Assembly: GCF_024499055.1 (NCBI RefSeq)
Contig: NZ_CP071249.1
Span: 124,001 to 188,000, forward strand
Reading direction: 5' to 3'
Length of the DNA stretch: 64,000 bases
Origin: Turicibacter bilis
Lineage (GTDB): Bacteria > Bacillota_I > Bacilli_A > MOL361 > Turicibacteraceae
Part shown: piece by piece, positions 1 through 64,000 of the stretch
Position numbering within the stretch: position 1 is the first letter of the stretch
Layout: the number at the start of each line of letters is the position of its first letter
Notes under the pieces: generated by a model
Seen by the model: the letters and a program-made list of their open reading frames with translations, nothing else
Told to the model about the DNA's origin: nothing
The model's database searches: none
Made by a program: the position numbers and the translations under genes

Positions 1-23
1 GTTGCAAATGTTTTTGATTCCAT
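1..23 (-). CDS. 5' end of a gene leaving the window
   Basis: On the minus strand an ATG at 23-21 follows AAGGAAGTGAGCG with good spacing and opens a frame reading MESKTFA before the window edge. The product cannot be named from seven residues. The call rests only on the start codon and its ribosome binding site. Confidence 0.4.
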
Positions 24-175
24 ACGCTCACTTCCTTATGGTTTAGGACATCATTTCTACTATAATCTATGCAAAAAACATAGGCATTTGACTAATTTTT
101 TGATAATGAAAATAACACATTTTTAGAGAGGGTGTCATAGGATGAGAGTAGAAAGGTAAGGAGGGAGGGATTAGG

Positions 176-727
176 ATGGTGGGAGTTGTGACACTCTTAG
201 TTATTTATTTAGTCGGCATGCATCTTCAAATGAATCAATCACTAAAACAGAAATTAACGCCAGACATTGATTATATTTTAATTTTAGGATCTTCATTAAG
301 AAGTAATCATGTTACACAAACACTTCGTTCTCGATTGGAAAAAGGTGCAGAGCTTTTGAAAGAGAATCCACAGTTGATGGTTGTGGTCACGGGGGGGAAA
401 GGAAGTGAAACCTTACCACCAGAAGCACATTTGATGCAAAAAGTATTAATCGAAGAGTATGGAATTGAAAAAGAACGAATTATCATGGAAGATCAAGCGC
501 ATAATACGTTTGAAAATTTAATCTTGTCCAAACCGTTATTACCTAACCATAAAATTGCGATTGTGACAAATGAGTTTCATAGTATTCGTACGTCCTTTTT
601 AGCGAAACGAATTGGGATGGATCATATGATTATAGGAGCGCCATCACCAATTCCGAAACGATATAAATGGGAGTTGCGAGAACATTTAGCGATTGTTAAA
701 TCATGGATTTTTGATCGAGAAAGATAA
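176..727 (+). CDS. DUF218 (YdcF/ElyC/SanA-type) protein
   Basis: The 183-residue product begins with one hydrophobic segment (about residues 2-20), followed by a DUF218 domain: ILGSSL near residue 37, a region with VTGGKGS near 70, and an ...AHNTFEN motif near 107. These match the family of YdcF, SanA and ElyC, membrane-anchored proteins of uncertain biochemistry, some linked to cell-envelope integrity. The ATG at 176 is preceded by GGAGGGAGGGA. A five-codon frame (MRVER) lies just upstream at 142. Family assignment is firm; exact role is unknown. Confidence 0.8.
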   Translation: MVGVVTLLVIYLVGMHLQMNQSLKQKLTPDIDYILILGSSLRSNHVTQTLRSRLEKGAELLKENPQLMVVVTGGKGSETLPPEAHLMQKVLIEEYGIEKERIIMEDQAHNTFENLILSKPLLPNHKIAIVTNEFHSIRTSFLAKRIGMDHMIIGAPSPIPKRYKWELREHLAIVKSWIFDRER

Positions 728-824
728 CGATATTTTGTATCAATTGACGTTTTTAAGGCAAACTCTTGCACTTTAGGCGTGTTAGTCATATAATCTTCAC
801 ATAACGGTAAAATGAGGTGAAGAA

Positions 825-1175
825 ATGGAAGCATGTAGCTTAGAAGCCATTCATGATGATGTAGTTAAAAAAGTTAAAATAAAGATGCCAAACGATGATG
901 ATTTATTAAAATTATCTGATTTATATAAAGCCATGGGAGATTTAACTCGAATTCGTATTCTTTCAGCCCTTGTTCATTCAGAAATGTGTGTATGTGATTT
1001 AGCAGCATTACTTGAAATGACACAATCAGCCATTTCACATCAATTACGTGTTTTAAGACAGGCGCACTTAGTGAATTATCGTAAAGAGGGAAAAGTTGTT
1101 TATTACTCACTAGATGATGATCATATTAAAATGTTATATGAACAAGGATTAGTTCACGTGCTTCATCAGCATTAG
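825..1175 (+). CDS. ArsR/SmtB-family metal-sensing repressor
   Basis: The 116-residue protein has the ArsR winged-helix fold. It contains the CVCDL metal-binding box (about residues 56-60) followed by the recognition helix TQSAISHQLRVLR. An N-terminal Cys (residue 4) and a C-terminal segment rich in Asp and His (DDDH...HVLHQH) add possible metal ligands, as in CadC/ZiaR-type sensors of Zn, Cd or Pb. Such repressors usually leave DNA when metal binds. No metal exporter is adjacent; the cation diffusion facilitator at 62730 is far away. The start follows GAGGTGA. The effector metal is inference. Confidence 0.88.
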   Translation: MEACSLEAIHDDVVKKVKIKMPNDDDLLKLSDLYKAMGDLTRIRILSALVHSEMCVCDLAALLEMTQSAISHQLRVLRQAHLVNYRKEGKVVYYSLDDDHIKMLYEQGLVHVLHQH

Positions 1176-1205
1176 ACTAGATGAAGGAAAATAGCTTATA
1201 AACAG

Positions 1206-1240
1206 ACGTCAGATGATGATTTATCTGGCGTTTTTTTTAT
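1206..1240 (+). terminator. intrinsic terminator after the ArsR gene
   Basis: A nine-base stem, ACGTCAGAT against ATCTGGCGT with one wobble pair, is followed by eight T residues. Confidence 0.88.
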
Positions 1241-1298
1241 TTGGACACATCGAATCTCCTATTTTTCTAGAGGTTTATAGTAAAGGAGGGGGAGAGCA

Positions 1299-1568
1299 AT
1301 GTCGATGCATCGAATGTTAAGTGTAATTGCTGTAGTAGTATTAATTGATTTTGTAACGGGCTATGTCAAAGCATACTTGAAAGGGGAATTAAATAGCCCG
1401 ATTGGATTAGACGGACTGATACGAAAAGCCGTGATTTTATTATCAATGGTCGTTTTGACTGTGCTCCATTATTTAATTGGCTTTAATCTAATTGAGTGGC
1501 TATCTGAAGGAATGGATTTAATTTTTATGACACTTAATATTACACCGATTACTCAGTTTTTTCTCTAG
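1299..1568 (+). CDS. Short phage-type holin (holin family 4)
   Basis: The 89-residue product carries the signature of the TcdE/UtxA-type phage holin family: a first membrane helix running into IDFVTGYVKAYLKGEL, then GLDGLIRKAVILL and a second hydrophobic helix. Family members are usually about 130 residues, so the C-terminal third is missing. A strong site, AAAGGAGGGGG, precedes the ATG. It lies 425 bases upstream of an amidase, the usual partner in a phage lysis cassette, but no other phage genes are present. It may be a prophage remnant or a domesticated export holin. Confidence 0.72.
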   Translation: MSMHRMLSVIAVVVLIDFVTGYVKAYLKGELNSPIGLDGLIRKAVILLSMVVLTVLHYLIGFNLIEWLSEGMDLIFMTLNITPITQFFL

Positions 1569-1993
1569 TTTAGACGAGTTTTAACCTATCCGTTTCATAG
1601 TAGAGATATTAACTTTAGTTATCTCCTTTAAAATAATATGGATAGAGATTCATCGTGAAAGTGATTCTGTGAATGAATTTAAGACAAATCATTTCAAAGA
1701 TAATTAACGATAAATCGTTTGAGTTGTTTGTGAAAACGGCACGGATTAATGATGAAAACGTCTTAATCAAGTTGACGATAAGATAGGTGATAGTCGACGA
1801 ACTTGATCAATGATGGATACCTCTTTAACAGGTCTCATTGAAAAAGCTATTTTTCAATCATCAAGAGAAGTGAGCAAAACAGCTATAAAGTATAAAGGGA
1901 ATACGCCGAGGATGTCAAGTGCCTATACCATCCGCCTTTCTGGGGCATATACAATAAGAGGGCAGACTTATATTAGGAGTGAGGAGTGATAGA
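1569..1993 (+). other. Gene-poor stretch between holin and amidase
   Basis: No convincing gene is seen in about 420 bases. An open frame at 1810-1989 (59 codons, MMDTSLTGLIEK...) lacks a ribosome binding site and resembles nothing recognised. The stretch may hold decayed phage sequence, but no frame can be matched to the missing holin tail. Confidence 0.35.
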
Positions 1994-2785
1994 ATGCCTT
2001 ATATTGTAGTAGATGCAGGTCATGGTGGATGGGATAAAGGTGCTCATTTTGGTGCATACAATGAAAAAGATATTACTTTACGTGTGGCAACAAAAGTTAG
2101 TAATCGATTAAGACAAATTGGATTTCAGGTAACTCAATTACGGACGGATGATACATATATTGGAAATGCCTCAGCCAGAGGTCGTCAAATTGCTGAATTA
2201 CAGCCTAACTTAGCGATTAGTATTCATGTCAATAGTGCTGGAGGTACAGGTGAATATAGCGGAGCTGAAATTTATGTACCGATTAAAGAAGATAGCGCCC
2301 GATTTGAATATTATTTAAGAGAAGAGCTTAGTCGCTTGAATGCTTTTCGAGAAATTTTCTCAAGAGCGTATACTGGTGAATTTTATGAACGTTATATTGA
2401 TCCGCAAACATTAAGATTTACACAAACTTATAATTATACTGACTATTATGGTATTATTCGAGAAGCTTGGCGTGGTGGGGTTTCTTGTGATATTATCGAA
2501 ATGTTTTATCTAGATAATGAAAGTGATTTATATACTTTCTTAAATCAAGAAGATGCTTATGTTGAGGCGATTGTTGTAGCCTTAAGTAAAGCATTCAATA
2601 TGAATTATCAACGCGAGTTGCGACATGAAGTGGTTGATCGTCCAGAACCTTTAAAAACAGAGACTTATTATCGTGTGGTTTGTGGATCTTATTCTGATTT
2701 AAATGAGGCGAAAAAAGTTCAACAAGCATTAGTTCATTCGAATTATCCAGGCGTATGGATTCAACCTGTTGAAATGAAAAGATAA
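1994..2785 (+). CDS. N-acetylmuramoyl-L-alanine amidase with SPOR domain
   Basis: This is an Amidase_3-type zinc amidase that cleaves the bond between MurNAc and the stem peptide. The zinc and catalytic motifs are visible: VVDAGHGG (His, about residue 9), NEKDITL (Glu), SIHVNSA (His) and CDIIEMFYL (catalytic Glu). The last about 40 residues, from YYRVVCGSYSDLNEA, form a SPOR-like peptidoglycan-binding repeat. The ATG at 1994 is preferred over GTG at 1979 because GAGGAGTG lies just before it. No signal peptide is seen, which fits release through a holin. Clostridial phage endolysins and sporulation amidases share this architecture. Confidence 0.85.
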   Translation: MPYIVVDAGHGGWDKGAHFGAYNEKDITLRVATKVSNRLRQIGFQVTQLRTDDTYIGNASARGRQIAELQPNLAISIHVNSAGGTGEYSGAEIYVPIKEDSARFEYYLREELSRLNAFREIFSRAYTGEFYERYIDPQTLRFTQTYNYTDYYGIIREAWRGGVSCDIIEMFYLDNESDLYTFLNQEDAYVEAIVVALSKAFNMNYQRELRHEVVDRPEPLKTETYYRVVCGSYSDLNEAKKVQQALVHSNYPGVWIQPVEMKR

Positions 2786-2789
2786 TGGG

Positions 2790-2818
2790 AAAAAGACTTC
2801 ATTTGAAGTCTTTTTTTT
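2790..2818 (+). terminator. intrinsic terminator after the amidase gene
   Basis: AAAAAGACTTC and GAAGTCTTTTT pair around a four-base ATTT loop and end in a run of eight T. Confidence 0.9.
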
Positions 2819-2858
2819 GTGTTATAATGAAAGATATTATTAAGATGGAGCGCAAAAC

Positions 2859-3536
2859 ATGACAGTAGAAACATTAAACATGAAAGACTTAGAAATAACC
2901 ATCATTCGTAAACCCATTAAAAATATGTATTTGAGAGTGCGTCGTAGCGGGGATATTGAAATCTCAGCTTCACCTCATATAACGCAAGAGATGATTGAAT
3001 CATTTGTATTAGCCAAATGGTCATGGATTATGGCGAAGCGACAGGCGGTATTAAGCGCACCGAGTCAAACATTAGAGACAGATGAGATTTTATATTTTGG
3101 TTCTCCACTAAAAGTTAAACGATTATCTCACTCACGGGTGGCGATTAAAGTAGAAGAGGATCAATTACTTCTTAGTGTTCCTAGAGCCTATTCGGATGAA
3201 AAAGCAATCGTCGCAGCAAAAAATTGGATCTTTAAACAATTACAACAGAAGATTACTGACTATATAACGTATTACTGGCCTTATTTTGAAAAGCAGGGCA
3301 TTCTTTCTGTAGAGATTAAGTATCGTCAAATGACTTCAACATGGGGTGTGTGCCGTCCAACAAGAGGAACGATTACGTTTAATAAGAATCTGATTCACCA
3401 GCCTGATGCTTTTATTGAGTATGTTGTTGTGCATGAACTTAGTCATTTGCTACAGCCTAACCATAGTCATCGTTTTTATGAGCTAGTTGAATTTCTTTTA
3501 CCACAGTGGAAGGAATTTGAGTCGAAAAAAGTTTAA
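2859..3536 (+). CDS. YgjP-like zinc metallopeptidase (DUF45)
   Basis: The 225-residue cytoplasmic protein has the YgjP/DUF45 layout: an N-terminal beta-rich part with LRVRRSGDIEIS, a conserved TSTWGVC segment near residue 163, and the zinc site VVVHELSHLLQPNHS near residue 193 (HExxH plus a further His). The biological substrate is not known for most members. It is monocistronic, with its own ribosome binding site (TGGAGCG) after the upstream terminator. Confidence 0.87.
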   Translation: MTVETLNMKDLEITIIRKPIKNMYLRVRRSGDIEISASPHITQEMIESFVLAKWSWIMAKRQAVLSAPSQTLETDEILYFGSPLKVKRLSHSRVAIKVEEDQLLLSVPRAYSDEKAIVAAKNWIFKQLQQKITDYITYYWPYFEKQGILSVEIKYRQMTSTWGVCRPTRGTITFNKNLIHQPDAFIEYVVVHELSHLLQPNHSHRFYELVEFLLPQWKEFESKKV

Positions 3537-3632
3537 AAAAATATCGAAAATAGGTTTATTTTTCCGGTTGATGTGAATATAGTGAAGTATAGACAAAGAG
3601 GTCTTAGTTAATAAAAACTTGGTGTGAACAAT

Positions 3633-3663
3633 GGCGTTCTTCGAAAGAAGTTCGCCTTTTTTG
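3633..3663 (+). terminator. hairpin plus T-run upstream of amtB
   Basis: GGCGTTCTTC and GAAGTTCGCC form two four-pair helices separated by a T-T mismatch pair around a GAAA tetraloop, followed by six T. It lies 97 bases after the metallopeptidase gene and 107 bases before amtB. It could end the former or attenuate the latter. Confidence 0.6.
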
Positions 3664-3769
3664 ATTTTCTTTTGAGCTCAAAGACAATCGCGCATCGCCC
3701 GAATTTACTTTTTATTTTATAGTAAAGGAATTGACACCAGTTGGTGTGAAATTTAAGGAGGGAAAGATT

Positions 3770-5014
3770 ATGACGGTTGATCTTAATGTAATTATTGATA
3801 CTTTATGGGTAGTTATTGCTTCCGTTTTAGTATTTTCGATGCAAGCAGGTTTTGCTTTAGTAGAAAGTGGGTTTACACGGTCTAAAAATGCAGCCAATAT
3901 TATGATGAAGAATTTCATGGATTATTCTATTGGGGCATTAGTCTTCTTCGTTTTTGGTTTCTCACTCATGTTTAATGGATCAAATTTTGGATTATTTGGG
4001 ACACCTGATTTATTCGTTTCAGGGGATTACAGTGGATTGGGATTAATTATTCCATTATTAGCATTTGTCTTTTTCCAAACCGTTTTCTGTTCAACGTCGG
4101 TAACGATTGTTTCAGGGGCTGTTGCAGAACGTATGAAATTTTCAACGTATCTTGTCTTTAGTGCGATTATGACGGCTATTATTTATCCAATCAGTGGTCA
4201 TTGGGTATGGGGTGGCGGATAGCTAGCTCAACTTGGATTCCATGATTTTGCTGGGTCATCTGTTGTTCATGCATTAGGTGGATTCGCCGCTTTAGCAGGA
4301 GTGAAATTATTAGGGGCACGTCAAGGTAAATTTAATCCAGATGGTAGTTCAAATACCATTCATGGTCATGGTTTAACTTTAGCTGCTATGGGGGTTTTTG
4401 TCTTATGGATTGGGTGGTTTGGATTTAATGCAGGTTCAACGTTAACGGCAAGTGATCCAGAAGCGATTGCCCATGTTATGATGACGACCAATTTAGCACC
4501 AGCAGCCGCAGCGGTTACGACATTAGTTATTTCATGGATTAAAGATAAACCAAGTGTTGGAGCTGCCATGAATGGGGCTTTAGCTGGTTTAGTTGGGGTA
4601 ACTGCAGGATGTGATCTTGTCTCACCACTTGGAGCAATTATCATTGGGATTGTCTCAGGTGTTGTGATGATGGTTGGTTCTGATTTACTTGAACGTAAAT
4701 TTAAATTAGATGATGCTGTAGGAGCTATTCCAGTTCATGGTTTCTGTGGAGTCGTTGGTACTATTTTAACTGGATTACTTGCTACAACTGATGGATTACT
4801 GTACGGTGGTGGTGTAAGCTTCTTCGGTATTCAAGTATTAGGTGCTTTAGTGATTGCTACTTGGGGATTTGTTTCATCATTTATTATTTTTATAGCTTTA
4901 AAACGTATTATGGGACTTCGCGTCACAAAAGAAGAAGAACGTCAAGGGCTTGATTTATCTGAGCATGGTGAATCTGCTTATGCTGAATTTTTAGTAGGAA
5001 ATGAAGAAGAATAA
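3770..5014 (+). pseudogene. amtB: Ammonium transporter gene interrupted by an amber codon
   Basis: The frame encodes an Amt/Rh-type ammonium channel of 414 codons: AGFALVESGFTRSKNAANI near the start, FGFNAGST and the DDAVGAIPVHGFCG core later. Codon 151, at 4220-4222, is TAG exactly where the family has Trp in the HWVWGGGWLAQLGF segment (TGG to TAG by one base). Sequence on both sides stays in one frame and is otherwise intact. The start at 3770 follows AAGGAGGG; the downstream part also has a GTG at 4301. Without readthrough the product is a 150-residue fragment. No PII (glnB/glnK) gene is adjacent. A base-call error cannot be excluded. Confidence 0.9.
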
Positions 5015-5029
5015 TAAATGAAGAATCAA

Positions 5030-5063
5030 GGGGCTATCTCATTTTGAGACAGCCCTATTTTTT
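5030..5063 (+). terminator. intrinsic terminator after amtB
   Basis: GGGCTATCTCA pairs with TGAGACAGCCC (one mismatch) and is followed by TATTTTTT. Confidence 0.85.
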
Positions 5064-5123
5064 ATGCGTCATCCACACGAATTTAAAACGGATCCTAAAA
5101 TAAAAGGATAAGAGGGGGAATTG

Positions 5124-6305
5124 ATGTGTTATAATGAAGTTTTAAAAAACAATAGCTCAAATTGTAGGGAGGATATTTTTTTGAATCAGTTTTTAGAACA
5201 AATTGATTATGTGATTGAATTAATCGAACAGGCAAATTGGACTGATTATTTAATTTTCATACTTGCTTATGTTATTTTAGTCTTAGGGTTACTAGGAAGT
5301 TTAAAAAAGAATCAACGTCAGGTTTGGTATAATTGTGTCTGGTTATTTGTATGCCCTCCGTTAGGTATTTATTTAGTTAAACATAATCGCAGAATTAAAA
5401 AGAAGAAAAAACAAGAGTTGATACGTTATTCGCTCACTGGATGGGCAATTGTATTATCAGCTATTTTCATCTATTTAGGATGGATGCCACACCCTAACTA
5501 TCAAGAGGTTGAAACATATCAAGATAGTCATTTAGTAAAGCGTCCGAATGATTTGAATTTGGAAGTCCATTTTATTGATATCGGTCAAGGAGATGCCACT
5601 TTAATTGTTTATGATGATTTTCATATTTTAATTGATGGTGGGAATAACGGATCTGAAGCAAAATTGTTAAACTATTTGAAAAAAGTTGGCGTTGATGATA
5701 TCGAAATTTTAGTCGCGACTCATCCAGATTCTGATCATATCGGAGGTTTAGCAGAAGTGATGGCAGAATATCGCGTTCATTTGATTATTGATTCTGGAGA
5801 GTCTCACTCTTCTCAAACCTATAAGGCTTATTTTGAAGCGGTTAAACAGCAACAAGAGCAAGGTGCTATTTATCTTGAAGATGCTGATATGATCTTTGAA
5901 TTAAGTGATCAGATTACATTTGAAGTCATTGAAACTGGTGATGATAATGGGGATCGAAATAATAATTCAGTGTTAACAAAGCTAAGCTATCAAGACATTG
6001 ACTTTTTATTTACAGGAGATATGGAATCAAAGACAGAGGAAAAAATCTTATATCGTGATTTAGAGGCTGAGATTTTAAAAGCTGGTCATCATGGGTCACA
6101 GACTTCAAGTTCGATAGACTTTTTACAAGAGGTTCAACCTGAAGTCGTCGTCATTAGTGCCGGATTAAATAATAGTTATGGACATCCCCATCGAGCACTA
6201 TTAGAACGTGTAAACCGTTATACTGATGAGGTTTACGTTACCTATGAAAAGGGGAATATAGTTGTGACGACAGATGGTTTAACTTATCAAGTTGATTTTA
6301 AATAA
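5124..6305 (+). CDS. ComEC/Rec2-like membrane-anchored metallo-beta-lactamase-fold hydrolase
   Basis: The protein (about 393 residues) has hydrophobic segments near residues 45-60, 70-85 and 105-125, then a metallo-beta-lactamase fold of the ComEC C-terminal type: FIDIGQGDATL, LIDGG, ATHPDSDHIGGL (HxDxDH metal site), FTGDME and AGHHGSQTS. Lone ComEC-type hydrolases of this kind are secreted or surface enzymes of unproved substrate, possibly nucleases or phosphodiesterases. It lacks the long competence permease domain, so it is not a full ComEC channel. Two starts are plausible: ATG at 5124 after AGAGGGGG, and TTG at 5181 after GGGAGG. Confidence 0.82.
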   Translation: MCYNEVLKNNSSNCREDIFLNQFLEQIDYVIELIEQANWTDYLIFILAYVILVLGLLGSLKKNQRQVWYNCVWLFVCPPLGIYLVKHNRRIKKKKKQELIRYSLTGWAIVLSAIFIYLGWMPHPNYQEVETYQDSHLVKRPNDLNLEVHFIDIGQGDATLIVYDDFHILIDGGNNGSEAKLLNYLKKVGVDDIEILVATHPDSDHIGGLAEVMAEYRVHLIIDSGESHSSQTYKAYFEAVKQQQEQGAIYLEDADMIFELSDQITFEVIETGDDNGDRNNNSVLTKLSYQDIDFLFTGDMESKTEEKILYRDLEAEILKAGHHGSQTSSSIDFLQEVQPEVVVISAGLNNSYGHPHRALLERVNRYTDEVYVTYEKGNIVVTTDGLTYQVDFK

Positions 6306-6418
6306 ATGGATGAATAAAGTAATCATGATTAAATTGACTATATACGATAAGATGACAAATAGTGATGAGTAGAAACTTATTAAATATGTATGTCTCATGA
6401 AAAATGTAGAAAAATAAG

Positions 6419-6445
6419 AGTAGCCATTTGGCTACTTTTATTTTT
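6419..6445 (+). terminator. intrinsic terminator after the ComEC-like gene
   Basis: AGTAGCC and GGCTACT pair around ATTT and are followed by TTTATTTTT. It lies inside the longest possible upstream extension of the next gene and therefore argues for the later start at 6465. Confidence 0.85.
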
Positions 6446-6464
6446 GATAGGATCGGGTGATGTG

Positions 6465-8489
6465 ATGAGACGCATAGGATTAATAGGTTTATTATTAGTC
6501 AGTATCTGTTTAGCTGGTATCGTGAGACCAGTACAGGCTCAACAAGAAGATCGTCAAGAACATGATTATGTTGGATTTTATGGCATGGATCCAGAAACCT
6601 TTGATTATTTATATACTTATAAAACCGTGGATTCTTTACATTTTGCTAACTTTATTGATGGGTTGCTTGAACATGATACGTATGGAAATTTAGTGGGTGC
6701 GATGGCAACGCATTGGGAAGGGAATGAAGATTCAACGATTTGGCGATTTGATCTTCGCCAAGGGGTCTATTGGTATACAGATGAAGGTGAAGAATACGCT
6801 GAGGTGACGGCTCAAGATTTTGTCACAGGCCTTCAACATGCGGCCGATTTTCAATCGCAGACGCTTTATCTCGTTCAATCGGTCATTAAAAATTTAGACG
6901 CTTATGTGAATGGAGAGATTCCGTTTAGTGAAGTCGGGGTGAAGGCGGTGGACAAGTATACACTGGAGTATCAGTTGAATCAACCGACGCCTTATTTTCC
7001 AACCATGACGACTTATTCTATTTTGTTGCCTGTTAACCAAAGTTTTTTAGAATCAAAAGGATTAGGATGTAAATTAGGAGAACCAGAATATTCGAGTTGC
7101 CAGTTTGGTGTCGCTAAGCCAGAATCCATTTTATATAATGGAGCCTATTTTCTAAAAAACTTTACTTCAAAATCAATTATTGAATATGAAGCTAACCCAA
7201 ATTATTGGGACCGTGATTCCGTTTATATTCCAAATGTGAAGTTGATTTATTGTCAGCAAGCGGATCCGACGACTTTATTTTTAGCCTTTGATCGTGGAGA
7301 AATTGTTTCTGCCCCATTAGATGTGAATAATCCTCCACTGGTTAAAAGTGCGAGAGAAAAGTATGGGGATTCTATTTTTGTCACCGATACTAATGGGTCT
7401 GTGGCGTTTGTAACTTTTGTCTTTAATCGCCAACAGTATCATTCGCCATTAGATAGCCGTCAAGATGTTTCCCCAAAAACCAATCAGCAAAAAGCGGATA
7501 CGAAAGCAGCCATTTTAAATACTTCATTTCGTCGAGCGATTATGCGGGCGATTGATACAGAATCAATCAATATGCAAGTGGTAGGGGAAGAGCTAAAAAA
7601 AATTTCATTAAGAAATACATTAACTCAGCCGACGTTCGTTCAAACGAGTGATGGTGATTGTTATGGTAAGTTAGTGAGTGACTCGTTGAAGGGACTAAAT
7701 CCGGTATTATACTCTAAACAGCTGAGCTTAGACGATGGACAGATGGCATTTTTTAATCCAGAACAGGCGAAAGAGCAATTAGCAATTGCTAAACAAGAAT
7801 TGATAGCACAAGGTGTGACATTTCCCATTTATTTAGATGTGATTATAAATAGTGAAAGTGACGGAAGTTTCCGAAGTGCGCAAGCTTTAAAACAAAGTAT
7901 TGAACAACATTTAGAGGGGGAGGTTTTAATTAATTTAATTATGAGCTCTCGTGAAAATTTATTAGCTTCTAAGACAGCTGAATTAGTCAATACTGATCTG
8001 GTCTTTTCAGCGGGATGGTCGCCTGATTATGGCGATCCTAAAAGTTATTTAGATATTTTAGATCCGGATAATGGCGATTTATTAAAAAGCTTTGGATTGA
8101 ATCGATCAGCGATTCAGAGTCAGGAAGAAAAAGAGTTAAAGGAACAAATCGGTCTGTATGTTTTTAAAGAATTAAAAGAAGCAGCAAATTTAGAGGTTCG
8201 TGATATGGATAAGCGTTATGAACGCTATGCTGATGCTGAGGCCTATGCTCTTGATCAAGCGTATTTTATTCCTCTTTATGCCTCAGGTGGAAGCTATGCT
8301 GTCTCTCGAATTATTCCTTATACGAAGTCTTATAGTCCGTATGGATTATCACCGATGAAATTTAAACGAATGCAACTCAGTGACAGGATTGTAACGCTTG
8401 AAGAACGAAACAAACGTTATGAAAAATGGTCAACGGTTCGTCAAGAACAGTTGAAATCAAAATCCATCAATGGTGCTGTTGAAAATTAA
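6465..8489 (+). CDS. OppA/AmiA-like peptide-binding protein, secreted type
   Basis: The product (674 residues from ATG 6465) belongs to the SBP_bac_5 family, binding proteins of oligopeptide ABC importers: LEYQLNQPTPYF, NGAYFLKNF, NPNYWD and RRAIMRAID are typical. The N-terminus MRRIGLIGLLLVSICLAG is a signal peptide ending in PVQA, a signal peptidase I site. The only Cys there lacks a normal lipobox (VSIC), so lipid anchoring is doubtful, which is unusual for a Gram-positive binding protein. No permease or ATPase genes are adjacent. The start at 6390 is rejected because a terminator lies within that extension. Confidence 0.85.
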   Translation: MRRIGLIGLLLVSICLAGIVRPVQAQQEDRQEHDYVGFYGMDPETFDYLYTYKTVDSLHFANFIDGLLEHDTYGNLVGAMATHWEGNEDSTIWRFDLRQGVYWYTDEGEEYAEVTAQDFVTGLQHAADFQSQTLYLVQSVIKNLDAYVNGEIPFSEVGVKAVDKYTLEYQLNQPTPYFPTMTTYSILLPVNQSFLESKGLGCKLGEPEYSSCQFGVAKPESILYNGAYFLKNFTSKSIIEYEANPNYWDRDSVYIPNVKLIYCQQADPTTLFLAFDRGEIVSAPLDVNNPPLVKSAREKYGDSIFVTDTNGSVAFVTFVFNRQQYHSPLDSRQDVSPKTNQQKADTKAAILNTSFRRAIMRAIDTESINMQVVGEELKKISLRNTLTQPTFVQTSDGDCYGKLVSDSLKGLNPVLYSKQLSLDDGQMAFFNPEQAKEQLAIAKQELIAQGVTFPIYLDVIINSESDGSFRSAQALKQSIEQHLEGEVLINLIMSSRENLLASKTAELVNTDLVFSAGWSPDYGDPKSYLDILDPDNGDLLKSFGLNRSAIQSQEEKELKEQIGLYVFKELKEAANLEVRDMDKRYERYADAEAYALDQAYFIPLYASGGSYAVSRIIPYTKSYSPYGLSPMKFKRMQLSDRIVTLEERNKRYEKWSTVRQEQLKSKSINGAVEN

Positions 8490-8513
8490 CAGATGAAAAA
8501 TATGAAAATTTTC

Positions 8514-8542
8514 TTTTCATTAATTAAAATGTTAGATATAAT
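8514..8542 (+). promoter_or_regulatory. sigma-A type promoter for the ABC-F gene
   Basis: TTTTCA and TATAAT stand 17 bases apart at 8514-8519 and 8537-8542. The -10 is perfect; the -35 matches four of six positions. Confidence 0.5.
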
Positions 8543-8564
8543 CGAAGAAGAAAAATTTCAATCG

Positions 8565-8583
8565 ACATGAAGAGACTTCATGT
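8565..8583 (+). other. perfect 8-bp leader hairpin before the ABC-F gene
   Basis: ACATGAAG and CTTCATGT pair around an AGA loop directly before the Shine-Dalgarno region. It has no T-run, so it is not a terminator; mRNA stabilisation or translational control is possible. Confidence 0.6.
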
Positions 8584-8601
8584 TTGAAAGGAGAGCCATT
8601 A

Positions 8602-10158
8602 ATGAGTGTTTTAAACGTTACAAACTTAAGTCATGGGTTTGGGGATCGTGCTATTTTTGAAAATGTATCATTCCGTTTATTAAAAGGAGAGCATGTTGGA
8701 TTAATCGGAGCCAATGGTGAAGGAAAATCAACATTTATGAATATTATTACTGGAAAATTATTACCAGATGAAGGGAAAGTTGAATGGTCACGTAATGTGC
8801 GCGTTGGTTATTTAGATCAGCATGTGTCATTACAAGAAGGAATGACGATTCGTGATGTCTTAAAAACGGCATTCCAATATTTATTTGATATGGAAGCAAA
8901 AATTAATGATTTATATATGAAAATGGCCGAGGTTGATCCAGAAGAAATGGATGCTTTATTAGAAGAAGTCGGTGTCCTTCAAGACATCTTATCAAACAAC
9001 GACTTCTATGTCATTGATGCCAAAGTAGAAGAGGTAGCTAAAGGTTTAGGATTACAAGATATCGGATTAGATCGTGACGTGACGGAGTTAAGTGGAGGGC
9101 AACGTTCGAAAGTTTTACTTGCGAAATTATTACTTGAAAAGCCAGATATCTTATTATTAGATGAGCCGACAAACCACTTAGATGAGGCTCATATTACTTG
9201 GTTAACACGTTACTTACAAGAATACGAAAATGCCTTTATTTTAATTTCACATGATATCCCATTCTTAAATAGTGTCATCAATTTAATTTATCATATGGCA
9301 AATCAAGAGTTAAACCGTTATGTAGGAGATTATGATAACTTTGTTCGTATTTACGAAGCGAAAAAAGCACAATTAGAATCTGCTTATAAAAAACAACAAC
9401 AAGAAATTGCTGATTTAAAAGATTTCGTGGCTCGTAACAAAGCTCGTGTTTCTACACGTAACATGGCCATGTCACGTCAAAAGAAATTAGATAAAATGGA
9501 AATCATTGAGTTAGCAGCTGAGCGTCCAAAACCAGAATTCAACTTCAAGATGGCTCGTACGTCAGGACGTTATATCTTTGAAACAAAAGATTTAGTGATT
9601 GGGTACAATGAACCATTATCGGCACCATTAAATTTAACAATGGAACGAGGACAAAAAATTGCGATTTGTGGAGCGAACGGAATTGGGAAAACAACGTTAT
9701 TACGTAGTATCTTAGGTGAAATTCCTGCAATCTCAGGATCGGTTGAATTAGGTGAACATTTACATATCGGATACTTTGAGCAAGAAATCAAAGGTGGAAA
9801 AGATAAAACATGTTTACAAGAGTTCTGGGATGAGTTCCCACACTTAACACAAGGGGAAGCTCGTGCCGCTTTAGCTAAGTGTGGATTAACAACGAAACAT
9901 ATCGAAAGTAAAGTAATGGTTTTAAGTGGGGGAGAACAAGCGAAAGTTCGCCTTGCTAAATTAATTAACCGTGAAACAAATGTCTTAATTCTCGATGAGC
10001 CAACGAATCACTTAGATGTGGATGCAAAAGATGAATTAAAACGTGCCTTAAAAGAATATAAAGGAAGTGTCTTACTGATTTCCCATGAGCCTGAATTCTA
10101 TCGCGATGTCGTGACAGATATTTGGGACGGAGAAAAATGGACGACTCGTTTAGTATAA
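8602..10158 (+). CDS. yfmM: ABC-F family ATPase, YfmM-like
   Basis: The 518-residue protein has two ABC domains and no membrane segments: Walker A motifs GANGEGKS and GANGIGKT, signatures LSGGQRSK and LSGGEQAK, and two LLLDEPTNHLD/LILDEPTNHLD Walker B motifs. A charged linker of about 80 residues (KKQQQEIADLKDFVARNKAR) separates them, as in ABC-F factors that bind the ribosome E site. The N-terminus LSHGFGDRAIFENVSF recalls Bacillus YfmM. It may be a translation factor; antibiotic resistance is not implied by sequence alone. The ATG at 8602 follows GAAAGGAG; the TTG at 8584 lies inside that site. Confidence 0.88.
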   Translation: MSVLNVTNLSHGFGDRAIFENVSFRLLKGEHVGLIGANGEGKSTFMNIITGKLLPDEGKVEWSRNVRVGYLDQHVSLQEGMTIRDVLKTAFQYLFDMEAKINDLYMKMAEVDPEEMDALLEEVGVLQDILSNNDFYVIDAKVEEVAKGLGLQDIGLDRDVTELSGGQRSKVLLAKLLLEKPDILLLDEPTNHLDEAHITWLTRYLQEYENAFILISHDIPFLNSVINLIYHMANQELNRYVGDYDNFVRIYEAKKAQLESAYKKQQQEIADLKDFVARNKARVSTRNMAMSRQKKLDKMEIIELAAERPKPEFNFKMARTSGRYIFETKDLVIGYNEPLSAPLNLTMERGQKIAICGANGIGKTTLLRSILGEIPAISGSVELGEHLHIGYFEQEIKGGKDKTCLQEFWDEFPHLTQGEARAALAKCGLTTKHIESKVMVLSGGEQAKVRLAKLINRETNVLILDEPTNHLDVDAKDELKRALKEYKGSVLLISHEPEFYRDVVTDIWDGEKWTTRLV

Positions 10159-10162
10159 AGTG

Positions 10163-10198
10163 AAAAAATGCGACCTTGTTAGGAGGTCGCATTTTTTG
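10163..10198 (+). terminator. intrinsic terminator after the ABC-F gene
   Basis: AAAATGCGACC and GGTCGCATTTT pair closely and are followed by a T-run. Confidence 0.9.
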
Positions 10199-10498
10199 AT
10201 AGAGTTAAGTTAACGACATCATGTCAAAAAGATAACGTTCTTATTGATTAAGATCGAATCATTAATTTGGGATGAAATGATATAAAGGTGATGGGTGGAT
10301 CACTGATTAAAAGATAAAGCAAGGAATTTGATCTAGAGAATTATTTCCAAGATAGACTAGGCTCACTCGTTTGAAAATAGTCTAAAATATTAATTGAACA
10401 TAATAGCCGACCACATGAATTAATGATCGATTTGAGGTGTATATTTTTATTTAATGTCTCTTATAATGAATTAGATGAATAAAAGTTGAGGGATAGCT
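10199..10498 (+). other. intergenic stretch
   Basis: About 300 AT-rich bases with stops in all frames. A TATAAT at about 10462 may be the -10 box of the next gene; no convincing -35 accompanies it. Nothing else is recognised. Confidence 0.4.
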
Positions 10499-10891
10499 AT
10501 GAAAATAAGAATCAAACGAAAAGGGAATAAAATTTGGGTTCACTCGAGTATTTGTATTGTTTTAGGAGTCGGGGTTATTGGAGGGATTTGTTATAAACGG
10601 AGGCGTCAGAAATCCGTTGACTTGATGAAGGAAGTGGCGCTTTCTCTTTTTAATAATACGATTAATGAGAGAATGAGTCCGATAAAAAATGGTCAGTTAG
10701 AATGGCACATTGAGATTAAGAAAATTCAAGTGATATCGGGAAATATAGAAGAGTTTATCGTTAAAATTGATTATGATTTAAATTTAATAGATGACCTAGA
10801 GTGTGAATATCAAACAGAACATTGGATGATGAGGATTAAACGAGGTGAAAATAAGGGATATGAAGTCGTTGAACAAGGAGAAGAGTTGTAA
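10499..10891 (+). CDS. small membrane-anchored protein of unknown function
   Basis: The 130-residue product has a basic N-terminus (MKIRIKRKGNK), one membrane helix at about residues 15-30 and then RRRQK, which predicts N-terminus outside or a signal anchor. The rest is a soluble domain with alternating beta-type pattern (LEWHIEIKKIQV, EFIVKIDYDLNL). No family is recognised. GAGGG precedes the ATG. It has its own spacing from both neighbours. Confidence 0.65.
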   Translation: MKIRIKRKGNKIWVHSSICIVLGVGVIGGICYKRRRQKSVDLMKEVALSLFNNTINERMSPIKNGQLEWHIEIKKIQVISGNIEEFIVKIDYDLNLIDDLECEYQTEHWMMRIKRGENKGYEVVEQGEEL

Positions 10892-10996
10892 AGGGATGAT
10901 TGAAGATTGCTTAAAACAGAATGCATATGGTCAAATGTTTGAAAATGTGATATAATGTAAAAAAATGACAATAAATGTTGTTCTGGAGGGTAGCGG

Positions 10997-11851
10997 ATGA
11001 AAAAGGGAGAGTTATACTATGTAAATGAAGTACACCGAGAACTAGAACGTGAAGATTTATTAAAAATAATTAAACAGGAGTTAAAGAAAAATCCCCATAT
11101 TATTTCTGTTTTCTATAGTGACTTGATTGAAGGGTCCTCAGAGTTAGATCTTCATTTAAATCTTGTCGTTCAACCAGCATTTTATAAAGAGACATTACAA
11201 CATAAGCGTGCTATTGCTTCGACTTTTGGGAAAGTCTTCTTTTTTGAGGAAGATATGAAGCAACAAAACACAATAATTGTCCATTATGAAAGTCTATTGA
11301 AAGTCTTCGTCACATTCCATGATGTGAAAGAGATACAACCATCGATTGATTATAAGAAGATTATGATTGTTGATGATCCGTATGGGATCATGACCTATGT
11401 GTCTGAAGAGTCGAAAAATCTAGAGTATGCCTTAAGCTTCGAGGATTTAGATAGTTGGCGCACAAAGTTTTTCTCAAATTATTATGAATTTCATCGAAGT
11501 GTTTATGTTGATGAATCTTATAAGGCGAGACATTGTTTAAATGTCATGCGTTGGTTAGTTGCAACGATGTGGATGATTCAAGAGGGGAATAAACCAAATG
11601 TTTATTTAGATTGGTCACATATGGAGGGAAGTAAATCTGTTTTAAAATTAGAACAACAAAACAAATTAAAACAATGGGCATTTAGTCCATCGATTAAAGA
11701 GTTAGAAGAGGTTTTAAAATCGATTGTCGAAGAATTTTATCAGTTACATGAAGAATTTTGTAGAAAATTACACTTAGCTGAAGAACAGGATTATGTTTAT
11801 CGTATTTTATCTCGCGCGAAACAATTCGGTTCAATTCAACCAGCGGTTTAA
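10997..11851 (+). CDS. Nucleotidyltransferase-like protein, substrate unknown
   Basis: The 284-residue protein begins with a segment (ISVFYSDLIEGSSELDLHLNLVV, split around residues 35-57) that resembles the GS...DxD core of nucleotidyltransferase folds in a degenerate form. A helical C-terminal half (RHCLNVMRWLVATMWMIQEG) resembles the four-helix part of aminoglycoside adenylyltransferase-like proteins. The second acidic residue of the metal site is not clear, so enzymatic activity is uncertain. CTGGAGGG precedes the ATG, and a terminator follows. The fold call is tentative. Confidence 0.55.
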   Translation: MKKGELYYVNEVHRELEREDLLKIIKQELKKNPHIISVFYSDLIEGSSELDLHLNLVVQPAFYKETLQHKRAIASTFGKVFFFEEDMKQQNTIIVHYESLLKVFVTFHDVKEIQPSIDYKKIMIVDDPYGIMTYVSEESKNLEYALSFEDLDSWRTKFFSNYYEFHRSVYVDESYKARHCLNVMRWLVATMWMIQEGNKPNVYLDWSHMEGSKSVLKLEQQNKLKQWAFSPSIKELEEVLKSIVEEFYQLHEEFCRKLHLAEEQDYVYRILSRAKQFGSIQPAV

Positions 11852-11854
11852 ATG

Positions 11855-11893
11855 AAACGTCTCAGAGGGAATATTCCTTTTGAGACGTTTTTA
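11855..11893 (+). terminator. intrinsic terminator
   Basis: AAACGTCTCA and TGAGACGTTT form a ten-pair outer stem, followed by TTTA. Confidence 0.82.
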
Positions 11894-12022
11894 TCTGCTA
11901 GTTGATAACTGGAAGGATTATCATCTAGGAGTAGAGGAATAAAAAGTGTTATGATGGTAAAAAGGATAAATAGATAAGAATCAATTTTGAGTGTTAGCTT
12001 TTGCTTATGATGGTTTAAGAGG

Positions 12023-12046
12023 TTAACATTGACAGGGAAATGTTAA
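12023..12046 (+). promoter_or_regulatory. palindrome overlapping a TTGACA box, before the helicase gene
   Basis: TTAACATT and AATGTTAA form a perfect 8-8-8 inverted repeat. A perfect -35 TTGACA (12029-12034) lies within it, with a weak TTATCT 16 bases on. A repressor operator is plausible; it does not match the Gram-positive LexA box. Confidence 0.45.
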
Positions 12047-12080
12047 ATATTTATCTGCTTTTATATAGAAATTTGGTGAA

Positions 12081-14375
12081 ATGATGATTATTCGTAAAGG
12101 AATCAAAGAAGTCGTTAGTTACGTATATCAGCAAGGCGATTTAAATTTAGAATATTTTCAAGCGAATCGTGCGCAGTATGGAACAGAGGTTCATCAAGTC
12201 ATCCAAGATCAATATTTAGATGAAGAGTGTGAAGTTTATTTAGAACATATTTTATCATTAGATGAACATGAGATTCATTTAAGTGGTCGAATGGATTTAT
12301 TACTAGAGAGAGATGGAAGATGGATTGTTGGAGAAATTAAATCAACGACACGCAAGCTAGAAGTAATTGAAGAGAATGATCGACCAGCTCATTATGCTCA
12401 AGCCAAGATGTATGCTTATTTACTATTATGTCAGCATTTAGACTGGGAAGAAATAACGGTTCGATTGATCTATTGCGATTTAGAGGGCATTAATCAACGT
12501 TGTTTTGATCAAATATATACGAAAGAAATGTTAGAACCGTTTGTTCAAGAAACGTTACGTATTTACTTGGATTGGTACTTGATTTTATTACGTTCGATGG
12601 AGTTAAAATTAAAAACAGCTAAAACCTTACAGTTTCCATTTGGAGATTTTCGAGCTTATCAACGAGAATTATCAGGGGCGGTTTATCAATGTGTTAAACA
12701 AAAGAAACGACTCTTATTACGAGCTCCAACAGGGATTGGCAAGACAATGGGAACTATTTTTCCAAGCATCAAAGCCTTAACAGAACATGAACAAAAAATC
12801 TTTTATTTAACTGCTAAAACGATTGGCCGTAGCGTGGCAGAAAAAGCCTTTGATACTTGCTTAGCCAATGGATGGCAAGCAAAAGTGACAACGATTACGG
12901 CAAAAGAGAAAATTTGTTTAATGGATGAAGTAAAATGCGATCCAAGCTATTGTTCTTATGCTAAAGGTTATTTTGATCGAATTAACGAAGCAACTAAAGA
13001 TCTATTTGAGTCAGAACAACTGTTTAATCGTGATCGAATCGTGAGTTATGCTAAAAAGCACAGCGTCTGTCCATTTGAGTATTCGTTGGCAATGGCGTCG
13101 ATTAGCGATGCCGTGATTGGAGATTATAACTACATGTTTGATCCACGTGCTTACCTCCGTCGCTTTTTTGATGAGCCGTCACCCCATATTGCCTTAATTG
13201 ACGAGGCACATAATTTATATGATCGAGCTTGCGACATGTATAGTGCTTCCTTAACTAAGGCGCCGATTCAAGAGCTGAAACGTTTATTTAAAGACCGGCA
13301 TAAACCATTAGCAAAGGTATTAGGGGCTTTGAATTTGAAATTTATTGAGTGTCGTCATGAACTTGAAGAAAAGAAAGTTTATGATTTATTTAAAGATGAT
13401 GTCGATAAAACTTTTTTAACAAAGATTCAATCTCTTCTTGAGGTGTTGGAAAAATATTTATATCAGTATCCTGAAACTGAATATAAACCCCAATTAATGA
13501 ATCTATATTTTGATTGCCATCAATTTTTACGAATTTCTGATTTTTATAATGAAAGTTTTCGCGTTCGTTATGAACGGTCTGGAATTGAAGTCAAGGTGAG
13601 TCTGATATGTTTAAATCCAAGCCTTTATTTAAGTGAAAAAATGGAGCGAGTTCGATCAAGTATTTTATTTTCAGCGACCTTACATCCACTGAGCTATTAT
13701 CATACTGTCTTACTTCATGATGAGGAGTGTGAGCAAATCTTTTTACCGTCTCCTTTTGAGCGCGAGCATTTGGATTTATATGTCCATCATGGTATTTCAA
13801 CGAAGTATAAGCAGCGGGATCAAACGCTTGCCCCCCTGATTTCAACAATTTATCAAGTAACTAGAAACCAGCAGGGGAATTATCTTGTATTCTTTCCATC
13901 GTATCAATATCTAGAGATGGTGTATGAGGCGTATAAAGAATTAATAGACGATGAGCAACGTTTATTAAAACAAGGGCGTGAGATGGATGAGTCAGCTCGT
14001 GAAGCCTTTTTAGATTCATTCCAAGCCAATTCTAGTGAAACTTTGGTGGCATTTGCTGTTTTAGGTGGTGTTTTTAGTGAAGGGATTGACCTTATTGGAA
14101 ATCGACTGATCGGTTCTATTATTGTTGGGGTTGGACTTCCTCAAATTAATCCTTTGACTGAACAGCGTCGACTTTATTTTGAAGAAGCTTTTAAGAAGGG
14201 ATATTTATATGCCTATCTTTATCCTGGGTTTAATAAGGTGATGCAAGCAGTGGGACGTGTGATTCGAACAGAAGAGGATAAAGGCGTTGTGATTATGATT
14301 GATGAACGTTATATTGAACCCACGTATTTATCACTCTTTCCTTATGAATGGCAACATGCAAAGTTTTTAAAATAA
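12081..14375 (+). CDS. PD-(D/E)XK nuclease fused to XPD/DinG-type Fe-S helicase
   Basis: The 764-residue protein joins two enzymes. Residues 30-115 form a RecB/Cas4-like nuclease with all usual residues: H38, D72, E85, K87 (VGEIKS) and Q107. From about 195 follows a superfamily 2 helicase: Walker A APTGIGKT (K221), four cysteines at 279, 286, 291 and 330 that can hold the 4Fe-4S cluster of XPD-type helicases, DEAH at 374-377, and motif VI QAVGRVIR near 725. Such fusions unwind and trim damaged DNA in some Bacillota, though their exact role is little studied. The start follows GGTGAA. No cas genes are nearby. Confidence 0.88.
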   Translation: MMIIRKGIKEVVSYVYQQGDLNLEYFQANRAQYGTEVHQVIQDQYLDEECEVYLEHILSLDEHEIHLSGRMDLLLERDGRWIVGEIKSTTRKLEVIEENDRPAHYAQAKMYAYLLLCQHLDWEEITVRLIYCDLEGINQRCFDQIYTKEMLEPFVQETLRIYLDWYLILLRSMELKLKTAKTLQFPFGDFRAYQRELSGAVYQCVKQKKRLLLRAPTGIGKTMGTIFPSIKALTEHEQKIFYLTAKTIGRSVAEKAFDTCLANGWQAKVTTITAKEKICLMDEVKCDPSYCSYAKGYFDRINEATKDLFESEQLFNRDRIVSYAKKHSVCPFEYSLAMASISDAVIGDYNYMFDPRAYLRRFFDEPSPHIALIDEAHNLYDRACDMYSASLTKAPIQELKRLFKDRHKPLAKVLGALNLKFIECRHELEEKKVYDLFKDDVDKTFLTKIQSLLEVLEKYLYQYPETEYKPQLMNLYFDCHQFLRISDFYNESFRVRYERSGIEVKVSLICLNPSLYLSEKMERVRSSILFSATLHPLSYYHTVLLHDEECEQIFLPSPFEREHLDLYVHHGISTKYKQRDQTLAPLISTIYQVTRNQQGNYLVFFPSYQYLEMVYEAYKELIDDEQRLLKQGREMDESAREAFLDSFQANSSETLVAFAVLGGVFSEGIDLIGNRLIGSIIVGVGLPQINPLTEQRRLYFEEAFKKGYLYAYLYPGFNKVMQAVGRVIRTEEDKGVVIMIDERYIEPTYLSLFPYEWQHAKFLK

Positions 14376-14390
14376 TCGTCACGACTAAAG

Positions 14391-14413
14391 ACAGAGCTAC
14401 GGCTCTGTTTTTA
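14391..14413 (+). terminator. intrinsic terminator with UNCG-type loop
   Basis: ACAGAGC and GCTCTGT pair around a TACG tetraloop, followed by TTTTTAT. Confidence 0.9.
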
Positions 14414-14431
14414 TGTTTTAGTTTAGACTCA

Positions 14432-14489
14432 TTGACTTTTATTTGTGAATATGGTAATTATTTAGATATCTAAAGATTTGATATCTAAC
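14432..14489 (+). promoter_or_regulatory. promoter with likely MarR operator
   Basis: TTGACT and TAATTA stand 17 bases apart (14432-14437, 14455-14460). A perfect 14-base palindrome, TTTAGATATCTAAA (14461-14474), covers the expected transcription start, and a partial copy (GATATCTAAC) lies at 14480-14489. This is a good candidate for self-repression by the following MarR protein. Confidence 0.68.
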
Positions 14490-14514
14490 TATTTAAAAGA
14501 AAAGGAGGGATAAC

Positions 14515-14964
14515 ATGAAAGGAAAACTAGATGATAGTGCATCAAAATCATTGCATCGTGCGTTTATTCGGACATCAAAGATGCACCGAAAAGTTTGCCA
14601 ACATCGATTTCAAGAATTAGGATTGACAGAGGGGCAACCTAAAGTTTTAGATTATTTACATCATCATAATGGATGTTCACAAAAAGATTTGGCCAAGCAT
14701 TGTCATATTCAACCGGCCACTGCCACGAGTTTATTAAGTCATTTAGAAAGAAGTGGATTAATTTATCGTGAAGCAAATCAAGAGGATCGTCGAATTACGA
14801 ATGTCTTTTTAACGGAGACTGGATTTGAAGCCCAAAAACAGGTGAAACAAACCTTTTGTGAAATTGATGAGTGTTGTTTTGTAGGATTTACAAAAGAGGA
14901 AAGAGAAGAAGTCCTTGGTTACCTGAACCGAATGTATGAAAATTTAAAGAGAAGGGAGAGTTAA
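14515..14964 (+). CDS. MarR-family transcriptional regulator
   Basis: The 149-residue protein has the MarR winged helix: LTEGQPKVLDYL, then CSQKDLAKHCHIQPATATSLLSHLERSGL split over residues 60-88, then the wing with REANQEDRRITNVFLT. It starts after AAAAGGAGGG and lies four bases before the first exporter gene, so the three genes form one operon. The usual role would be repression of the exporter until a drug or metabolite binds. The ligand is unknown. Confidence 0.92.
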   Translation: MKGKLDDSASKSLHRAFIRTSKMHRKVCQHRFQELGLTEGQPKVLDYLHHHNGCSQKDLAKHCHIQPATATSLLSHLERSGLIYREANQEDRRITNVFLTETGFEAQKQVKQTFCEIDECCFVGFTKEEREEVLGYLNRMYENLKRRES

Positions 14965-14968
14965 TAGG

Positions 14969-16699
14969 ATGTTTAAATTATTAAAATATTTAAAGGGGCC
15001 AGCTATTTTTTATGCCATTTTGGCACCTATTTTGATGTTGCTAGAGGTTGCGATGGATTTAACCTTGCCAACCATGTTATCAAACATTGTAGATATTGGA
15101 ATTGCTAATAGTGATATTAATTATGTGTTGACTGCAGGTGCAAAGATGATTCTATTTGCCTTTTTAGGGTTAATTGGAGGAGTGGGATGCTCTATTTTTT
15201 CAACTATTGCGGCAGTCAATTTAGGGCAAAATTTACGTGATGGATTATTCGCTAAAATTCAGTCTCTTTCATTTTTAGAATTAGATCATTTTAAAACGTC
15301 ATCATTAATTACACGTTTAACAAATGATATTACTCAAGTTCAAACGATGGTGATGATGGGACTTCGTATTTTAGTTCGTGCGCCGTTACTTTGTATCGGT
15401 GGATTATGGATGGCCTACCGATTAAGTCAACGCTTATCCATTGTGTTTGTAATTATGATTCCAATTATTTTAATTTTTGTTGCAATCGTGATGTCAAAAT
15501 CTTTCCCGTTATTTAAAACGATGCAAGAAAAAATTGATAAAGTGAACAATGTGATGCGTGAAAACTTATTAGGAGTTCGTGTCATTAAAGCATTCACCAT
15601 GGAGCATAAACAACGCGATCGCTTTAATGAGGCGAATGATGATTTAATGAGTCAAAGTATTCGTGCACAAAAAATTATGATTATTTTAAATCCAGTCGTC
15701 ATGTTATTGGTTAACTTTAGTGTCATTGGTGTGTTGTGGTATGGAGGCTATTTAGTTCAAGATAGCTTACTTGAAACGGGTAAAATCATGGCCTTTATTA
15801 ATTATTTAACACAAATTATGATGTCTATGATGATGGTGATCATGATTTCGATGAATTTCTCACGTGCAAAAGCATCAGCTGATCGTATCAATGAAGTGTT
15901 TGCCACAAATTCAAGTATTCAAGAAAATGAAAAAACAGCTGAATTAACAAACTATGACATCGAATTTAAAAATGTTTCATTTAAGTATCATGAGCATAGT
16001 GAAGAAGTATTAAAAGATATTTCCTTTAAGATTAAGCAAGGCAATCAAGTCGGAATTATTGGTGGAACTGGATCGGGGAAAAGTTCATTAGTCAATTTAA
16101 TTCCACGTCTTTATGATGTCAGCGAAGGGGAAGTCTTAATTGGTGGTCAAAATGTTAAAACATTAAGCCTGAGTGAGTTAAGAGATAAGATTGGAGTTGT
16201 TTTACAAGAAAGTATTTTATTCTCAGGAACGATTGCTTCAAACTTTAAATTTGGTTACCATGAGGCGACTCAAGATGAGTTAGATGATGCTGCAAAAGAT
16301 GCTCAGGCAATGGAGTTTATCCAGGCGAAAGAAGATGGTTATGAAACAGTCGTTGAACAACGTGGAAAGAACTTATCAGGTGGACAGAAACAACGTGTTT
16401 CGATTGCAAGAACATTAATTCGTGATCCTAAAATTTTAATTTTAGATGATTCATCAAGTGCACTAGATATGGCAACCGAAAGTAAGTTGCAACGAGCCAT
16501 TAAAGAGCGTATGAAAGAGAGTACGGTTATTATGATTGCGCAACGTATTTCAGCAGTGATGGATGCCGATCAGATTATTGTGTTAGATCAAGGTGAGATT
16601 TCAGGAATTGGAACTCATGAGGAATTATTAAAAACAAATGAAATCTATCGTAGTATTGCGATTTCACAATTAGGGGAGGAGGCTGTCAACCATGAGTAG
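14969..16699 (+). CDS. ABC exporter half A (degenerate Walker B)
   Basis: This 576-residue protein has an N-terminal six-helix exporter domain (to about residue 310) and one ABC domain: Walker A GGTGSGKSS, signature LSGGQKQR, Walker B LILDDSSSALD. The catalytic Glu after Walker B is Asp, as in the inactive-site subunit of heterodimeric exporters such as TM287/288 and BmrCD. Its signature is normal, so it completes the active site of the partner. It overlaps the next gene by eight bases and likely forms a multidrug-type exporter with it. Confidence 0.9.
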   Translation: MFKLLKYLKGPAIFYAILAPILMLLEVAMDLTLPTMLSNIVDIGIANSDINYVLTAGAKMILFAFLGLIGGVGCSIFSTIAAVNLGQNLRDGLFAKIQSLSFLELDHFKTSSLITRLTNDITQVQTMVMMGLRILVRAPLLCIGGLWMAYRLSQRLSIVFVIMIPIILIFVAIVMSKSFPLFKTMQEKIDKVNNVMRENLLGVRVIKAFTMEHKQRDRFNEANDDLMSQSIRAQKIMIILNPVVMLLVNFSVIGVLWYGGYLVQDSLLETGKIMAFINYLTQIMMSMMMVIMISMNFSRAKASADRINEVFATNSSIQENEKTAELTNYDIEFKNVSFKYHEHSEEVLKDISFKIKQGNQVGIIGGTGSGKSSLVNLIPRLYDVSEGEVLIGGQNVKTLSLSELRDKIGVVLQESILFSGTIASNFKFGYHEATQDELDDAAKDAQAMEFIQAKEDGYETVVEQRGKNLSGGQKQRVSIARTLIRDPKILILDDSSSALDMATESKLQRAIKERMKESTVIMIAQRISAVMDADQIIVLDQGEISGIGTHEELLKTNEIYRSIAISQLGEEAVNHE

Positions 16700-18494
16700 A
16701 CCGATGGGACCAGGACCAGGTGGACCAGGACCTGGTGGACGTTTTCACAAAGCTGAGAAGTTAAAAAATCCAAAATCAACTATTAAACGATTACTGGCTT
16801 ATATGAGTCATAAAGTCTATGCTTTGATTATTGTGTTTATTTTATGTATTATTTCAACGATTGTCAGTGTTTTAGCCACAAACTATTATGGAAGCATCAT
16901 TGATGATTATATTGTACCCGGTGATTTATCAGGGCTAAAAACAATCTGTATCTTTATCGGGTTGATTTACTTAATTAGTGTCATTGCCACTTACATTCAA
17001 AACTTAATTATGATTAAGTTATCTCAAGAAACAACGGCAGAAATTCGTCGTCAATTATTTAATAGCATGCAAAAGCTACCACTTCGCTTTTTTGATACAC
17101 ATTCAAGTGGTGACTTAATGAGTCGTTTAACGAATGATGTCGATAATATTAATATGACATTGTCTCAAAGTATTACTCAAATGTTTTCAGGTATTATTAC
17201 GATCATTGGGATGCTGATTGCCATGATTGTTTTAAGTCCAACACTAACAGTCGTAGGATTATTAACGACACCATTGATGTTTTTAACGTCACGTTTTTTA
17301 GTGAAAAAAACACAGCCTTTCTTTATTAAACAACAACAAGATTTAGGAAGTCTCAATGGTTATATTGAAGAGATTGTTTCGGGACAAAAAGCGGTATTGT
17401 TATTCTCACAAGAGGAGGAAGTTGAGAAGGAGTTTGGAAAGATTAACCGCCGTTTAACAAAAAGTGCAATTATGGCGCAGGCTTTATCAGGATTCATGGG
17501 ACCAGTGAATAACTTTATTAATAACCTTACTTTCTTGTTAGTGGCTGTTGTTGGTGGTGTTTTAGCTCTTACAACAACGAGTATTACAGTTGGAAATATT
17601 TTTGTGTTTATCTTATATATGAGAAACTTTACACGTCCAATCAATGAGATTTTAAATATTTTTAATACGGTTCAATCTGCATTAGCAGGAGCAGAACGTG
17701 TATTTGAGATTATGGATGAAACACCAGAAACAGATCGAGAAGGTGCTCATGATGTTGAGAAATTAGACGGGGATGTCATTTTAAATCATGTTAAGTTCTC
17801 GTATGATACAGGAAAAACAATTTTAAAAGATGCATGTATTCATGCGCGTCGAGGAGAAACAGTTGCCATTGTGGGACCAACAGGTGCAGGAAAAACGACG
17901 ATTATTAACTTATTAACAAAGTTTTATGATATCGATTCGGGTGAAATTTTAATCGATGGTGAAAATATTGATCAAATTACTCGTGGAAGTTTAAGACGTA
18001 GTATTTCAATGGTCTTACAAGATACGTATTTATTCTCAGAAACGGTTCGTGAAAACATCCGTTATGGTCGTTTAGATGCAAGTGATGAAGAAGTTATCCA
18101 GGCTGCTAAAATGGCGAATGCCCATAAGTTCATTATGCAGTTACCGGATGGCTATGATACGGTTTTATCGGATAATGGAAGTAATTTATCTCAAGGACAA
18201 CGACAATTACTAGCAATTGCGCGTGCCGTATTATCACAAGCTTCTATTTTAATTTTAGATGAGGCAACATCGTCGATTGATACGCGAACAGAAGTTGAAA
18301 TTCAAAAAGCAATGCTTCGTTTAATGGAAGGTAAGACAACCTTTGTGATTGCGCATCGTTTAAGTACGATTCGTAATGCTGATCAAATTTTGGTCTTAAA
18401 TCAAGGAGAAATCATTGAACAAGGAAATCATGAAACATTACTAGCAATCGATGGTTTTTATGCTAATTTATATAATAGTCAATTTAGACAGTAA
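16692..18494 (+). CDS. ABC exporter half B (catalytic Walker B, variant signature)
   Basis: The 600-residue protein is the partner of the preceding half-transporter. It begins with a Gly/Pro-rich tail (MGPGPGGPGPGG) of about 16 residues before the first helix near residue 40. The ABC domain has Walker A GPTGAGKTT, Walker B LILDEATSSID with catalytic Glu, and the altered signature LSQGQRQ. Paired with half A this gives one full and one degenerate ATP site, the typical asymmetry of heterodimeric exporters. Substrate is not evident; YfiBC/BmrCD-type drug export is a reasonable guess. Confidence 0.9.
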   Translation: MSRPMGPGPGGPGPGGRFHKAEKLKNPKSTIKRLLAYMSHKVYALIIVFILCIISTIVSVLATNYYGSIIDDYIVPGDLSGLKTICIFIGLIYLISVIATYIQNLIMIKLSQETTAEIRRQLFNSMQKLPLRFFDTHSSGDLMSRLTNDVDNINMTLSQSITQMFSGIITIIGMLIAMIVLSPTLTVVGLLTTPLMFLTSRFLVKKTQPFFIKQQQDLGSLNGYIEEIVSGQKAVLLFSQEEEVEKEFGKINRRLTKSAIMAQALSGFMGPVNNFINNLTFLLVAVVGGVLALTTTSITVGNIFVFILYMRNFTRPINEILNIFNTVQSALAGAERVFEIMDETPETDREGAHDVEKLDGDVILNHVKFSYDTGKTILKDACIHARRGETVAIVGPTGAGKTTIINLLTKFYDIDSGEILIDGENIDQITRGSLRRSISMVLQDTYLFSETVRENIRYGRLDASDEEVIQAAKMANAHKFIMQLPDGYDTVLSDNGSNLSQGQRQLLAIARAVLSQASILILDEATSSIDTRTEVEIQKAMLRLMEGKTTFVIAHRLSTIRNADQILVLNQGEIIEQGNHETLLAIDGFYANLYNSQFRQ

Positions 18495-18531
18495 AAAAAC
18501 AATCCATTAGGTAAACTAATGGATTGTTTTA
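18491..18531 (+). terminator. intrinsic terminator after the exporter operon
   Basis: AAAACAATCCATTAG pairs fully with CTAATGGATTGTTTT around GTAAA. Confidence 0.93.
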
Positions 18532-18675
18532 CTAATTTGAACAGAAGCTTAGTTAGGGCATATAGTAGTAGTAGAAGTTTCCACGAAAATAAGATAGTAA
18601 GAAAAAGTGAAAGGGTTCATAATTAAGCTTGAAATAAAGGGGGAATTTCACAACTCCATTGAAAAAGGGGGCGAA

Positions 18676-19218
18676 ATGATGAAGCGAATGATGGATATCA
18701 TGATTTCTTTTTTAATGTTGACTGTCTTATCACCCATCTATTTATTGATTGGAATCTTAGTCTTTTTTGATTTAGGTTGGCCAGTCATTTATAAGCAGCG
18801 ATATCCAGGACTAAATCAAAAACTATTTACTTTGTATCGATTCAAAACAATGAATGAATCCCGAGATAAGCAAGGGAACTTATTATCACCGGAACAACGT
18901 CTAACAAAATTGGGACGTTTTTTAAAAAGCTATCATTTACAGCATCTTCCAGAGTTTTATAATGTCTTAATTGGAGATATGAGTTTAGTTGGTCCTAGAC
19001 CAGTTTTGATTCGCTCCATTCCTTCGAGAAATCGACGATACATGAAATGTCATTCTATTCGTCCTGGAATGACAGGGTGGAGTCAAATTCATAGTCAACA
19101 AAACCTAACCTGGGAGGAGAAGTTTATTTTAGATGTATACTACATTGAACATCAAAGCATATGGTTTGATATAAAGATTATTTGCAAAAGCTTGATTTTG
19201 TTATTGATTCGACAATGA
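18676..19218 (+). CDS. Small monotopic sugar-phosphate transferase lacking the catalytic Asp-Glu pair
   Basis: The 180-residue protein matches the bacterial sugar transferase (PglC/WcaJ catalytic domain) family: one N-terminal re-entrant helix (MMDIMISFLMLTVLSPIYLL), FKTMNE, then GDMSLVGPRPV and RPGMTGWSQIH. The family links a sugar phosphate to undecaprenyl phosphate through an Asp-Glu pair in the SLDELPQ motif. Here that motif reads HLQHLPE (residues 87-93), so both acids are replaced by Gln-His. The start at 18676 follows AAAGGGGGCGAA; the in-frame ATG at 18679 is also possible. No other polysaccharide genes are adjacent. It may be inactive or altered in chemistry. Confidence 0.82.
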   Translation: MMKRMMDIMISFLMLTVLSPIYLLIGILVFFDLGWPVIYKQRYPGLNQKLFTLYRFKTMNESRDKQGNLLSPEQRLTKLGRFLKSYHLQHLPEFYNVLIGDMSLVGPRPVLIRSIPSRNRRYMKCHSIRPGMTGWSQIHSQQNLTWEEKFILDVYYIEHQSIWFDIKIICKSLILLLIRQ

Positions 19219-19248
19219 AAAAAAGCTAGTTTTGACTAGCTTTTTATT
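19218..19248. terminator. bidirectional terminator between sugar transferase and pepT
   Basis: AAAAAGCTAGT and ACTAGCTTTTT pair around TTTG, with A-runs and T-runs on both sides to serve both converging genes. Confidence 0.9.
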
Positions 19249-20464
19249 TTGCGGCTAATTCAGCAATTTTAACGATGACGCTAACAGCCTTTTCCATTGA
19301 TGGAACTGGAATATATTCAAATTTACCGTGGAAGTTATGCCCACCTGTGAAAAGATTTGGTGTTGGAAGGCCCATGAAGGATAATTTAGATCCATCCGTT
19401 CCTCCTCGAACCGGAATAATTAAAGGTTCCACTCCAACTTCTACAAATGCTTGTTTTGCTAACTCAACAATGTGCATTTTATCTTCAATTTGAAGGCGCA
19501 TATTATAGTATTGATCGCGCATATCAAGTTCAACCGTATTAGATGGATATTTTTGATTAAATTCTTTTACTAAATCTTCAACAAATTGTTTGCGTGAGTT
19601 AAAACGTTCGGTATCAAAGTCACGAATGATTAAATTTAGATAAGCTTCTTCGCAATGTCCTGAAATATCTGTTAAGTGATAGAATCCTTCATAATGTTCC
19701 GTATGTTGTGGGGTTTCAAGACGTGGGAACATGCTCGCAATTTCAGTGGCAATTAAACCAGCATTAATCATTTTGTTTTTGGCATCTCCCGGATGAACGC
19801 TTTTTCCGTGAACTGTAATTTTAGCTCCTGCAGCATTGAATGATTCATATTGTAATTCTCCTAAAATTCCACCATCCACAGTATAAGCAAAGTTGGCACC
19901 GAATTTTTCAACTTGGAAGTGATCGGCTCCGCGTCCAATTTCTTCATCGGGTGTAAAAGCAACTTTAATACAGCCATGTTTAATCTCAGGATGTTGTTTC
20001 AAATAATCAATCGCTGTCATAATTTCAGCAATTCCCGCTTTATCATCAGCTCCAAGTAATGTTGTTCCATCTGTTGTAATTAACGTTTGACCTACGTATT
20101 GATTTAAAGAAGGAAAGTCAGTTGGAGATAAAACGATATTTTTTTCTTTATTTAAAACAATATCTCCTCCCGCATAGTCAACGACTTGTGGGTTTACATT
20201 TGTGCCGCTAAAGTCTGGACTGGTATCCATATGTGAGATGAAAGCAATCACAGGAACATCATGTTCAACATTTCCTGGTAATGTCGCATAGATATAGCCA
20301 TTTTCATCTTTTTCAATTTCAGTTAATCCTAATTCATGTAACTCTTCAATTAAGATATCACCAAAGAGTAGCTGTGATTCAGTCGAAGGTGTTGTTAGTG
20401 ATTCAGGATTTGATTTTGTATCATAGGTAACATAGTTTAAGAAACGATCCATAACAGTTTTCAT
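19244..20464 (-). CDS. pepT: Peptidase T (tripeptide aminopeptidase)
   Basis: The 406-residue enzyme of the M20 family removes the N-terminal residue from tripeptides in the cytoplasm. Zinc-binding and catalytic motifs are in place: ISHMDTSPD, GADDKAGIAEI, TPDEEIGRGAD and the C-terminal FTGGHNFHG. Length matches known PepT. The ATG at 20464 follows GGAGGG; a longer frame from 20479 would place that site inside the gene. It is transcribed alone and opposite to its neighbours. Confidence 0.95.
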   Translation of the reverse strand: MKTVMDRFLNYVTYDTKSNPESLTTPSTESQLLFGDILIEELHELGLTEIEKDENGYIYATLPGNVEHDVPVIAFISHMDTSPDFSGTNVNPQVVDYAGGDIVLNKEKNIVLSPTDFPSLNQYVGQTLITTDGTTLLGADDKAGIAEIMTAIDYLKQHPEIKHGCIKVAFTPDEEIGRGADHFQVEKFGANFAYTVDGGILGELQYESFNAAGAKITVHGKSVHPGDAKNKMINAGLIATEIASMFPRLETPQHTEHYEGFYHLTDISGHCEEAYLNLIIRDFDTERFNSRKQFVEDLVKEFNQKYPSNTVELDMRDQYYNMRLQIEDKMHIVELAKQAFVEVGVEPLIIPVRGGTDGSKLSFMGLPTPNLFTGGHNFHGKFEYIPVPSMEKAVSVIVKIAELAAK

Positions 20465-20670
20465 AAATAAGCCCTCCAATAATGATTCAATTTAGTATGT
20501 GCTCTTCACTTTAAATTATGTATATTTTACCATGAATTCATAAATAATATAATGAATGATGGGGTGTTTTAAGTGAATTTAGTTCACATTTTAAAGGTTG
20601 TATGTAAGGGAGGAGTCATTATGTTATAATAGAAAAAGAAAAGGATTAGTAGTAGAGGAGGTCGTTTGAG

Positions 20671-21171
20671 GTGGGGAAGGAAGAGAATACGTTTTTAGAT
20701 GATGTAGTTGAAGTGGGAGCTAGTTTACTCGTGGGTTATGTTATTTCTCGCTTTGTTCGTCTTGCATTAGCACGGGGACAATCAATGGTGCCAACAATCA
20801 AGAATAACCAACCCATTATTTTAGATTGTCGAGCCTATCATCGAGGTGAACCTAAACGTCATGATTTAGTAGCTTTTAGAGCTCATCAAAAAAATCAACA
20901 TAAATTTTTTTTAAAGCGTGTCATCGGTTTACCGAATGAACATGTTTTGGTGGAGGATGGAAGGGTCTATATTAATGGCATTTTACTAGAGGAACCTTAC
21001 ATTAACGAGCCGATGAAACGACATCCTAAAATTGATTTAATCGTGGAAGAAGGACACCTTTTTGTCATGGGGGACAATCGAAATCATAGCTTAGATTCAC
21101 GCTCCCCTTCATTAGGCTTAATTAGAATTAAGGAAGATGTTGTTGGAGTGGTCAAGCAATTTAGAAAGTAA
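20671..21171 (+). CDS. lepB: Type I signal peptidase
   Basis: The 166-residue membrane enzyme cleaves signal peptides outside the cell membrane. It has one N-terminal hydrophobic segment (about 14-32), the catalytic Ser in GQSMVPT (about residue 38), the Lys general base in FFLKRVIG and the box GDNRNHSLDSR. It starts at GTG after GGAGG. It is short, as are other Gram-positive SipS-type enzymes. The pseudouridine synthase gene follows after 12 bases and is probably co-transcribed. Confidence 0.92.
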   Translation: MGKEENTFLDDVVEVGASLLVGYVISRFVRLALARGQSMVPTIKNNQPIILDCRAYHRGEPKRHDLVAFRAHQKNQHKFFLKRVIGLPNEHVLVEDGRVYINGILLEEPYINEPMKRHPKIDLIVEEGHLFVMGDNRNHSLDSRSPSLGLIRIKEDVVGVVKQFRK

Positions 21172-21183
21172 CGTGGTGGTAAC

Positions 21184-22080
21184 ATGAAAGTAACTCGCGA
21201 AAATGAGCAATTAGTATTTATGATAGAAAAGGAACAAGCGAATCAAACCATTCGTGAGTTTTTGCAAAATTATCATTTATCACGAAAGAAAATCCATGAA
21301 TTATATATGGATAAAAAAGTGACGTTAAATGGAGAAGGAACAAATTTTAATGAGCAACTTCAAGTAGGAGATCAACTATCGATTCCTGTTTTTGAAGCCG
21401 AAGAAATTGATTTTCACCCACAAAAGATGAAGTTAGATATTGTTTATGAAGACGATCATTTGTTGATTATTAATAAGCCAGCAGGATTAATGGTACACCC
21501 TGACCAAAAGAATGGAAGGGATACTTTAGTCAATGGAGTGGCTCATTATTATCAAGAAAAAGGAATCTCTCATCGAGTTCGATACATTCATCGATTAGAC
21601 ACGGATACAAGTGGTGGGATTATTTTTGCAAAACATTATCTAGCGCATAGCTTAATGGATTATTGGCTATCAGAGAAAAAAATTAGACGTTGGTATTTAG
21701 CTTTAGTGATGGGAAGATTAAAAACAAAAAAAGGGAAAATTGACGCTCCAATTGGTAAAGATCGTCATCATAGTGCACGACGACGTGTCGCTAAAAATGG
21801 TGATCAGGCGATTACTTTTTATCAATTAAAAAAACAATTTAAAAACTATGCCTTAGTGGAATTAGAATTGAAAACCGGACGAACACATCAAATTCGTGTT
21901 CATATGAGTCACTTGGGCCATCCATTGCTTGGAGATGTCTTATATGGAGGTGTTGCAAAAGTTGGACCACTTAAGCGACAAGCCCTTCATTCTTCACGTA
22001 TTGAAATGACTCATCCCATAACAAAGGAGCTATTAGAAATTACGGTTCCATTGCCAACGGATATGCAAAAGTTTATTTAA
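21184..22080 (+). CDS. RluA-family 23S rRNA/tRNA pseudouridine synthase
   Basis: The 298-residue protein has an N-terminal S4-like RNA-binding part (IREFLQNYHLSRKKIHEL) and a RluA catalytic domain with LIINKPAGLMVHP, RYIHRLDTDTSGG (catalytic Asp) and LKTGRTHQIRVH. It isomerises uridines in structured RNA; RluD-like or YjbO-like specificity cannot be told from the sequence alone. It follows the signal peptidase gene closely and is ended by a terminator. Confidence 0.92.
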   Translation: MKVTRENEQLVFMIEKEQANQTIREFLQNYHLSRKKIHELYMDKKVTLNGEGTNFNEQLQVGDQLSIPVFEAEEIDFHPQKMKLDIVYEDDHLLIINKPAGLMVHPDQKNGRDTLVNGVAHYYQEKGISHRVRYIHRLDTDTSGGIIFAKHYLAHSLMDYWLSEKKIRRWYLALVMGRLKTKKGKIDAPIGKDRHHSARRRVAKNGDQAITFYQLKKQFKNYALVELELKTGRTHQIRVHMSHLGHPLLGDVLYGGVAKVGPLKRQALHSSRIEMTHPITKELLEITVPLPTDMQKFI

Positions 22081-22089
22081 AAACAATTC

Positions 22090-22124
22090 AACTCGTAAGT
22101 GATGACTTGCGAGTTTTTGTTTTT
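22090..22124 (+). terminator. intrinsic terminator
   Basis: AACTCGTAAGT pairs with ACTTGCGAGTT (one wobble) around GATG, followed by TTTGTTTTT. Confidence 0.88.
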
Positions 22125-22140
22125 ATAGAGTAAAGATTTT

Positions 22141-22186
22141 AAAAAAAAATGTCCGAAGACATTTAGTCGATTTCGGACATTTTTGC
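22141..22186 (-). terminator. terminator overlapping the cdd stop codon
   Basis: On the minus strand AAAATGTCCGAA and TTCGGACATTTT pair across a 14-base loop and end in a T-run. The 5' arm is formed by the last codons of the cytidine deaminase gene. Confidence 0.85.
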
Positions 22187-22564
22187 TTCACGCCAATCAT
22201 AGGGAAGCAGCTCTTTTAATTTCATTGATTTTTTTCGATTAATGAGTACGTCAGCTTCAATGTTTTTATCATTGAGTTGACTGATAAATTCTCGGCAACG
22301 ACCACAAGGTGGAAGGACATTTCCACGTTTATTAATTGCCACCATTTTAACGACATGACTTTCACCGGCAGTGATCATAGCAGCTGCAGCTGCATGTTCC
22401 GCACAAAATCCCATTGAACATTTTGTTTCAATACAAATGCCTGTGTATATCTGACCACTATCTGTTAAAAGAGCAGCAGCGACACTTCCCGCTTCTGCAG
22501 CAGAAGAGAGTTGACGAGGGTTTAGAACTTCTGTAGCTTTTAAAATTAAATCTTCGAACATCAT
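22163..22564 (-). CDS. cdd: Cytidine deaminase
   Basis: The 133-residue zinc enzyme deaminates cytidine and deoxycytidine in pyrimidine salvage. The active-site box CAEHAAAAAM (zinc Cys and catalytic Glu) and PPCGRCREFIS (two zinc Cys) are present. Length is that of the tetrameric short form. AAGGAGGG lies upstream of two adjacent ATG codons. The gene is monocistronic. Confidence 0.92.
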   Translation of the reverse strand: MMFEDLILKATEVLNPRQLSSAAEAGSVAAALLTDSGQIYTGICIETKCSMGFCAEHAAAAAMITAGESHVVKMVAINKRGNVLPPCGRCREFISQLNDKNIEADVLINRKKSMKLKELLPYDWREAKMSEID

Positions 22565-22685
22565 ATGTCCCTCCTTTAATATGAGAGGTAATTGGGTTTA
22601 TTATAGTATCAGAAAAACAAAATGAAGTCAATAAATTTCCGATTATGGTGACGAAAAATGTCGAAATCTCAACAAAGTATTGCAG

Positions 22686-22691
22686 TATAAT
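22686..22691 (+). promoter_or_regulatory. -10 box before the ParB-like gene
   Basis: A perfect TATAAT lies about 100 bases before the ParB-like start. No clear -35 is seen, so the call is weak. Confidence 0.35.
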
Positions 22692-22743
22692 TAGTGTGTG
22701 ATACCAATTATGTTTAAAAGAAATAGAATTGAGGATTTTATAA

Positions 22744-22763
22744 AAGGAGCTAGAATGAAGTAA
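22744..22763 (+). other. two-codon minigene with strong ribosome binding site
   Basis: AAAGGAGCTAGA is followed by ATG AAG TAA at 22755-22763, a start codon with one sense codon and a stop. It lies 29 bases before the ParB-like start, downstream of the TATAAT. It could tie up ribosomes in the leader or be a chance relic. Confidence 0.4.
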
Positions 22764-22792
22764 ACTTACTATCGCTACGAGGAGGGAATAAG

Positions 22793-23413
22793 ATGAAAAT
22801 TGAGTGTTGTGAAGATGAGAGAGTAAATCATCATGTAGGAATTCAAAATCATAACACATCTTTTAGAGTGACAGACTTAAAACAATCGACTCAATATGAT
22901 TTTGAGATTGTTAATCATCAAAAAGCTATCTTACATACTGATGGAAATGAGTGTCCTCAAGAAGTCATTGAAGAATTTTTATTTTATAGCGGTTTTATTA
23001 ATCATATTGAAACATTAGAGGGAACCATTATTTATCATCAACCGAAAAAGAAAGTCATGAAAGTCCCATTATTAAACATTCAACCGAGCCAATTATATAT
23101 TAATGAAGCGAAATTAAATCGCTTATTGACGTGGATTCAAAAACCAGAAGATATTATTATTCCAATCATTGAAGAAGGAAATCAATGGATCTCAATTGAT
23201 GGACATACTCGACTAAAAGCAGCTGAATTATTGGGATTTAGTGAAATTTATGTTTATTTAGGTGAGTATGAACCCTATATCGATGATTTTGTTTACTTTT
23301 GCCAGAAGGAACAAAAGTTTAACATTCGTGATTTACCTATTATTACGAATGAAGCGTATCAAATCAAATGGTGCCTTTTTTGCGAGTCTTATTTTAAAAC
23401 GAAAGAAATTTAA
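22793..23413 (+). CDS. ParB/sulfiredoxin-fold protein of unknown role
   Basis: The 206-residue protein has a central ParB N-terminal-like domain: a PLLNIQPSQLYI strand-turn (about 97-108) and the hallmark IDGHTRLKAAELLGF (about 139-153). There is no helix-turn-helix or CTP-binding GERRxR box of true ParB, so chromosome partition is unlikely. Members of this fold act as nucleases, phosphate-transfer enzymes or nucleotide-binding regulators. The C-terminus has paired cysteines (WCLFCES). A strong GAGGAGGG precedes the start. Its 3' end overlaps the converging Mrr-like gene by four bases. Confidence 0.68.
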   Translation: MKIECCEDERVNHHVGIQNHNTSFRVTDLKQSTQYDFEIVNHQKAILHTDGNECPQEVIEEFLFYSGFINHIETLEGTIIYHQPKKKVMKVPLLNIQPSQLYINEAKLNRLLTWIQKPEDIIIPIIEEGNQWISIDGHTRLKAAELLGFSEIYVYLGEYEPYIDDFVYFCQKEQKFNIRDLPIITNEAYQIKWCLFCESYFKTKEI

Positions 23414-24057
23414 AGATTGGAACTTTCAATTAAGGTATCAATGAGTTGCTCACCGTTAATTAAGTGGATAGGTTTATCTTCTGAGAAGAGGTAGCAGTCA
23501 TCTGAAAAGTGTCCGAGTGTGACAAAAACGCCTTGATCGATTTGATTATTTCGCATCATTAAATGAAGCCGATCTAAGTAAGATTGTGGAACAGGATAAT
23601 CCAGTGCATTTAATAAACAAGAGACTAAAACTTTTTGGTCATCTAGATACATTTCGATATCATAAAAATGTTTATTCATTCGAGGGGTTAAAAAGATTCG
23701 CTTAAATCCTTTCATTCGAAATAAATCGGCGACTAGTTCACCAAAATCATAAGGATTCATTGAGGCAACTTGTTGACGAATTGCATTTTTTTTAAGCTTT
23801 AATTTTTTTTCTTCGAGGTCAATGAACTGACAATCAGATTTTAAATCACGGTAATAGGAGTAATATTTTAGACAACAAATCACAATGAAAGAGAATAATA
23901 AAAAGAGCAGCGTATATTGAGTTGCGCTCCAATGAGTGAAGCTTAAACTTAGGGTATATCGAATTTGTATGAGAAAAAAGACAGATAATAATAACGAACA
24001 ATAAAAGAAGAACGTCATACGTTGACGTGCTGATTTTAATGATTTCGATGACATCAT
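23410..24057 (-). CDS. Membrane protein with degenerate Mrr-type nuclease domain
   Basis: The 215-residue protein has two membrane helices (about residues 14-34 and 44-64), then a restriction-endonuclease-like fold of the Mrr type: MNPYDFGELVADLFRMKGF and HFYDIEMYLDDQKVLVSCLLN. In active Mrr domains the last strand carries QxK; here it reads VSC, so the catalytic Lys is gone. Similar membrane-bound Mrr relatives exist in Bacillota without known function. It starts after GGAGGAA. A nonenzymatic or changed role is inferred. Confidence 0.62.
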   Translation of the reverse strand: MMSSKSLKSARQRMTFFFYCSLLLSVFFLIQIRYTLSLSFTHWSATQYTLLFLLFSFIVICCLKYYSYYRDLKSDCQFIDLEEKKLKLKKNAIRQQVASMNPYDFGELVADLFRMKGFKRIFLTPRMNKHFYDIEMYLDDQKVLVSCLLNALDYPVPQSYLDRLHLMMRNNQIDQGVFVTLGHFSDDCYLFSEDKPIHLINGEQLIDTLIESSNL

Positions 24058-24123
24058 TTATTCCTCCAATTTATACTTTTACCTTATTATGGATTAAATT
24101 AGGGAAGATTATACGATTAAAAT

Positions 24124-24154
24124 GAAAAGGTCCTATCTCTTTAACGGATAGGAC
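24124..24154 (-). terminator. terminator of the 63-residue gene
   Basis: GTCCTATC and GATAGGAC pair across nine bases; on the minus strand CCTTTT follows. Confidence 0.8.
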
Positions 24155-24162
24155 GATTGGAT

Positions 24163-24354
24163 TTATCGTTTTAAAAACTGTTCAGTGTTACGACGGTCTT
24201 TTGCTGATTGAGTAAAACGTTTGGCTTCAGGTAATGATTTTTTGACTTCAAGACGTGTATCTGGTACATTTCCTGTTCCGAACTCAACATCAGATTTATC
24301 TTTAATACTTTGCATAGAGGCATTCATTGGAGATCCCATTTCGTTTTTACCCAT
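24163..24354 (-). CDS. small polar protein, unknown
   Basis: The 63-residue product is hydrophilic, rich in Lys, Ser and Asp, with no membrane helix and no Cys. AAAGGAG lies nine bases before the ATG and a terminator follows, so it is very likely a real gene. Its size and composition recall small spore proteins, but no SASP signature is present and I cannot name it. Confidence 0.6.
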   Translation of the reverse strand: MGKNEMGSPMNASMQSIKDKSDVEFGTGNVPDTRLEVKKSLPEAKRFTQSAKDRRNTEQFLKR

Positions 24355-24472
24355 TGTTGATTACTCCTTTCAAAATTCCAAATCTAGTGTTGGAATTTTA
24401 ATATTATTATGTGAGAAAAAAGTGATAATTATAGAGAAAAATTAATATAATCAGAAGGGAAATGGTGTTAAA

Positions 24473-25050
24473 ATGCCGTTAAGTTTTTATGAACAACGAG
24501 CAAAGGAATATTTTTTTAATGGTTAAAACACACTTAAACGATATTTACCAAATGTTTTTTTCCGTATGTAAAAAAGGAGGGATGGCTTTTGGATTTAGGC
24601 TATTGTCCAGGTCGAGATAGCTTATTTTTAGCATGATAGAGGAATTAAGTGATAGCTGTCGATGATGTCAAAGAACCTGTGACATATGCAAGTGCATGAC
24701 TGGGACAACCGGTTATTTATTCGTGATTGCATGAACTTGCATTTGGGAACCAATTCGATGCAGTTTAGGTGTGTGATTCGTTATGAAAGGTTCTGATGAA
24801 AGAGATGTCATCTATTTGAGATATAAATTGATTTTAAAATCAGAAGGTATCATCTACTTCTCAGTAAAAGAAGCCATTGGAACAGTTATTGAAGATGAAC
24901 GCTTTTTTTCAATATTATAATGAAGACCAATTGATTGGTTTAATTCATACTTGTTACGGATTAAGTATAGGGTAAATGTGGAAAATAAAAGGTGTTGCAG
25001 AATGAGAAGTCGTCAATTGGTTGAATGTCATTATAAAAAACGAGAGTAAT
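24473..25050 (+). pseudogene. decayed class I SAM methyltransferase
   Basis: Pieces of one methyltransferase can be read in order across several frames. They are MPLSFYEQRAKEYFFNG then stop, NTLKRYLPN, LDLGYCPGRDSLFLA (motif I, normally LDLGCGxGRDS), VIAVDDVKEPVTYASA then LGQPV (motif II region), LHELAFGNQFDAV, and LKSEGIIYFSVKEAIG followed by EDERFF. At least five stops or frameshifts interrupt it. The order and spacing fit a small-molecule methyltransferase of about 200 residues. It is a clear relic with no intact function. Confidence 0.82.
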
Positions 25051-25092
25051 AGGATAAGTGAATAAAGTTCGATGAGAGAGAGGGGATATCGA

Positions 25093-26088
25093 ATGAATCA
25101 TATGGAAGTTGCTAACCGAAAAGAAAGCAATCGTCGAAAGACGAAAGCTAGTCTGAATAACTCAATGAGGGGAGAGGTTAATAGCAAAATGAGTATGGAA
25201 AATACGAAATCCACAGTAAGTCCTGTATCAGGGAGTGCACATAACCTATTGATGAGAAAGCATTCAAATGATTATCAGCATAATTTAGAGTATTTAAAGA
25301 AATATCGTTTAGAAAATGATGAGTCTGCTCTAGAGTGGTTAATTTTTAATAATACAAACCTCGTACATAAGATTATTGGGCGATATACAAAATTTTATCA
25401 TCATAAGTTAGATTACGATGATTTATTCTCGGTTGGATTAGAAGGGCTGATGAAAGCCATTGAAAAATTTGACTTCACTTACGATAACAACTTCTCAACG
25501 TATGCCACCTATTGGGTGAAACAGGCTGTAACACGAACGATTGCGGATGAAGGATTTACTATCCGAATTCCAGTCCATATGTTTGAATCTATTAATCAAG
25601 TGATGAGATATGAGCAAAAAGCAGATCAAGGAAATGAACCGATTGATGTGTCTAATTTATGTGGAGAATTAAATATTCCAATGGAGAAGTATGAAGCAGT
25701 TAAACGTGTTCAGACTTATATGTTAAAACCTACTTCATTAAACGGATTTGTTTCAAAGGAAGATGAGGATACTGAGCTTCAAGATTTAATTTCTAATGAA
25801 AATGAATTGCTGACTGAAGGCGGTTCACGCATGTATGACAATCCTGAAAAAAAAGCCATGGATGAAGATTTAAAAGCCTATATGGATAAAATGATTTTAA
25901 GTTTAAATCCTCGGGAACAGTTTGTGATTACTCACCGTTTTGGACTAAATGGAGCAGAAAAGAAAACATTAGAAGAAATAGGAGCAATTGAAGGGGTCAC
26001 ACGTGAACGAATCCGTCAAATTGAAGCAAAAGCGATGAGAAAGTTACGGACGTTGCTGATTCGATATAAAGAGTACTTAATCAATTAA
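25093..26088 (+). CDS. Alternative sigma-70 factor (group 2-like)
   Basis: The 331-residue protein has sigma regions 2, 3 and 4: DYDDLFSVGLEGLMKAIEKFD and NFSTYATYWVKQAVTRTIADEG in region 2, IRIPVHM in region 3, and PREQFVITHRFGLNG then TLEEIGAIEGVTRERIRQIE in region 4. Region 1.1 of the primary factor is absent; the first about 55 residues are polar and unstructured. Region 4.2 is close to primary sigma, so a similar -35 may be read. The ATG at 25093 after AGAGAGGGG is preferred to 25072. No anti-sigma gene is adjacent. Confidence 0.85.
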   Translation: MNHMEVANRKESNRRKTKASLNNSMRGEVNSKMSMENTKSTVSPVSGSAHNLLMRKHSNDYQHNLEYLKKYRLENDESALEWLIFNNTNLVHKIIGRYTKFYHHKLDYDDLFSVGLEGLMKAIEKFDFTYDNNFSTYATYWVKQAVTRTIADEGFTIRIPVHMFESINQVMRYEQKADQGNEPIDVSNLCGELNIPMEKYEAVKRVQTYMLKPTSLNGFVSKEDEDTELQDLISNENELLTEGGSRMYDNPEKKAMDEDLKAYMDKMILSLNPREQFVITHRFGLNGAEKKTLEEIGAIEGVTRERIRQIEAKAMRKLRTLLIRYKEYLIN

Positions 26089-26109
26089 TCCGTCTATTAA
26101 TAAATTACC

Positions 26110-26146
26110 CAAAAAGTGATAGTGTAAATGCTATTACTTTTTTTAT
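26110..26146 (+). terminator. terminator after the sigma factor gene
   Basis: AAAGTGATAG pairs with CTATTACTTT (one wobble) across an eight-base loop, followed by TTTTAT. Confidence 0.85.
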
Positions 26147-26277
26147 CAAAAATAGTTGGAATTTATGTATTGAATTGACAGGCGTTAACGAAAGGAATAT
26201 ATGATACAATGAAGAAGGTATGAACTAAAGGGAATGAAAAGGAGAGGGTAGAGAAAGGGAAGGAGAAGTTAGTAGCT

Positions 26278-26991
26278 ATGATTAAAAAGATTGAGAAAAA
26301 ACAATTAGGAACAGCTTATCATACATGGATTCAAAGTCTATTTCATTTTTCACATACAAACTATCATCAACCCTCAAATACATTTGGAGTCTTACGTGTC
26401 ATCAATGATGATATTTTACATGCGGGGAGCGGACATGATTTACATAAACATAAAGACGTAGAAATTTTAACTTATATATTAGAAGGCGATTTAACACATA
26501 CCCCGAGGCAGCATGAGATAAAGACCCTGCATCGAGGGGATCTTTATTACATGAGTGCTGGAGGCGGGATTGACCATGGTGAATTTAATTGGGGCGATAC
26601 TTCCGTTCGAATGATTCAAATATGGATCAAACCGAATGAAAAAGGATTAACTCCAAATGTTCAATATGCAAGCTTTAATAGTAATCATGCCAAAAACCAA
26701 TGGCACTTAATTGCTTCCCCCACTGAGACAACGCCTATCACAATCTATCAAGAGGCGTATATCTGGTTAATTGAACTTGAAGCGTTTAAACAAACTCAAT
26801 TTGATATAAAAAAAGGCCGTCAAGCTTATTTAATTCAATTAGAGGGAAGCTCTATGATTAATGATGAGGAAATGGCCTCAAGAGATGGTATGGAGATTTA
26901 TGAAGATCGAATTGAGATTAAAACTCATGAACAGTCACAGTTTATTTTAATTGAAATGGCGTTAGCATCAGATAATCACCAAATTGAATAG
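26278..26991 (+). CDS. Pirin-family cupin protein
   Basis: The 237-residue bicupin has the pirin metal site HDLHKHKDVEILTYILEGDLTH (His pair and Glu, split across residues 54-75) and SAGGGIDHGEFN. Bacterial pirins such as YhhW are metal-dependent quercetin dioxygenases or redox-linked regulators; the physiological substrate here is unknown. The conserved DS of the DSxG loop is replaced by RQH. GGAGA lies upstream of the ATG. It is monocistronic. Confidence 0.85.
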   Translation: MIKKIEKKQLGTAYHTWIQSLFHFSHTNYHQPSNTFGVLRVINDDILHAGSGHDLHKHKDVEILTYILEGDLTHTPRQHEIKTLHRGDLYYMSAGGGIDHGEFNWGDTSVRMIQIWIKPNEKGLTPNVQYASFNSNHAKNQWHLIASPTETTPITIYQEAYIWLIELEAFKQTQFDIKKGRQAYLIQLEGSSMINDEEMASRDGMEIYEDRIEIKTHEQSQFILIEMALASDNHQIE

Positions 26992-27016
26992 TGGGCATAT
27001 ACTATAGTGTCGTACT

Positions 27017-27073
27017 AAAAAACACACGATCAACTGTTTCCTGAGCTGGATTTATCGATCGTGTGTTTTATTA
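27017..27073. terminator. bidirectional terminator between pirin and coat genes
   Basis: AAAACACACGATC and GATCGTGTGTTTT pair across a 27-base loop; T-runs exist on both strands. Confidence 0.78.
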
Positions 27074-27120
27074 TATGATTCAGTCAATCAGTTATACAGA
27101 ATGAAATGAGACGTTTTGAA

Positions 27121-27543
27121 TTAAATCTCTACAATTTTTGCAGAAATTTTTGCTAATAATTGAATAACAGCTTGAATAACAAGATCAATCTGAATTTGTT
27201 GTTGATTGATAATAATATCATCAGAGCATTGAATAGCGATGACTTCTTTTTGTAGTTGTAGAACTTTCAATTGTTGATCTAATCGTTGAAGATCACTGGT
27301 GTCAGCATTATCTTGAGCATCAAAGACCGTGATAGCAGCTTCAATAGCAGCCTGTAGTGAAGCTTGAAGAGCGATTAAAGCCTGTGCTTCTTGTTGATTA
27401 ATAGTAACACCATGGCTTTTTTTAATAACTAAAGTTTGACTTTGTTTTTGAATACCATTCATTTTCATATCTTCTGTCTGATCAACATCTTGTTTATAAT
27501 GGTCTGGACATTGATATTCAGAATAGTAGCAGTTTGACTTCAT
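27121..27543 (-). CDS. CotX/V-type spore coat protein, paralogue B
   Basis: The 140-residue protein has two copies of the coat X unit: LVIKKSHGVTINQQEAQALIALQ... and IAIQCSDDIIINQQQIQIDLVIQ.... This matches the Coat_X pattern (charged strand, then T/Q-rich turn, then lQ..lQ helix) of Bacillus CotV and CotX, insoluble outer-coat or crust proteins. Four Cys in the first 40 residues and one later could cross-link. It lies 47 bases downstream of its paralogue and shares the same type of ribosome binding site (GTGAGGTGA). Expression in the mother cell late in sporulation is expected, not shown. Confidence 0.75.
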   Translation of the reverse strand: MKSNCYYSEYQCPDHYKQDVDQTEDMKMNGIQKQSQTLVIKKSHGVTINQQEAQALIALQASLQAAIEAAITVFDAQDNADTSDLQRLDQQLKVLQLQKEVIAIQCSDDIIINQQQIQIDLVIQAVIQLLAKISAKIVEI

Positions 27544-27590
27544 AGTAATTCACCTCACTTATATAGCTTCTTTTTATGTAACAAGGTCAA

Positions 27591-27986
27591 TTAAATCTCG
27601 ACAAATTTTGCTTCAAGTTTTGCAAGAAGTTGGAGTGCGACTTGTATTAAAGCATCCACTTGAAGCTGTTGTTGATTCAATGTAATATCATTACAATCTT
27701 TAATGATAATTTTTTGATGTTGCAACTGAGCACCTTTAATTGATTGAATGATTGATTGTAATTCACGAACATCATCGTCGTTATCATCTAAGTCAAATGC
27801 GATCAGAAGCACGTCTAGAGCAGCTTGTAAAGCAATTTGAAGGACAATTAATGCTTGAGCCTCAGTTTGATTAATTCGGATTTCGTTAGAATCTTTGATA
27901 AAGATTCCTTGAAATTCTGATTGTAACACATCAATACTTGTATCAGCGGATTGTGATTCAGTATCACGGTCATAATAATTAGCCAT
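27591..27986 (-). CDS. CotX/V-type spore coat protein, paralogue A
   Basis: The 131-residue protein carries the same two-repeat plan: IFIKDSNEIRINQTEAQALI followed by LQIALQAALDVLL, and IIIKDCNDITLNQQQLQVDA followed by LIQVALQLLAKL. The DS/DC-N-x-I/T pattern equals the Coat_X unit. An acidic linker (DLDDNDDDV) sits between the repeats. It is the first gene of a two-gene unit. A CATGTAATA upstream (minus strand, near 28015) is close to the sigma-K -10 pattern. Confidence 0.78.
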   Translation of the reverse strand: MANYYDRDTESQSADTSIDVLQSEFQGIFIKDSNEIRINQTEAQALIVLQIALQAALDVLLIAFDLDDNDDDVRELQSIIQSIKGAQLQHQKIIIKDCNDITLNQQQLQVDALIQVALQLLAKLEAKFVEI

Positions 27987-28254
27987 TTGTTGATCACCTC
28001 ACTTGTTTTGTATTACATGATATTTTATTCAAACGTGAGTGATTTAAGGAGTGCGCTTGTACCGCTTTAAGTACACATTTTTAAAGATAGTAGCGAAAAA
28101 ACGGAATACTAGTTTTTTTGATAGGCAAATTATGATAAAATTTAGAGGTCAAATCCTCTTTTAATTAATAGATTTATTGAATGAGTGTCAATTAATTATT
28201 TTTTAGGGTAGACTATGAATAAATGAAACTTTTATATAAGAAAGGATGAAACTC

Positions 28255-29268
28255 ATGAAAGTATTAGTCACTGGAGGGGCAGGATATATTGGACGTACCG
28301 TTGTATCAGCCTTAGAAGATCATGGACATACACCAATCATTTTAGATTCGTTAGTCACAGGTCGTAAAGAATTTACGGAAGGGAAAATCTTTTACCAAGG
28401 AGATATCGCAGATCGCCAAGTTTTAGAAAAAATATTTACTGATCATCCTGAAATCAAGCACTGTATTCACTTTGCAGCATTAATCGTGGTGCCTGATTCA
28501 GTCTCAAATCCATATGAATATTACACAGAAAATGTTTCTAAATCGTTAGAGTTATTTAAAAACTTAAATGAATTAGGATGCAAAAATGTTGTATTCTCAT
28601 CATCAGCTTCATTATATGATGTCGTACCAGGGTTCAAAGTAACTGAATCAGCACCATTAAAACCATCAAGTCCATATGCTCGTACAAAATACATGATGGA
28701 AATGATTTTACAAGATTTCTGTCACGCGTATGGGATGCATGGAATTGCACTTCGCTACTTTAATCCAATTGGAGCGGACCCAAAATTACGTTCTGGAGCA
28801 CACGTTCAGTTCCCATCACACGTTTTAGCTAAATTATTAGAAGCTGCTTCAAGTGAGGAAGCGATCTTTAATATCACAGGAGTGAACTGGCCAACACGCG
28901 ATGGTTCAGGAATCCGTGATTATATTCATGTTTGGGATTTAGCGATGGCACACGTTAAAGCCATTGAAAACTTTGATCAAGCCTTTGCACGCTCTGAAGA
29001 TCCATCAAATCCTTACTTAGTCATTAACTTAGGAACAGGAAATGGTGTAACGGTTAAAGAATTAGTGTCTATTTTTGAATCTGTATTAGGTCGTGAAGTC
29101 AATAAAGCAGAGACTGAACCACGTCCAGGAGATGTGGCAGGTGCTTATGCAAGCTGTGAACGAGCTAAAAACTTAATTGATTGGGAAGCTAAATACTCAA
29201 TTGAAGATGGAATTCGTGATGCCTTCCGTTGGGATGAGATTCGTGAAACGATTTTAAATTATAACTAA
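28255..29268 (+). CDS. galE: UDP-glucose 4-epimerase
   Basis: The 337-residue short-chain dehydrogenase-type enzyme interconverts UDP-glucose and UDP-galactose (or the N-acetyl forms) using bound NAD. It has the Rossmann motif TGGAGYIG at the N-terminus, the catalytic Ser in SSSASLYD and the YxxxK pair in PYARTKYMME, plus LRYFNPIGADP and RDYIHVWDLA. The ATG at 28255 fits AAAGGA; the ATG at 28246 overlaps that site. It stands alone, without gal operon partners, as a supplier for surface glycans. Confidence 0.93.
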   Translation: MKVLVTGGAGYIGRTVVSALEDHGHTPIILDSLVTGRKEFTEGKIFYQGDIADRQVLEKIFTDHPEIKHCIHFAALIVVPDSVSNPYEYYTENVSKSLELFKNLNELGCKNVVFSSSASLYDVVPGFKVTESAPLKPSSPYARTKYMMEMILQDFCHAYGMHGIALRYFNPIGADPKLRSGAHVQFPSHVLAKLLEAASSEEAIFNITGVNWPTRDGSGIRDYIHVWDLAMAHVKAIENFDQAFARSEDPSNPYLVINLGTGNGVTVKELVSIFESVLGREVNKAETEPRPGDVAGAYASCERAKNLIDWEAKYSIEDGIRDAFRWDEIRETILNYN

Positions 29269-29276
29269 AAAATTTG

Positions 29277-29297
29277 CCCCTAACCTCATGGTTAGGG
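29277..29297 (+). terminator. hairpin after galE, no T-run
   Basis: CCCTAACC and GGTTAGGG pair around TCAT. No T tract follows, so it may stabilise the 3' end or act weakly. Confidence 0.5.
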
Positions 29298-29319
29298 TGA
29301 TTGAAATTAGGGATGAGAA

Positions 29320-29769
29320 ATGCAACGTAAAATCAAATGGTTAGTTTTATTAGTATGGATGTTGGTCATCTTTTTATTTTCTGCACAGACTGGGGAGCAA
29401 TCTTCAGAAAGCAGTGGTTTAGTAGAACAATTGCTGTCACTTTTTCCATTTATACCACACCAACTGTTTGGAATAGAATTACAGCTCATCATTCGAAAAG
29501 GTGCGCATTTTACTGAATATCTGATTTTGTATGTACTAATATTTAATGTTATAATTGATTATCTTTCATTTAGACGAGTATTATTTTATGCATTATTGGG
29601 TGTCTTTTTATACGCTTGTACGGATGAACTTCACCAGGCTTTTGTTCCTGGACGTGCTTGTGCATTTACTGATGTTTTAATTGATACCTCAGGGGGAGCA
29701 CTTGCCATGGTGTTGATTGCAATGATTAACCAACTTCAAATCATAACAAAAAGGCTTAAAGAAATTTAG
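29320..29769 (+). CDS. VanZ-like membrane protein
   Basis: The 149-residue protein has four predicted membrane helices and the VanZ motifs: FSAQTGEQS after helix 1, RKGAHFTEYLILY in helix 2, and DELHQAFVPGR with FTDVLIDTSGG in the loop and helix 4. VanZ relatives confer low-level teicoplanin or lipoglycopeptide tolerance in some species, but most chromosomal copies have no known function. AGGGATGAG precedes the start. Confidence 0.88.
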   Translation: MQRKIKWLVLLVWMLVIFLFSAQTGEQSSESSGLVEQLLSLFPFIPHQLFGIELQLIIRKGAHFTEYLILYVLIFNVIIDYLSFRRVLFYALLGVFLYACTDELHQAFVPGRACAFTDVLIDTSGGALAMVLIAMINQLQIITKRLKEI

Positions 29770-29785
29770 TTCTTTGAGCCTTTTA
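29747..29785. terminator. bidirectional terminator formed by the VanZ gene end
   Basis: AAAAGGCTTAAAGAA and TTCTTTGAGCCTTTT pair around ATTTAG (one wobble). The 5' arm overlaps the last VanZ codons; the other strand serves the converging gene. Confidence 0.85.
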
Positions 29786-30271
29786 CTATTCTGAACTCGC
29801 CTCATTTGTTTCACTTAACGAGGCTGCTGCCCCTGGACAACAGGCAATAATTTGATCTTGAAGTTCAGCAATGGTTTGTTTAAGTTCATTAATCTCGTCT
29901 CGAAGTTCTTGTTTTTCAATTGCCTCAATTTTGTCTTGACGTCGCTCGTCGAGCTGTTGTAAATAAAATCCTTGCTCAGCAATATATTCAATATTAGTTG
30001 CAATAACCTCTAAAAAGTTTCCGATAGCCTCTTGTTCCTCTGGGTGTTTAGCTTCCATCGCAATAAAGATAGCAATGATATAACCAAGCGTCACAAGGGA
30101 GTAAGGATCAAGTGAGAGTAAAAAGGGGAGAAATTGAGGGCATTCAGGTGGTACTCGGTCTTCAGCGGAAATTTTTTGTCCAGTTTGTCCTAGTCCCTCA
30201 TCAATATTACCTTCATCGAAAAAAGGAGAAGGTGAAGGGGGCGGTGGAGGTGGTGAAAAGGCTTGACGCAT
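29786..30271 (-). CDS. Pro-rich protein with membrane segment and coiled coil, unknown
   Basis: The 161-residue product has a proline-rich start (SPPPPPPSPSP), a hydrophobic segment near residues 55-72 (DPYSLVTLGYIIAIFIAM), a helix with AIGNFLEVIATNIEYIAEQ and a coiled coil (KQELRDEINELKQTIAEL), ending with two Cys. The LGNFL-type helix recalls small proteins found near spore-coat genes in clostridia, but this is weak. AAAGGGGG precedes the ATG. Confidence 0.62.
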   Translation of the reverse strand: MRQAFSPPPPPPSPSPFFDEGNIDEGLGQTGQKISAEDRVPPECPQFLPFLLSLDPYSLVTLGYIIAIFIAMEAKHPEEQEAIGNFLEVIATNIEYIAEQGFYLQQLDERRQDKIEAIEKQELRDEINELKQTIAELQDQIIACCPGAAASLSETNEASSE

Positions 30272-30553
30272 GGAAATCCCCCTTTGAGATGATACTTACC
30301 GTTGGTATAGGTAATCAACCTATTATATATTTATGTCAAAAAAAGAGTAGTGTTATCTCAAATCGATGGATTTGTTTACTTATTTATAAAAATCGATGAT
30401 TGAGATAGAGCCCTATAGCGCTTACATCGATATTACTTGCTTTAAAATTTTGAGTACTAGTTAAATATTTACAATATATTCAATTTCATGACGTATGAAT
30501 ATGTTAGAAAGTGATAAACTAAAGGATATCCAAATTTTAAAGGAGTGGCACTT

Positions 30554-31183
30554 GTGAAGCAATGGTTAATATTACTATCACTAGGTCTTTTAGTCGTTTT
30601 AAGTGGATGCCGTAGTCAACATGAAGCGAAGATTTTTAATGCTTTAAATGAGCATATTTCTAGTCAAAATAAATGTAACGTCAATAATCAAACATTGACT
30701 GATTTGATTAGCAAGGAAACGACGATATACAATGACATTATTGAAAAAGGTTTAGATCCTTTTGATCAAGTTCAACCATTAATTGAAGAGGGAAAAACAA
30801 CTGTTCAAGAAAGTAGGACTTATCTTGAAACGTATCAAGCCTGTATTCTAAGAGCGCGTTTGAATCAGTCAGAATTAGAAAAACAGAATCAAGAAAATAA
30901 AAATGATCAATCAAAAACAGAAACGAACACTTTAATTTCTCAATATGTAAACTATGAGACAAGTTTAATTAAGTATGTTGAAGCCTTATTGGCTTTAAAT
31001 GAAGCACAAAACGTTTTTTATCGTGAAATTACTCCATCAACCCCGGTAGCGAGATTAGATGAGTTAGTAACGGCTATTAATTTAGCTATCGATGAAGCTA
31101 ATGCCATTTCTTTATTACATCAAGAAGCATTAGTAACTTTTAATACAAGTTATACTAACTATTATGAAACCTATATCAAGTAA
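30554..31183 (+). CDS. YkyA-like putative cell-wall-binding lipoprotein
   Basis: The product (209 residues) has a lipoprotein signal (ILLSLGLLVVLSGC) and a helical, Glu/Gln/Asn-rich body with the YkyA-type layout (IFNALNEHI near the start, long helices, YYETY at the end). The family is described as a cell-wall-binding lipoprotein of unknown role. GTG at 30554, eight bases after AAAGGAG, is chosen over the GTG at 30545 that lies at the end of this site. Confidence 0.75.
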   Translation: MKQWLILLSLGLLVVLSGCRSQHEAKIFNALNEHISSQNKCNVNNQTLTDLISKETTIYNDIIEKGLDPFDQVQPLIEEGKTTVQESRTYLETYQACILRARLNQSELEKQNQENKNDQSKTETNTLISQYVNYETSLIKYVEALLALNEAQNVFYREITPSTPVARLDELVTAINLAIDEANAISLLHQEALVTFNTSYTNYYETYIK

Positions 31184-31210
31184 TTAAAAAATAAGAGATT
31201 AAATCAGGAG

Positions 31211-31256
31211 AGGAGGGGACTATTAGGGCATCAAGTCCTAATAGTATCATCACATG
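31211..31256 (+). promoter_or_regulatory. ribosome binding site split from its start codon by a hairpin
   Basis: AGGAGGGG (31211-31218) is 35 bases from the ATG at 31254. Between them ACTATTAGG (31219-31227) and CCTAATAGT (31237-31245) form a nine-pair hairpin that begins right after the site. Looping it out leaves eight bases before ATG, normal spacing. Confidence 0.65.
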
Positions 31257-31691
31257 AATGTTATTTTAGCCACGAATCAGAAACATTTTGCAGATGCTTT
31301 TAGAATTCGTACGACTGTATTTATTGGAGAACAATCCGTCCCAGTCCAGGAGGAAATTGATGACTATGATTGTTTTGTTCCTATTTTTATTGCCTATGAG
31401 GATGAAAAGGCTTTGGGAACAGCTAGGGTGATTATTAAAAATAAAGATATTGCTAAAATTGGACGTGTGGCTGTTTTAAAAGAGGCACGTAAAAAAGGTT
31501 TTGGAAAAAATCTGATGTTAGAGGCCATGAGTTACATCAAAGGACAGACCACTGCTAAAGAGATTCAACTAGATGCACAATTGACAGCTGTTAAATTTTA
31601 TGAAAGTTTAGGTTTTACTTCTTATGGAGAAGTGTTTAAAGATGCTGGCATCGATCATGTCGCAATGACTTATCCTATTTCAAGGAAATAA
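31254..31691 (+). CDS. GNAT-family N-acetyltransferase (YjcF/ElaA-like)
   Basis: The 145-residue enzyme has the short GNAT fold: FRIRTTVFIGEQSVP near the start (typical of YjcF-like members), GTARVI, and the acetyl-CoA loop VAVLKEARKKGFGKNLM, then IQLDAQLTAVKFYESLGF. The acceptor is unknown. Its start has an unusual hairpin-split ribosome binding site. It is followed by a strong terminator shared with the converging gene. Confidence 0.88.
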   Translation: MNVILATNQKHFADAFRIRTTVFIGEQSVPVQEEIDDYDCFVPIFIAYEDEKALGTARVIIKNKDIAKIGRVAVLKEARKKGFGKNLMLEAMSYIKGQTTAKEIQLDAQLTAVKFYESLGFTSYGEVFKDAGIDHVAMTYPISRK

Positions 31692-31724
31692 AAAGACAAT
31701 GACTAAAAGGTCATTGTCTTTTTA
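31689..31724. terminator. bidirectional terminator
   Basis: AAAAGACAATGAC and GTCATTGTCTTTT pair fully around TAAAAG, with T-runs on both strands. Confidence 0.92.
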
Positions 31725-32093
31725 TTCGAGTGCCATTTCAAGAGGGAGCGATTGAGTGCAGAATAGATTAGGGTAATCTAGTTGTAAGTTTAGTTCACTC
31801 TGAAGAGTATCAATGAATGTTTGGTACTTCTCAGGCGATTTTAAAATCTGTTCTAAGCGACTTTCGATCTCATCATCTGATAGTGGACGTAATGAATATT
31901 CTAATACTCTATGTTCATTTGAAGAGGCAAAGACGATTTCATACTCAATCATTGTTCGTTCAATCACATGAGATGTTTTAATAAATCCAAAATAATCTAA
32001 GCCTAAATCATGACGATGAATATCTTTGTTTTTAAATTCAATTTGTTGAACAAATTGATAAGGTTTAAAAATTGGTTTGGGTTCTAGCATCAT
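31722..32093 (-). CDS. conserved-type hypothetical protein
   Basis: The 123-residue product is soluble and acidic, without signal or Cys cluster, with a mixed alpha/beta pattern. AAAGGAG precedes the ATG pair and it ends at a terminator, so it is probably expressed. No family is recognised. Confidence 0.6.
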   Translation of the reverse strand: MMLEPKPIFKPYQFVQQIEFKNKDIHRHDLGLDYFGFIKTSHVIERTMIEYEIVFASSNEHRVLEYSLRPLSDDEIESRLEQILKSPEKYQTFIDTLQSELNLQLDYPNLFCTQSLPLEMALE

Positions 32094-32195
32094 TTTAGCT
32101 CCTTTATAACTATATCTGTTAACGATTACAGTAATAGTTTAACGTATTCTTTTTAATAAAAAGAGGGAAAAAAGACGAAAAAAACTTTATAATTG

Positions 32196-32225
32196 TTGAC
32201 AGAATTCGAGTTAAATTGGTATGAA
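32196..32225 (+). promoter_or_regulatory. promoter of the YjeM gene
   Basis: A perfect TTGACA (32196-32201) and TATGAA (32220-32225) stand 18 bases apart, about 100 bases before the start codon. Confidence 0.55.
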
Positions 32226-32323
32226 TAAAAGTATAACTATTGGGAATGTTAAGAAAGAAAATTAAATATTGTTTTGAGAAAAAATTAAGTAAAGTTTATT
32301 TTATTAGTGAGAGAGGTTAAAGA

Positions 32324-33823
32324 ATGACGAAAAGTGCAACAGGAAAACTAACATTAGTATCATTAATCTTGATGATCTTTACATCTGTTTTTGGATTTGC
32401 GAATATGCCACGTGGATTCTTTTTAATGGGATATGCGGCTATTCCTTGGTATATCATTGCAGCAATTACTTATTTTATTCCATTTGCCTTCATGATTGCA
32501 GAATTTGGAGCCGCGTTTAAAAATGAAAAGGGTGGAATCTACTCATGGATGGAGAAGTCGGTAGGACCACGCTACGCATTTATTGGGATTTTTATGTGGT
32601 ATGCTTCTTATGTGATTTGGATGGTGAACGTTGCTTCAACCATTTGGATTCCATTATCAAACATGATTTTTGGACATGATACAACAAGTCAATGGGGTGT
32701 ATTTGGACTTTCAAGTACACAAGTTCTAGGACTTTTAGGAGTGGCTTGGCTAATCCTTGTTTTTGTTTTAATTTCTCGCGGATTAGAAAGCATTAAAAAG
32801 GTAACATCAATTGGTGGCTCAGCCGTTGCTTTATTAAATATTGTACTATTAATCGGTGGAATCCTAATTTTAATTTTAAACAAAGGTCAATTAGCTCAAC
32901 CAATAGCAGATGTTACGCATGCCTTTACAAAGTCACCAAACGGAAATTATCAAAGTGTTGTCGCTACGCTATCATTTTTAACATTTGCTATTTTTGCATT
33001 TGGTGGAACAGAAGTTGTTGGTGGATTAGTCGATCAAACGGAGAATCCCGTTAAAACATTTCCTAAAGGGCTGTTAATTGCAGCGGGAATTATTTCGTTA
33101 GGTTATATCATTGGAATTTTTATGATCGGTATCTTTACAAATTGGACTAGCGTTTTATCAGGTTCTGGTGTAAATACAGGGAATGTAGCATATATTATTA
33201 TGCAAAATCTTGGTTATGAGTTAGGTCATGCTCTTGGTTTAAGTGAACAACTTTCACTTCAAATAGGTTCTTGGGTAGCTCGTTTTGTAGGATTGTCAAT
33301 GTTCTTAGCATTAAGCGGAGCATTTATGACGTTATCATATAGTCCATTGAAACAATTAATTGAAGGAACACCAAAGAGAATTTGGCCAGAATCATTAACG
33401 AAAACCAAAAATGGATTACCTGTTAATGCAATGAAAGTTCAAGCGATTATTGCGATTATTTTAATTCTACTTGTTTCATTTGGGGGGGAGTCAGCCGCTA
33501 AATTCTTTGACAAATTAGTGTTAATGACGAATGTTGCGATGACCATTCCTTATTTATTTATTTCAATTGCATTCATTTCGTTTAAACGAAAAGATGAAAT
33601 CAAAAAACCATTTGTCATTTATAAAAGTAAAACAGTAGCAATCGTTGTTGCTTATATTGTAACAGCCGTTGTTGGATTTGCGAATGTATTTTCAATTGTG
33701 GAACCATTAACTACAGGAGATTATGATAAAACGTTATGGATGATGGCGGGACCAGTATTCTTCAGTATTATTGCAATTGTTTTATATTCACTATATGAAA
33801 GAAAAGTAATAAAAAAATCGTAG
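32324..33823 (+). CDS. yjeM: YjeM-like amino acid permease (APC family)
   Basis: The 499-residue protein has about twelve membrane helices and matches the E. coli YjeM type of the glutamate/GABA antiporter group along its length: LILMIFTSVFGFAN at the start, GGIYSWMEKSVGPR, FGGTEVVGGLVDQTENP and YSPLKQLIEGTPK. Substrate is unproved; amino acid/amine exchange is expected. GAGAGAGG lies before the ATG. It is monocistronic with its own promoter and terminator. Confidence 0.88.
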   Translation: MTKSATGKLTLVSLILMIFTSVFGFANMPRGFFLMGYAAIPWYIIAAITYFIPFAFMIAEFGAAFKNEKGGIYSWMEKSVGPRYAFIGIFMWYASYVIWMVNVASTIWIPLSNMIFGHDTTSQWGVFGLSSTQVLGLLGVAWLILVFVLISRGLESIKKVTSIGGSAVALLNIVLLIGGILILILNKGQLAQPIADVTHAFTKSPNGNYQSVVATLSFLTFAIFAFGGTEVVGGLVDQTENPVKTFPKGLLIAAGIISLGYIIGIFMIGIFTNWTSVLSGSGVNTGNVAYIIMQNLGYELGHALGLSEQLSLQIGSWVARFVGLSMFLALSGAFMTLSYSPLKQLIEGTPKRIWPESLTKTKNGLPVNAMKVQAIIAIILILLVSFGGESAAKFFDKLVLMTNVAMTIPYLFISIAFISFKRKDEIKKPFVIYKSKTVAIVVAYIVTAVVGFANVFSIVEPLTTGDYDKTLWMMAGPVFFSIIAIVLYSLYERKVIKKS

Positions 33824-33844
33824 AGAAATCTACGATTTTTTTTA
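33810..33844. terminator. bidirectional terminator
   Basis: AAATCGTAGA and TCTACGATTT pair around GAAA and are followed by an eight-base T-run; the A-run on the left serves the converging gene. Confidence 0.92.
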
Positions 33845-34357
33845 TTAGAAAAATAGTGCGGTTGGTACTAAAAATAAGTAAGGTGCAGTACAAATGGCAA
33901 GTAATAATGCCATTTTCTTTTTTGTTTTTGGTTCTAATGATAACTGTTTAAAACTAACACGGTAATTGAATTCATAAATACAGATTCCAGAAACTAAAAC
34001 GGCAATCGAGCACCAAATGATGCTAAAAATTGAACTGAATGGATCATATGAAACTGGATAAAAGACATTATCGTACCACCAATTAGAGATGACACTGTTT
34101 TGGATAAAAAAATCACTTAAATAGATACTAAATAGAATGAGAGCACCAATGAAGTCGGATAAAAAACCAAATCCCCAAATCTTTAGGATAGTTTGTTTGT
34201 AAATCATCCAATAGTTTGATTTAACGAATAGAAAAAGTGAAAGAAGTAGGATGAGACTATCAATGAGGAAATTAGCTGGTAAAACAATCAGCCATGTCAT
34301 AGGAATAAAGATCAGCATCCAAATGGGAAATATCAAATTATAGAGTCGGTTCTTCAT
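33845..34357 (-). CDS. four-helix membrane protein, unknown
   Basis: The 170-residue product is almost wholly hydrophobic with four or five membrane helices, aromatic-rich loops and a short positive segment (EPKTKKK) before the last helix. No family is recognised. TAGGAG lies upstream of the ATG. It sits 11 bases downstream of tldE and may be read from the same transcript. Confidence 0.65.
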   Translation of the reverse strand: MKNRLYNLIFPIWMLIFIPMTWLIVLPANFLIDSLILLLSLFLFVKSNYWMIYKQTILKIWGFGFLSDFIGALILFSIYLSDFFIQNSVISNWWYDNVFYPVSYDPFSSIFSIIWCSIAVLVSGICIYEFNYRVSFKQLSLEPKTKKKMALLLAICTAPYLFLVPTALFF

Positions 34358-34368
34358 TTTAGTAACTC

Positions 34369-35703
34369 CTATTCACCAGCTACCGCTAATGATTCAATCC
34401 AAAGGGTTGGAGAACCTACATTTGAAGGACCAAAGTCAAGGTCATTACCAACACCGACGATGTGATTGAGTACATCAAAGAAGTTACCAGCAATCGTCAT
34501 TTCGTGAACTGGTTTTGTTACTTTTCCATCTTCAATTAAAAATCCACTAGCTGATAGTGAGAAATCTCCTGAAATTGCATTTAAACCTGCATGTAATCCT
34601 TGAACATCCGTCACATAAATTCCATTTGATACTTGTTGAAGGATTTCATCAAAGCTTGTTTGTTGTGGTTTAATATACATATTACTTGGTGAAATATTGA
34701 CAGAACTTTTAAAACTAGCACGCGAAGCGTTTCCTGTTGGCTGAACATTAAATGTTTTAGCTGTTGTTAAGGAATGTAAGTAAGTATTAAGAATTCCTTT
34801 AGTGATAACTTCTTTTGCAAATGTTGCCACACCTTCACCATCGAATGATGAACTTCCCATTCCATTTTCTAAATGTGGATCATCAATAATCGTGATCAGT
34901 GGGTTAGCGATAGATGTTCCAACTTTATCTTTTAATCGGGATAAGTCTTTTAAAACAGCTTCTGCAGAAAAGATACCACTCATCGCTTCTAAAATAGAGC
35001 CTGCAACTAAATTTTTTAGAACAATCGGGTATGTTCCTGATTTTACTTTTGTTGCTCCAAGTTGTGAAAGAGCGGCAGAAACGATTTTTTTAGCCAGTGA
35101 TTTTGGTTCGTAGTCATTAAAATCTGTACTAATGATGAAGTCTCCATCGTTTTTATTTTCTCCATTTTCAGAAACTAAAACACTAACATATGTATAAGCA
35201 AAGTTTTGACGTTCTGAGACATCTAATCCTTTTGTATTTTTAAGAGCAACTTCAGTTGTTCCATTTGAAAAGGCACAATAGTCTACGGATTTAACACGTG
35301 AATCTAAAGCAAAACATTCGTTTTCTACTTCTTTTAAGAAGTTAATTTTATCTAATGCACTGACTTCATTAAAAGATTCATTATAAAGATTTAAAGAAAC
35401 ATAGTTATCATTTCCAGCATATAATTCTTCATTTTCATCTTTTTCAATTAACAGGGCATTATCAATGACGCTAGATACGATGAATGGGATGGATGAATCA
35501 TCACATTTTTCCGTATATGTATAGCCCATCTTACCTTCATAAACCCCACGAAACGATAAGCCTTGTGTTTTTGAAACAGAGTAAGAATCAACATTTTGTT
35601 CAAAAACTTTACATGAAAAGTTATCATTTTTAACTACATAAACTTCCATATCTGTTAAGCCTGCTTTTGATCCTGCTTCAAATAATAAATCTAAATTAAT
35701 CAT
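34369..35703 (-). CDS. pmbA: TldE/PmbA-type partner subunit
   Basis: The 444-residue protein belongs to the TldD/PmbA family but lacks the HExxxH zinc site of TldD, as TldE subunits do. The typical end SGFLIEDGKVTKPVHEMTIAGN is present. In E. coli the TldD-TldE heterodimer processes microcin B17 and CcdA as a protease. It is four bases downstream of tldD on the same strand. No peptide-precursor gene is adjacent, so the native substrate is unknown. Confidence 0.92.
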   Translation of the reverse strand: MINLDLLFEAGSKAGLTDMEVYVVKNDNFSCKVFEQNVDSYSVSKTQGLSFRGVYEGKMGYTYTEKCDDSSIPFIVSSVIDNALLIEKDENEELYAGNDNYVSLNLYNESFNEVSALDKINFLKEVENECFALDSRVKSVDYCAFSNGTTEVALKNTKGLDVSERQNFAYTYVSVLVSENGENKNDGDFIISTDFNDYEPKSLAKKIVSAALSQLGATKVKSGTYPIVLKNLVAGSILEAMSGIFSAEAVLKDLSRLKDKVGTSIANPLITIIDDPHLENGMGSSSFDGEGVATFAKEVITKGILNTYLHSLTTAKTFNVQPTGNASRASFKSSVNISPSNMYIKPQQTSFDEILQQVSNGIYVTDVQGLHAGLNAISGDFSLSASGFLIEDGKVTKPVHEMTIAGNFFDVLNHIVGVGNDLDFGPSNVGSPTLWIESLAVAGE

Positions 35704-35706
35704 CTT

Positions 35707-37095
35707 TTATTCCCCCTTTGCTCCACCAACAGTAATTTCTTTTACACGAAGAGCAGGCTGACCAACATCAGTTGGAATTGAACCACTGGCAGCACCACAC
35801 ATTCCTTGAGCGCGTGCTAAGTTTTCACCGACCATATCAATTTGGTGTAAAATAGCTGGTCCATTACCAATGAGTGTTGCACCACGAACGGGTTCAGCAA
35901 TTTTTCCATTACGAATAATATATCCTTCATTAACGGCAAAATTAAAGTCACCTGTTCCAGGATTAACTGAACCGCCCCCCATACTTTTAGCATAAAGACC
36001 ATACTCCGTGTTAGCGATAATTTCATCGCTTGTGTTTGGACCTTCAGCAATAAATGTATTGGTCATACGTGAGGTTGGAGCAAAACGATAATTTTGACGA
36101 CGTCCAGAACCAGTTGATGCCATCTTCATACGACGACCATTTAATTTATCAATCATGTAACTTTTTAAGATCCCATTTTCAATTAATACTTTACGTTGTG
36201 TTGGTGTTCCTTCATCATCAACATTTAAAGAACCCCAAGCATTTGGAATCGTTCCGTCATCGATGGCTGTCACAATTGGGTTTGCTACTTGTTCACCTAG
36301 TTTATTGGCAAAGACAGATAGCCCTTTTGCAACAGAACTTGCCTCTAAACCATGTCCGCAAGCTTCGTGGAAAATCACGCCTCCAAATCCATTATCGATA
36401 ACAACTGGCATTTTTCCACTTGGACAAGGGCCTGCATTTAACATGGTTACCGCTTGACGAGCAGCATCATTAGCATAAAAATCAAGATCAAGATTTTCGA
36501 TAAATTCAAAGCCTTGTAAAGCCCCAGGACCATGTGCGCCCGTTTGCATTTCTTTCCCATTTGAAGCAACGGCTCGAATGAAAAGGCGAGTATAGACACG
36601 AGTATCTTCCACTAATGTTCCTTCTGTATTAGCAATTAAGACATGTTGTTTTTTTTCAGATAAAGCAACAGCGCTTTGACTAATTGATTCGTGATAGTGT
36701 TTAATCGTGTCACTCACTTGACGCATTTTTTCAACACGTCGTGAAGCAGGCATTTCACTTAAATCCGTTTGAATGATATGTTGGTTAATAATATTTTGTC
36801 GAACAAGATTTAATGGTTTCCTAATGACCTCACCTACAAGAGCTGATGCAATTTCACGAGCTGTTTTTAACAAGTTTTCACGTGATGAATCATTTGTATA
36901 TCCGTACACTGAATTTGTTCCTTGGAATAATCGAATTCCAACTCCATAATCTTGTCCGCGATTGGCTTTATCTACTTTGCCGCCAACCATATCAATGGAT
37001 TGGGATTCTGTTTGTTCAACATAGATTTCAGCAAAGTCTGCACCTAATGACATTGCTTCATCTAATACATCTTTAATTAATGCTTCATTTAGCAT
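35707..37095 (-). CDS. tldD: TldD metalloprotease subunit
   Basis: The 462-residue catalytic subunit carries the zinc motif FHEACGHGLEASSVAKG (HExxxH, about residues 243-259), with GGGSVNPGTGDFNFAV and PVRGATLIGNG near the end. It is paired with tldE in a two-gene unit preceded by GGGGGAA. TldD-TldE cleaves unfolded peptide stretches inside the complex chamber; in this organism the target is unknown. Confidence 0.94.
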   Translation of the reverse strand: MLNEALIKDVLDEAMSLGADFAEIYVEQTESQSIDMVGGKVDKANRGQDYGVGIRLFQGTNSVYGYTNDSSRENLLKTAREIASALVGEVIRKPLNLVRQNIINQHIIQTDLSEMPASRRVEKMRQVSDTIKHYHESISQSAVALSEKKQHVLIANTEGTLVEDTRVYTRLFIRAVASNGKEMQTGAHGPGALQGFEFIENLDLDFYANDAARQAVTMLNAGPCPSGKMPVVIDNGFGGVIFHEACGHGLEASSVAKGLSVFANKLGEQVANPIVTAIDDGTIPNAWGSLNVDDEGTPTQRKVLIENGILKSYMIDKLNGRRMKMASTGSGRRQNYRFAPTSRMTNTFIAEGPNTSDEIIANTEYGLYAKSMGGGSVNPGTGDFNFAVNEGYIIRNGKIAEPVRGATLIGNGPAILHQIDMVGENLARAQGMCGAASGSIPTDVGQPALRVKEITVGGAKGE

Positions 37096-37384
37096 AGGTT
37101 GGATTCCCCCTTTTTTAAATTTGAGGTTATTATACCATATTATGTTTTAATAAACAGAAGAGGATATAGATAAAAGGAAATATTTTCTAATCGATTAGTT
37201 GTTATAATTTAAGATGAATAGTAAAAAATAGTTATATCTATATAAGAAACAATTATTCTCGTTAATCATAGACGGATGATTGTTTATAGGATTAAGAGTA
37301 ATTAAGGAGGTTTGAGTCTTTTAAATCTGGTCCAGTTAAGAGGGCTCATTAATCTGTTAGTATTTTATATAAAAAGGTGATTGA

Positions 37385-37879
37385 ATGAAAAAAATAGTTA
37401 AAATCATGTATCTCTTATTAACTTTATGTCTTTTTTCAAAGGTTTCAGTTGAAGCACAGACATATCCCGAAGCTATTAGTTATATTAAGGTATCCGCATT
37501 TGAATCAGCCAACCAAAGTAATCGACTATCTGATGTTTTAATTGGAGTATTTACGCCAGATGGAGAACAGTTAGGTGTTTATCGAACTAATTCTGAAGGA
37601 GAAGTACTGATTGAAGTTACACCTGGTCTTATTGAGTTAAAAGTCTTACAATCAACAGAAGGTTATGAAGTATCCCAGCAGTATCAAGTGATGAGTATTG
37701 ATGCTTCTAATATTGATTTATATGAAGTAGAGTTTCCTCATGAGCCCATTAATGTAGTTGATGCACGGAAGATGCCAACAACAGGCCTTTCTCCTATCTA
37801 CTTTATGAGCAGTTTCGGTGTTAGTTTAACTTGCTTAGGTGTTCTTATTGTACGATACCTAAATCATGAAGAAGTCTAA
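37385..37879 (+). CDS. Small sortase-anchored surface protein with SpaA/Cna_B-like domain
   Basis: The 164-residue product has a signal peptide (to about residue 25, EAQT), a prealbumin-like domain with DVLIGVFTPDGEQLGVYRT followed by TNSEGEVLIEV, and a C-terminal wall-sorting signal: MPTTG, a hydrophobic helix and a short tail with RYLNHEE. MPTTG is a variant of LPxTG. The sortase gene starts inside its last codons (14-base overlap), so the protein is the likely dedicated substrate. AAGGTGATTGA precedes the ATG. Confidence 0.78.
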   Translation: MKKIVKIMYLLLTLCLFSKVSVEAQTYPEAISYIKVSAFESANQSNRLSDVLIGVFTPDGEQLGVYRTNSEGEVLIEVTPGLIELKVLQSTEGYEVSQQYQVMSIDASNIDLYEVEFPHEPINVVDARKMPTTGLSPIYFMSSFGVSLTCLGVLIVRYLNHEEV

Positions 37880-38442
37880 TAACATCATTTTATTTTTCTT
37901 AATTTTTAGTTTGCTCATAGTTACTCTCACTCCTTCTTATCATTTATTAAAGATGAATATTAATTAGCAGCATTTGCAACCAGTGGCAACCTGCTCAAGG
38001 ATTTATTTTGTTTCCAGATACCAATCTAATGACGGCTACTTTAAAGAAGGTAACTGATGTTGGATCCATTGTTGGGCGTGCTCAATTTTTAGAAGAGTCT
38101 TTGATTATAATTGAAGGCGTTGAGAAAGAACAACTTGAACAAGGGTTAGCTCACAATCCACTCTCATTACTTCCAGGTAGGAAAGGAAATTGTTTAATTT
38201 ATGGGCATCGAGAACAATTTTTATGGTCCCTAAAAGATCTTAAAGTTGGAGAACCAATTATCATTGAAAGCGTTGAAGGAATTTTTTATTATGCGGTTGA
38301 TGAAATTTCAATTAGACTTCCTAATGATCCTTATATTTTTGAATCGACGGAGGAGAGTGTATTAACCTTAGTGACTTGTTACCCATTTGTTTATTATGGT
38401 CTGAATAAAGAGCGCTACGTTGTGAAAGCAACATTGAATTAG
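37866..38442 (+). pseudogene. Class D-type sortase gene with a frameshift
   Basis: From ATG 37866 one frame gives a membrane anchor (MKKSNNIILFFLIFSLLIVT) and stops at 37965. The next frame, open from 37957, reads WQPAQGFILFPDTN and continues into a full sortase domain: LLPGRKGNCLIYGHRE (catalytic His), VLTLVTCYPF (Cys) and NKERYVV (Arg). A one-base slip near 37957-37967 would join the two, so the gene appears split by a single indel. The catalytic part has only a TTG (38008) as start and no ribosome binding site. It may be a young pseudogene, a sequencing error, or use programmed slippage. Confidence 0.8.
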
Positions 38443-38471
38443 AGTCTAACGATATCGTTAGATTTTTTTTA
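38443..38471 (+). terminator. terminator after the sortase gene
   Basis: The perfect palindrome TCTAACGATATCGTTAGA is followed by seven further T. Confidence 0.88.
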
Positions 38472-38557
38472 TGGATAAAAATGTTGAAAAGGGTAAAGAA
38501 GTGAATATAGTTATAAAAATTAGAAAGATCTATGCTATACTAGAAAACGAGAGTTAA

Positions 38558-38572
38558 TGATAATCATTATCA
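38558..38572 (+). promoter_or_regulatory. Fur box
   Basis: TGATAATCATTATCA matches the Gram-positive 7-1-7 Fur consensus at every defined position. It lies just after a TATACT -10-like box (38535-38540), where bound iron-loaded Fur would block transcription of the following exporter genes. Confidence 0.85.
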
Positions 38573-38613
38573 TAGATAACGTTAAGCGGAGAAGAAATGG
38601 AGTTGAAATAGAT

Positions 38614-40410
38614 ATGATGATCAATAAAAGGCTCATCTCGATTTGTGATGAATCCAAAAAATATATGGGGTTAACTATTTTATGTAGTTGGATTGGGATT
38701 ATTTGTAATATCATTATTGTTTTATTAATTGGTCAATTAATAAATGTGATGGTAGCGGGACAAACATTAAATTTGACTAGTGGATCACTATGGACAGCAA
38801 TGTCGGATTATATGTTAACGAAGCATGTCTCATTAACGATGGGGATTATTATTATTGTAATTGCCCTAATTGTTAAATTAGTGAGTCACCATTTATATGG
38901 GACATTTTCATATAAGTCATCTGCGAATGCACGTGCGACATTACGTCGTTTAGTATATGAGAAATTGTTACGTTTAGGGATGGATTATCAGAAATCTGAA
39001 AAGACATCAGGAGTTGTTCAACTTTCAATTGAAGGAGTAGAGCAGTTAGAAATTTACTTTGGTAAATATATCCCTCAATTTTTCTATTCACTTTTAGCAC
39101 CTTTAACACTATTTGTTGTTATTTCGTTTATTTCATGGCAAGCGGCGTTAGTCTTTATGTTATGTGTCCCACTAATTCCCGTATCGATTATTGCCATTAT
39201 GAAAGTAGCAAAACGTATTTTAAAAGAGTATTGGAATAACTACGCTAATTTAGGAGATACATTCTTAGAAAATTTACAAGGTTTAACAACGTTAAAAGTT
39301 TATGGTCAGGATGATCAAAAACATATTGAAATGAATGAAGAGGCCGAAGCTTTCCGTCGTATTACGATGAAAGTTTTAAGTATGCAATTAAATTCAATTA
39401 ATATTATGGATTTAATTGCATTTGGTGGATCAGCACTTGGAACAATTGTTGCTCTTTATCAATTTAAAAATGGAAATCTTCAAGTTGGAGATTTAATTGT
39501 GATTATCTTATTATCATCAGAATTCTTTATCCCACTTCGTTTATTAGGTTCATATTTCCATATTGCGATGAATGGGATGGCGGCTTCAGATCGTATTTTT
39601 GCTTTATTGGATACAGAAGAAGAAGTGGTTAAGTCTCCAAAAGTGATTCCGGCTAGCGATCAGTTAAATATTAAAGTTGAAAATGTAAACTTTAGTTATG
39701 ATGGCCAACGTCAAGTCTTAAAAGATATTTCATTGGACTTAACACCGGGTGGTTTAACTGCTATTGTTGGAGAGAGTGGAAGTGGTAAGAGTACAATGGC
39801 CGCTTTATTATTGGCGCAAAAGAAAGTGAATCATGGGCAGATTACTTTAAATGGAGTTCGCCTATCTGACATTGCACCTGAGGAGTTATATCGTCACGTT
39901 TCATTAGTATCAGCTCATAGTCACATCTTCAAAGGAACACTTCGTGATAATTTATTAATGGCCAACCCAGCTGCAACAATGGAAGAGATTGAACAGGCAT
40001 TAAAAACAGCGCGTTTATATGAATTTGTAACTAGTTTACCAAATGGATTAGAGACGGAAGTCGCTGAAAACGGAAGTTCATTATCAGGTGGACAAAAGCA
40101 ACGCTTAGCGTTAGCACGTGTTATTTTAGCGAATCGTCAAGCCATTATCTTCGATGAAGCGACATCAAATATTGATGTTGAAAGTGAAGAAGCGATTTGG
40201 GATGCAATTTATGATTTATCTGAAACAAAAACAATCATGGTTATTTCGCATCGTTTATCAAGCGTGAAACGTGCGAAAATGATTCATGTCTTTAAATTAG
40301 GAGAATTAGTTGAGTCAGGTACACACGAAGCTCTAATGAGTCAAGATGAAGTATATGCACACATGGTATCTGAACAACAACAATTAGAGAGCATTAGAGA
40401 GGTGAGATAA
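38614..40410 (+). CDS. CydD-like ABC exporter half
   Basis: The product (598 residues) joins six membrane helices to an ABC domain: GESGSGKST, LSGGQKQRLALA and AIIFDEATSNID. The segment VEQLEIYFGKYIPQFFYSLL, then FFIPLRLLGSYFHIAMNGM, is typical of CydD-type subunits of the CydDC family, which move heme or thiols. The preceding Fur box suggests an iron or heme link rather than cytochrome bd assembly alone; no cydAB genes are present here. ATG 38614 is chosen because the longer frame begins inside the Fur box. It overlaps the next gene by one base. Confidence 0.82.
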   Translation: MMINKRLISICDESKKYMGLTILCSWIGIICNIIIVLLIGQLINVMVAGQTLNLTSGSLWTAMSDYMLTKHVSLTMGIIIIVIALIVKLVSHHLYGTFSYKSSANARATLRRLVYEKLLRLGMDYQKSEKTSGVVQLSIEGVEQLEIYFGKYIPQFFYSLLAPLTLFVVISFISWQAALVFMLCVPLIPVSIIAIMKVAKRILKEYWNNYANLGDTFLENLQGLTTLKVYGQDDQKHIEMNEEAEAFRRITMKVLSMQLNSINIMDLIAFGGSALGTIVALYQFKNGNLQVGDLIVIILLSSEFFIPLRLLGSYFHIAMNGMAASDRIFALLDTEEEVVKSPKVIPASDQLNIKVENVNFSYDGQRQVLKDISLDLTPGGLTAIVGESGSGKSTMAALLLAQKKVNHGQITLNGVRLSDIAPEELYRHVSLVSAHSHIFKGTLRDNLLMANPAATMEEIEQALKTARLYEFVTSLPNGLETEVAENGSSLSGGQKQRLALARVILANRQAIIFDEATSNIDVESEEAIWDAIYDLSETKTIMVISHRLSSVKRAKMIHVFKLGELVESGTHEALMSQDEVYAHMVSEQQQLESIREVR

Positions 40411-42083
40411 TGCAACGTCAATCTGGATTTAGTATTATGAAGCGATTAATCTTAGAATTGAAACCATTAATTTTTGTGATGTTAATCACGATTACGATGG
40501 GAGTTCTAGGATTCTTAGCAGCAATTGCCATTGCTAGTTTTGCTGCTGTTGCGCTTGGAACAATTGTAGAAGGACCAACCATCGTTACGTTCCAAGCAGC
40601 CATTATTATTATGGTGGTTTGTGCCGTGAGCCGTGGGCTATTACGTTATGCTGAACAATTATCAGGACATTACATAGCCTTTAAAATTTTATATCTGTTA
40701 CGAGATAAAATCTTTACGAAACTTCGTACGTTAGCACCAGCGAAATTGGAAGGAAAAGATAAAGGGAATTTAATTTCATTAATTACTTCAGATATTGAAT
40801 TATTAGAAGTATTCTACGCACATACGATCGCACCGATCGCAATTGCTTTATTAACAAATAGTATGATTGCAATCATTTTATATTTCATTCATCCTGCTTA
40901 CGGATTTGTTGCTGCTGCATATTTTATTTTAGTTGGAGTTATCGTACCTTACGTATCATCAATACTTGTGAAGACGGCAGGGGTCAACTATCGTCAAGCA
41001 TTTGCAAGCAGTAATCAATATATTTTAGATTCATTACGTGGCTTAAAAGAAATCTTATTATTTAATCAAGGACAAGAGCGTTTAGCTGCCTTAAATGAGC
41101 AATCAAATCAGTTAAATAAAAGTGTTCGAAAAATTAAAGATCATGAAGGATTTGTAACTGGATTAACAGGGGTTATCATTACTTCAGCGATGTTAGTTTT
41201 CGTTGGAATGGGGTTCTATTTCTATACAACGGGACAATTAAGCTTAACATTAGTTTTAGTGGCATTAGTTATTATTGCTTCATCATTTGGACCGGTTGTC
41301 GCATTAAGTAACTTATCAAATACGTTAGCTCATACGTTTGCATGTGCACAGCGATTATTTGATTTATTAGATGAAGAGCCACAAGTCACTGAAGTTGAAG
41401 GAATGGCAACAGTTGAAATGAATGAGTTAGCCTTTGATCAAGTGACGTTTACTTATCCAAATGGAAAAACTCCGATTTTTAATGAAGCTTCTGTTTCGAT
41501 TAAAAAAGGAGATAAGCTAGCGTTAATTGGGCCAAGTGGAATTGGGAAAAGTACGTTCATTAAATTATTAATGCGTTATTTTGATGTTGAAAAAGGATGC
41601 GTTGAAATCGATGGCACAAATATTTCAGAGATTCCAACAGCTTCACTTCGCACAAAACAAACATTGGTTAGTCAAGAAACTTATTTATTCAATGATACGA
41701 TTGCAAACAATATTAAAATTGGAAAAGCCGATGCGACATTAGAAGAAGTCATTGAAGCAGCGAAAAAAGCATCCATTCATGAATTTATTGAAACTTTACC
41801 AAATGGATATGAAACAAAAGTTGGAGAGCTTGGAGGAATGGTGTCTTCAGGCGAAAAGCAACGTTTAGGATTAGCACGTGCCTTTTTACATGATGGTGAT
41901 GTTTTAATCTTAGATGAGCCAACAAGTAATTTAGATGCACTAAATGAAGGATCAATTCTAAAATCGATCAATGATTATAATAAGGATAAAACGATTGTTA
42001 TGATTTCACATCGTAAATCGACAACAGCGATTTGTGATCAAGTCTATAAGTTAGAAAATCAAACATTAATTTTACAAAAATAA
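40410..42083 (+). CDS. CydC-like ABC exporter half
   Basis: The 557-residue partner has FSIMKRLILELKPLIFVML at the start, six helices, Walker A GPSGIGKST, a changed signature (VSSGEKQRLGLA) and Walker B LILDEPTSNLD. With the CydD-like half it forms an asymmetric heterodimer. Start and previous stop overlap as TAATG, giving tight translational coupling. Heme, cysteine or glutathione export is possible from the family; a siderophore role cannot be excluded. Confidence 0.82.
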   Translation: MQRQSGFSIMKRLILELKPLIFVMLITITMGVLGFLAAIAIASFAAVALGTIVEGPTIVTFQAAIIIMVVCAVSRGLLRYAEQLSGHYIAFKILYLLRDKIFTKLRTLAPAKLEGKDKGNLISLITSDIELLEVFYAHTIAPIAIALLTNSMIAIILYFIHPAYGFVAAAYFILVGVIVPYVSSILVKTAGVNYRQAFASSNQYILDSLRGLKEILLFNQGQERLAALNEQSNQLNKSVRKIKDHEGFVTGLTGVIITSAMLVFVGMGFYFYTTGQLSLTLVLVALVIIASSFGPVVALSNLSNTLAHTFACAQRLFDLLDEEPQVTEVEGMATVEMNELAFDQVTFTYPNGKTPIFNEASVSIKKGDKLALIGPSGIGKSTFIKLLMRYFDVEKGCVEIDGTNISEIPTASLRTKQTLVSQETYLFNDTIANNIKIGKADATLEEVIEAAKKASIHEFIETLPNGYETKVGELGGMVSSGEKQRLGLARAFLHDGDVLILDEPTSNLDALNEGSILKSINDYNKDKTIVMISHRKSTTAICDQVYKLENQTLILQK

Positions 42084-42089
42084 ATAGTA

Positions 42090-42118
42090 AGGATTAGGCT
42101 CTCCTAGTCCTCTATTTT
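42090..42118 (+). terminator. terminator after the CydC-like gene
   Basis: AGGATTAGG pairs with CCTAGTCCT (one wobble), followed by CTATTTTT. It separates the exporter pair from the next Fur-boxed unit. Confidence 0.78.
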
Positions 42119-42129
42119 TAGACAATTAA

Positions 42130-42144
42130 TGATAATGATTATCG
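42130..42144 (+). promoter_or_regulatory. second Fur box
   Basis: TGATAATGATTATCG matches the 7-1-7 Fur consensus except for the last base. It lies 18 bases before the YgbA-type start codon. Confidence 0.78.
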
Positions 42145-42162
42145 TTGATAGGAGTGGATAAG

Positions 42163-42465
42163 ATGGCTAAGGGAAGAGTAGAACGTGAAAAACGCGTGAT
42201 TAAATTAATGATTGAATTATATTGTCATAAAAAACATCAACATAAATCACATGGATTATGTGATGAGTGTCAAGAATTATTAACTTATGCTCATAAACGT
42301 TTAAGTTTTTGTAAGTTTGGAGATGAAAAGACAACTTGTCAGAAATGTCCAATTCATTGTTATAAAAAAGACATGAAACAAAAAGTAAAAGATGTGATGC
42401 GATTTTCTGGACCACGTGTCTTAATCTATTCACCTATTGAATTTTTCCGTCACATGTTTTATTAA
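42163..42465 (+). CDS. YgbA-type (nitric-oxide-induced family) protein
   Basis: The 100-residue protein matches the family of E. coli YgbA: MIELYCHKKHQ, LCDECQELLTYAHKRLSFC, TTCQKCPIHCYKKDM and MRFSGPRVLIYSPI. Eight Cys, several in CxxC pairs, can hold metal or an iron-sulfur cluster. In E. coli ygbA is controlled by NsrR and helps recovery from nitric oxide. Here a Fur box precedes it, tying it to iron status. ATG 42163 follows AGGAGTGG. Confidence 0.88.
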   Translation: MAKGRVEREKRVIKLMIELYCHKKHQHKSHGLCDECQELLTYAHKRLSFCKFGDEKTTCQKCPIHCYKKDMKQKVKDVMRFSGPRVLIYSPIEFFRHMFY

Positions 42466-42483
42466 GAAAGGGAGCGAGCTAAG

Positions 42484-42885
42484 ATGAAAAAAATAACAAA
42501 AGCATTATTAGTATTATGTGGTTTAATTTGTGTGGGATTGGGGTTATTAGGGGTTATTTTACCGATATTACCAACTACACCATTCTTATTATTAGCATCC
42601 GTTTGTTTTGTCAAAGGATCAGATCGATTTGATTGTTGGTTTAAATCAACAAATTTATATAAGAAGCACTTAGAAAGCTTTGTTCAAAATCGACAAATGA
42701 CACTAAAACAAAAATGGACCATCTTATTAACTGCCGATATCATGCTTTGTTTCCCTTTCTTTCTTGTTGATAATTTACATATGCGAATTTTCTTAATTGT
42801 GTTAGTGATCGCGAAGTTTTATTATTTTATGTTTAGAATTGAAACGATTCCCGCTGGTTCTAAAAAAGAAAAAAGTTTAAGCTAA
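42484..42885 (+). CDS. DUF454 (YbaN-type) membrane protein
   Basis: The 133-residue protein has three membrane helices and the DUF454 signature: GLICVGLGLLGVILPILPTT, PFLLLASVCF and a KHLESF segment followed by KQKWTIL. Function is not established; family members often lie near heme or iron genes. It is the second gene of the unit headed by the YgbA-type gene, spaced 18 bases. Confidence 0.85.
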   Translation: MKKITKALLVLCGLICVGLGLLGVILPILPTTPFLLLASVCFVKGSDRFDCWFKSTNLYKKHLESFVQNRQMTLKQKWTILLTADIMLCFPFFLVDNLHMRIFLIVLVIAKFYYFMFRIETIPAGSKKEKSLS

Positions 42886-42897
42886 GGAGAGATTAAA

Positions 42898-43209
42898 ATG
42901 TTATCACATGGATGTTTTTTTGCTGCGTTATTAGTTTACTATATTCCAAAAGCTTTTGGTAAAAAGACGAGGTTTATTATTAATTTACATATGGTGTTAG
43001 GAAGTTTATCTGTCCTTGGAATGCTATATGAAACAGCAATGAAGTTTGGGACAGATCGTTTTCTTAAATATGTTGGTTTTTCGTGCGTAATGTTAGCGAT
43101 TGCCGGAACGGGTTATTTAATCACAAAGAATGGAAAACCAAGTGTCAAGTGGCATATTCTTGCCACCTTATCATTCTTTGCTTATTTAGCGTTAATCATT
43201 GTTTTATAG
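42898..43209 (+). CDS. small four-helix membrane protein with possible heme ligands
   Basis: The 103-residue product has four hydrophobic helices. His31 (NLHMVLG) and His86 (KWHILAT) lie at the starts of helices 2 and 4, with His4 near the N-terminus; such paired histidines could bind b-type heme, but this is inference. No family is recognised. It is 12 bases after the DUF454 gene with AAGGAGAG before the ATG and so belongs to the same Fur-linked unit. Confidence 0.68.
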   Translation: MLSHGCFFAALLVYYIPKAFGKKTRFIINLHMVLGSLSVLGMLYETAMKFGTDRFLKYVGFSCVMLAIAGTGYLITKNGKPSVKWHILATLSFFAYLALIIVL

Positions 43210-43294
43210 GAAAGGATTTTAGCGGAGGCGATAGAATAGAAGACTAGTTAATGCAGTTTTTATTATAGGAATATAAAATGTAAGTCATCATTTG

Positions 43295-43345
43295 AAAAGG
43301 CTATCTTTAGTTAGGCACTTGCTGAACTAAAGATAGCCTTTTTTA
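43295..43345 (+). terminator. terminator after the Fur-linked unit
   Basis: A 17-pair stem, AAAGGCTATCTTTAGTT with its complement, carries a 12-base loop and is followed by TTTTAT. Confidence 0.92.
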
Positions 43346-43620
43346 TATTGAAGAGGTAAAGAATAAAGGATTAAATGATAGAGAATGAATAAGGTGAGAG
43401 GTTAAATTTTAAATAATCATTTGAGTTAGAATATGTAAGTTTTTTTATTGTAAAACTAGAAAGAATGAGATGAATGTTAGGATAGAAAAATAACGGATGT
43501 GAGGGGGGATGGAAAAAAAAAACACTTTAAATTATGATAAGAATTTGTATGATAGAAGTGAAAGAGTAAAAAATTTAGAGGTGACCTAAAAAGAATTAGA
43601 CGGTTAAGAAGGAGTGTTAT
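43346..43620 (+). other. intergenic stretch before the Crp/Fnr gene
   Basis: AT-rich and purine-rich sequence with stops in all frames. No Crp-type box, RNA motif or small gene was found in it. Confidence 0.4.
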
Positions 43621-44313
43621 ATGGAAGTAGTAAATGCGGAAACATTACGTCATATTGAATTATTTTCGAGTATTAAACAGGAAAGTATGGATGAATTATT
43701 AGAGTGTATGAGAGTTGCTAAGTATAAAAAAGGGTGCTATATCTTTAGAGATAAAGAGTTAATCGATCAAGTTTTTATTGTCTTAAGTGGGAAGGTATCG
43801 ATTTATAAACTGAGTGAAGTTGGAGAAAAACGAGTCATTTTTATCTTAGATAAAGGACATTTGCTCAATGATAATCTAACGAATCAACTTCCATGCGCAA
43901 TTGACTGTGAATGTTTTGAAGCTTCTACTATCCTTATTTGTTCAAAAGAGAAATTTATTAAAATCATGGAGAATGACTTTGCTTTAACTCAAGCTGTTAT
44001 AAATCAATATTGTTCGAAGTTAAGACGAACGTATCGGCAATTAAAAAATGCTCCAACTAATATAGCGATGGAACGAAAGTTAGCCGCAAAGTTATATCGT
44101 TTATGTCGAGATTATGGAGTGCAAATTGATCAGGGTTATTTAATTGACTTACCTTTAACGGTTTCCTATTTATCTCAATTATTAGGAGCACAGCGTGAAA
44201 CTGTTTCAAGGGCTTTAAAAAAATTAATAGCGGCTAATTTAGTTGAATATGAAAATAAAAAAATTAAAGTTATCTCCATTGAAGCTTTAGGTGCATACCA
44301 TAAAAATATATAA
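43621..44313 (+). CDS. Crp/Fnr-family regulator
   Basis: The 230-residue protein has an N-terminal cyclic-nucleotide-like beta barrel (FRDKELIDQVFIVLSGKVSI) and a C-terminal winged helix with TVSYLSQLLGAQRETVSRAL. Seven Cys occur, including a QLPCAIDCECFE cluster near residues 92-103, so redox or iron-sulfur sensing is possible. The arrangement is unlike the classical Fnr N-terminal cluster. It lies directly before asrABC, with two Crp-type boxes in the gap. It is the likely activator of sulfite or nitrate respiration genes. GAAGGAG precedes the ATG. Confidence 0.88.
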   Translation: MEVVNAETLRHIELFSSIKQESMDELLECMRVAKYKKGCYIFRDKELIDQVFIVLSGKVSIYKLSEVGEKRVIFILDKGHLLNDNLTNQLPCAIDCECFEASTILICSKEKFIKIMENDFALTQAVINQYCSKLRRTYRQLKNAPTNIAMERKLAAKLYRLCRDYGVQIDQGYLIDLPLTVSYLSQLLGAQRETVSRALKKLIAANLVEYENKKIKVISIEALGAYHKNI

Positions 44314-44335
44314 ATGTACACTAATATGCACAACT

Positions 44336-44399
44336 TGTGATGAAAATCACTCATTGTGTGATTTTTATCACGGAAAAAAATTGTGAAATAGAGTACAAT
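44336..44399 (+). promoter_or_regulatory. asrA promoter with two phased Crp/Fnr-type boxes
   Basis: Box 1 TGTGA-N6-TCACT (44336-44351) and box 2 TGTGA-N6-TCACG (44357-44372) each match nine of ten positions of TGTGA-N6-TCACA. Their centres are 21 bases apart, two helix turns. A TACAAT -10 box lies at 44394-44399. The expected start near 44406 places box 2 at about -41.5, the class II activator position, overlapping the -35 region. Confidence 0.78.
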
Positions 44400-44442
44400 G
44401 ACCTCGTTACAGTAAAGAACTTAAGAAGCGAGGTCTTTTATT

Positions 44443-45450
44443 ATGGGGTTAATTATGGCAAGGGCTAATTTCAATGAAGTTTTAGAAGAATTAGCAAAAA
44501 AGTATGTAATTTATGCACCAAAGAAGTATGAAGGAGAAGGAACTTTCTCAGATACGCACCGTGTTCGTTACGGGGAAATCAAATGTATTGAGGAAATTGA
44601 ATTTAATGAAAAATCAAGTTTTTCGTACAAAGAGGTATTATTACCAATTACACAAACATTATTCTTCTTTACAGAAACAGAAGTCAAAGAAGCGTCAATG
44701 AATGAACAAAACCTTTTAATCTTCTTACGTAGTTGTGATCTACATGCAGTTCGTCGTCTAGATGAGATTTATTTACGCAATGGTTTTGAAGATATTTATT
44801 ACAAAAAATTCCGCGAGAAAGCAAAATTTGTTGTCATGGGATGTGAAAAAAGCTTTAATAACTGTTTTTGTGTCGATATGGGAACGAATACGTGTGATCA
44901 TTATGAGGCGTATATTCATTTAGCAGAAGATCAAGTGGCATTTGATATTAAATGCGAAGAACTATTATCAGATGCAAAACTTAAAGCGATGGAGACGACT
45001 GAAGTCACACCAAAATTCGTGACAGAAAATCCAGTTCATGTTGAGATTCCTGAAAAATTAGATTTACGAATTATCTATTCTGACATGTGGGAAGAGTATA
45101 GTGAGCGTTGTATTGCTTGTGGACGTTGTAATTTTGTGTGTCCAACGTGTACATGCTTTACGATGCAAGACATTTTCTATCAAGACAATCATAAATGTGG
45201 AGAGCGACGCCGTGTATGGGCATCATGTCAAGTAAATGGATATACAGATATGGCTGGCGGACATAAGTTCCGTGAAAATAAAGGACAACGCATGCGATTT
45301 AAAGTGATGCATAAAATTTACGACTTTAAAAAACGTAATGGATATCATATGTGTGTGGGTTGTGGTCGTTGTGATGATGTTTGTCCAGAATATATTTCGT
45401 TCTCTAACTGTATTAACAAACTAGGGAAAGCAATGGATGAGGTGGAATAA
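44443..45450 (+). CDS. asrA: Anaerobic sulfite reductase subunit A
   Basis: The 335-residue iron-sulfur subunit passes electrons to the siroheme subunit. It ends with two ferredoxin-type clusters: CIACGRCNFVCPTCTC (about residues 222-237) and CVGCGRCDDVCPEY (about 303-316). The N-terminal half has LRSCDLHAVRRLDEIYL, typical of AsrA. GAGGT lies upstream; a second in-frame ATG (44455) is possible. It overlaps asrB by one base. The complex reduces sulfite to sulfide in the cytoplasm. Confidence 0.94.
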   Translation: MGLIMARANFNEVLEELAKKYVIYAPKKYEGEGTFSDTHRVRYGEIKCIEEIEFNEKSSFSYKEVLLPITQTLFFFTETEVKEASMNEQNLLIFLRSCDLHAVRRLDEIYLRNGFEDIYYKKFREKAKFVVMGCEKSFNNCFCVDMGTNTCDHYEAYIHLAEDQVAFDIKCEELLSDAKLKAMETTEVTPKFVTENPVHVEIPEKLDLRIIYSDMWEEYSERCIACGRCNFVCPTCTCFTMQDIFYQDNHKCGERRRVWASCQVNGYTDMAGGHKFRENKGQRMRFKVMHKIYDFKKRNGYHMCVGCGRCDDVCPEYISFSNCINKLGKAMDEVE

Positions 45451-46244
45451 TGACAGTAAATGAGTATATCCCGTTTTTATCAGAAATCAAAGATGTAATT
45501 CAGCATACTGAAATCGAGTTTACATTCCGTATGGCTTATCAAGGTGAGGTTAAACCTGGTCAATTTTTTGAAGTTTCACTTCCAAAATACGGTGAAGCTC
45601 CAATTTCAGTAAGTGGCATTGGTGAAGACTATGTTGATTTAACAATTCGTAAAGTTGGAAAAGTAACAAATGAAATCTTTAATCACTATAAAGGACAACA
45701 TTTATTCTTACGAGGACCATATGGAAATGGTTTTGATGTGGCAAACTATGAAGGAAAAGAATTAATTGTCGTAGCTGGAGGAACGGGATTATCTCCAGTT
45801 CGTGGTGTGGTTGATTATTTCGCAACAGATGCTAGTCGATCAAATGGATTTACCTTAATCACAGGATTCAAATCACCAGAAGATGTCTTATTCAAAGCTG
45901 ATTTAGCTAAATGGCGCGAAACATCAGAAGTCATTCTAACGGTTGATAAAGCAGAAGAAGGTTATGAAGGACATGTTGGATTAGTTACAAAATTTATTCC
46001 AGACTTACCGATTAAAAACTTAGATGATGTTCAGGTCATTGTCGTTGGACCTCCAATGATGATGCATTTTACTGTCCAAGAGTTCTTAAAACGTGGAATT
46101 GCTGAACAAAATATTTGGATTTCGCAAGAACGTAAAATGTGCTGTGGAATTGGAAAATGTGGTCACTGTAAAATTGATGACACCTACATTTGCCTAGAAG
46201 GTCCAGTATTTAATTACACTAAAGGGAAAGATTTAATTGACTAA
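45450..46244 (+). CDS. asrB: Anaerobic sulfite reductase subunit B
   Basis: The 264-residue flavoprotein resembles dihydroorotate dehydrogenase electron-transfer subunits: an FAD domain (EAPISVSGIG, GPYGNGF), NAD-binding VVAGGTGLSPVRG and a 2Fe-2S site near the end, KMCCGIGKCGHC followed by C about eleven residues on. It takes electrons from NADH for AsrA. The start overlaps the asrA stop, indicating coupling. Confidence 0.94.
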   Translation: MTVNEYIPFLSEIKDVIQHTEIEFTFRMAYQGEVKPGQFFEVSLPKYGEAPISVSGIGEDYVDLTIRKVGKVTNEIFNHYKGQHLFLRGPYGNGFDVANYEGKELIVVAGGTGLSPVRGVVDYFATDASRSNGFTLITGFKSPEDVLFKADLAKWRETSEVILTVDKAEEGYEGHVGLVTKFIPDLPIKNLDDVQVIVVGPPMMMHFTVQEFLKRGIAEQNIWISQERKMCCGIGKCGHCKIDDTYICLEGPVFNYTKGKDLID

Positions 46245-46257
46245 GGAGGGTGTCAGC

Positions 46258-47229
46258 ATGGATGTGAATACTAAGCTTTTAAAGAAAAATGCATTTCGTG
46301 TAACGAAGCATCGTGGAATTACAGCTTCTCGTGTTAGGGTTCCAGGTGGAGCGCTTCAAGCTGAATATTTATTGAAAATTTATGAAATTGCTAATACGTA
46401 TGGAAATGGTGCTGTTCACCTTACCACACGTCAAGGATTTGAAATCCCTGGTATTAAATTTGAAGACATTCCGAAAGTCAATGAGTTATTACAGCCAATT
46501 ATCGAAGGGCTAGATATTAATCAAGAGATTCCTGGAAAAGGATATACAGCAGCTGGAACACGAAATGTATCAGCTTGTATTGGTAATAATGTGTGTCCTT
46601 TTGCAAACTACAATACGACAAACTTTGCTAAACGTATTGAAAAAGCAGTTTTTCCTAATGATTTACACTTTAAAATTGCTTTAACAGGGTGCCCTAATGA
46701 CTGTATTAAAGCACGTATGCATGACTTTGGAATTATTGGGATGACTAAGCCTCAGTATGACAAAGATCGTTGTGTTTCGTGTGGGGCTTGTGTTCGTGCT
46801 TGTAAGAAAAAAGCAACAGGTGCTTTATCATCTGTGAATTATAAAGTTGAACGTGATCATTCAAAATGTATCGGATGTGGAGAATGTGTGATTAACTGCC
46901 CAACAGCAGCATGGACGCGCAGCAAAGAAAAGTACTATCGTTTAGCCATTATGGGACGTACAGGTAAGAAAAATCCACGTTTAGCAGAAGACTTTATTGT
47001 TTGGGCAGATGAGGATAGCATCATTAAAATTATCCAAAATACATATAAGTATGTAACAGAGTATATCGCAAAAGATGCACCTGGTGGAAAAGAACACATT
47101 GGTTACATCGTGGATCGTACAGGATTCATGGAGTTTAAAAAATGGGTACTTGAAGATGTTAACTTAGGTGAAGATGCGATTGTTAAGCATAATATTTACT
47201 GGAGTGGGATTCGCTACGTTCAAAATTAA
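46258..47229 (+). CDS. asrC: Anaerobic sulfite reductase subunit C (siroheme)
   Basis: The 323-residue catalytic subunit has the siroheme/4Fe-4S motif: CIGNNVCPFA then TGCPNDC (together four Cys), with basic residues for sulfite in LTTRQGF. An inserted ferredoxin domain follows with CVSCGACVRACKK and CIGCGECVINCP. It produces sulfide. ATG 46258 after AAGGAGGG is chosen over the upstream frame that overlaps asrB. Confidence 0.94.
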   Translation: MDVNTKLLKKNAFRVTKHRGITASRVRVPGGALQAEYLLKIYEIANTYGNGAVHLTTRQGFEIPGIKFEDIPKVNELLQPIIEGLDINQEIPGKGYTAAGTRNVSACIGNNVCPFANYNTTNFAKRIEKAVFPNDLHFKIALTGCPNDCIKARMHDFGIIGMTKPQYDKDRCVSCGACVRACKKKATGALSSVNYKVERDHSKCIGCGECVINCPTAAWTRSKEKYYRLAIMGRTGKKNPRLAEDFIVWADEDSIIKIIQNTYKYVTEYIAKDAPGGKEHIGYIVDRTGFMEFKKWVLEDVNLGEDAIVKHNIYWSGIRYVQN

Positions 47230-47300
47230 TTTAAATTAGTTAATTTAGGAAGCACTTTAGATTCATCAAGTTTATGCGCTACTATTGAAAGGAGATACTT

Positions 47301-49388
47301 ATGAAAAAAGTACAGTCGACATGTAATTATTGTTCATTAGCTTGTAATATCGATTACATCGTAGAAGAGAACAAAATTGTAAAAGTCATTCCGACAAAAG
47401 GCTATCCAGTTAATAATGGATTCTCATGTATTAAAGGATTAAATTTAGATAAACAGCACTCAGTTTATAAAGCAAATCCATTACCACGTATTAAAAAAGA
47501 AGATGGAACATTTGAACATGTTTCATGGAATGAAGCTTTTACTTACACAGCCAATAAATTAAAAGAAATCCATGAACAATATGGTCCAGAAAGTATTGCC
47601 GGAATCAGTACCGGACAATTAACGCTAGAAGAAATGGCGTTATACGGACATGTCATGCGTAACTTCTTAAAAGCTAACGTAGATGGAAATACACGCTTAT
47701 GTATGGCGACGAGTGTTGTAGCACATAAACAAAGTTTTGGATTTGACGCACCACCATATACATTAAATGATTTAGAATTATCAGATACAATCATTTTAAT
47801 CGGAGCAAATCCAGTGGTTGCTCATCCAATTCTTTGGGGACGTATTAAAGCGAACAAAATTGAAGGTAAAAAAGTGATTGTTATTGATCCACGTTATACA
47901 GAAACAGCAAAACGTGCCGATCATTTCTACCGTTTAAAAGCAAAATCTGATTTAACGTTATTATATACATTAGCTCATGTATTAATTGAAAAAAATTGGA
48001 TTGATGCAGCATACATTGAAAACCATACAGAAAAGTTTGAAGAATTCAAAACATTTGTTAAAGAGTTTACATTAGATAAAGTTGAAGAGAAAACAAACTT
48101 AACAGCTGAACAAGTATTAGAATTAGCAACAATGATTCATGAAGGAAAAGCTGTTTCACTTTGGTGGACAATGGGAATTAACCAAGGATATGAAGCGGTG
48201 CGTAATGCGCAAGCTATTATCAATATTGCCTTAATGACAGGAAATATGGGACGTCCTGGTACAGGAGCGAACTCAATTACTGGTCAAAGTAATGCCATGG
48301 GATCACGTTTATTCAGTAATACAGCTGGTTTATACGGTGGGGGAGATTATGATAATCCAGTTCGTCGTCAAGCAGTAGCAGAAGCATTAGGAATCGATGA
48401 ATCATGGTTACCATCTAAACCAACGTTACCATACAATGCGATTATCGAAAAAATTAATGCTGGAGAAATTAAAGCATTATGGGTTCTTTGTACAAATCCA
48501 CGTCACTCATGGATTAATAATGAAACATTCAAAGAGGCAATGGACAAATTAGATTTATTCATCGTTCAAGATATTTATGACGATACAGATAGCTCAGAAG
48601 ATTGTAGTGTCTTCTTCCCAGTTGTACCTGGAACGAAAAAAGAAGGAACATTAATCAATACGGAACGTCGTTTATCTGCTGTACGCCCGGCTTTATTAAT
48701 GGAAGAAAATGAAATGACTGATTTCAATGTTATTTTAAATGTTGGTAAAGCACTTGGAATGGGGGATTTACTTGATGGATGGAAAACACCTCAAGAAGTC
48801 TTTGAAAAAATGAAAAAATGTTCAAAAGGAATGCCATGTGATATTACAGGTGTTGATTATAATGCTTTAGTGGATTCAAAAGGAATTCAATGGCCATTTA
48901 AAGAAGGGGACACTTTAACAGAAAATGAGCGCCGTTTATTTGAAGATGGACAATTCTATACACCAAGTAAAAAAGCTCAATTTATGTTTGAAGCTGTTAC
49001 AGAAAATCCATTACAATTAACTGAAGAATTCCCATATGTTTTCAATACAGGACGTGGAACAGTCGGTCAATGGCATACACAAACACGTACACGTGAAATT
49101 GCTTTTGTTAATGATGCAGTTTCACACGTTGCATATGTTCACATCAATGAAGAGTTAGCGAAAGATTTAGGAATTAAGCATCAAGAAATGATTGAAATTA
49201 CATCAATTAATGGTGTGACACGTCGTTTCATGGCGATGGTTTCAGATACAGTGGCATACAACGAATTATTTGCTCCAATTCACTATATTGAGACAAATGC
49301 CTTAACACCATCTGTTTATGATCCATATTCAAAAGAACCTTCATATAAGAGTACACCAGTACAAATTAATAAAGTGAAAGGGGCTTAA
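47301..49388 (+). CDS. narB: NarB/NasC-type molybdopterin oxidoreductase (candidate nitrate reductase)
   Basis: The 695-residue enzyme belongs to the DMSO-reductase family. An N-terminal 4Fe-4S site (C8, C11, C15, C43) precedes the two MGD-binding domains. RLCMATSVVAHKQSFG supplies Cys134 as molybdenum ligand, the hallmark of periplasmic/assimilatory nitrate reductases, unlike the Ser or SeCys of other members. GANPVVAHPILWGRIK, TGQSNAMGSR and the end GQWHTQTRT agree. There is no Tat signal, so it is cytoplasmic. It is followed by a ferredoxin and a flavin reductase as in clostridial NarB loci. Nitrate is likely, but other oxyanions are possible. Confidence 0.82.
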   Translation: MKKVQSTCNYCSLACNIDYIVEENKIVKVIPTKGYPVNNGFSCIKGLNLDKQHSVYKANPLPRIKKEDGTFEHVSWNEAFTYTANKLKEIHEQYGPESIAGISTGQLTLEEMALYGHVMRNFLKANVDGNTRLCMATSVVAHKQSFGFDAPPYTLNDLELSDTIILIGANPVVAHPILWGRIKANKIEGKKVIVIDPRYTETAKRADHFYRLKAKSDLTLLYTLAHVLIEKNWIDAAYIENHTEKFEEFKTFVKEFTLDKVEEKTNLTAEQVLELATMIHEGKAVSLWWTMGINQGYEAVRNAQAIINIALMTGNMGRPGTGANSITGQSNAMGSRLFSNTAGLYGGGDYDNPVRRQAVAEALGIDESWLPSKPTLPYNAIIEKINAGEIKALWVLCTNPRHSWINNETFKEAMDKLDLFIVQDIYDDTDSSEDCSVFFPVVPGTKKEGTLINTERRLSAVRPALLMEENEMTDFNVILNVGKALGMGDLLDGWKTPQEVFEKMKKCSKGMPCDITGVDYNALVDSKGIQWPFKEGDTLTENERRLFEDGQFYTPSKKAQFMFEAVTENPLQLTEEFPYVFNTGRGTVGQWHTQTRTREIAFVNDAVSHVAYVHINEELAKDLGIKHQEMIEITSINGVTRRFMAMVSDTVAYNELFAPIHYIETNALTPSVYDPYSKEPSYKSTPVQINKVKGA

Positions 49389-49389
49389 T

Positions 49390-49800
49390 ATGAAACGTAT
49401 TAAGATTGATAGAAGTAAATGTATTAGTTGTTTAACTTGTGTCACAGCTTGCGTCGTGTCTCACGAAAGCTGTGATTCAAGAAACCGTGTGGTTGTTGAT
49501 AGCGAAGGAAAAAATTCACCAATTTTCTGTCGTCATTGTGATTTACCTGAATGTGTTTATACATGTATGACAGGTGCAATGTCTAAAGATAAAGAAACTG
49601 GTTATGTTCAATATGATGGAACACGTTGTGCAAGTTGCTATATGTGTATCATGGCATGTCCTTATGGGGTTTTAAAAGCAGATCGCTTAAAACAAAAATA
49701 TATTATGAAATGTGATATGTGTACATCACATGATGCAAAAACTCCACAATGTGTGGCGAACTGCCCAATGGAAGCTATTACACTTGAGGAGGTAAAGTAA
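49390..49800 (+). CDS. 4Fe-4S ferredoxin subunit of the molybdoenzyme
   Basis: The 136-residue protein has four ferredoxin-type Cys groups: CISCLTCVTAC, CRHCDLPECVYTC, CASCYMCIMAC and CDMCTSH...CVANCP, the pattern of HycB/DmsB-type electron carriers with up to four clusters. It starts one base after the molybdoenzyme gene and is followed after one base by the flavin reductase gene, so it surely relays electrons between them. Confidence 0.9.
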   Translation: MKRIKIDRSKCISCLTCVTACVVSHESCDSRNRVVVDSEGKNSPIFCRHCDLPECVYTCMTGAMSKDKETGYVQYDGTRCASCYMCIMACPYGVLKADRLKQKYIMKCDMCTSHDAKTPQCVANCPMEAITLEEVK

Positions 49801-49801
49801 G

Positions 49802-51034
49802 ATGAATTATGTAGTTGTAGGTGCCTCAGCAGCAGGAGTCAATGGAGTTAAATATATTCGTCAACTAGAACCGGATGCAAATATTACCTTAATTTCAAAG
49901 GACGAGCATATTTATTCACGTTGTATTTTACATCATTACTTAGAAGGAATTCGCGATATTAAAGCGTTAGAATTCGTAGAAGATGGATTTATTGAAAAAA
50001 ATAATATTAACTGGATTAAAGGGGTTGGGGTTGAAAAAATCGAACCAAAACAAAAAGAATTAATTTTATCTGATGGACGTACGGTGTCATATGACAAAGT
50101 CTTATTAGCAACAGGTGCATCAACCTTCTTCCCACCAGTTAAAAACTTAAATGATGCAAAAAATGTCTTTGGATTAAGAAACTTAGATGATGCGATTGAA
50201 ATTAAAGAAAAAGCTCAATATGCAAAAAACATCGTCGTGATGGGAGCAGGACTTGTTGGAATTGATGCTTTAACGGGATTATTACATTATGGAAAGAATT
50301 TAACATTAGTTGAGTTCAAAGGACATATGTTATCAATTCAGTTAGATAAACGTGCAGCTAAAACATATCAAGATGCGTTTACAAATGAGGGAGTAACGCA
50401 ATATTATGATACAGCCGTTCAAGAAGTGATCATGGATGAAACAGGGGCTGTCAAAGCATTAGCTTTATCGAATGGATTAATTATTGACTGTGATTTCTTA
50501 ATCGTCGCAACAGGTGTTCGTTCAAATGTTGCTTTCTTACAAGATAGTGGCATTGAATGCGATCGTTTCGGATTAATCTTTGATGAGTATGGACGCACAA
50601 GTGATGAATCTGTTTACGGTGCAGGAGATATTTCAGGACGTAATCCAATTTGGCCAGCTGCTGTAAAAGAAGCCATTATCGCAGCAACAAATATGTGTGG
50701 ACATAAACGTGAATTAACTGATTTCTTTGCAAGTAAATCAACCATGAATTTCTTACATATTCCAACCATGTCACTTGGAACACCAGAACCAGCTGATGAA
50801 ACTTATAAAGTTGACATTGAAGAAGACGGGCAAGGAAACTATAAAAAAATTATTCATAAAGACGGTGTCATTTATGGAGCTCTTATTCAAGGAGACTTAT
50901 CATATAGTGGTGTATTAACGCAGTTAATTAGAGAAAAGATTAATATTGATAAGGTTGAAAAATCAATCTTTAAAATCGATTATTCGGATTTCTTCCACTT
51001 AACAGATAACTGCCAATTTACATACAATGATTAA
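49802..51034 (+). CDS. NAD(P)H-dependent FAD oxidoreductase, electron donor to the molybdoenzyme
   Basis: The 410-residue flavoprotein has the pyridine nucleotide-disulfide fold: VVVGASAAG (FAD), LLATGAST, VVMGAGLVGIDA (NAD(P)) and VYGAGDIS. It resembles the reductase parts of nitrite and rubredoxin reductases. The C-terminal about 70 residues (IYGALIQGDLSYSGVLTQLI) are of the NasB type. Tight spacing with the ferredoxin gene shows a dedicated donor. It lacks siroheme or nitrite-reducing domains. Confidence 0.87.
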   Translation: MNYVVVGASAAGVNGVKYIRQLEPDANITLISKDEHIYSRCILHHYLEGIRDIKALEFVEDGFIEKNNINWIKGVGVEKIEPKQKELILSDGRTVSYDKVLLATGASTFFPPVKNLNDAKNVFGLRNLDDAIEIKEKAQYAKNIVVMGAGLVGIDALTGLLHYGKNLTLVEFKGHMLSIQLDKRAAKTYQDAFTNEGVTQYYDTAVQEVIMDETGAVKALALSNGLIIDCDFLIVATGVRSNVAFLQDSGIECDRFGLIFDEYGRTSDESVYGAGDISGRNPIWPAAVKEAIIAATNMCGHKRELTDFFASKSTMNFLHIPTMSLGTPEPADETYKVDIEEDGQGNYKKIIHKDGVIYGALIQGDLSYSGVLTQLIREKINIDKVEKSIFKIDYSDFFHLTDNCQFTYND

Positions 51035-51059
51035 TTGACACGAGGAGAGAATTTTACTG

Positions 51060-52007
51060 ATGAAAACTTTATTACAAAAGATTGCTAACTTACCGGTTGG
51101 AGCAATTGCAACGATGGTAGGGTTAGCAACCCTTTCTAATATGTATGCCTCATTAGGATATTCAGGGATTAAACATATTACGATGTTTGTAGGAATTTTA
51201 GTATGGGCAGCAGCGTTCTTAAAACTAACTGTTCATTTCCAAATATTTAAAAAAGAATATGCAAATGTTGTTCCAGCAAGTTTATATGCGGCATTTACGA
51301 TGTTAACGATGATTTTAGGGAGCTATATCTTTACTTATTCTCCTGCTATCGGTAAAGGAATCTGGTTAACAGGTGTTGTATTACATTTCATTCATATTTT
51401 AATTTTCACGTATCGAAATGTGATCAAAGGTGTAAATAAAGACACATTTGTTCCAACATGGTTTGTCACTTATAATGGATTCTTAGTTTCTGCGGTAGTC
51501 GGAACAGGGATGAATATGCCAGGCTTATTAAAAATTATTGCTATTTATGGAATCATTGTTTTCCTAATGATTATTCCATTCATGATCGTTCGCATGATTC
51601 GTCGTCCATTACCAGCACCATTAACTCAAACAGCAGCAATTTTATTAGCGCCAAGTAGCTTATGTTTAGTTGCTTACTTAAATGCCTTTGCTACTCCAAA
51701 TGCAATCGTGGTTTATGGATTATATGCAGCTATATTTGCGACATTAATCTTCATACTAATTAATATTCCTAAATTCTTTAAGTTTGAATTCCATCCTGGT
51801 TTTGCAGCGTTAACATTCCCATTAGCGATTGGTGTCGTTGCATCAACCAAAATGGCTGGATATTTAACAGCACAAGGATTTGAAGTATTCGGATTATTTG
51901 TGAAAGAAGTTTCAGGAATCCAGTTATACGCGACAACGATTATTATTGGATTTGTTGCTTATAACTTTGTTCGACTGTTAGTTCGTTCATATCAAAAACA
52001 AAACTAA
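51060..52007 (+). CDS. TDT-family anion channel (TehA/SLAC1/Ssu1-type)
   Basis: The 315-residue membrane protein has about ten helices and the tellurite-resistance/dicarboxylate transporter pattern: NLPVGAIATMVGLATLSNMY at the start, VVLHFIHILIF and PALTFP-like FAALTFPLAIGVVASTK. Relatives move sulfite (Ssu1), nitrate, chloride or malate. Its place between sulfite reductase, the nitrate-type reductase and cofactor genes suggests nitrate/nitrite or sulfite traffic. Substrate is inferred only. Confidence 0.8.
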   Translation: MKTLLQKIANLPVGAIATMVGLATLSNMYASLGYSGIKHITMFVGILVWAAAFLKLTVHFQIFKKEYANVVPASLYAAFTMLTMILGSYIFTYSPAIGKGIWLTGVVLHFIHILIFTYRNVIKGVNKDTFVPTWFVTYNGFLVSAVVGTGMNMPGLLKIIAIYGIIVFLMIIPFMIVRMIRRPLPAPLTQTAAILLAPSSLCLVAYLNAFATPNAIVVYGLYAAIFATLIFILINIPKFFKFEFHPGFAALTFPLAIGVVASTKMAGYLTAQGFEVFGLFVKEVSGIQLYATTIIIGFVAYNFVRLLVRSYQKQN

Positions 52008-52009
52008 AT

Positions 52010-52130
52010 AACCCAAAGTAACCGAGCAAAAATACCTAAGGAGTGTCTCTACGGTATTGAGCCTAAGTCTTTAGATGACTTACAGGGTTGAGCGAGAAAT
52101 CAATCAGCCTTCCACATTTGAAAAGGTGAA
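52010..52130 (+). ncRNA. structured leader RNA, candidate molybdenum-cofactor riboswitch
   Basis: AACCC (52010-52014) pairs with GGGTT (52085-52089) and encloses two hairpins: AATACC/GGTATT (52031-52036, 52053-52058) and TAAGTC/GACTTA (52064-52069, 52077-52082). TGACTTA (52076-52082) is also complementary to TAAGTCA (52147-52153), the 5' arm of the terminator that follows. Such a switch between two partners is typical of riboswitch expression platforms. The position before molybdopterin genes suggests Moco as ligand. I could not confirm a match to the known Moco motif. Confidence 0.62.
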
Positions 52131-52131
52131 G

Positions 52132-52195
52132 TTAATTTAAAATTGTTAAGTCAATTTGCCTTTTTATCATGCGCAAATTGACTTTTTTAAATTAA
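52132..52195 (+). terminator. long terminator hairpin before the cofactor operon
   Basis: AAGTCAATTTGC (52148-52159) pairs perfectly with GCAAATTGACTT (52173-52184), then six T. The outer arms TTAATTTAAAA (52132-52142) and TTTTAAATTAA (52185-52195) are also fully complementary. It ends just before the ribosome binding site of the next gene. Confidence 0.88.
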
Positions 52196-52210
52196 CGATT
52201 GGAGGATAAT

Positions 52211-53236
52211 ATGAAAAAAATTAAAACAATTGATGCGGTAGGTCATGTTTTATGTCATGATATTACGCAAATTATTAAAGATGTTAAAGATGGACCGGTT
52301 TTTAAAAAAGGTCATGTTGTTCGTGAAGAAGATATTGAAGTCTTGTTATCTGTAGGGAAAGACCATCTGTATATTTATGAAGCGGATGAATCGATGCTTC
52401 ATGAAAATGATGCGGCAGATATTTTATATAACGTTTGTAAAAATGACTACATGAAACCAACAGAAGTTAAAGAAGGAAAAATTGAAGTCATTGCGACAGA
52501 AGGTGGACTTTTAAAAGTTGATATCGATCGCTTACAACAGATTAACGAAATCGGTGAAATCATTATTGCCACACGTCATAATAACACCGTGATTAAGGCA
52601 AATGACAAATTAGCGGGAACGCGAATTATTCCCCTCATGATTCACAAGGATAAGTTAGAACAGGTAAAAGCGATTCATAATGAACAGCCACTTCTTGAAA
52701 TTAAGCCATTCCATCATTTCAAAGTCGGAGTCATTACAACAGGAAATGAAGTTTATTATGGACGTATTAAAGATACGTTTACACCTGTGATTAAAAATAA
52801 ATTAGCGAAATATAATTTAGAGATTAATCATCATATCATTGTGAATGATGATATTGAAAAAATTCAAGCTGCCATTTCAGAATGTCGTGACTTAGGAATG
52901 GAGCTTATCATTTGTACAGGTGGAATGAGTGTGGACCCTGATGATTTAACACCAGGAGCAATTAAAGCATCAGGAGCAGAAATTTTAACATATGGTGCAC
53001 CTGTATTACCGGGAGCAATGTTCTTACTTGGATATTTTGAAGATAAAACACCAATCGTTGGATTACCAGGTTGTGTCATGTATGCGAAGGCGACAAGTTT
53101 TGATTTAATGTTCCCTCGTATTTTAGCAAAAGATACGATTACAAAGAAAGAAATCGCAGCATTAGGACATGGTGGACTTTGCTTAAAATGTCCAGTTTGT
53201 ACGTTCCCACACTGTGAATTTGGAAAGGGTAGCTAA
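52211..53236 (+). CDS. Molybdopterin-binding protein (MoeA/MogA-like domain)
   Basis: The 341-residue protein has a MoCF-type domain near residues 175-290 with GVITTGNEVYYGRI, LIICTGGMSVDPDDLTPGAI and VGLPGCVMY, as in MoeA and MogA. The N-terminal part resembles MoeA domain I only loosely. The end carries a Cys-rich tail, CLKCPVCTFPHC, seen in clostridial members. It heads the cofactor operon. ATG 52211 follows TTGGAGGA. Its exact step, possibly molybdate insertion or cofactor delivery, is unknown. Confidence 0.83.
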   Translation: MKKIKTIDAVGHVLCHDITQIIKDVKDGPVFKKGHVVREEDIEVLLSVGKDHLYIYEADESMLHENDAADILYNVCKNDYMKPTEVKEGKIEVIATEGGLLKVDIDRLQQINEIGEIIIATRHNNTVIKANDKLAGTRIIPLMIHKDKLEQVKAIHNEQPLLEIKPFHHFKVGVITTGNEVYYGRIKDTFTPVIKNKLAKYNLEINHHIIVNDDIEKIQAAISECRDLGMELIICTGGMSVDPDDLTPGAIKASGAEILTYGAPVLPGAMFLLGYFEDKTPIVGLPGCVMYAKATSFDLMFPRILAKDTITKKEIAALGHGGLCLKCPVCTFPHCEFGKGS

Positions 53237-53237
53237 A

Positions 53238-54443
53238 ATGGAACGAATTACATTAGAACAAGCGATTGAAGTATTAGTTCAGCAGACTAAAAAACAAACG
53301 AAAACAAAGACTGTATCTGTATTCGAGGCGTTAAACCAAGTATTAGCTCATGATGTATATGCCCCTATTAATGTGCCATCTTTTAATCGTTCAGCAATGG
53401 ATGGATATGCGGTAAAAGCTTCAGAAACTGCAGGTGCAAGTCATGAAACGCCTATTAAGTTGCAAGTCATCAAGCAACTCATGGCAGGAGATTATGCTCA
53501 GTTAAAAGCAGAATCGAATCAAGCGGTTCTTGTCATGACCGGTTCTTATATTCCAGATGGTTTTGATGCAGTCATTCGTCAAGAGGATACAAATTACGGA
53601 GATGAAGTCGTTGAGCTTTACGCGAGTGTGAAGCCATTTATGAATTATAGTGCGATTGGAGAAGATATTAAACAAGGTCAGTTAATGCTTCAAGCAGGAA
53701 CCGTTTTAACGCCGATTCATCTAGGCATTTTAGCTAGTTTAGGAATGGAGAAAGTGGAGGTATTAGCCCCAATTAAGGTCGGATTGATTAGTAGTGGCAG
53801 TGAATTAGCCGAGGCACCTGAGGCGTTAAAACCGGGACAAATTTATGATAGTAATCGATTTGTCTTAACGTCACGTTTAAAGCAGTTAAATGTTGAAGTT
53901 GTTTTCTCTAAAAAAATTAGTGATGATCCAACTGCCGTTGCATGCTTTATTAAAGAACAAATGAAAAACGTTGATTTAGTGATTACAACAGGTGGCGTTT
54001 CAGTGGGTAAAAAAGATATTATGCATGAAGTGATTTCACAGCTGGAGGCCAATCGTTTATTTTGGCGAATTAATATGCGTCCAGGAACGCCAGTTCTTGC
54101 AAGTCTTTATCAAGATAAATTAATGTTAGGGCTATCCGGAAATCCATTTGCCGCTCTTACAACTTTTGAATTATTATTCCGTCCAATCCTTTCACAAGCT
54201 ATGCATACGAATACGTATACTTGTGTGAGAAAACAGGCACGATTTAAAGGGACATTTAATAAAGGAAGCAAACAACGTCGCTTTATTCGAGCTTATTATG
54301 AGGATGGCGTTGTTAGTATTCCAACAGGAGAACATGCTTCATCGGTTTTATCGAGCATGTTAGGATGTAATTGTTTCATTGATATTGAAGCTGGAAATGC
54401 TGGATTAGCAGAAAATGAAACGGTTGAAGTCGTTTTACTTTAA
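53238..54443 (+). CDS. moeA: Molybdopterin molybdenumtransferase MoeA
   Basis: The 401-residue enzyme inserts molybdate into adenylylated molybdopterin. It shows the MoeA pattern VPSFNRSAMDGYAVK, MTGSYIPDGFDAVIRQED, GLISSGSELAE, VITTGGVSVGKKD and GLSGNPFAALTTFE, with domain IV at the end. Only one base separates it from the upstream stop. GGAAAGGG precedes ATG 53238. Together with the preceding protein it completes the late cofactor steps. Confidence 0.94.
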   Translation: MERITLEQAIEVLVQQTKKQTKTKTVSVFEALNQVLAHDVYAPINVPSFNRSAMDGYAVKASETAGASHETPIKLQVIKQLMAGDYAQLKAESNQAVLVMTGSYIPDGFDAVIRQEDTNYGDEVVELYASVKPFMNYSAIGEDIKQGQLMLQAGTVLTPIHLGILASLGMEKVEVLAPIKVGLISSGSELAEAPEALKPGQIYDSNRFVLTSRLKQLNVEVVFSKKISDDPTAVACFIKEQMKNVDLVITTGGVSVGKKDIMHEVISQLEANRLFWRINMRPGTPVLASLYQDKLMLGLSGNPFAALTTFELLFRPILSQAMHTNTYTCVRKQARFKGTFNKGSKQRRFIRAYYEDGVVSIPTGEHASSVLSSMLGCNCFIDIEAGNAGLAENETVEVVLL

Positions 54444-54461
54444 ATAAATGGAGGTCATAGG

Positions 54462-54950
54462 ATGAGCGATAAATTAACACATTTTAACGAAGAAGGGCAT
54501 GCCATTATGGTCGATGTCACAGATAAAGTGGCGACACAACGAGAAGCCGTTGCGAAAGGAAAAATTGTTGTGAGTCAGGAGATTATCGATCGCATTAAAA
54601 ATAATGAGATTGAAAAAGGAGACGTTCTTGGAATTGCTCGAATTGCTGGGATCATGGCTGTTAAGAAAACATCTGAACTCATTCCTTTATGTCATCCATT
54701 ATTTATTAGTAAATGTGCCATTGATTTTGAAATTAATGAAGCAGAAAGTTATATTGAAGCGAGCTGTACGGTGAAAGTGGATCAAAAAACAGGCGTTGAG
54801 ATGGAAGCTTTAACCGGGGTTAATATCGCTTTATTAACGATTTATGATATGTGTAAAGCCATTGATAAAAAAATGGAGTTAACAGATATTCGTTTATGTT
54901 ATAAATCAGGTGGTAAAAGTGGTGTCTTCGTCAATGAAGAAAGATCATAA
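54462..54950 (+). CDS. moaC: Cyclic pyranopterin monophosphate synthase MoaC
   Basis: The 162-residue enzyme acts with MoaA to make cyclic pyranopterin monophosphate from GTP. Catalytic motifs are present: MAVKKTSELIPLCHPL, VKVDQKTGVEMEALTGV, and MCKAIDKKMEL with a following KSGGKSG. Its last 17 bases overlap modB, so both are translated together. TGGAGGT precedes the start. Confidence 0.95.
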   Translation: MSDKLTHFNEEGHAIMVDVTDKVATQREAVAKGKIVVSQEIIDRIKNNEIEKGDVLGIARIAGIMAVKKTSELIPLCHPLFISKCAIDFEINEAESYIEASCTVKVDQKTGVEMEALTGVNIALLTIYDMCKAIDKKMELTDIRLCYKSGGKSGVFVNEERS

Positions 54951-55710
54951 ATGGTTACGCCTTAACTATGTTTTCACGTTGACTTTTACAGTTCTACCGT
55001 TTTTAGCATTTATTATAAGAGGACGTCTGGTTGAATTTAATGCGTTGGATTGGCAGGTCATTAGTTCGAGTCTATGGGTGAGCCTGAAATGTAGTCTGAT
55101 TGCGATGCTCATTGTCATCCTTCTTGGACTTCCAACGGGTTATTATATCGCTAGACATTCCTTTAAATATAAAATTTTTTTTGATACTTTGTTTAATCTG
55201 CCGATGATTTTACCTCCCGCCGTCATCGGATTATTACTGCTTTTGACCTATGGAAGTCATGGGTTTATCGGACGCTATCTGTTAGCGATGGGGATCAAAA
55301 CAAGTTTCTCTTCATTCGCTGTTATTTTGACATTTATCTTTGTGTCATTACCTGTTTTTATTAAAGGGGTTAGTGTCGCCTTTTCAGAGGTGGATGAGCA
55401 GTTAGAAACGACTGCACGCATTCTTGGAGATTCCCCGCTTCAAGTGTTTAAACGAATCACATTTCCTCTTGCTAAAAAAGGACTTATTGTTTCGTTATTA
55501 ATGGCTTGGACACGAGGTCTATCTGAGTTTGGAGCAACGATTATGTTTGCTGGAAATTTAAAAGGAGTGACGCAAACTTTACCACTTGCCATTTATTCAG
55601 CAATGGAATCAAATATGAATAATGCATTATTCATTTCATTTTTCATGTTTATCCTTGCCTTACTCGTTTTAGTGAGCACGCATCTTTTAAGTGAGGAGCG
55701 TGATACTTAA
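54934..55710 (+). CDS. modB: Molybdate ABC transporter permease
   Basis: The 258-residue protein has about six membrane helices and the permease loop RILGDSPLQVFKRITFPLAKKG that contacts ModC. NLPMILPPAVIGLLLLLTYG is typical of ModB. It starts inside moaC (ATG 54934) and overlaps modC by one base. It forms the channel of a molybdate importer with ModC and ModA. Confidence 0.92.
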   Translation: MKKDHKWLRLNYVFTLTFTVLPFLAFIIRGRLVEFNALDWQVISSSLWVSLKCSLIAMLIVILLGLPTGYYIARHSFKYKIFFDTLFNLPMILPPAVIGLLLLLTYGSHGFIGRYLLAMGIKTSFSSFAVILTFIFVSLPVFIKGVSVAFSEVDEQLETTARILGDSPLQVFKRITFPLAKKGLIVSLLMAWTRGLSEFGATIMFAGNLKGVTQTLPLAIYSAMESNMNNALFISFFMFILALLVLVSTHLLSEERDT

Positions 55711-56732
55711 TGTTTCATATTTGTATTAATCATTTGATTCATGACACTTTAACAATAGAGGCGGAATTTGAATTAAAAGCGGGAGAAATTACAACGCTTA
55801 TTGGAAAAAGCGGATCAGGAAAATCTAGTCTTTTAAATTTAATCACAGGTGTTATTCATGGAAAAAATGTTCAAATAAAAAGTGATACGGTGACGTATCA
55901 GGATATTCAGACAGGGACGTTTATCCCGGTTCATGAGCGAAAGTTTGGGTATATTCAACAAAAGGCTCAGCTGTTTTCCCATTTAAGTGTTTGGGAAAAT
56001 CTGACGTATAGTCGAGTGCCCCTGGATGAGAAAAAACTTGAAGACTATCTCGATATCTTTGAGTTACGTCCACATCTTAATAAGCGAGTTCGTGAACTTT
56101 CCGGTGGAGAAGCTCAACGTGTTTCAATCGTTCGAACATTGATGAGTGAACCAGAGTTGTTACTCATTGATGAAGGCTTTAGCGCGCTCGATCCAAATTT
56201 GAGATTAAAACTAAGAGATTATTTACAGACATTAAAAAAAGAATTAAATATTCCGATCTTATTTGTGACTCATGATTTATATGAAGCGTATCAATTAAGT
56301 GATTACGTGTTATTTATTGAGAATGGAAAACTAATTGAACAAGGGACGAAGAAACAGATGTTTCATTTCCCGAGTAACATTAAAACTGCCCGCTTTATTG
56401 GGGTTGAAAATATTTTCAAAGCGTCTAGTGAAGATGGGCAGTTGAAGATTGATGAACGATTATTTGAAGTTGATGTTTCAAATGTTCAAGTGAAGTCTAT
56501 TGGGATTAAAGCGACTCATGTCAGTATTCATGAGGAGGGGTTACCTGCACACGTAGAAAAAGTGATCGATGATTTGACATCCGTGACCATTTATTTAAGA
56601 CTTAATGGACTTCATCATCCTTTATTGATGAAACTCTCACCGCTTGAAGCAGCAAAGCATCATCTTCATCTTCATCAACAGCTTAACGTTAAGATTCATC
56701 AATTTATTTTTTTGGAGGGTCATTGTGATTAA
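55710..56732 (+). CDS. modC: Molybdate ABC transporter ATPase
   Basis: The 340-residue ATPase has Walker A GKSGSGKSS, signature LSGGEAQR, Walker B LLIDEGFSALD and the His switch FVTHD. After about residue 230 follows a C-terminal TOBE-like domain (SIGIKATHVSIHEEG) that binds oxyanion in ModC proteins. It starts on the modB stop (TAATG) and its end overlaps the mobAB gene by eight bases. Confidence 0.92.
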   Translation: MFHICINHLIHDTLTIEAEFELKAGEITTLIGKSGSGKSSLLNLITGVIHGKNVQIKSDTVTYQDIQTGTFIPVHERKFGYIQQKAQLFSHLSVWENLTYSRVPLDEKKLEDYLDIFELRPHLNKRVRELSGGEAQRVSIVRTLMSEPELLLIDEGFSALDPNLRLKLRDYLQTLKKELNIPILFVTHDLYEAYQLSDYVLFIENGKLIEQGTKKQMFHFPSNIKTARFIGVENIFKASSEDGQLKIDERLFEVDVSNVQVKSIGIKATHVSIHEEGLPAHVEKVIDDLTSVTIYLRLNGLHHPLLMKLSPLEAAKHHLHLHQQLNVKIHQFIFLEGHCD

Positions 56733-57810
56733 CTTAAGTACAGCTATTCTAGTCGGTGGAAAGAGCCGTCGGATGAATGGTGAAAATAAATCATTTTTAA
56801 TGTATCAAAATCAAACGTTTATCGAACGAATGATAACTCAATTAAAACCTTTTGATGAATTACTTATTTCCGTTCGAGAACGTGAACCATATGAAAAACT
56901 AGGCTATCCACTGATTCAAGATGTTTATGAAAATATTGGACCACTTTCTGGTTTATATGAGTGTCTGAAAATCTGTCGACAGGAGTATTTATTTGTTTGT
57001 GCGACAGATATGCCAAAGCTAACAACCGAATTAATTTTATATATGCAACAATTTATTAGTTCTGATTATGATTGTTATGTGATTGAAGCGGGAGGCAAAC
57101 GACATCCATTATGTGCCATTTATAAAAAGTCATTATTGCCGATAATTGAAGAAATGATAGAGAAGAAGGAACACCGATTAATGCAATTGCTTAATCGAGC
57201 GAAAACTAAAGTGATTTCTCTTGAATACAGTTGTTTTGATGAATCTGTCGTCATGAACGTTAATACAAAAGAGGAGTTTGATGTATTAAAAGAACCAGCC
57301 ATATTTTGTGTCAGTGGGATTAAAAATAGTGGGAAAACCACGTTGATTACGAAAATTATTAAACAATTAACAGATAGAAATTATCGTGTTGGTGTCATTA
57401 AACACGATGGTCATGAATTTGAAATCGATGTTGAAAATACTGATACGCATAAACATCGATTGGCTGGGAGTACGGGAACGATTATTTATTCAAAAACCAA
57501 ATATGCTGTCATGAAAGATTGGTCTGTGATTGATTTAGAGTTATTAATCTCCTACTTATCTGATTTAGATGTCATCATTATGGAGGGAATGAAACATTCG
57601 TCTTATCCTAAAATAGAGGTGGTTAGAGAAGGACGATCGAATGAGATTGTCTGTGATCCCAACACATTACTAGCTATTGCAACCAACACAAATTTAACGC
57701 ATGAAAGTGTTGATGTCGTCTCATTAGATGATATCGATCAAATCATGGATGTGATTGATAGAAAGGTTCTAGGTGGAAAAAATGCGAGATCAATATCAAC
57801 GAAAAATTGA
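56725..57810 (+). CDS. mobAB: MobA-MobB fusion for guanine-dinucleotide cofactor
   Basis: The 361-residue protein fuses two steps. Residues 1-190 are MobA, the GTP:molybdopterin guanylyltransferase (AILVGGKSRRMNGENKSF, CATDMPKL). Residues about 195-361 are MobB, a GTP-binding P-loop protein (VSGIKNSGKTTL, VGVIKHDGHEF, DVIIMEGMKHS). GTG 56725 after TTGGAGGG is the start. MobA makes the bis-MGD form needed by the molybdoenzyme at 47301, so the locus fits that enzyme. Its end overlaps moaA by 29 bases. Confidence 0.92.
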   Translation: MINLSTAILVGGKSRRMNGENKSFLMYQNQTFIERMITQLKPFDELLISVREREPYEKLGYPLIQDVYENIGPLSGLYECLKICRQEYLFVCATDMPKLTTELILYMQQFISSDYDCYVIEAGGKRHPLCAIYKKSLLPIIEEMIEKKEHRLMQLLNRAKTKVISLEYSCFDESVVMNVNTKEEFDVLKEPAIFCVSGIKNSGKTTLITKIIKQLTDRNYRVGVIKHDGHEFEIDVENTDTHKHRLAGSTGTIIYSKTKYAVMKDWSVIDLELLISYLSDLDVIIMEGMKHSSYPKIEVVREGRSNEIVCDPNTLLAIATNTNLTHESVDVVSLDDIDQIMDVIDRKVLGGKNARSISTKN

Positions 57811-58750
57811 TTATGTCCGCATCTCAATTACGGATCGTTGTAATTTAAGATGTACGTATTGTATGCCAGGTGAAGAAGTTGACTTTATTCATCATGAGAA
57901 GTTACTGAGCACCGAAGAGATTTTAAAGATTGTTAAAGCGTTTGAAGAATTAGGCGTGACTAAAGTCAAGATTACAGGTGGAGAACCGCTTGTTCGTAAA
58001 GATATTATTGAACTGATTGCAAGCATTAAGAAAATGGCTGGAATACAAGAAGTAAGTATCACAACAAATGGTGTCTTACTCGAAAAAATGATAGATGATT
58101 TAGAGCAAGCTGGGCTTGATAGTATCAATATTAGTTTAGATACATTAAAACCTGCTCAGTATGCACTCATGACGCGTCGAAATCAATTTGATATCGTCAT
58201 GCGAGGAATTCAGTGTGCGATTAAGAGTTCTATTCCTAAAGTTAAATTAAACTGTGTCCTGATTAAGGAGATTAATGGGGATGAGATTTTAGATTTAGTC
58301 GAACTAGCTCATCAAACTCGTGTACATGTTCGTTTTATTGAATTAATGCCGATCGGTTATGCAAAGAATTTAACACCGATTTCCGAAGATGAGGTCCTTG
58401 ATTTATTAAGTAAGCATTATGAAGGCGTTAAACCATTTGAAGGGAAACTAGGAAATGGGCCAGCTCATTACTATGAGATTGAAGGATTTTTAGGAAAAGT
58501 TGGCTTTATTTCAGCGATGAGTCATCGTTTCTGTTCAACATGTAATCGAGTTCGCGTAACGAGTGAAGGATATTTAAAAACGTGCCTTCACTTTAAAAAA
58601 GGAATCGATTTAAAAGCTCATATTGCCACAGGCAATTTAAAGGAAGCAATTTTAGAAAGTTTACAAAAGAAACCAAAGCAACACCAGTTTAATGAAGTAT
58701 TAAATGAAGAAGAAGTTGACCAACGAATGATGGTTCAAATAGGAGGATAA
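57782..58750 (+). CDS. moaA: GTP 3',8-cyclase MoaA
   Basis: The 322-residue radical-SAM enzyme starts molybdopterin synthesis from GTP. The first cluster site is CNLRCTYC (about residues 20-27), the second is in FCSTCNRVRVTSEGYLKTC, and the protein ends in Gly-Gly as required for activity. ATG 57782 is chosen because AGGTGG lies just before it; the upstream GTG is inside that site. It follows mobAB with overlap and MOSC one base later. Confidence 0.95.
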   Translation: MRDQYQRKIDYVRISITDRCNLRCTYCMPGEEVDFIHHEKLLSTEEILKIVKAFEELGVTKVKITGGEPLVRKDIIELIASIKKMAGIQEVSITTNGVLLEKMIDDLEQAGLDSINISLDTLKPAQYALMTRRNQFDIVMRGIQCAIKSSIPKVKLNCVLIKEINGDEILDLVELAHQTRVHVRFIELMPIGYAKNLTPISEDEVLDLLSKHYEGVKPFEGKLGNGPAHYYEIEGFLGKVGFISAMSHRFCSTCNRVRVTSEGYLKTCLHFKKGIDLKAHIATGNLKEAILESLQKKPKQHQFNEVLNEEEVDQRMMVQIGG

Positions 58751-58751
58751 C

Positions 58752-59192
58752 ATGGGAAAAGTACATGCAATTTGTATTAGTGAAAAAAAAGGAACACAAA
58801 AATCATTTATTGAAGAAGCAACATTTATTGAGAATTTTGGAATTGAAAATGATGCGCATGCAGGAAAATGGCATCGACAAGTTTCGTTATTAGCTTATGA
58901 AAAAATTGCTGATTTCAATTCACGCGGGGCCGAAGTTAAGGATGGAGCGTTTGGTGAAAATTTAGTTGTCGAAGGCATTGATTTTACGTCACTTCCAATT
59001 GGAACTATTTTTAAATGTAATGAGGTAGAGTTAGAGTTAACTCAAATCGGTAAAGAATGTCATCATCATTGTTTAATTTATTATAAAATGGGAGAATGTA
59101 TCATGCCTAAAAATGGAGTGTTCACTCGTGTATTAAAAGGTGGCGTTATCCGAGTAGGCGATGAGATGACGTATGAGTTACCAGTCGAGTAG
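58752..59192 (+). CDS. MOSC-domain protein
   Basis: The 146-residue protein is a stand-alone MOSC domain: ENDAHAGKWHRQVSLLAYE, DGAFGENLVVEG, and the conserved Cys in IGKECHHHCLIYY. MOSC domains bind or transfer sulfurated molybdenum cofactor. Here it probably acts as cofactor carrier or chaperone. It lies one base after moaA. Confidence 0.9.
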   Translation: MGKVHAICISEKKGTQKSFIEEATFIENFGIENDAHAGKWHRQVSLLAYEKIADFNSRGAEVKDGAFGENLVVEGIDFTSLPIGTIFKCNEVELELTQIGKECHHHCLIYYKMGECIMPKNGVFTRVLKGGVIRVGDEMTYELPVE

Positions 59193-59211
59193 AAAGCGAG
59201 AGATTTTAACA

Positions 59212-59967
59212 ATGAAAAAATGGTGGTTAAGCTTATTAATCGGTTGTTTATTAGTCGGATGTAGTCAAAAGCAAGAACCAACCGTTGAACTCAATGTCTC
59301 AGCTGCTTCTTCATTACAAGAAGCAATGCAAGAAATTGCAGCTGATTTCATGGAACTCTATCCTAATGTAAAGGTTCAATTGAATTTTGGCGGATCGAAT
59401 GTTCTAAAAACACAAATTGTTGAAGGATTTGATGTGGATTTATTTTTATCAGCGAATTTTAAACAATATGATGAACTCGTGCAGTTAGGAAAAATTGAAG
59501 CGGGTTCATTATTTGCAACCAATCGTGTCGTTATTGTGACAAATAATCATCAAGTTCAAAGTGTTTATGATTTGGCTAAACCAAATCTTCAAGTGGTACT
59601 TGCTAATGAATCGGTCCCAATTGGTCAATATGCAGCATCGATTATTGATTCAATTGATGAGAATGAACCAGGATTTAAAGCAGCCATTGATCAAAATATT
59701 GTGTCGCGTGAAGAAAATGTTCGCCAAGTGTTGATGAAAATCACCTTAAATGAAGGCGATGCTGCTTTTGTTTATCAAACGGATTTAACACCAGACGTTA
59801 ACGATCAAGTAACTGTCGTTTATCTTCCGAATGAGTATGATGTGATTAGCGAATACTACATGGGAATCATTAAACAAAATGAAGTGAAGAAAGAAGCCGA
59901 GCAATTATATGACTATATTTTATCAGATGCCGGTCAAGAGGTTTTAAAATCATATGGATATGAATAG
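59212..59967 (+). CDS. modA: Molybdate-binding lipoprotein
   Basis: The 251-residue protein begins with a lipoprotein signal ending LLVGC (about residue 17) and has the ModA pattern: VSAASSLQEAMQEIA, LNFGGSNVLKTQI, VDLFLSAN and QYAASIID. It captures molybdate outside the cell for ModBC. It is separated from modBC by mobAB, moaA and MOSC, an unusual order. The end overlaps mogA by 14 bases. Confidence 0.92.
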   Translation: MKKWWLSLLIGCLLVGCSQKQEPTVELNVSAASSLQEAMQEIAADFMELYPNVKVQLNFGGSNVLKTQIVEGFDVDLFLSANFKQYDELVQLGKIEAGSLFATNRVVIVTNNHQVQSVYDLAKPNLQVVLANESVPIGQYAASIIDSIDENEPGFKAAIDQNIVSREENVRQVLMKITLNEGDAAFVYQTDLTPDVNDQVTVVYLPNEYDVISEYYMGIIKQNEVKKEAEQLYDYILSDAGQEVLKSYGYE

Positions 59968-60457
59968 AATTCAAGCAGCTATTATTACCATGTCTGATTC
60001 ACGTTCACAGTCAACTGAAAAAGCAGATGAAAGTGGAGCAGTGATTAAAGAAATTTTAGAAGCCAATGATTATGAAGTGGTTCATTATGAACTGATTAGT
60101 GATGATTTAGATGGAATTAAAAATAGTTTAATTCGCGTTTGTGATCAAAATATTAGTTTAGTTTTAACGACAGGTGGAACAGGACTGTCTAAACGAGATA
60201 ATACCCCTGAAGCGACAAAAGCAGTCATTGAAAAAGAAGTTCAAGGAATTAGTGAAGCGATGCGTTATCATAGCTTACAAATTACTCCACGTGCCATGCT
60301 ATCACGTGGAGTATCGGGTATTCGTCAAAATTCATTAATTATTAATCTGCCAGGAAGCCCGAAAGCAGTTCGAGAAAATTTAGAGTATATTATTCCTTCA
60401 CTTCGCCATGGATTAGAAATTTTACGTGGAGAAGCGAGTAATTGCGCTGGAAAATAA
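59954..60457 (+). CDS. mogA: MogA/MoaB-type molybdopterin adenylyltransferase
   Basis: The 167-residue enzyme activates molybdopterin with ATP before metal insertion by MoeA. It has the motif LVLTTGGTGLSKRDNTPEAT, with ISEAMRYHSLQITPRAML and NLPGSPKAVRE. MogA and MoaB are hard to tell apart by sequence, but the operon role is the same. It is the last gene of the operon; a terminator follows. Confidence 0.9.
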   Translation: MDMNRIQAAIITMSDSRSQSTEKADESGAVIKEILEANDYEVVHYELISDDLDGIKNSLIRVCDQNISLVLTTGGTGLSKRDNTPEATKAVIEKEVQGISEAMRYHSLQITPRAMLSRGVSGIRQNSLIINLPGSPKAVRENLEYIIPSLRHGLEILRGEASNCAGK

Positions 60458-60461
60458 AGGT

Positions 60462-60489
60462 AAAAGACACCAAGGTGTCTTTTTCTTTT
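60462..60489 (+). terminator. terminator of the cofactor operon
   Basis: AAAAGACAC pairs with GTGTCTTTT around CAAG and is followed by TCTTTT. Confidence 0.85.
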
Positions 60490-60603
60490 GAGCTCATTGA
60501 TTCTTATTAAAAAGAATAGATAATCTGCCACCTGAAAGAAAGGATGTGAATATACTATAGAGACTCAAACAAATATATTCGTCCATGATGAGCTAGATGA
60601 TTG

Positions 60604-60645
60604 AAAGGAGGGAGGCAGCAGTATCATCTGTTGCAGAATTGAATG
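60604..60645 (+). promoter_or_regulatory. hairpin-split ribosome binding site
   Basis: AAAGGAGGGAG (60604-60614) precedes GCAGCAG (60615-60621) and CTGTTGC (60628-60634), a seven-pair stem with one wobble and a six-base loop. Eight bases then lead to ATG 60643. Looping out the hairpin restores normal spacing. Confidence 0.52.
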
Positions 60646-60861
60646 TTAATAAATACGCCAAGTATTGAAGAAGATCTTGTTGATGAGGATGAGTCTTTAT
60701 CTGAGACGTCTCAATTGAATAATCAATTAAGTAACCAGAATGAGCAAACGACGAATGCAAATGGTAGTTGGTATAAGGGGAGTACTTTTGCAGGAGTTTT
60801 AGTCATTATTTTATTTGTCGTTTGGTTTTTATATCGGATAGGTTGCCTTGGACATGATTAA
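60643..60861 (+). CDS. small tail-anchored membrane protein
   Basis: The 72-residue product has an acidic, Asn/Gln-rich N-terminal part and one C-terminal membrane helix (FAGVLVIILFVVWFLYRIG). No family is recognised. Its start depends on the hairpin-split ribosome binding site described for 60604-60645. An alternative is a frameshift near 60688: another frame from 60622 reads VSSVAELNVNKYAKY and runs into a stop. Confidence 0.55.
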   Translation: MLINTPSIEEDLVDEDESLSETSQLNNQLSNQNEQTTNANGSWYKGSTFAGVLVIILFVVWFLYRIGCLGHD

Positions 60862-60898
60862 AAAGGATGCTCTTCATCGTTGAAGGGCATCCTTTTCT
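60858..60898. terminator. bidirectional terminator
   Basis: AAAAGGATGCTCTTCA pairs with TGAAGGGCATCCTTTT (one mismatch or wobble) around TCGT and serves both converging genes. Confidence 0.9.
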
Positions 60899-61920
60899 TG
60901 AAATTGAATAATTGAACTTAGAAACTCATAAATATCTTGACGAGTCGTAGAGAATGACGTAATGAGTCGAATGATCGAGTGAGACTCGTCATAGGTATCC
61001 CAGACTAAAAACGTAAATCGTTGATGAAGATAGTCAATTAAAGAATTTGGAAAAATCGGAAAGAGTTGATTAGTATCACTATCGACGAGAAATGGAAAAT
61101 TAAGTGTGCTTAAACCTTCTTTTAATAATTGTGCCATGCTATTTGCTTCTTGCCCAATTTTAAAATAAAGCTGATTTTGAAAAAGTTCTGCAAATTGAAT
61201 GCCAAGAAGACGTCCTTTGGCTAAAAGTGCTCCTTTTTGCTTCATACTAAATCGAAAGCAGTCTTGAAGCAGTGGATTTGAAATGACGAGTGCTTCGCCA
61301 AATAAAGCGCCATTTTTTGTTCCACCAATATAAAAGGCATCAGTTAGATGAGCGTAGTCTGATAATTGTAGCGTATTAGAGGGAGCGGTTAAAGCGGATC
61401 CTAGCCGAGCTCCATCTAAGTAGAGATAAAGTTGATGATCTTGACAAAAATGAGAGAGCCTCTCTAACTCTTGCTTAGAATAAAGGGTTCCAAGTTCAGT
61501 TGGATTAGATAAATAAAGAAGTTTAGGTTTTAACATGTGTACCGTGTTATGAGCGGCAACGATTTTTTGTAATGCTTCAAGCGTGACTTTTCCATCAATA
61601 CTTGGTATTTCGATGACTTTGTGTCCCGTGGCTTCAATTGAACCTGTTTCATTAAAGGCAATATGACCGGTTGAAGGAGAGAGAACTGCTTCATAAGGTC
61701 TTAGGACGTGTGAAATAAAGGTTAAATTGGTTTGAGTGCCACCCATCAAAAAGTGAATATCGCACTTTGTTGGATTGAGATATGTTTGAATGTATTCTTT
61801 TGCTTGTTGACAATAATAGTCTGTCCCATACCCTGGTGTTTGTAGCATATTTGTTTGCATTAAGGCGCTCATAATGGTAGGATGAGCTCCTTCAGCATAA
61901 TCAATTTGAAAATTAATCAT
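60874..61920 (-). CDS. Low-specificity threonine aldolase-type PLP enzyme
   Basis: The 348-residue protein belongs to the beta-eliminating lyase/threonine aldolase group of fold-type I PLP enzymes. It shows FLMGGTQTNLTFI, ATGHKVIEI, LYLYLDGARLGSA and the PLP Lys in YIGGTKNGALFGEA. It would cleave L-threonine or L-allo-threonine to glycine and acetaldehyde. The start at 61920 uses a hairpin-split ribosome binding site. It stands alone. Confidence 0.88.
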   Translation of the reverse strand: MINFQIDYAEGAHPTIMSALMQTNMLQTPGYGTDYYCQQAKEYIQTYLNPTKCDIHFLMGGTQTNLTFISHVLRPYEAVLSPSTGHIAFNETGSIEATGHKVIEIPSIDGKVTLEALQKIVAAHNTVHMLKPKLLYLSNPTELGTLYSKQELERLSHFCQDHQLYLYLDGARLGSALTAPSNTLQLSDYAHLTDAFYIGGTKNGALFGEALVISNPLLQDCFRFSMKQKGALLAKGRLLGIQFAELFQNQLYFKIGQEANSMAQLLKEGLSTLNFPFLVDSDTNQLFPIFPNSLIDYLHQRFTFLVWDTYDESHSIIRLITSFSTTRQDIYEFLSSIIQFQEKDALQR

Positions 61921-61956
61921 GAATTGAGGAGACGATTAGGTGTCTCCTTTCCTCCT
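61918..61956 (-). promoter_or_regulatory. hairpin-split ribosome binding site of the aldolase gene
   Basis: On the minus strand AGGAGG (61956-61951) is followed after two bases by AGGAGAC and GTCTCCT, a perfect seven-pair stem (61948-61927) with an eight-base loop. Six more bases lead to ATG. The effective spacing is eight bases. Confidence 0.65.
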
Positions 61957-62714
61957 CTCCATCCGTATTAGTTTCTTGGTATACTTTATTCAGTAGATGA
62001 GGGAAACATGTTAAGAAATCTAAGGTCATATAAAAGGAGTAGACAAGAGCAACGTTCTTTAAAAACGATAAAAATCTATCCAGATCGTGTGAAATATTTC
62101 CTAGAGATTTGATTTAACTTTAAAACTTATAGTGTGGATGCATAAATACGGAACGTCATTTCTAAATTCGAATAGATTTCTACTCCATACATACTAGTCG
62201 GAAAGAGAATCGTCACATTCATACCGAAAAGAATATCAAATTGTTCGTTTCATTCCTATTTAATATTAAGATTTACTTGTCATTAGTCGTTTTAACTCAA
62301 ATTCCTTCATTATGAAGATAAGAATGAAACAAATCTTTCATGATCGGAGGCTCAAGATTACTACTTTTAAATCATTTGATTTGGTCTTACTATCCTACTA
62401 TTCGTTTCACGTTCAGTAGCGGGAATTGTTAAAATGATTGTGATAAGTAAACATGAATAAGTAATACAAGAACCTCAAACAAGCTCAATCAGCTGCATGA
62501 TAAAGTATAGTCATTTGCAATAATTTGAGTAGAATGGATAAGAATTTAATGATGACTAGTTAAAATCCTGTTATATGCCTCATCGCGCGGATAAGAAGAT
62601 TGAACGGTTGATGAGGAAAAAAGATTAAGGTGCTTACAAATTTTAACTGAAATACTAGCCAAAATGTATGGAATAAGATAAGATATTATAACGATAATAA
62701 TGTAAAGTGATAGA
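61957..62714 (+). other. 758-base gene-poor stretch
   Basis: All frames are broken by stops. The longest piece is a 34-codon frame at about 62008 (MLRNLRSYKRSRQEQ...), without ribosome binding site. No RNA motif, repeat or clear gene relic is recognised; a decayed gene is possible. Confidence 0.4.
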
Positions 62715-62729
62715 ATGGAGTCGTTGTTG

Positions 62730-63908
62730 ATGCTTACTAAATGGTTAACGAAACACTTAATTAAAAATAGTGATCAAGTCCAAGATGAAACGGTTCGAGA
62801 ACGATATATTTATGTGGCGGGCATGGTCGGAGTAGTGGCCAATGTCTTATTATTCATCATTAAATTTATCGTTGGAATGTTAGCAGGAAGTATTGCGGTG
62901 ATGGCAGATGCCTTTAATAATTTCTCTGACATGGCCTCATCTGTTATTACGATGGTCGGAGTTAAGTTAGCGAATCGTCCAGCCGATAAGGAACATCCAC
63001 ATGGACATGGGCGTATTGAATATATTTCGGCTTTAATTGTTGCTTTTATGGTTATGTTAGTTGGCGTACAATTTATTCAATCGTCGATTAATCGTATTTT
63101 AAATCCAAGTGAAATCAAGTTTGAATGGATTTCTTTTATTTTATTAGCAGTTTCTGTGTTAGTCAAACTGTGGCTGAGCCGATTTAACAAACAAATGGGA
63201 GAAACGATTCATTCAACAGCCTTAAAGGCCGCTTCTGTTGATGCGTTAGGGGATGTATTTACCTCAAGTACGGTGTTACTTTCATTTTTAGTGGCACGTT
63301 TTACAACGTTCCCCATTGACGGATATGCTGGGGTATTAGTAGCATGCTTTATTTTGTATGCGGGGTATTCATTAGTCAAAGAAACGATTAGTCCTTTACT
63401 AGGCGAAGCACCTGATGAAGAATTAGTGAATCAAATTTATGAACGTTTGTTATCGTTTGAATATGTCACAGGGGCACATGATTTAATGATTCATAACTAT
63501 GGTGTTGGACGTATCATTGCTTCAATCCACGCTGAAATTCCAGCTGATATCGATATCATGACGATTCATGATGTGATCGATGAGGCCGAGCGTCAAATCT
63601 CAGAGGAATTAAATTTACATTTAGTCATTCATATGGATCCTGTTTGTATTGAAACAGAAGAGATTAGAGTGATGAAAGCTGAATTAGAGAACATCATTAA
63701 CGAGCATGATGTGATTATGTCGATGCATGACTTTAGAATCATTGGGCACGAACCGAATAGAAATTTAATCTTTGACTTAGTTGTTGATGGTTCAAAGTTA
63801 ACAAAAGAAATCACGGAACAGAGTATCAAAGATGAAGTCACTCAGCGTATTCAAATGTCACATCCAAGCTATCGTTGTGTCATTGTCATTGATAAAATTT
63901 ATACGTAA
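62730..63908 (+). CDS. Cation diffusion facilitator (metal exporter)
   Basis: The 392-residue protein has six membrane helices and the CDF metal site: ADAFNNFSDMASS (helix 2, Asp residues) and ASVDALGDVFTSS (helix 5), plus DKEHPHGHGR between helices 2 and 3. The C-terminal part holds the cytoplasmic dimer domain, followed by an extra segment of about 70 residues as in MamM/YdfM-type members. It exports Zn, Mn, Fe or Co by proton antiport. ATG 62730 after GGAG is chosen over 62715, which has no site. Confidence 0.9.
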   Translation: MLTKWLTKHLIKNSDQVQDETVRERYIYVAGMVGVVANVLLFIIKFIVGMLAGSIAVMADAFNNFSDMASSVITMVGVKLANRPADKEHPHGHGRIEYISALIVAFMVMLVGVQFIQSSINRILNPSEIKFEWISFILLAVSVLVKLWLSRFNKQMGETIHSTALKAASVDALGDVFTSSTVLLSFLVARFTTFPIDGYAGVLVACFILYAGYSLVKETISPLLGEAPDEELVNQIYERLLSFEYVTGAHDLMIHNYGVGRIIASIHAEIPADIDIMTIHDVIDEAERQISEELNLHLVIHMDPVCIETEEIRVMKAELENIINEHDVIMSMHDFRIIGHEPNRNLIFDLVVDGSKLTKEITEQSIKDEVTQRIQMSHPSYRCVIVIDKIYT

Positions 63909-63960
63909 TAAAAAACTCATAGACTTACACATTAGGGTGTTTAGTCTATGAGCTTTTTAT
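63908..63960. terminator. terminator at the window end
   Basis: AACTCATAGACT and AGTCTATGAG pair across a 17-base loop, followed by CTTTTTAT. It also suits the converging gene at the edge. Confidence 0.85.
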
Positions 63961-64000
63961 TATAATGAGCAGCTTTCTAATACTGCTTCAATGTGACCAG
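63960..64000 (-). CDS. 3' end of a gene entering from the right
   Basis: The minus strand reads GHIEAVLESCSL before a TAA at 63962-63960, directly followed by the shared terminator. The short piece cannot be named. Confidence 0.4.
   Translation of the reverse strand, partial: GHIEAVLESCSL

Follow-up and report, generated by a model that had tools for sequence, protein, structure and literature searches.

Free molybdenum cofactor (Moco) is unstable, and the ligand of the Moco riboswitch class (RF01055) is hard to test in vitro. According to Regulski et al. (2008, PMC2408646), the E. coli member of this class is a Moco-dependent OFF switch that requires the stem P3, this stem goes with Moco rather than with tungsten cofactor, and members of the terminator type exist. 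The E. coli moaA Moco riboswitch modulates transcription termination on the evidence of RNA-seq (TaRTLEt, PMC12121620). The leader analysed here, from Turicibacter bilis, resembles the class as presented in PMC2408646 in its full aptamer with P3, GAAA tetraloop and receptor-like bulge, in its place ahead of genes for Moco synthesis and molybdate transport, and in its terminator platform, which is reported there for some members. The E. coli copy tested in that paper was interpreted there as masking its ribosome binding site within P1. The present leader differs in having an intrinsic terminator as its output and an aptamer that directly follows an upstream gene's stop codon. With the riboswitch of PMC12121620 it shares the link of the class to termination control, but that one belongs to another organism, and the accessible part of that source describes no intrinsic terminator/antiterminator layout for it. 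The class, the association of P3 with Moco, the terminator-type members and the finding that the E. coli copy is an OFF switch are already in PMC2408646. We add which strand serves as antiterminator, and that the aptamer is placed behind the stop codons of upstream genes; in the accessible class literature, the original supplementary alignments aside, we found no description of either.

A scan of the whole window (the full stretch of 64,000 nucleotides) against Rfam 15 gave one match in total, to the RF01055 covariance model at 52008-52144 on the forward strand, with 70.6 bits (E 5.3e-15) against a gathering score of 36. All of positions 1-135 of the model are aligned there, and the 2.79-Mb genome holds only this copy. 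A permissive Rfam scan of 46-62 kb found no second RNA element apart from a chance match. The original prediction had proposed either a known Moco riboswitch or a divergent one, to be told apart with the Rfam riboswitch models; the former is what the single full-length match gives, and the divergent reading is superfluous because the model is aligned over all its 135 positions. RF01055 is present in 4 of 8 genomes of the family and order and in 15 of 395 genomes sampled from the class, and a phylum-level search yielded no additional loci. The 216-nt leader stretch folds at -53.2 kcal/mol (z -3.9), which none of 200 shuffles equalled. A multistem leader is thus real, but the earlier description of a closing helix with two hairpins was an undercount, as the alignment and the predicted folds give an architecture from P1 to P5, P3 included.

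The outer P1 helix has its predicted 5' strand, AAATAAC and neighbours, at 52004-52012; it pairs with GTTAATT at 52131-52137 and overlaps the upstream stop codon TAA at 52005-52007. The closest relative with the same layout, the leader L002, keeps this helix by different letters, TAATC/GATTA on reading. P1 is weak in our leader, the inner helix being only ACC (52021-52023, from alignment and predicted fold) on GGU (52125-52127), with mismatches. P2 (52035-52054) carries a bulge resembling a GAAA-tetraloop receptor, made of CCUAAG at 52035-52040 and UACGG at 52050-52054, where UAUGG is usual, and P4 (52085-52111) has the GAAA tetraloop at 52096-52099, so that both the GNRA tetraloop and its receptor bulge are present. 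The P3 hairpin (52064-52082), the mark of the Moco type, is formed by TAAGTC (52064-52069) and GACTTA (52077-52082).

RF01055 covers both ligands, and the enzyme encoded nearby is similar to formate dehydrogenases, which include tungsten-dependent ones, so the aptamer could in principle sense tungsten cofactor. We consider this very unlikely, since P3 is present, which PMC2408646 links to Moco, and the operon holds genes for a transporter of the ModA, ModB and ModC type, of which ModA and ModB pass curated cut-offs; the surveyed members that lack P3 (L009, L012, L014, L015 and others) stand, as judged by eye, before a different type of transporter. Molybdate itself, also suggested earlier as the signal, is unlikely in view of the genetic work on the E. 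coli riboswitch (PMC2408646). In the P3-less L009, L012, L014 and L015 (about 1501-1660) the following gene is substrate-binding-protein-like, possibly for tungstate uptake; the terminator begins inside the P1 3' region, and its loop holds CUCCUUUUU or CUUCUUUUU, complementary to AAAGGA(AG).

The terminator itself (52148-52188, -13.6 kcal/mol by folding) has the twelve pairs that had been predicted, AAGTCAATTTGC at 52148-52159 with GCAAATTGACTT at 52173-52184, around a loop at 52160-52172, and ends in the U-tract TTTTTT at 52183-52188. The Shine-Dalgarno site of the ten-gene Moco/molybdate operon (GGAGG at 52201-52205, with the ATG of the first controlled gene at 52211) follows after 16 nt. 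A consensus terminator scanner did not report the hairpin at 52148-52184, probably because the loop is longer than the scanner limit of 8. The outer arms claimed around the terminator also exist in the fold, GTTAATTTAA at 52131-52140 with TTAAATTAAC at 52187-52196. They lie 3' of the U-tract, and can therefore not form ahead of the termination decision but only after read-through. These arms, extended to 52131-52142 and 52185-52196, could then fold by the Shine-Dalgarno site and control translation too, and their helix does belong to the most stable fold of the full leader and ends 4 nt before GGAGG. The Shine-Dalgarno sequence itself is however outside the helix and no outer arms were seen in L002, and we hold such a second level of control to be improbable.

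A switch needs two folds that exclude each other, and both can be read in this leader. The original prediction pointed out that TGACTTA at 52076-52082 can pair either with TAAGTC at 52064-52069 or with TAAGTCA at 52147-52153, and took the latter, P3 3' strand on terminator arm, as the antiterminator. The three segments are all in place, the 7-nt complement is perfect, and in this leader alone the P3 3' segment reaches p=0.015 against the terminator arm. A complement of seven between anywhere in the aptamer and the terminator arm is found in 22% of shuffles, and one with the P3 3' arm alone in 0.45%. The predicted energies (nearest-neighbour, so that neither tertiary structure nor ligand enters) speak for another strand. 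With constraints, in the transcript ending at 52187, the state with P1 and terminator (OFF) has -41.9 kcal/mol, an antiterminator built from GAAAAGG of the aptamer and the P1 3' strand (52120-52142) with the terminator 5' arm and loop start (52146-52165, ending in AATTTGCCTTTTT) has -39.8, and the P3-based pairing has -32.7, that is 7-9 kcal/mol above both others. Ligand control needs two near-equal states; in the model P1 plus terminator against the GAAAAGG-based antiterminator fits this, and the P3-based state is far off. The P3-based pairing is also long-range and would have to compete with a local hairpin. When the structure was predicted for partial transcripts of increasing length, P1 was retained up to 52160, at 52165 the local hairpin won, with GAAAAGGUGAAGUUAAUUU (from 52120) on the stretch ending in UUUGCCUUUUU (52165), and at 52187 P1 and terminator were favoured again.

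Relatives of the leader agree with this choice of strand. They comprise 21 leaders in which RF01055 stands before the same first gene and 15 loci from the class search, the window's own included; their terminators were located by folding, and those where none was found (L005-L007, L024, L067, L084) were left out. Measured by dinucleotide shuffles against the terminator 5' arm and loop, the segment of AAAGG and P1 3' strand has a mean z of -1.77 over 30 leaders, 13 of them with p<=0.05, against -0.7 (2 of 17) for the P3 3' segment and -0.1 (0 of 17) for P3 5'. After removal of closely similar leaders, we also exchanged terminator arms among the rest, as a control for composition. Matched arms were then better than swapped ones with p=0.0002 for the P1 3' segment (26 leaders), 0.08 for P3 3' and 0.39 for P3 5' (16 P3-containing leaders each), values that overstate independence because the leaders are related. 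A 16-nt window slid over the aptamer finds the strongest complementarity at GAAAAGG and the P1 3' strand, and a weaker second peak near the aptamer 5' part (offset -94, p 0.007), possibly P2. Both strands of the antiterminator vary: many leaders have UUGAAAAGG with CCUUUUU, L001 and L002 have GAAAAGGUGAA with UUUGCCUUUUU, L041 has GAAAAGGGGUA with UAUCCUUUUU, L003 and L004 have UUGGGAAGG with CCCAA, and L010 has GGAGCAGUC with GGCUGCUUU. By the shuffle measure L022, L028 and L057 have no good antiterminator. By these comparisons the choice of strand is conserved across relatives.

The proposed comparison of leaders from homologous operons gives the P1 3' pairing with changes on both strands, but no clear matched signal for the P3-based pairing, which is absent from L002 although the P1-type antiterminator is kept there. 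By energies and sequence comparison the antiterminator strand is GAAAAGG with the P1 3' strand and not the P3 3' strand, so that the wrong strand had been chosen at first, and an antiterminator made from P3 is highly improbable. P3 as switching helix was discarded from the energies and the comparison of relatives, in which its 5' strand gave no signal (p 0.39). In a single relative, L010 (1501-1720), the lead-in of the terminator, GATGCTTAAGG, matches by eye the complement of the P3 5' strand CCTAAGCATC except for a bulge, and an extra P3-based helix is possible there.

In classic P1-switching transcriptional riboswitches, aptamer and antiterminator share the closing helix's 3' strand. The leader studied here appears to use its closing-helix 3' strand in the same double way, but unlike the classic cases the predicted switching strand extends over the conserved AAAGG in the junction of the aptamer, and the terminator loop therefore often has CCUUU. 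For most of the surveyed terminator-type members, the comparison thus tells which strand is employed as antiterminator, and it points to concrete mutations.

The ten controlled genes (52211-60457, forward strand) are, in order, a MoeA-like Cys-rich protein, moeA, moaC, modB, modC, a mobA-mobB fusion, moaA, a MOSC protein, modA and a mogA/moaB-type gene, which is the kind of operon that the class is expected to precede. A ligand-controlled terminator before Moco genes, the core of the original prediction, is supported by this set together with RF01055, and the layout is real and of a known kind because the full match, P3 and the terminator stand before a Moco/molybdate operon. Upstream and co-directional (47301-52007, forward strand) are genes for a molybdoenzyme (47301), an Fe-S protein, an FAD reductase and a transporter of SLAC1/TDT type. 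By sequence the molybdoenzyme is intermediate between formate dehydrogenases and nitrate reductases and stays below every curated cut-off, and it is the only Molydop_binding protein of the genome, so this organism has one such molybdoenzyme and one copy of the riboswitch. Further upstream, at 44443-47229 (forward strand), three genes resemble by eye an anaerobic sulfite reductase set (asrABC-like), preceded by a Crp/Fnr-type regulator at 43621.

The aptamer starts 1 base past the stop codon (52005-52007) of the SLAC1/TDT-type gene, and a search of the forward strand between 51029 and 52142 found no promoter-like site, with a regional site count not above that of shuffles. Since the aptamer adjoins the upstream stop codon and no such site lies between, the switch is most likely inside a longer transcript, and the leader is probably part of one shared with the upstream genes. 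It is a switch between the genes of one cluster and not clearly behind a promoter of its own. A comparably close position is seen in relatives, where the gap between aptamer and a co-directional stop codon is -2 to 16 nt in 11 of 26 leaders. The gene in front, named by eye from the proteins except in the window, is SLAC1-type in L001 and L002, mobA-like in L018, L019, L022, L024 and L084, mogA-like in L032, mobB-like in L003 and L004, and unassigned in L010. Many of these clusters may thus contain an intercistronic attenuator. We found no relevant literature on Turicibacter or on intercistronic riboswitches.

This placement, together with the weak P1 and the variant tetraloop receptor, could also mean that the riboswitch is degenerate, has lost Moco binding, and that the hairpin is a plain terminator of the upstream molybdoenzyme operon. 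The match is however full-length at 70.6 bits, the alternative helices are nearly isoenergetic and are preserved in L002, and between the terminator and the Moco genes no promoter-like site is better than a weak 9-of-12 match at 52143-52170, which makes a lost function hardly probable. Another possibility is that the riboswitch also senses upstream translation. Because the stop codon overlaps or adjoins the 5' strand of outer P1, a terminating ribosome could block P1 and favour the antiterminator. We regard this as rather unlikely, but if true, cofactor synthesis would be tied to active translation of the molybdoenzyme operon.

We conclude that this P3-containing member of RF01055, an ordinary terminator switch of the known Moco class, is very probably a transcriptional OFF switch with GAAAAGG and the P1 3' strand as antiterminator, and most likely intercistronic. 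Family membership, the alternative helices of near-equal predicted energy and the strand choice in relatives are what we observe; we infer that this copy binds the ligand, in which direction it controls, and that it is co-transcribed with the genes upstream. As the polymerase passes 52165, the new AATTTGCCTTTTT would capture GAAAAGG and the P1 3' strand, P1 would open, and with the local antiterminator hairpin formed the operon would be transcribed. With Moco bound, P1 and the GAAAAGG junction would be held in the aptamer, leaving the terminator 5' arm free to pair with 52173-52184 and to stop transcription at the U-tract. Plentiful cofactor would thus most likely halt transcription of the cofactor genes. 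The molybdoenzyme genes would be transcribed either way, and the genes for Moco and molybdate uptake added only at cofactor shortage, so that a switch inside such clusters could divide a single transcript into a form for the enzyme alone and one that has the cofactor genes as well. The leader is a clean and complete example of a rather little-studied class, with both competing folds readable.

The cofactor pathway downstream of the switch appears to have a gap. This complete genome gave no match to MoaE (PF02391) or to MoaD/ThiS (PF02597), although moaA, moaC, moeA, mogA-type and mobAB genes are present, and MoaE is missing from 32 of 33 further genomes, nearly all with the first gene or the riboswitch. 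Molybdopterin synthase may have a substitute here, and the first gene is one putative candidate for a role in molybdopterin synthesis. Its product (52211-53236, forward strand) has a MoeA-like domain after about 170 residues without Pfam match. A C-terminal CxxCxxCxxxxC is invariant in 68 of 68 sequences, as are C235 and C288, and these positions could form a metal or sulfur site.
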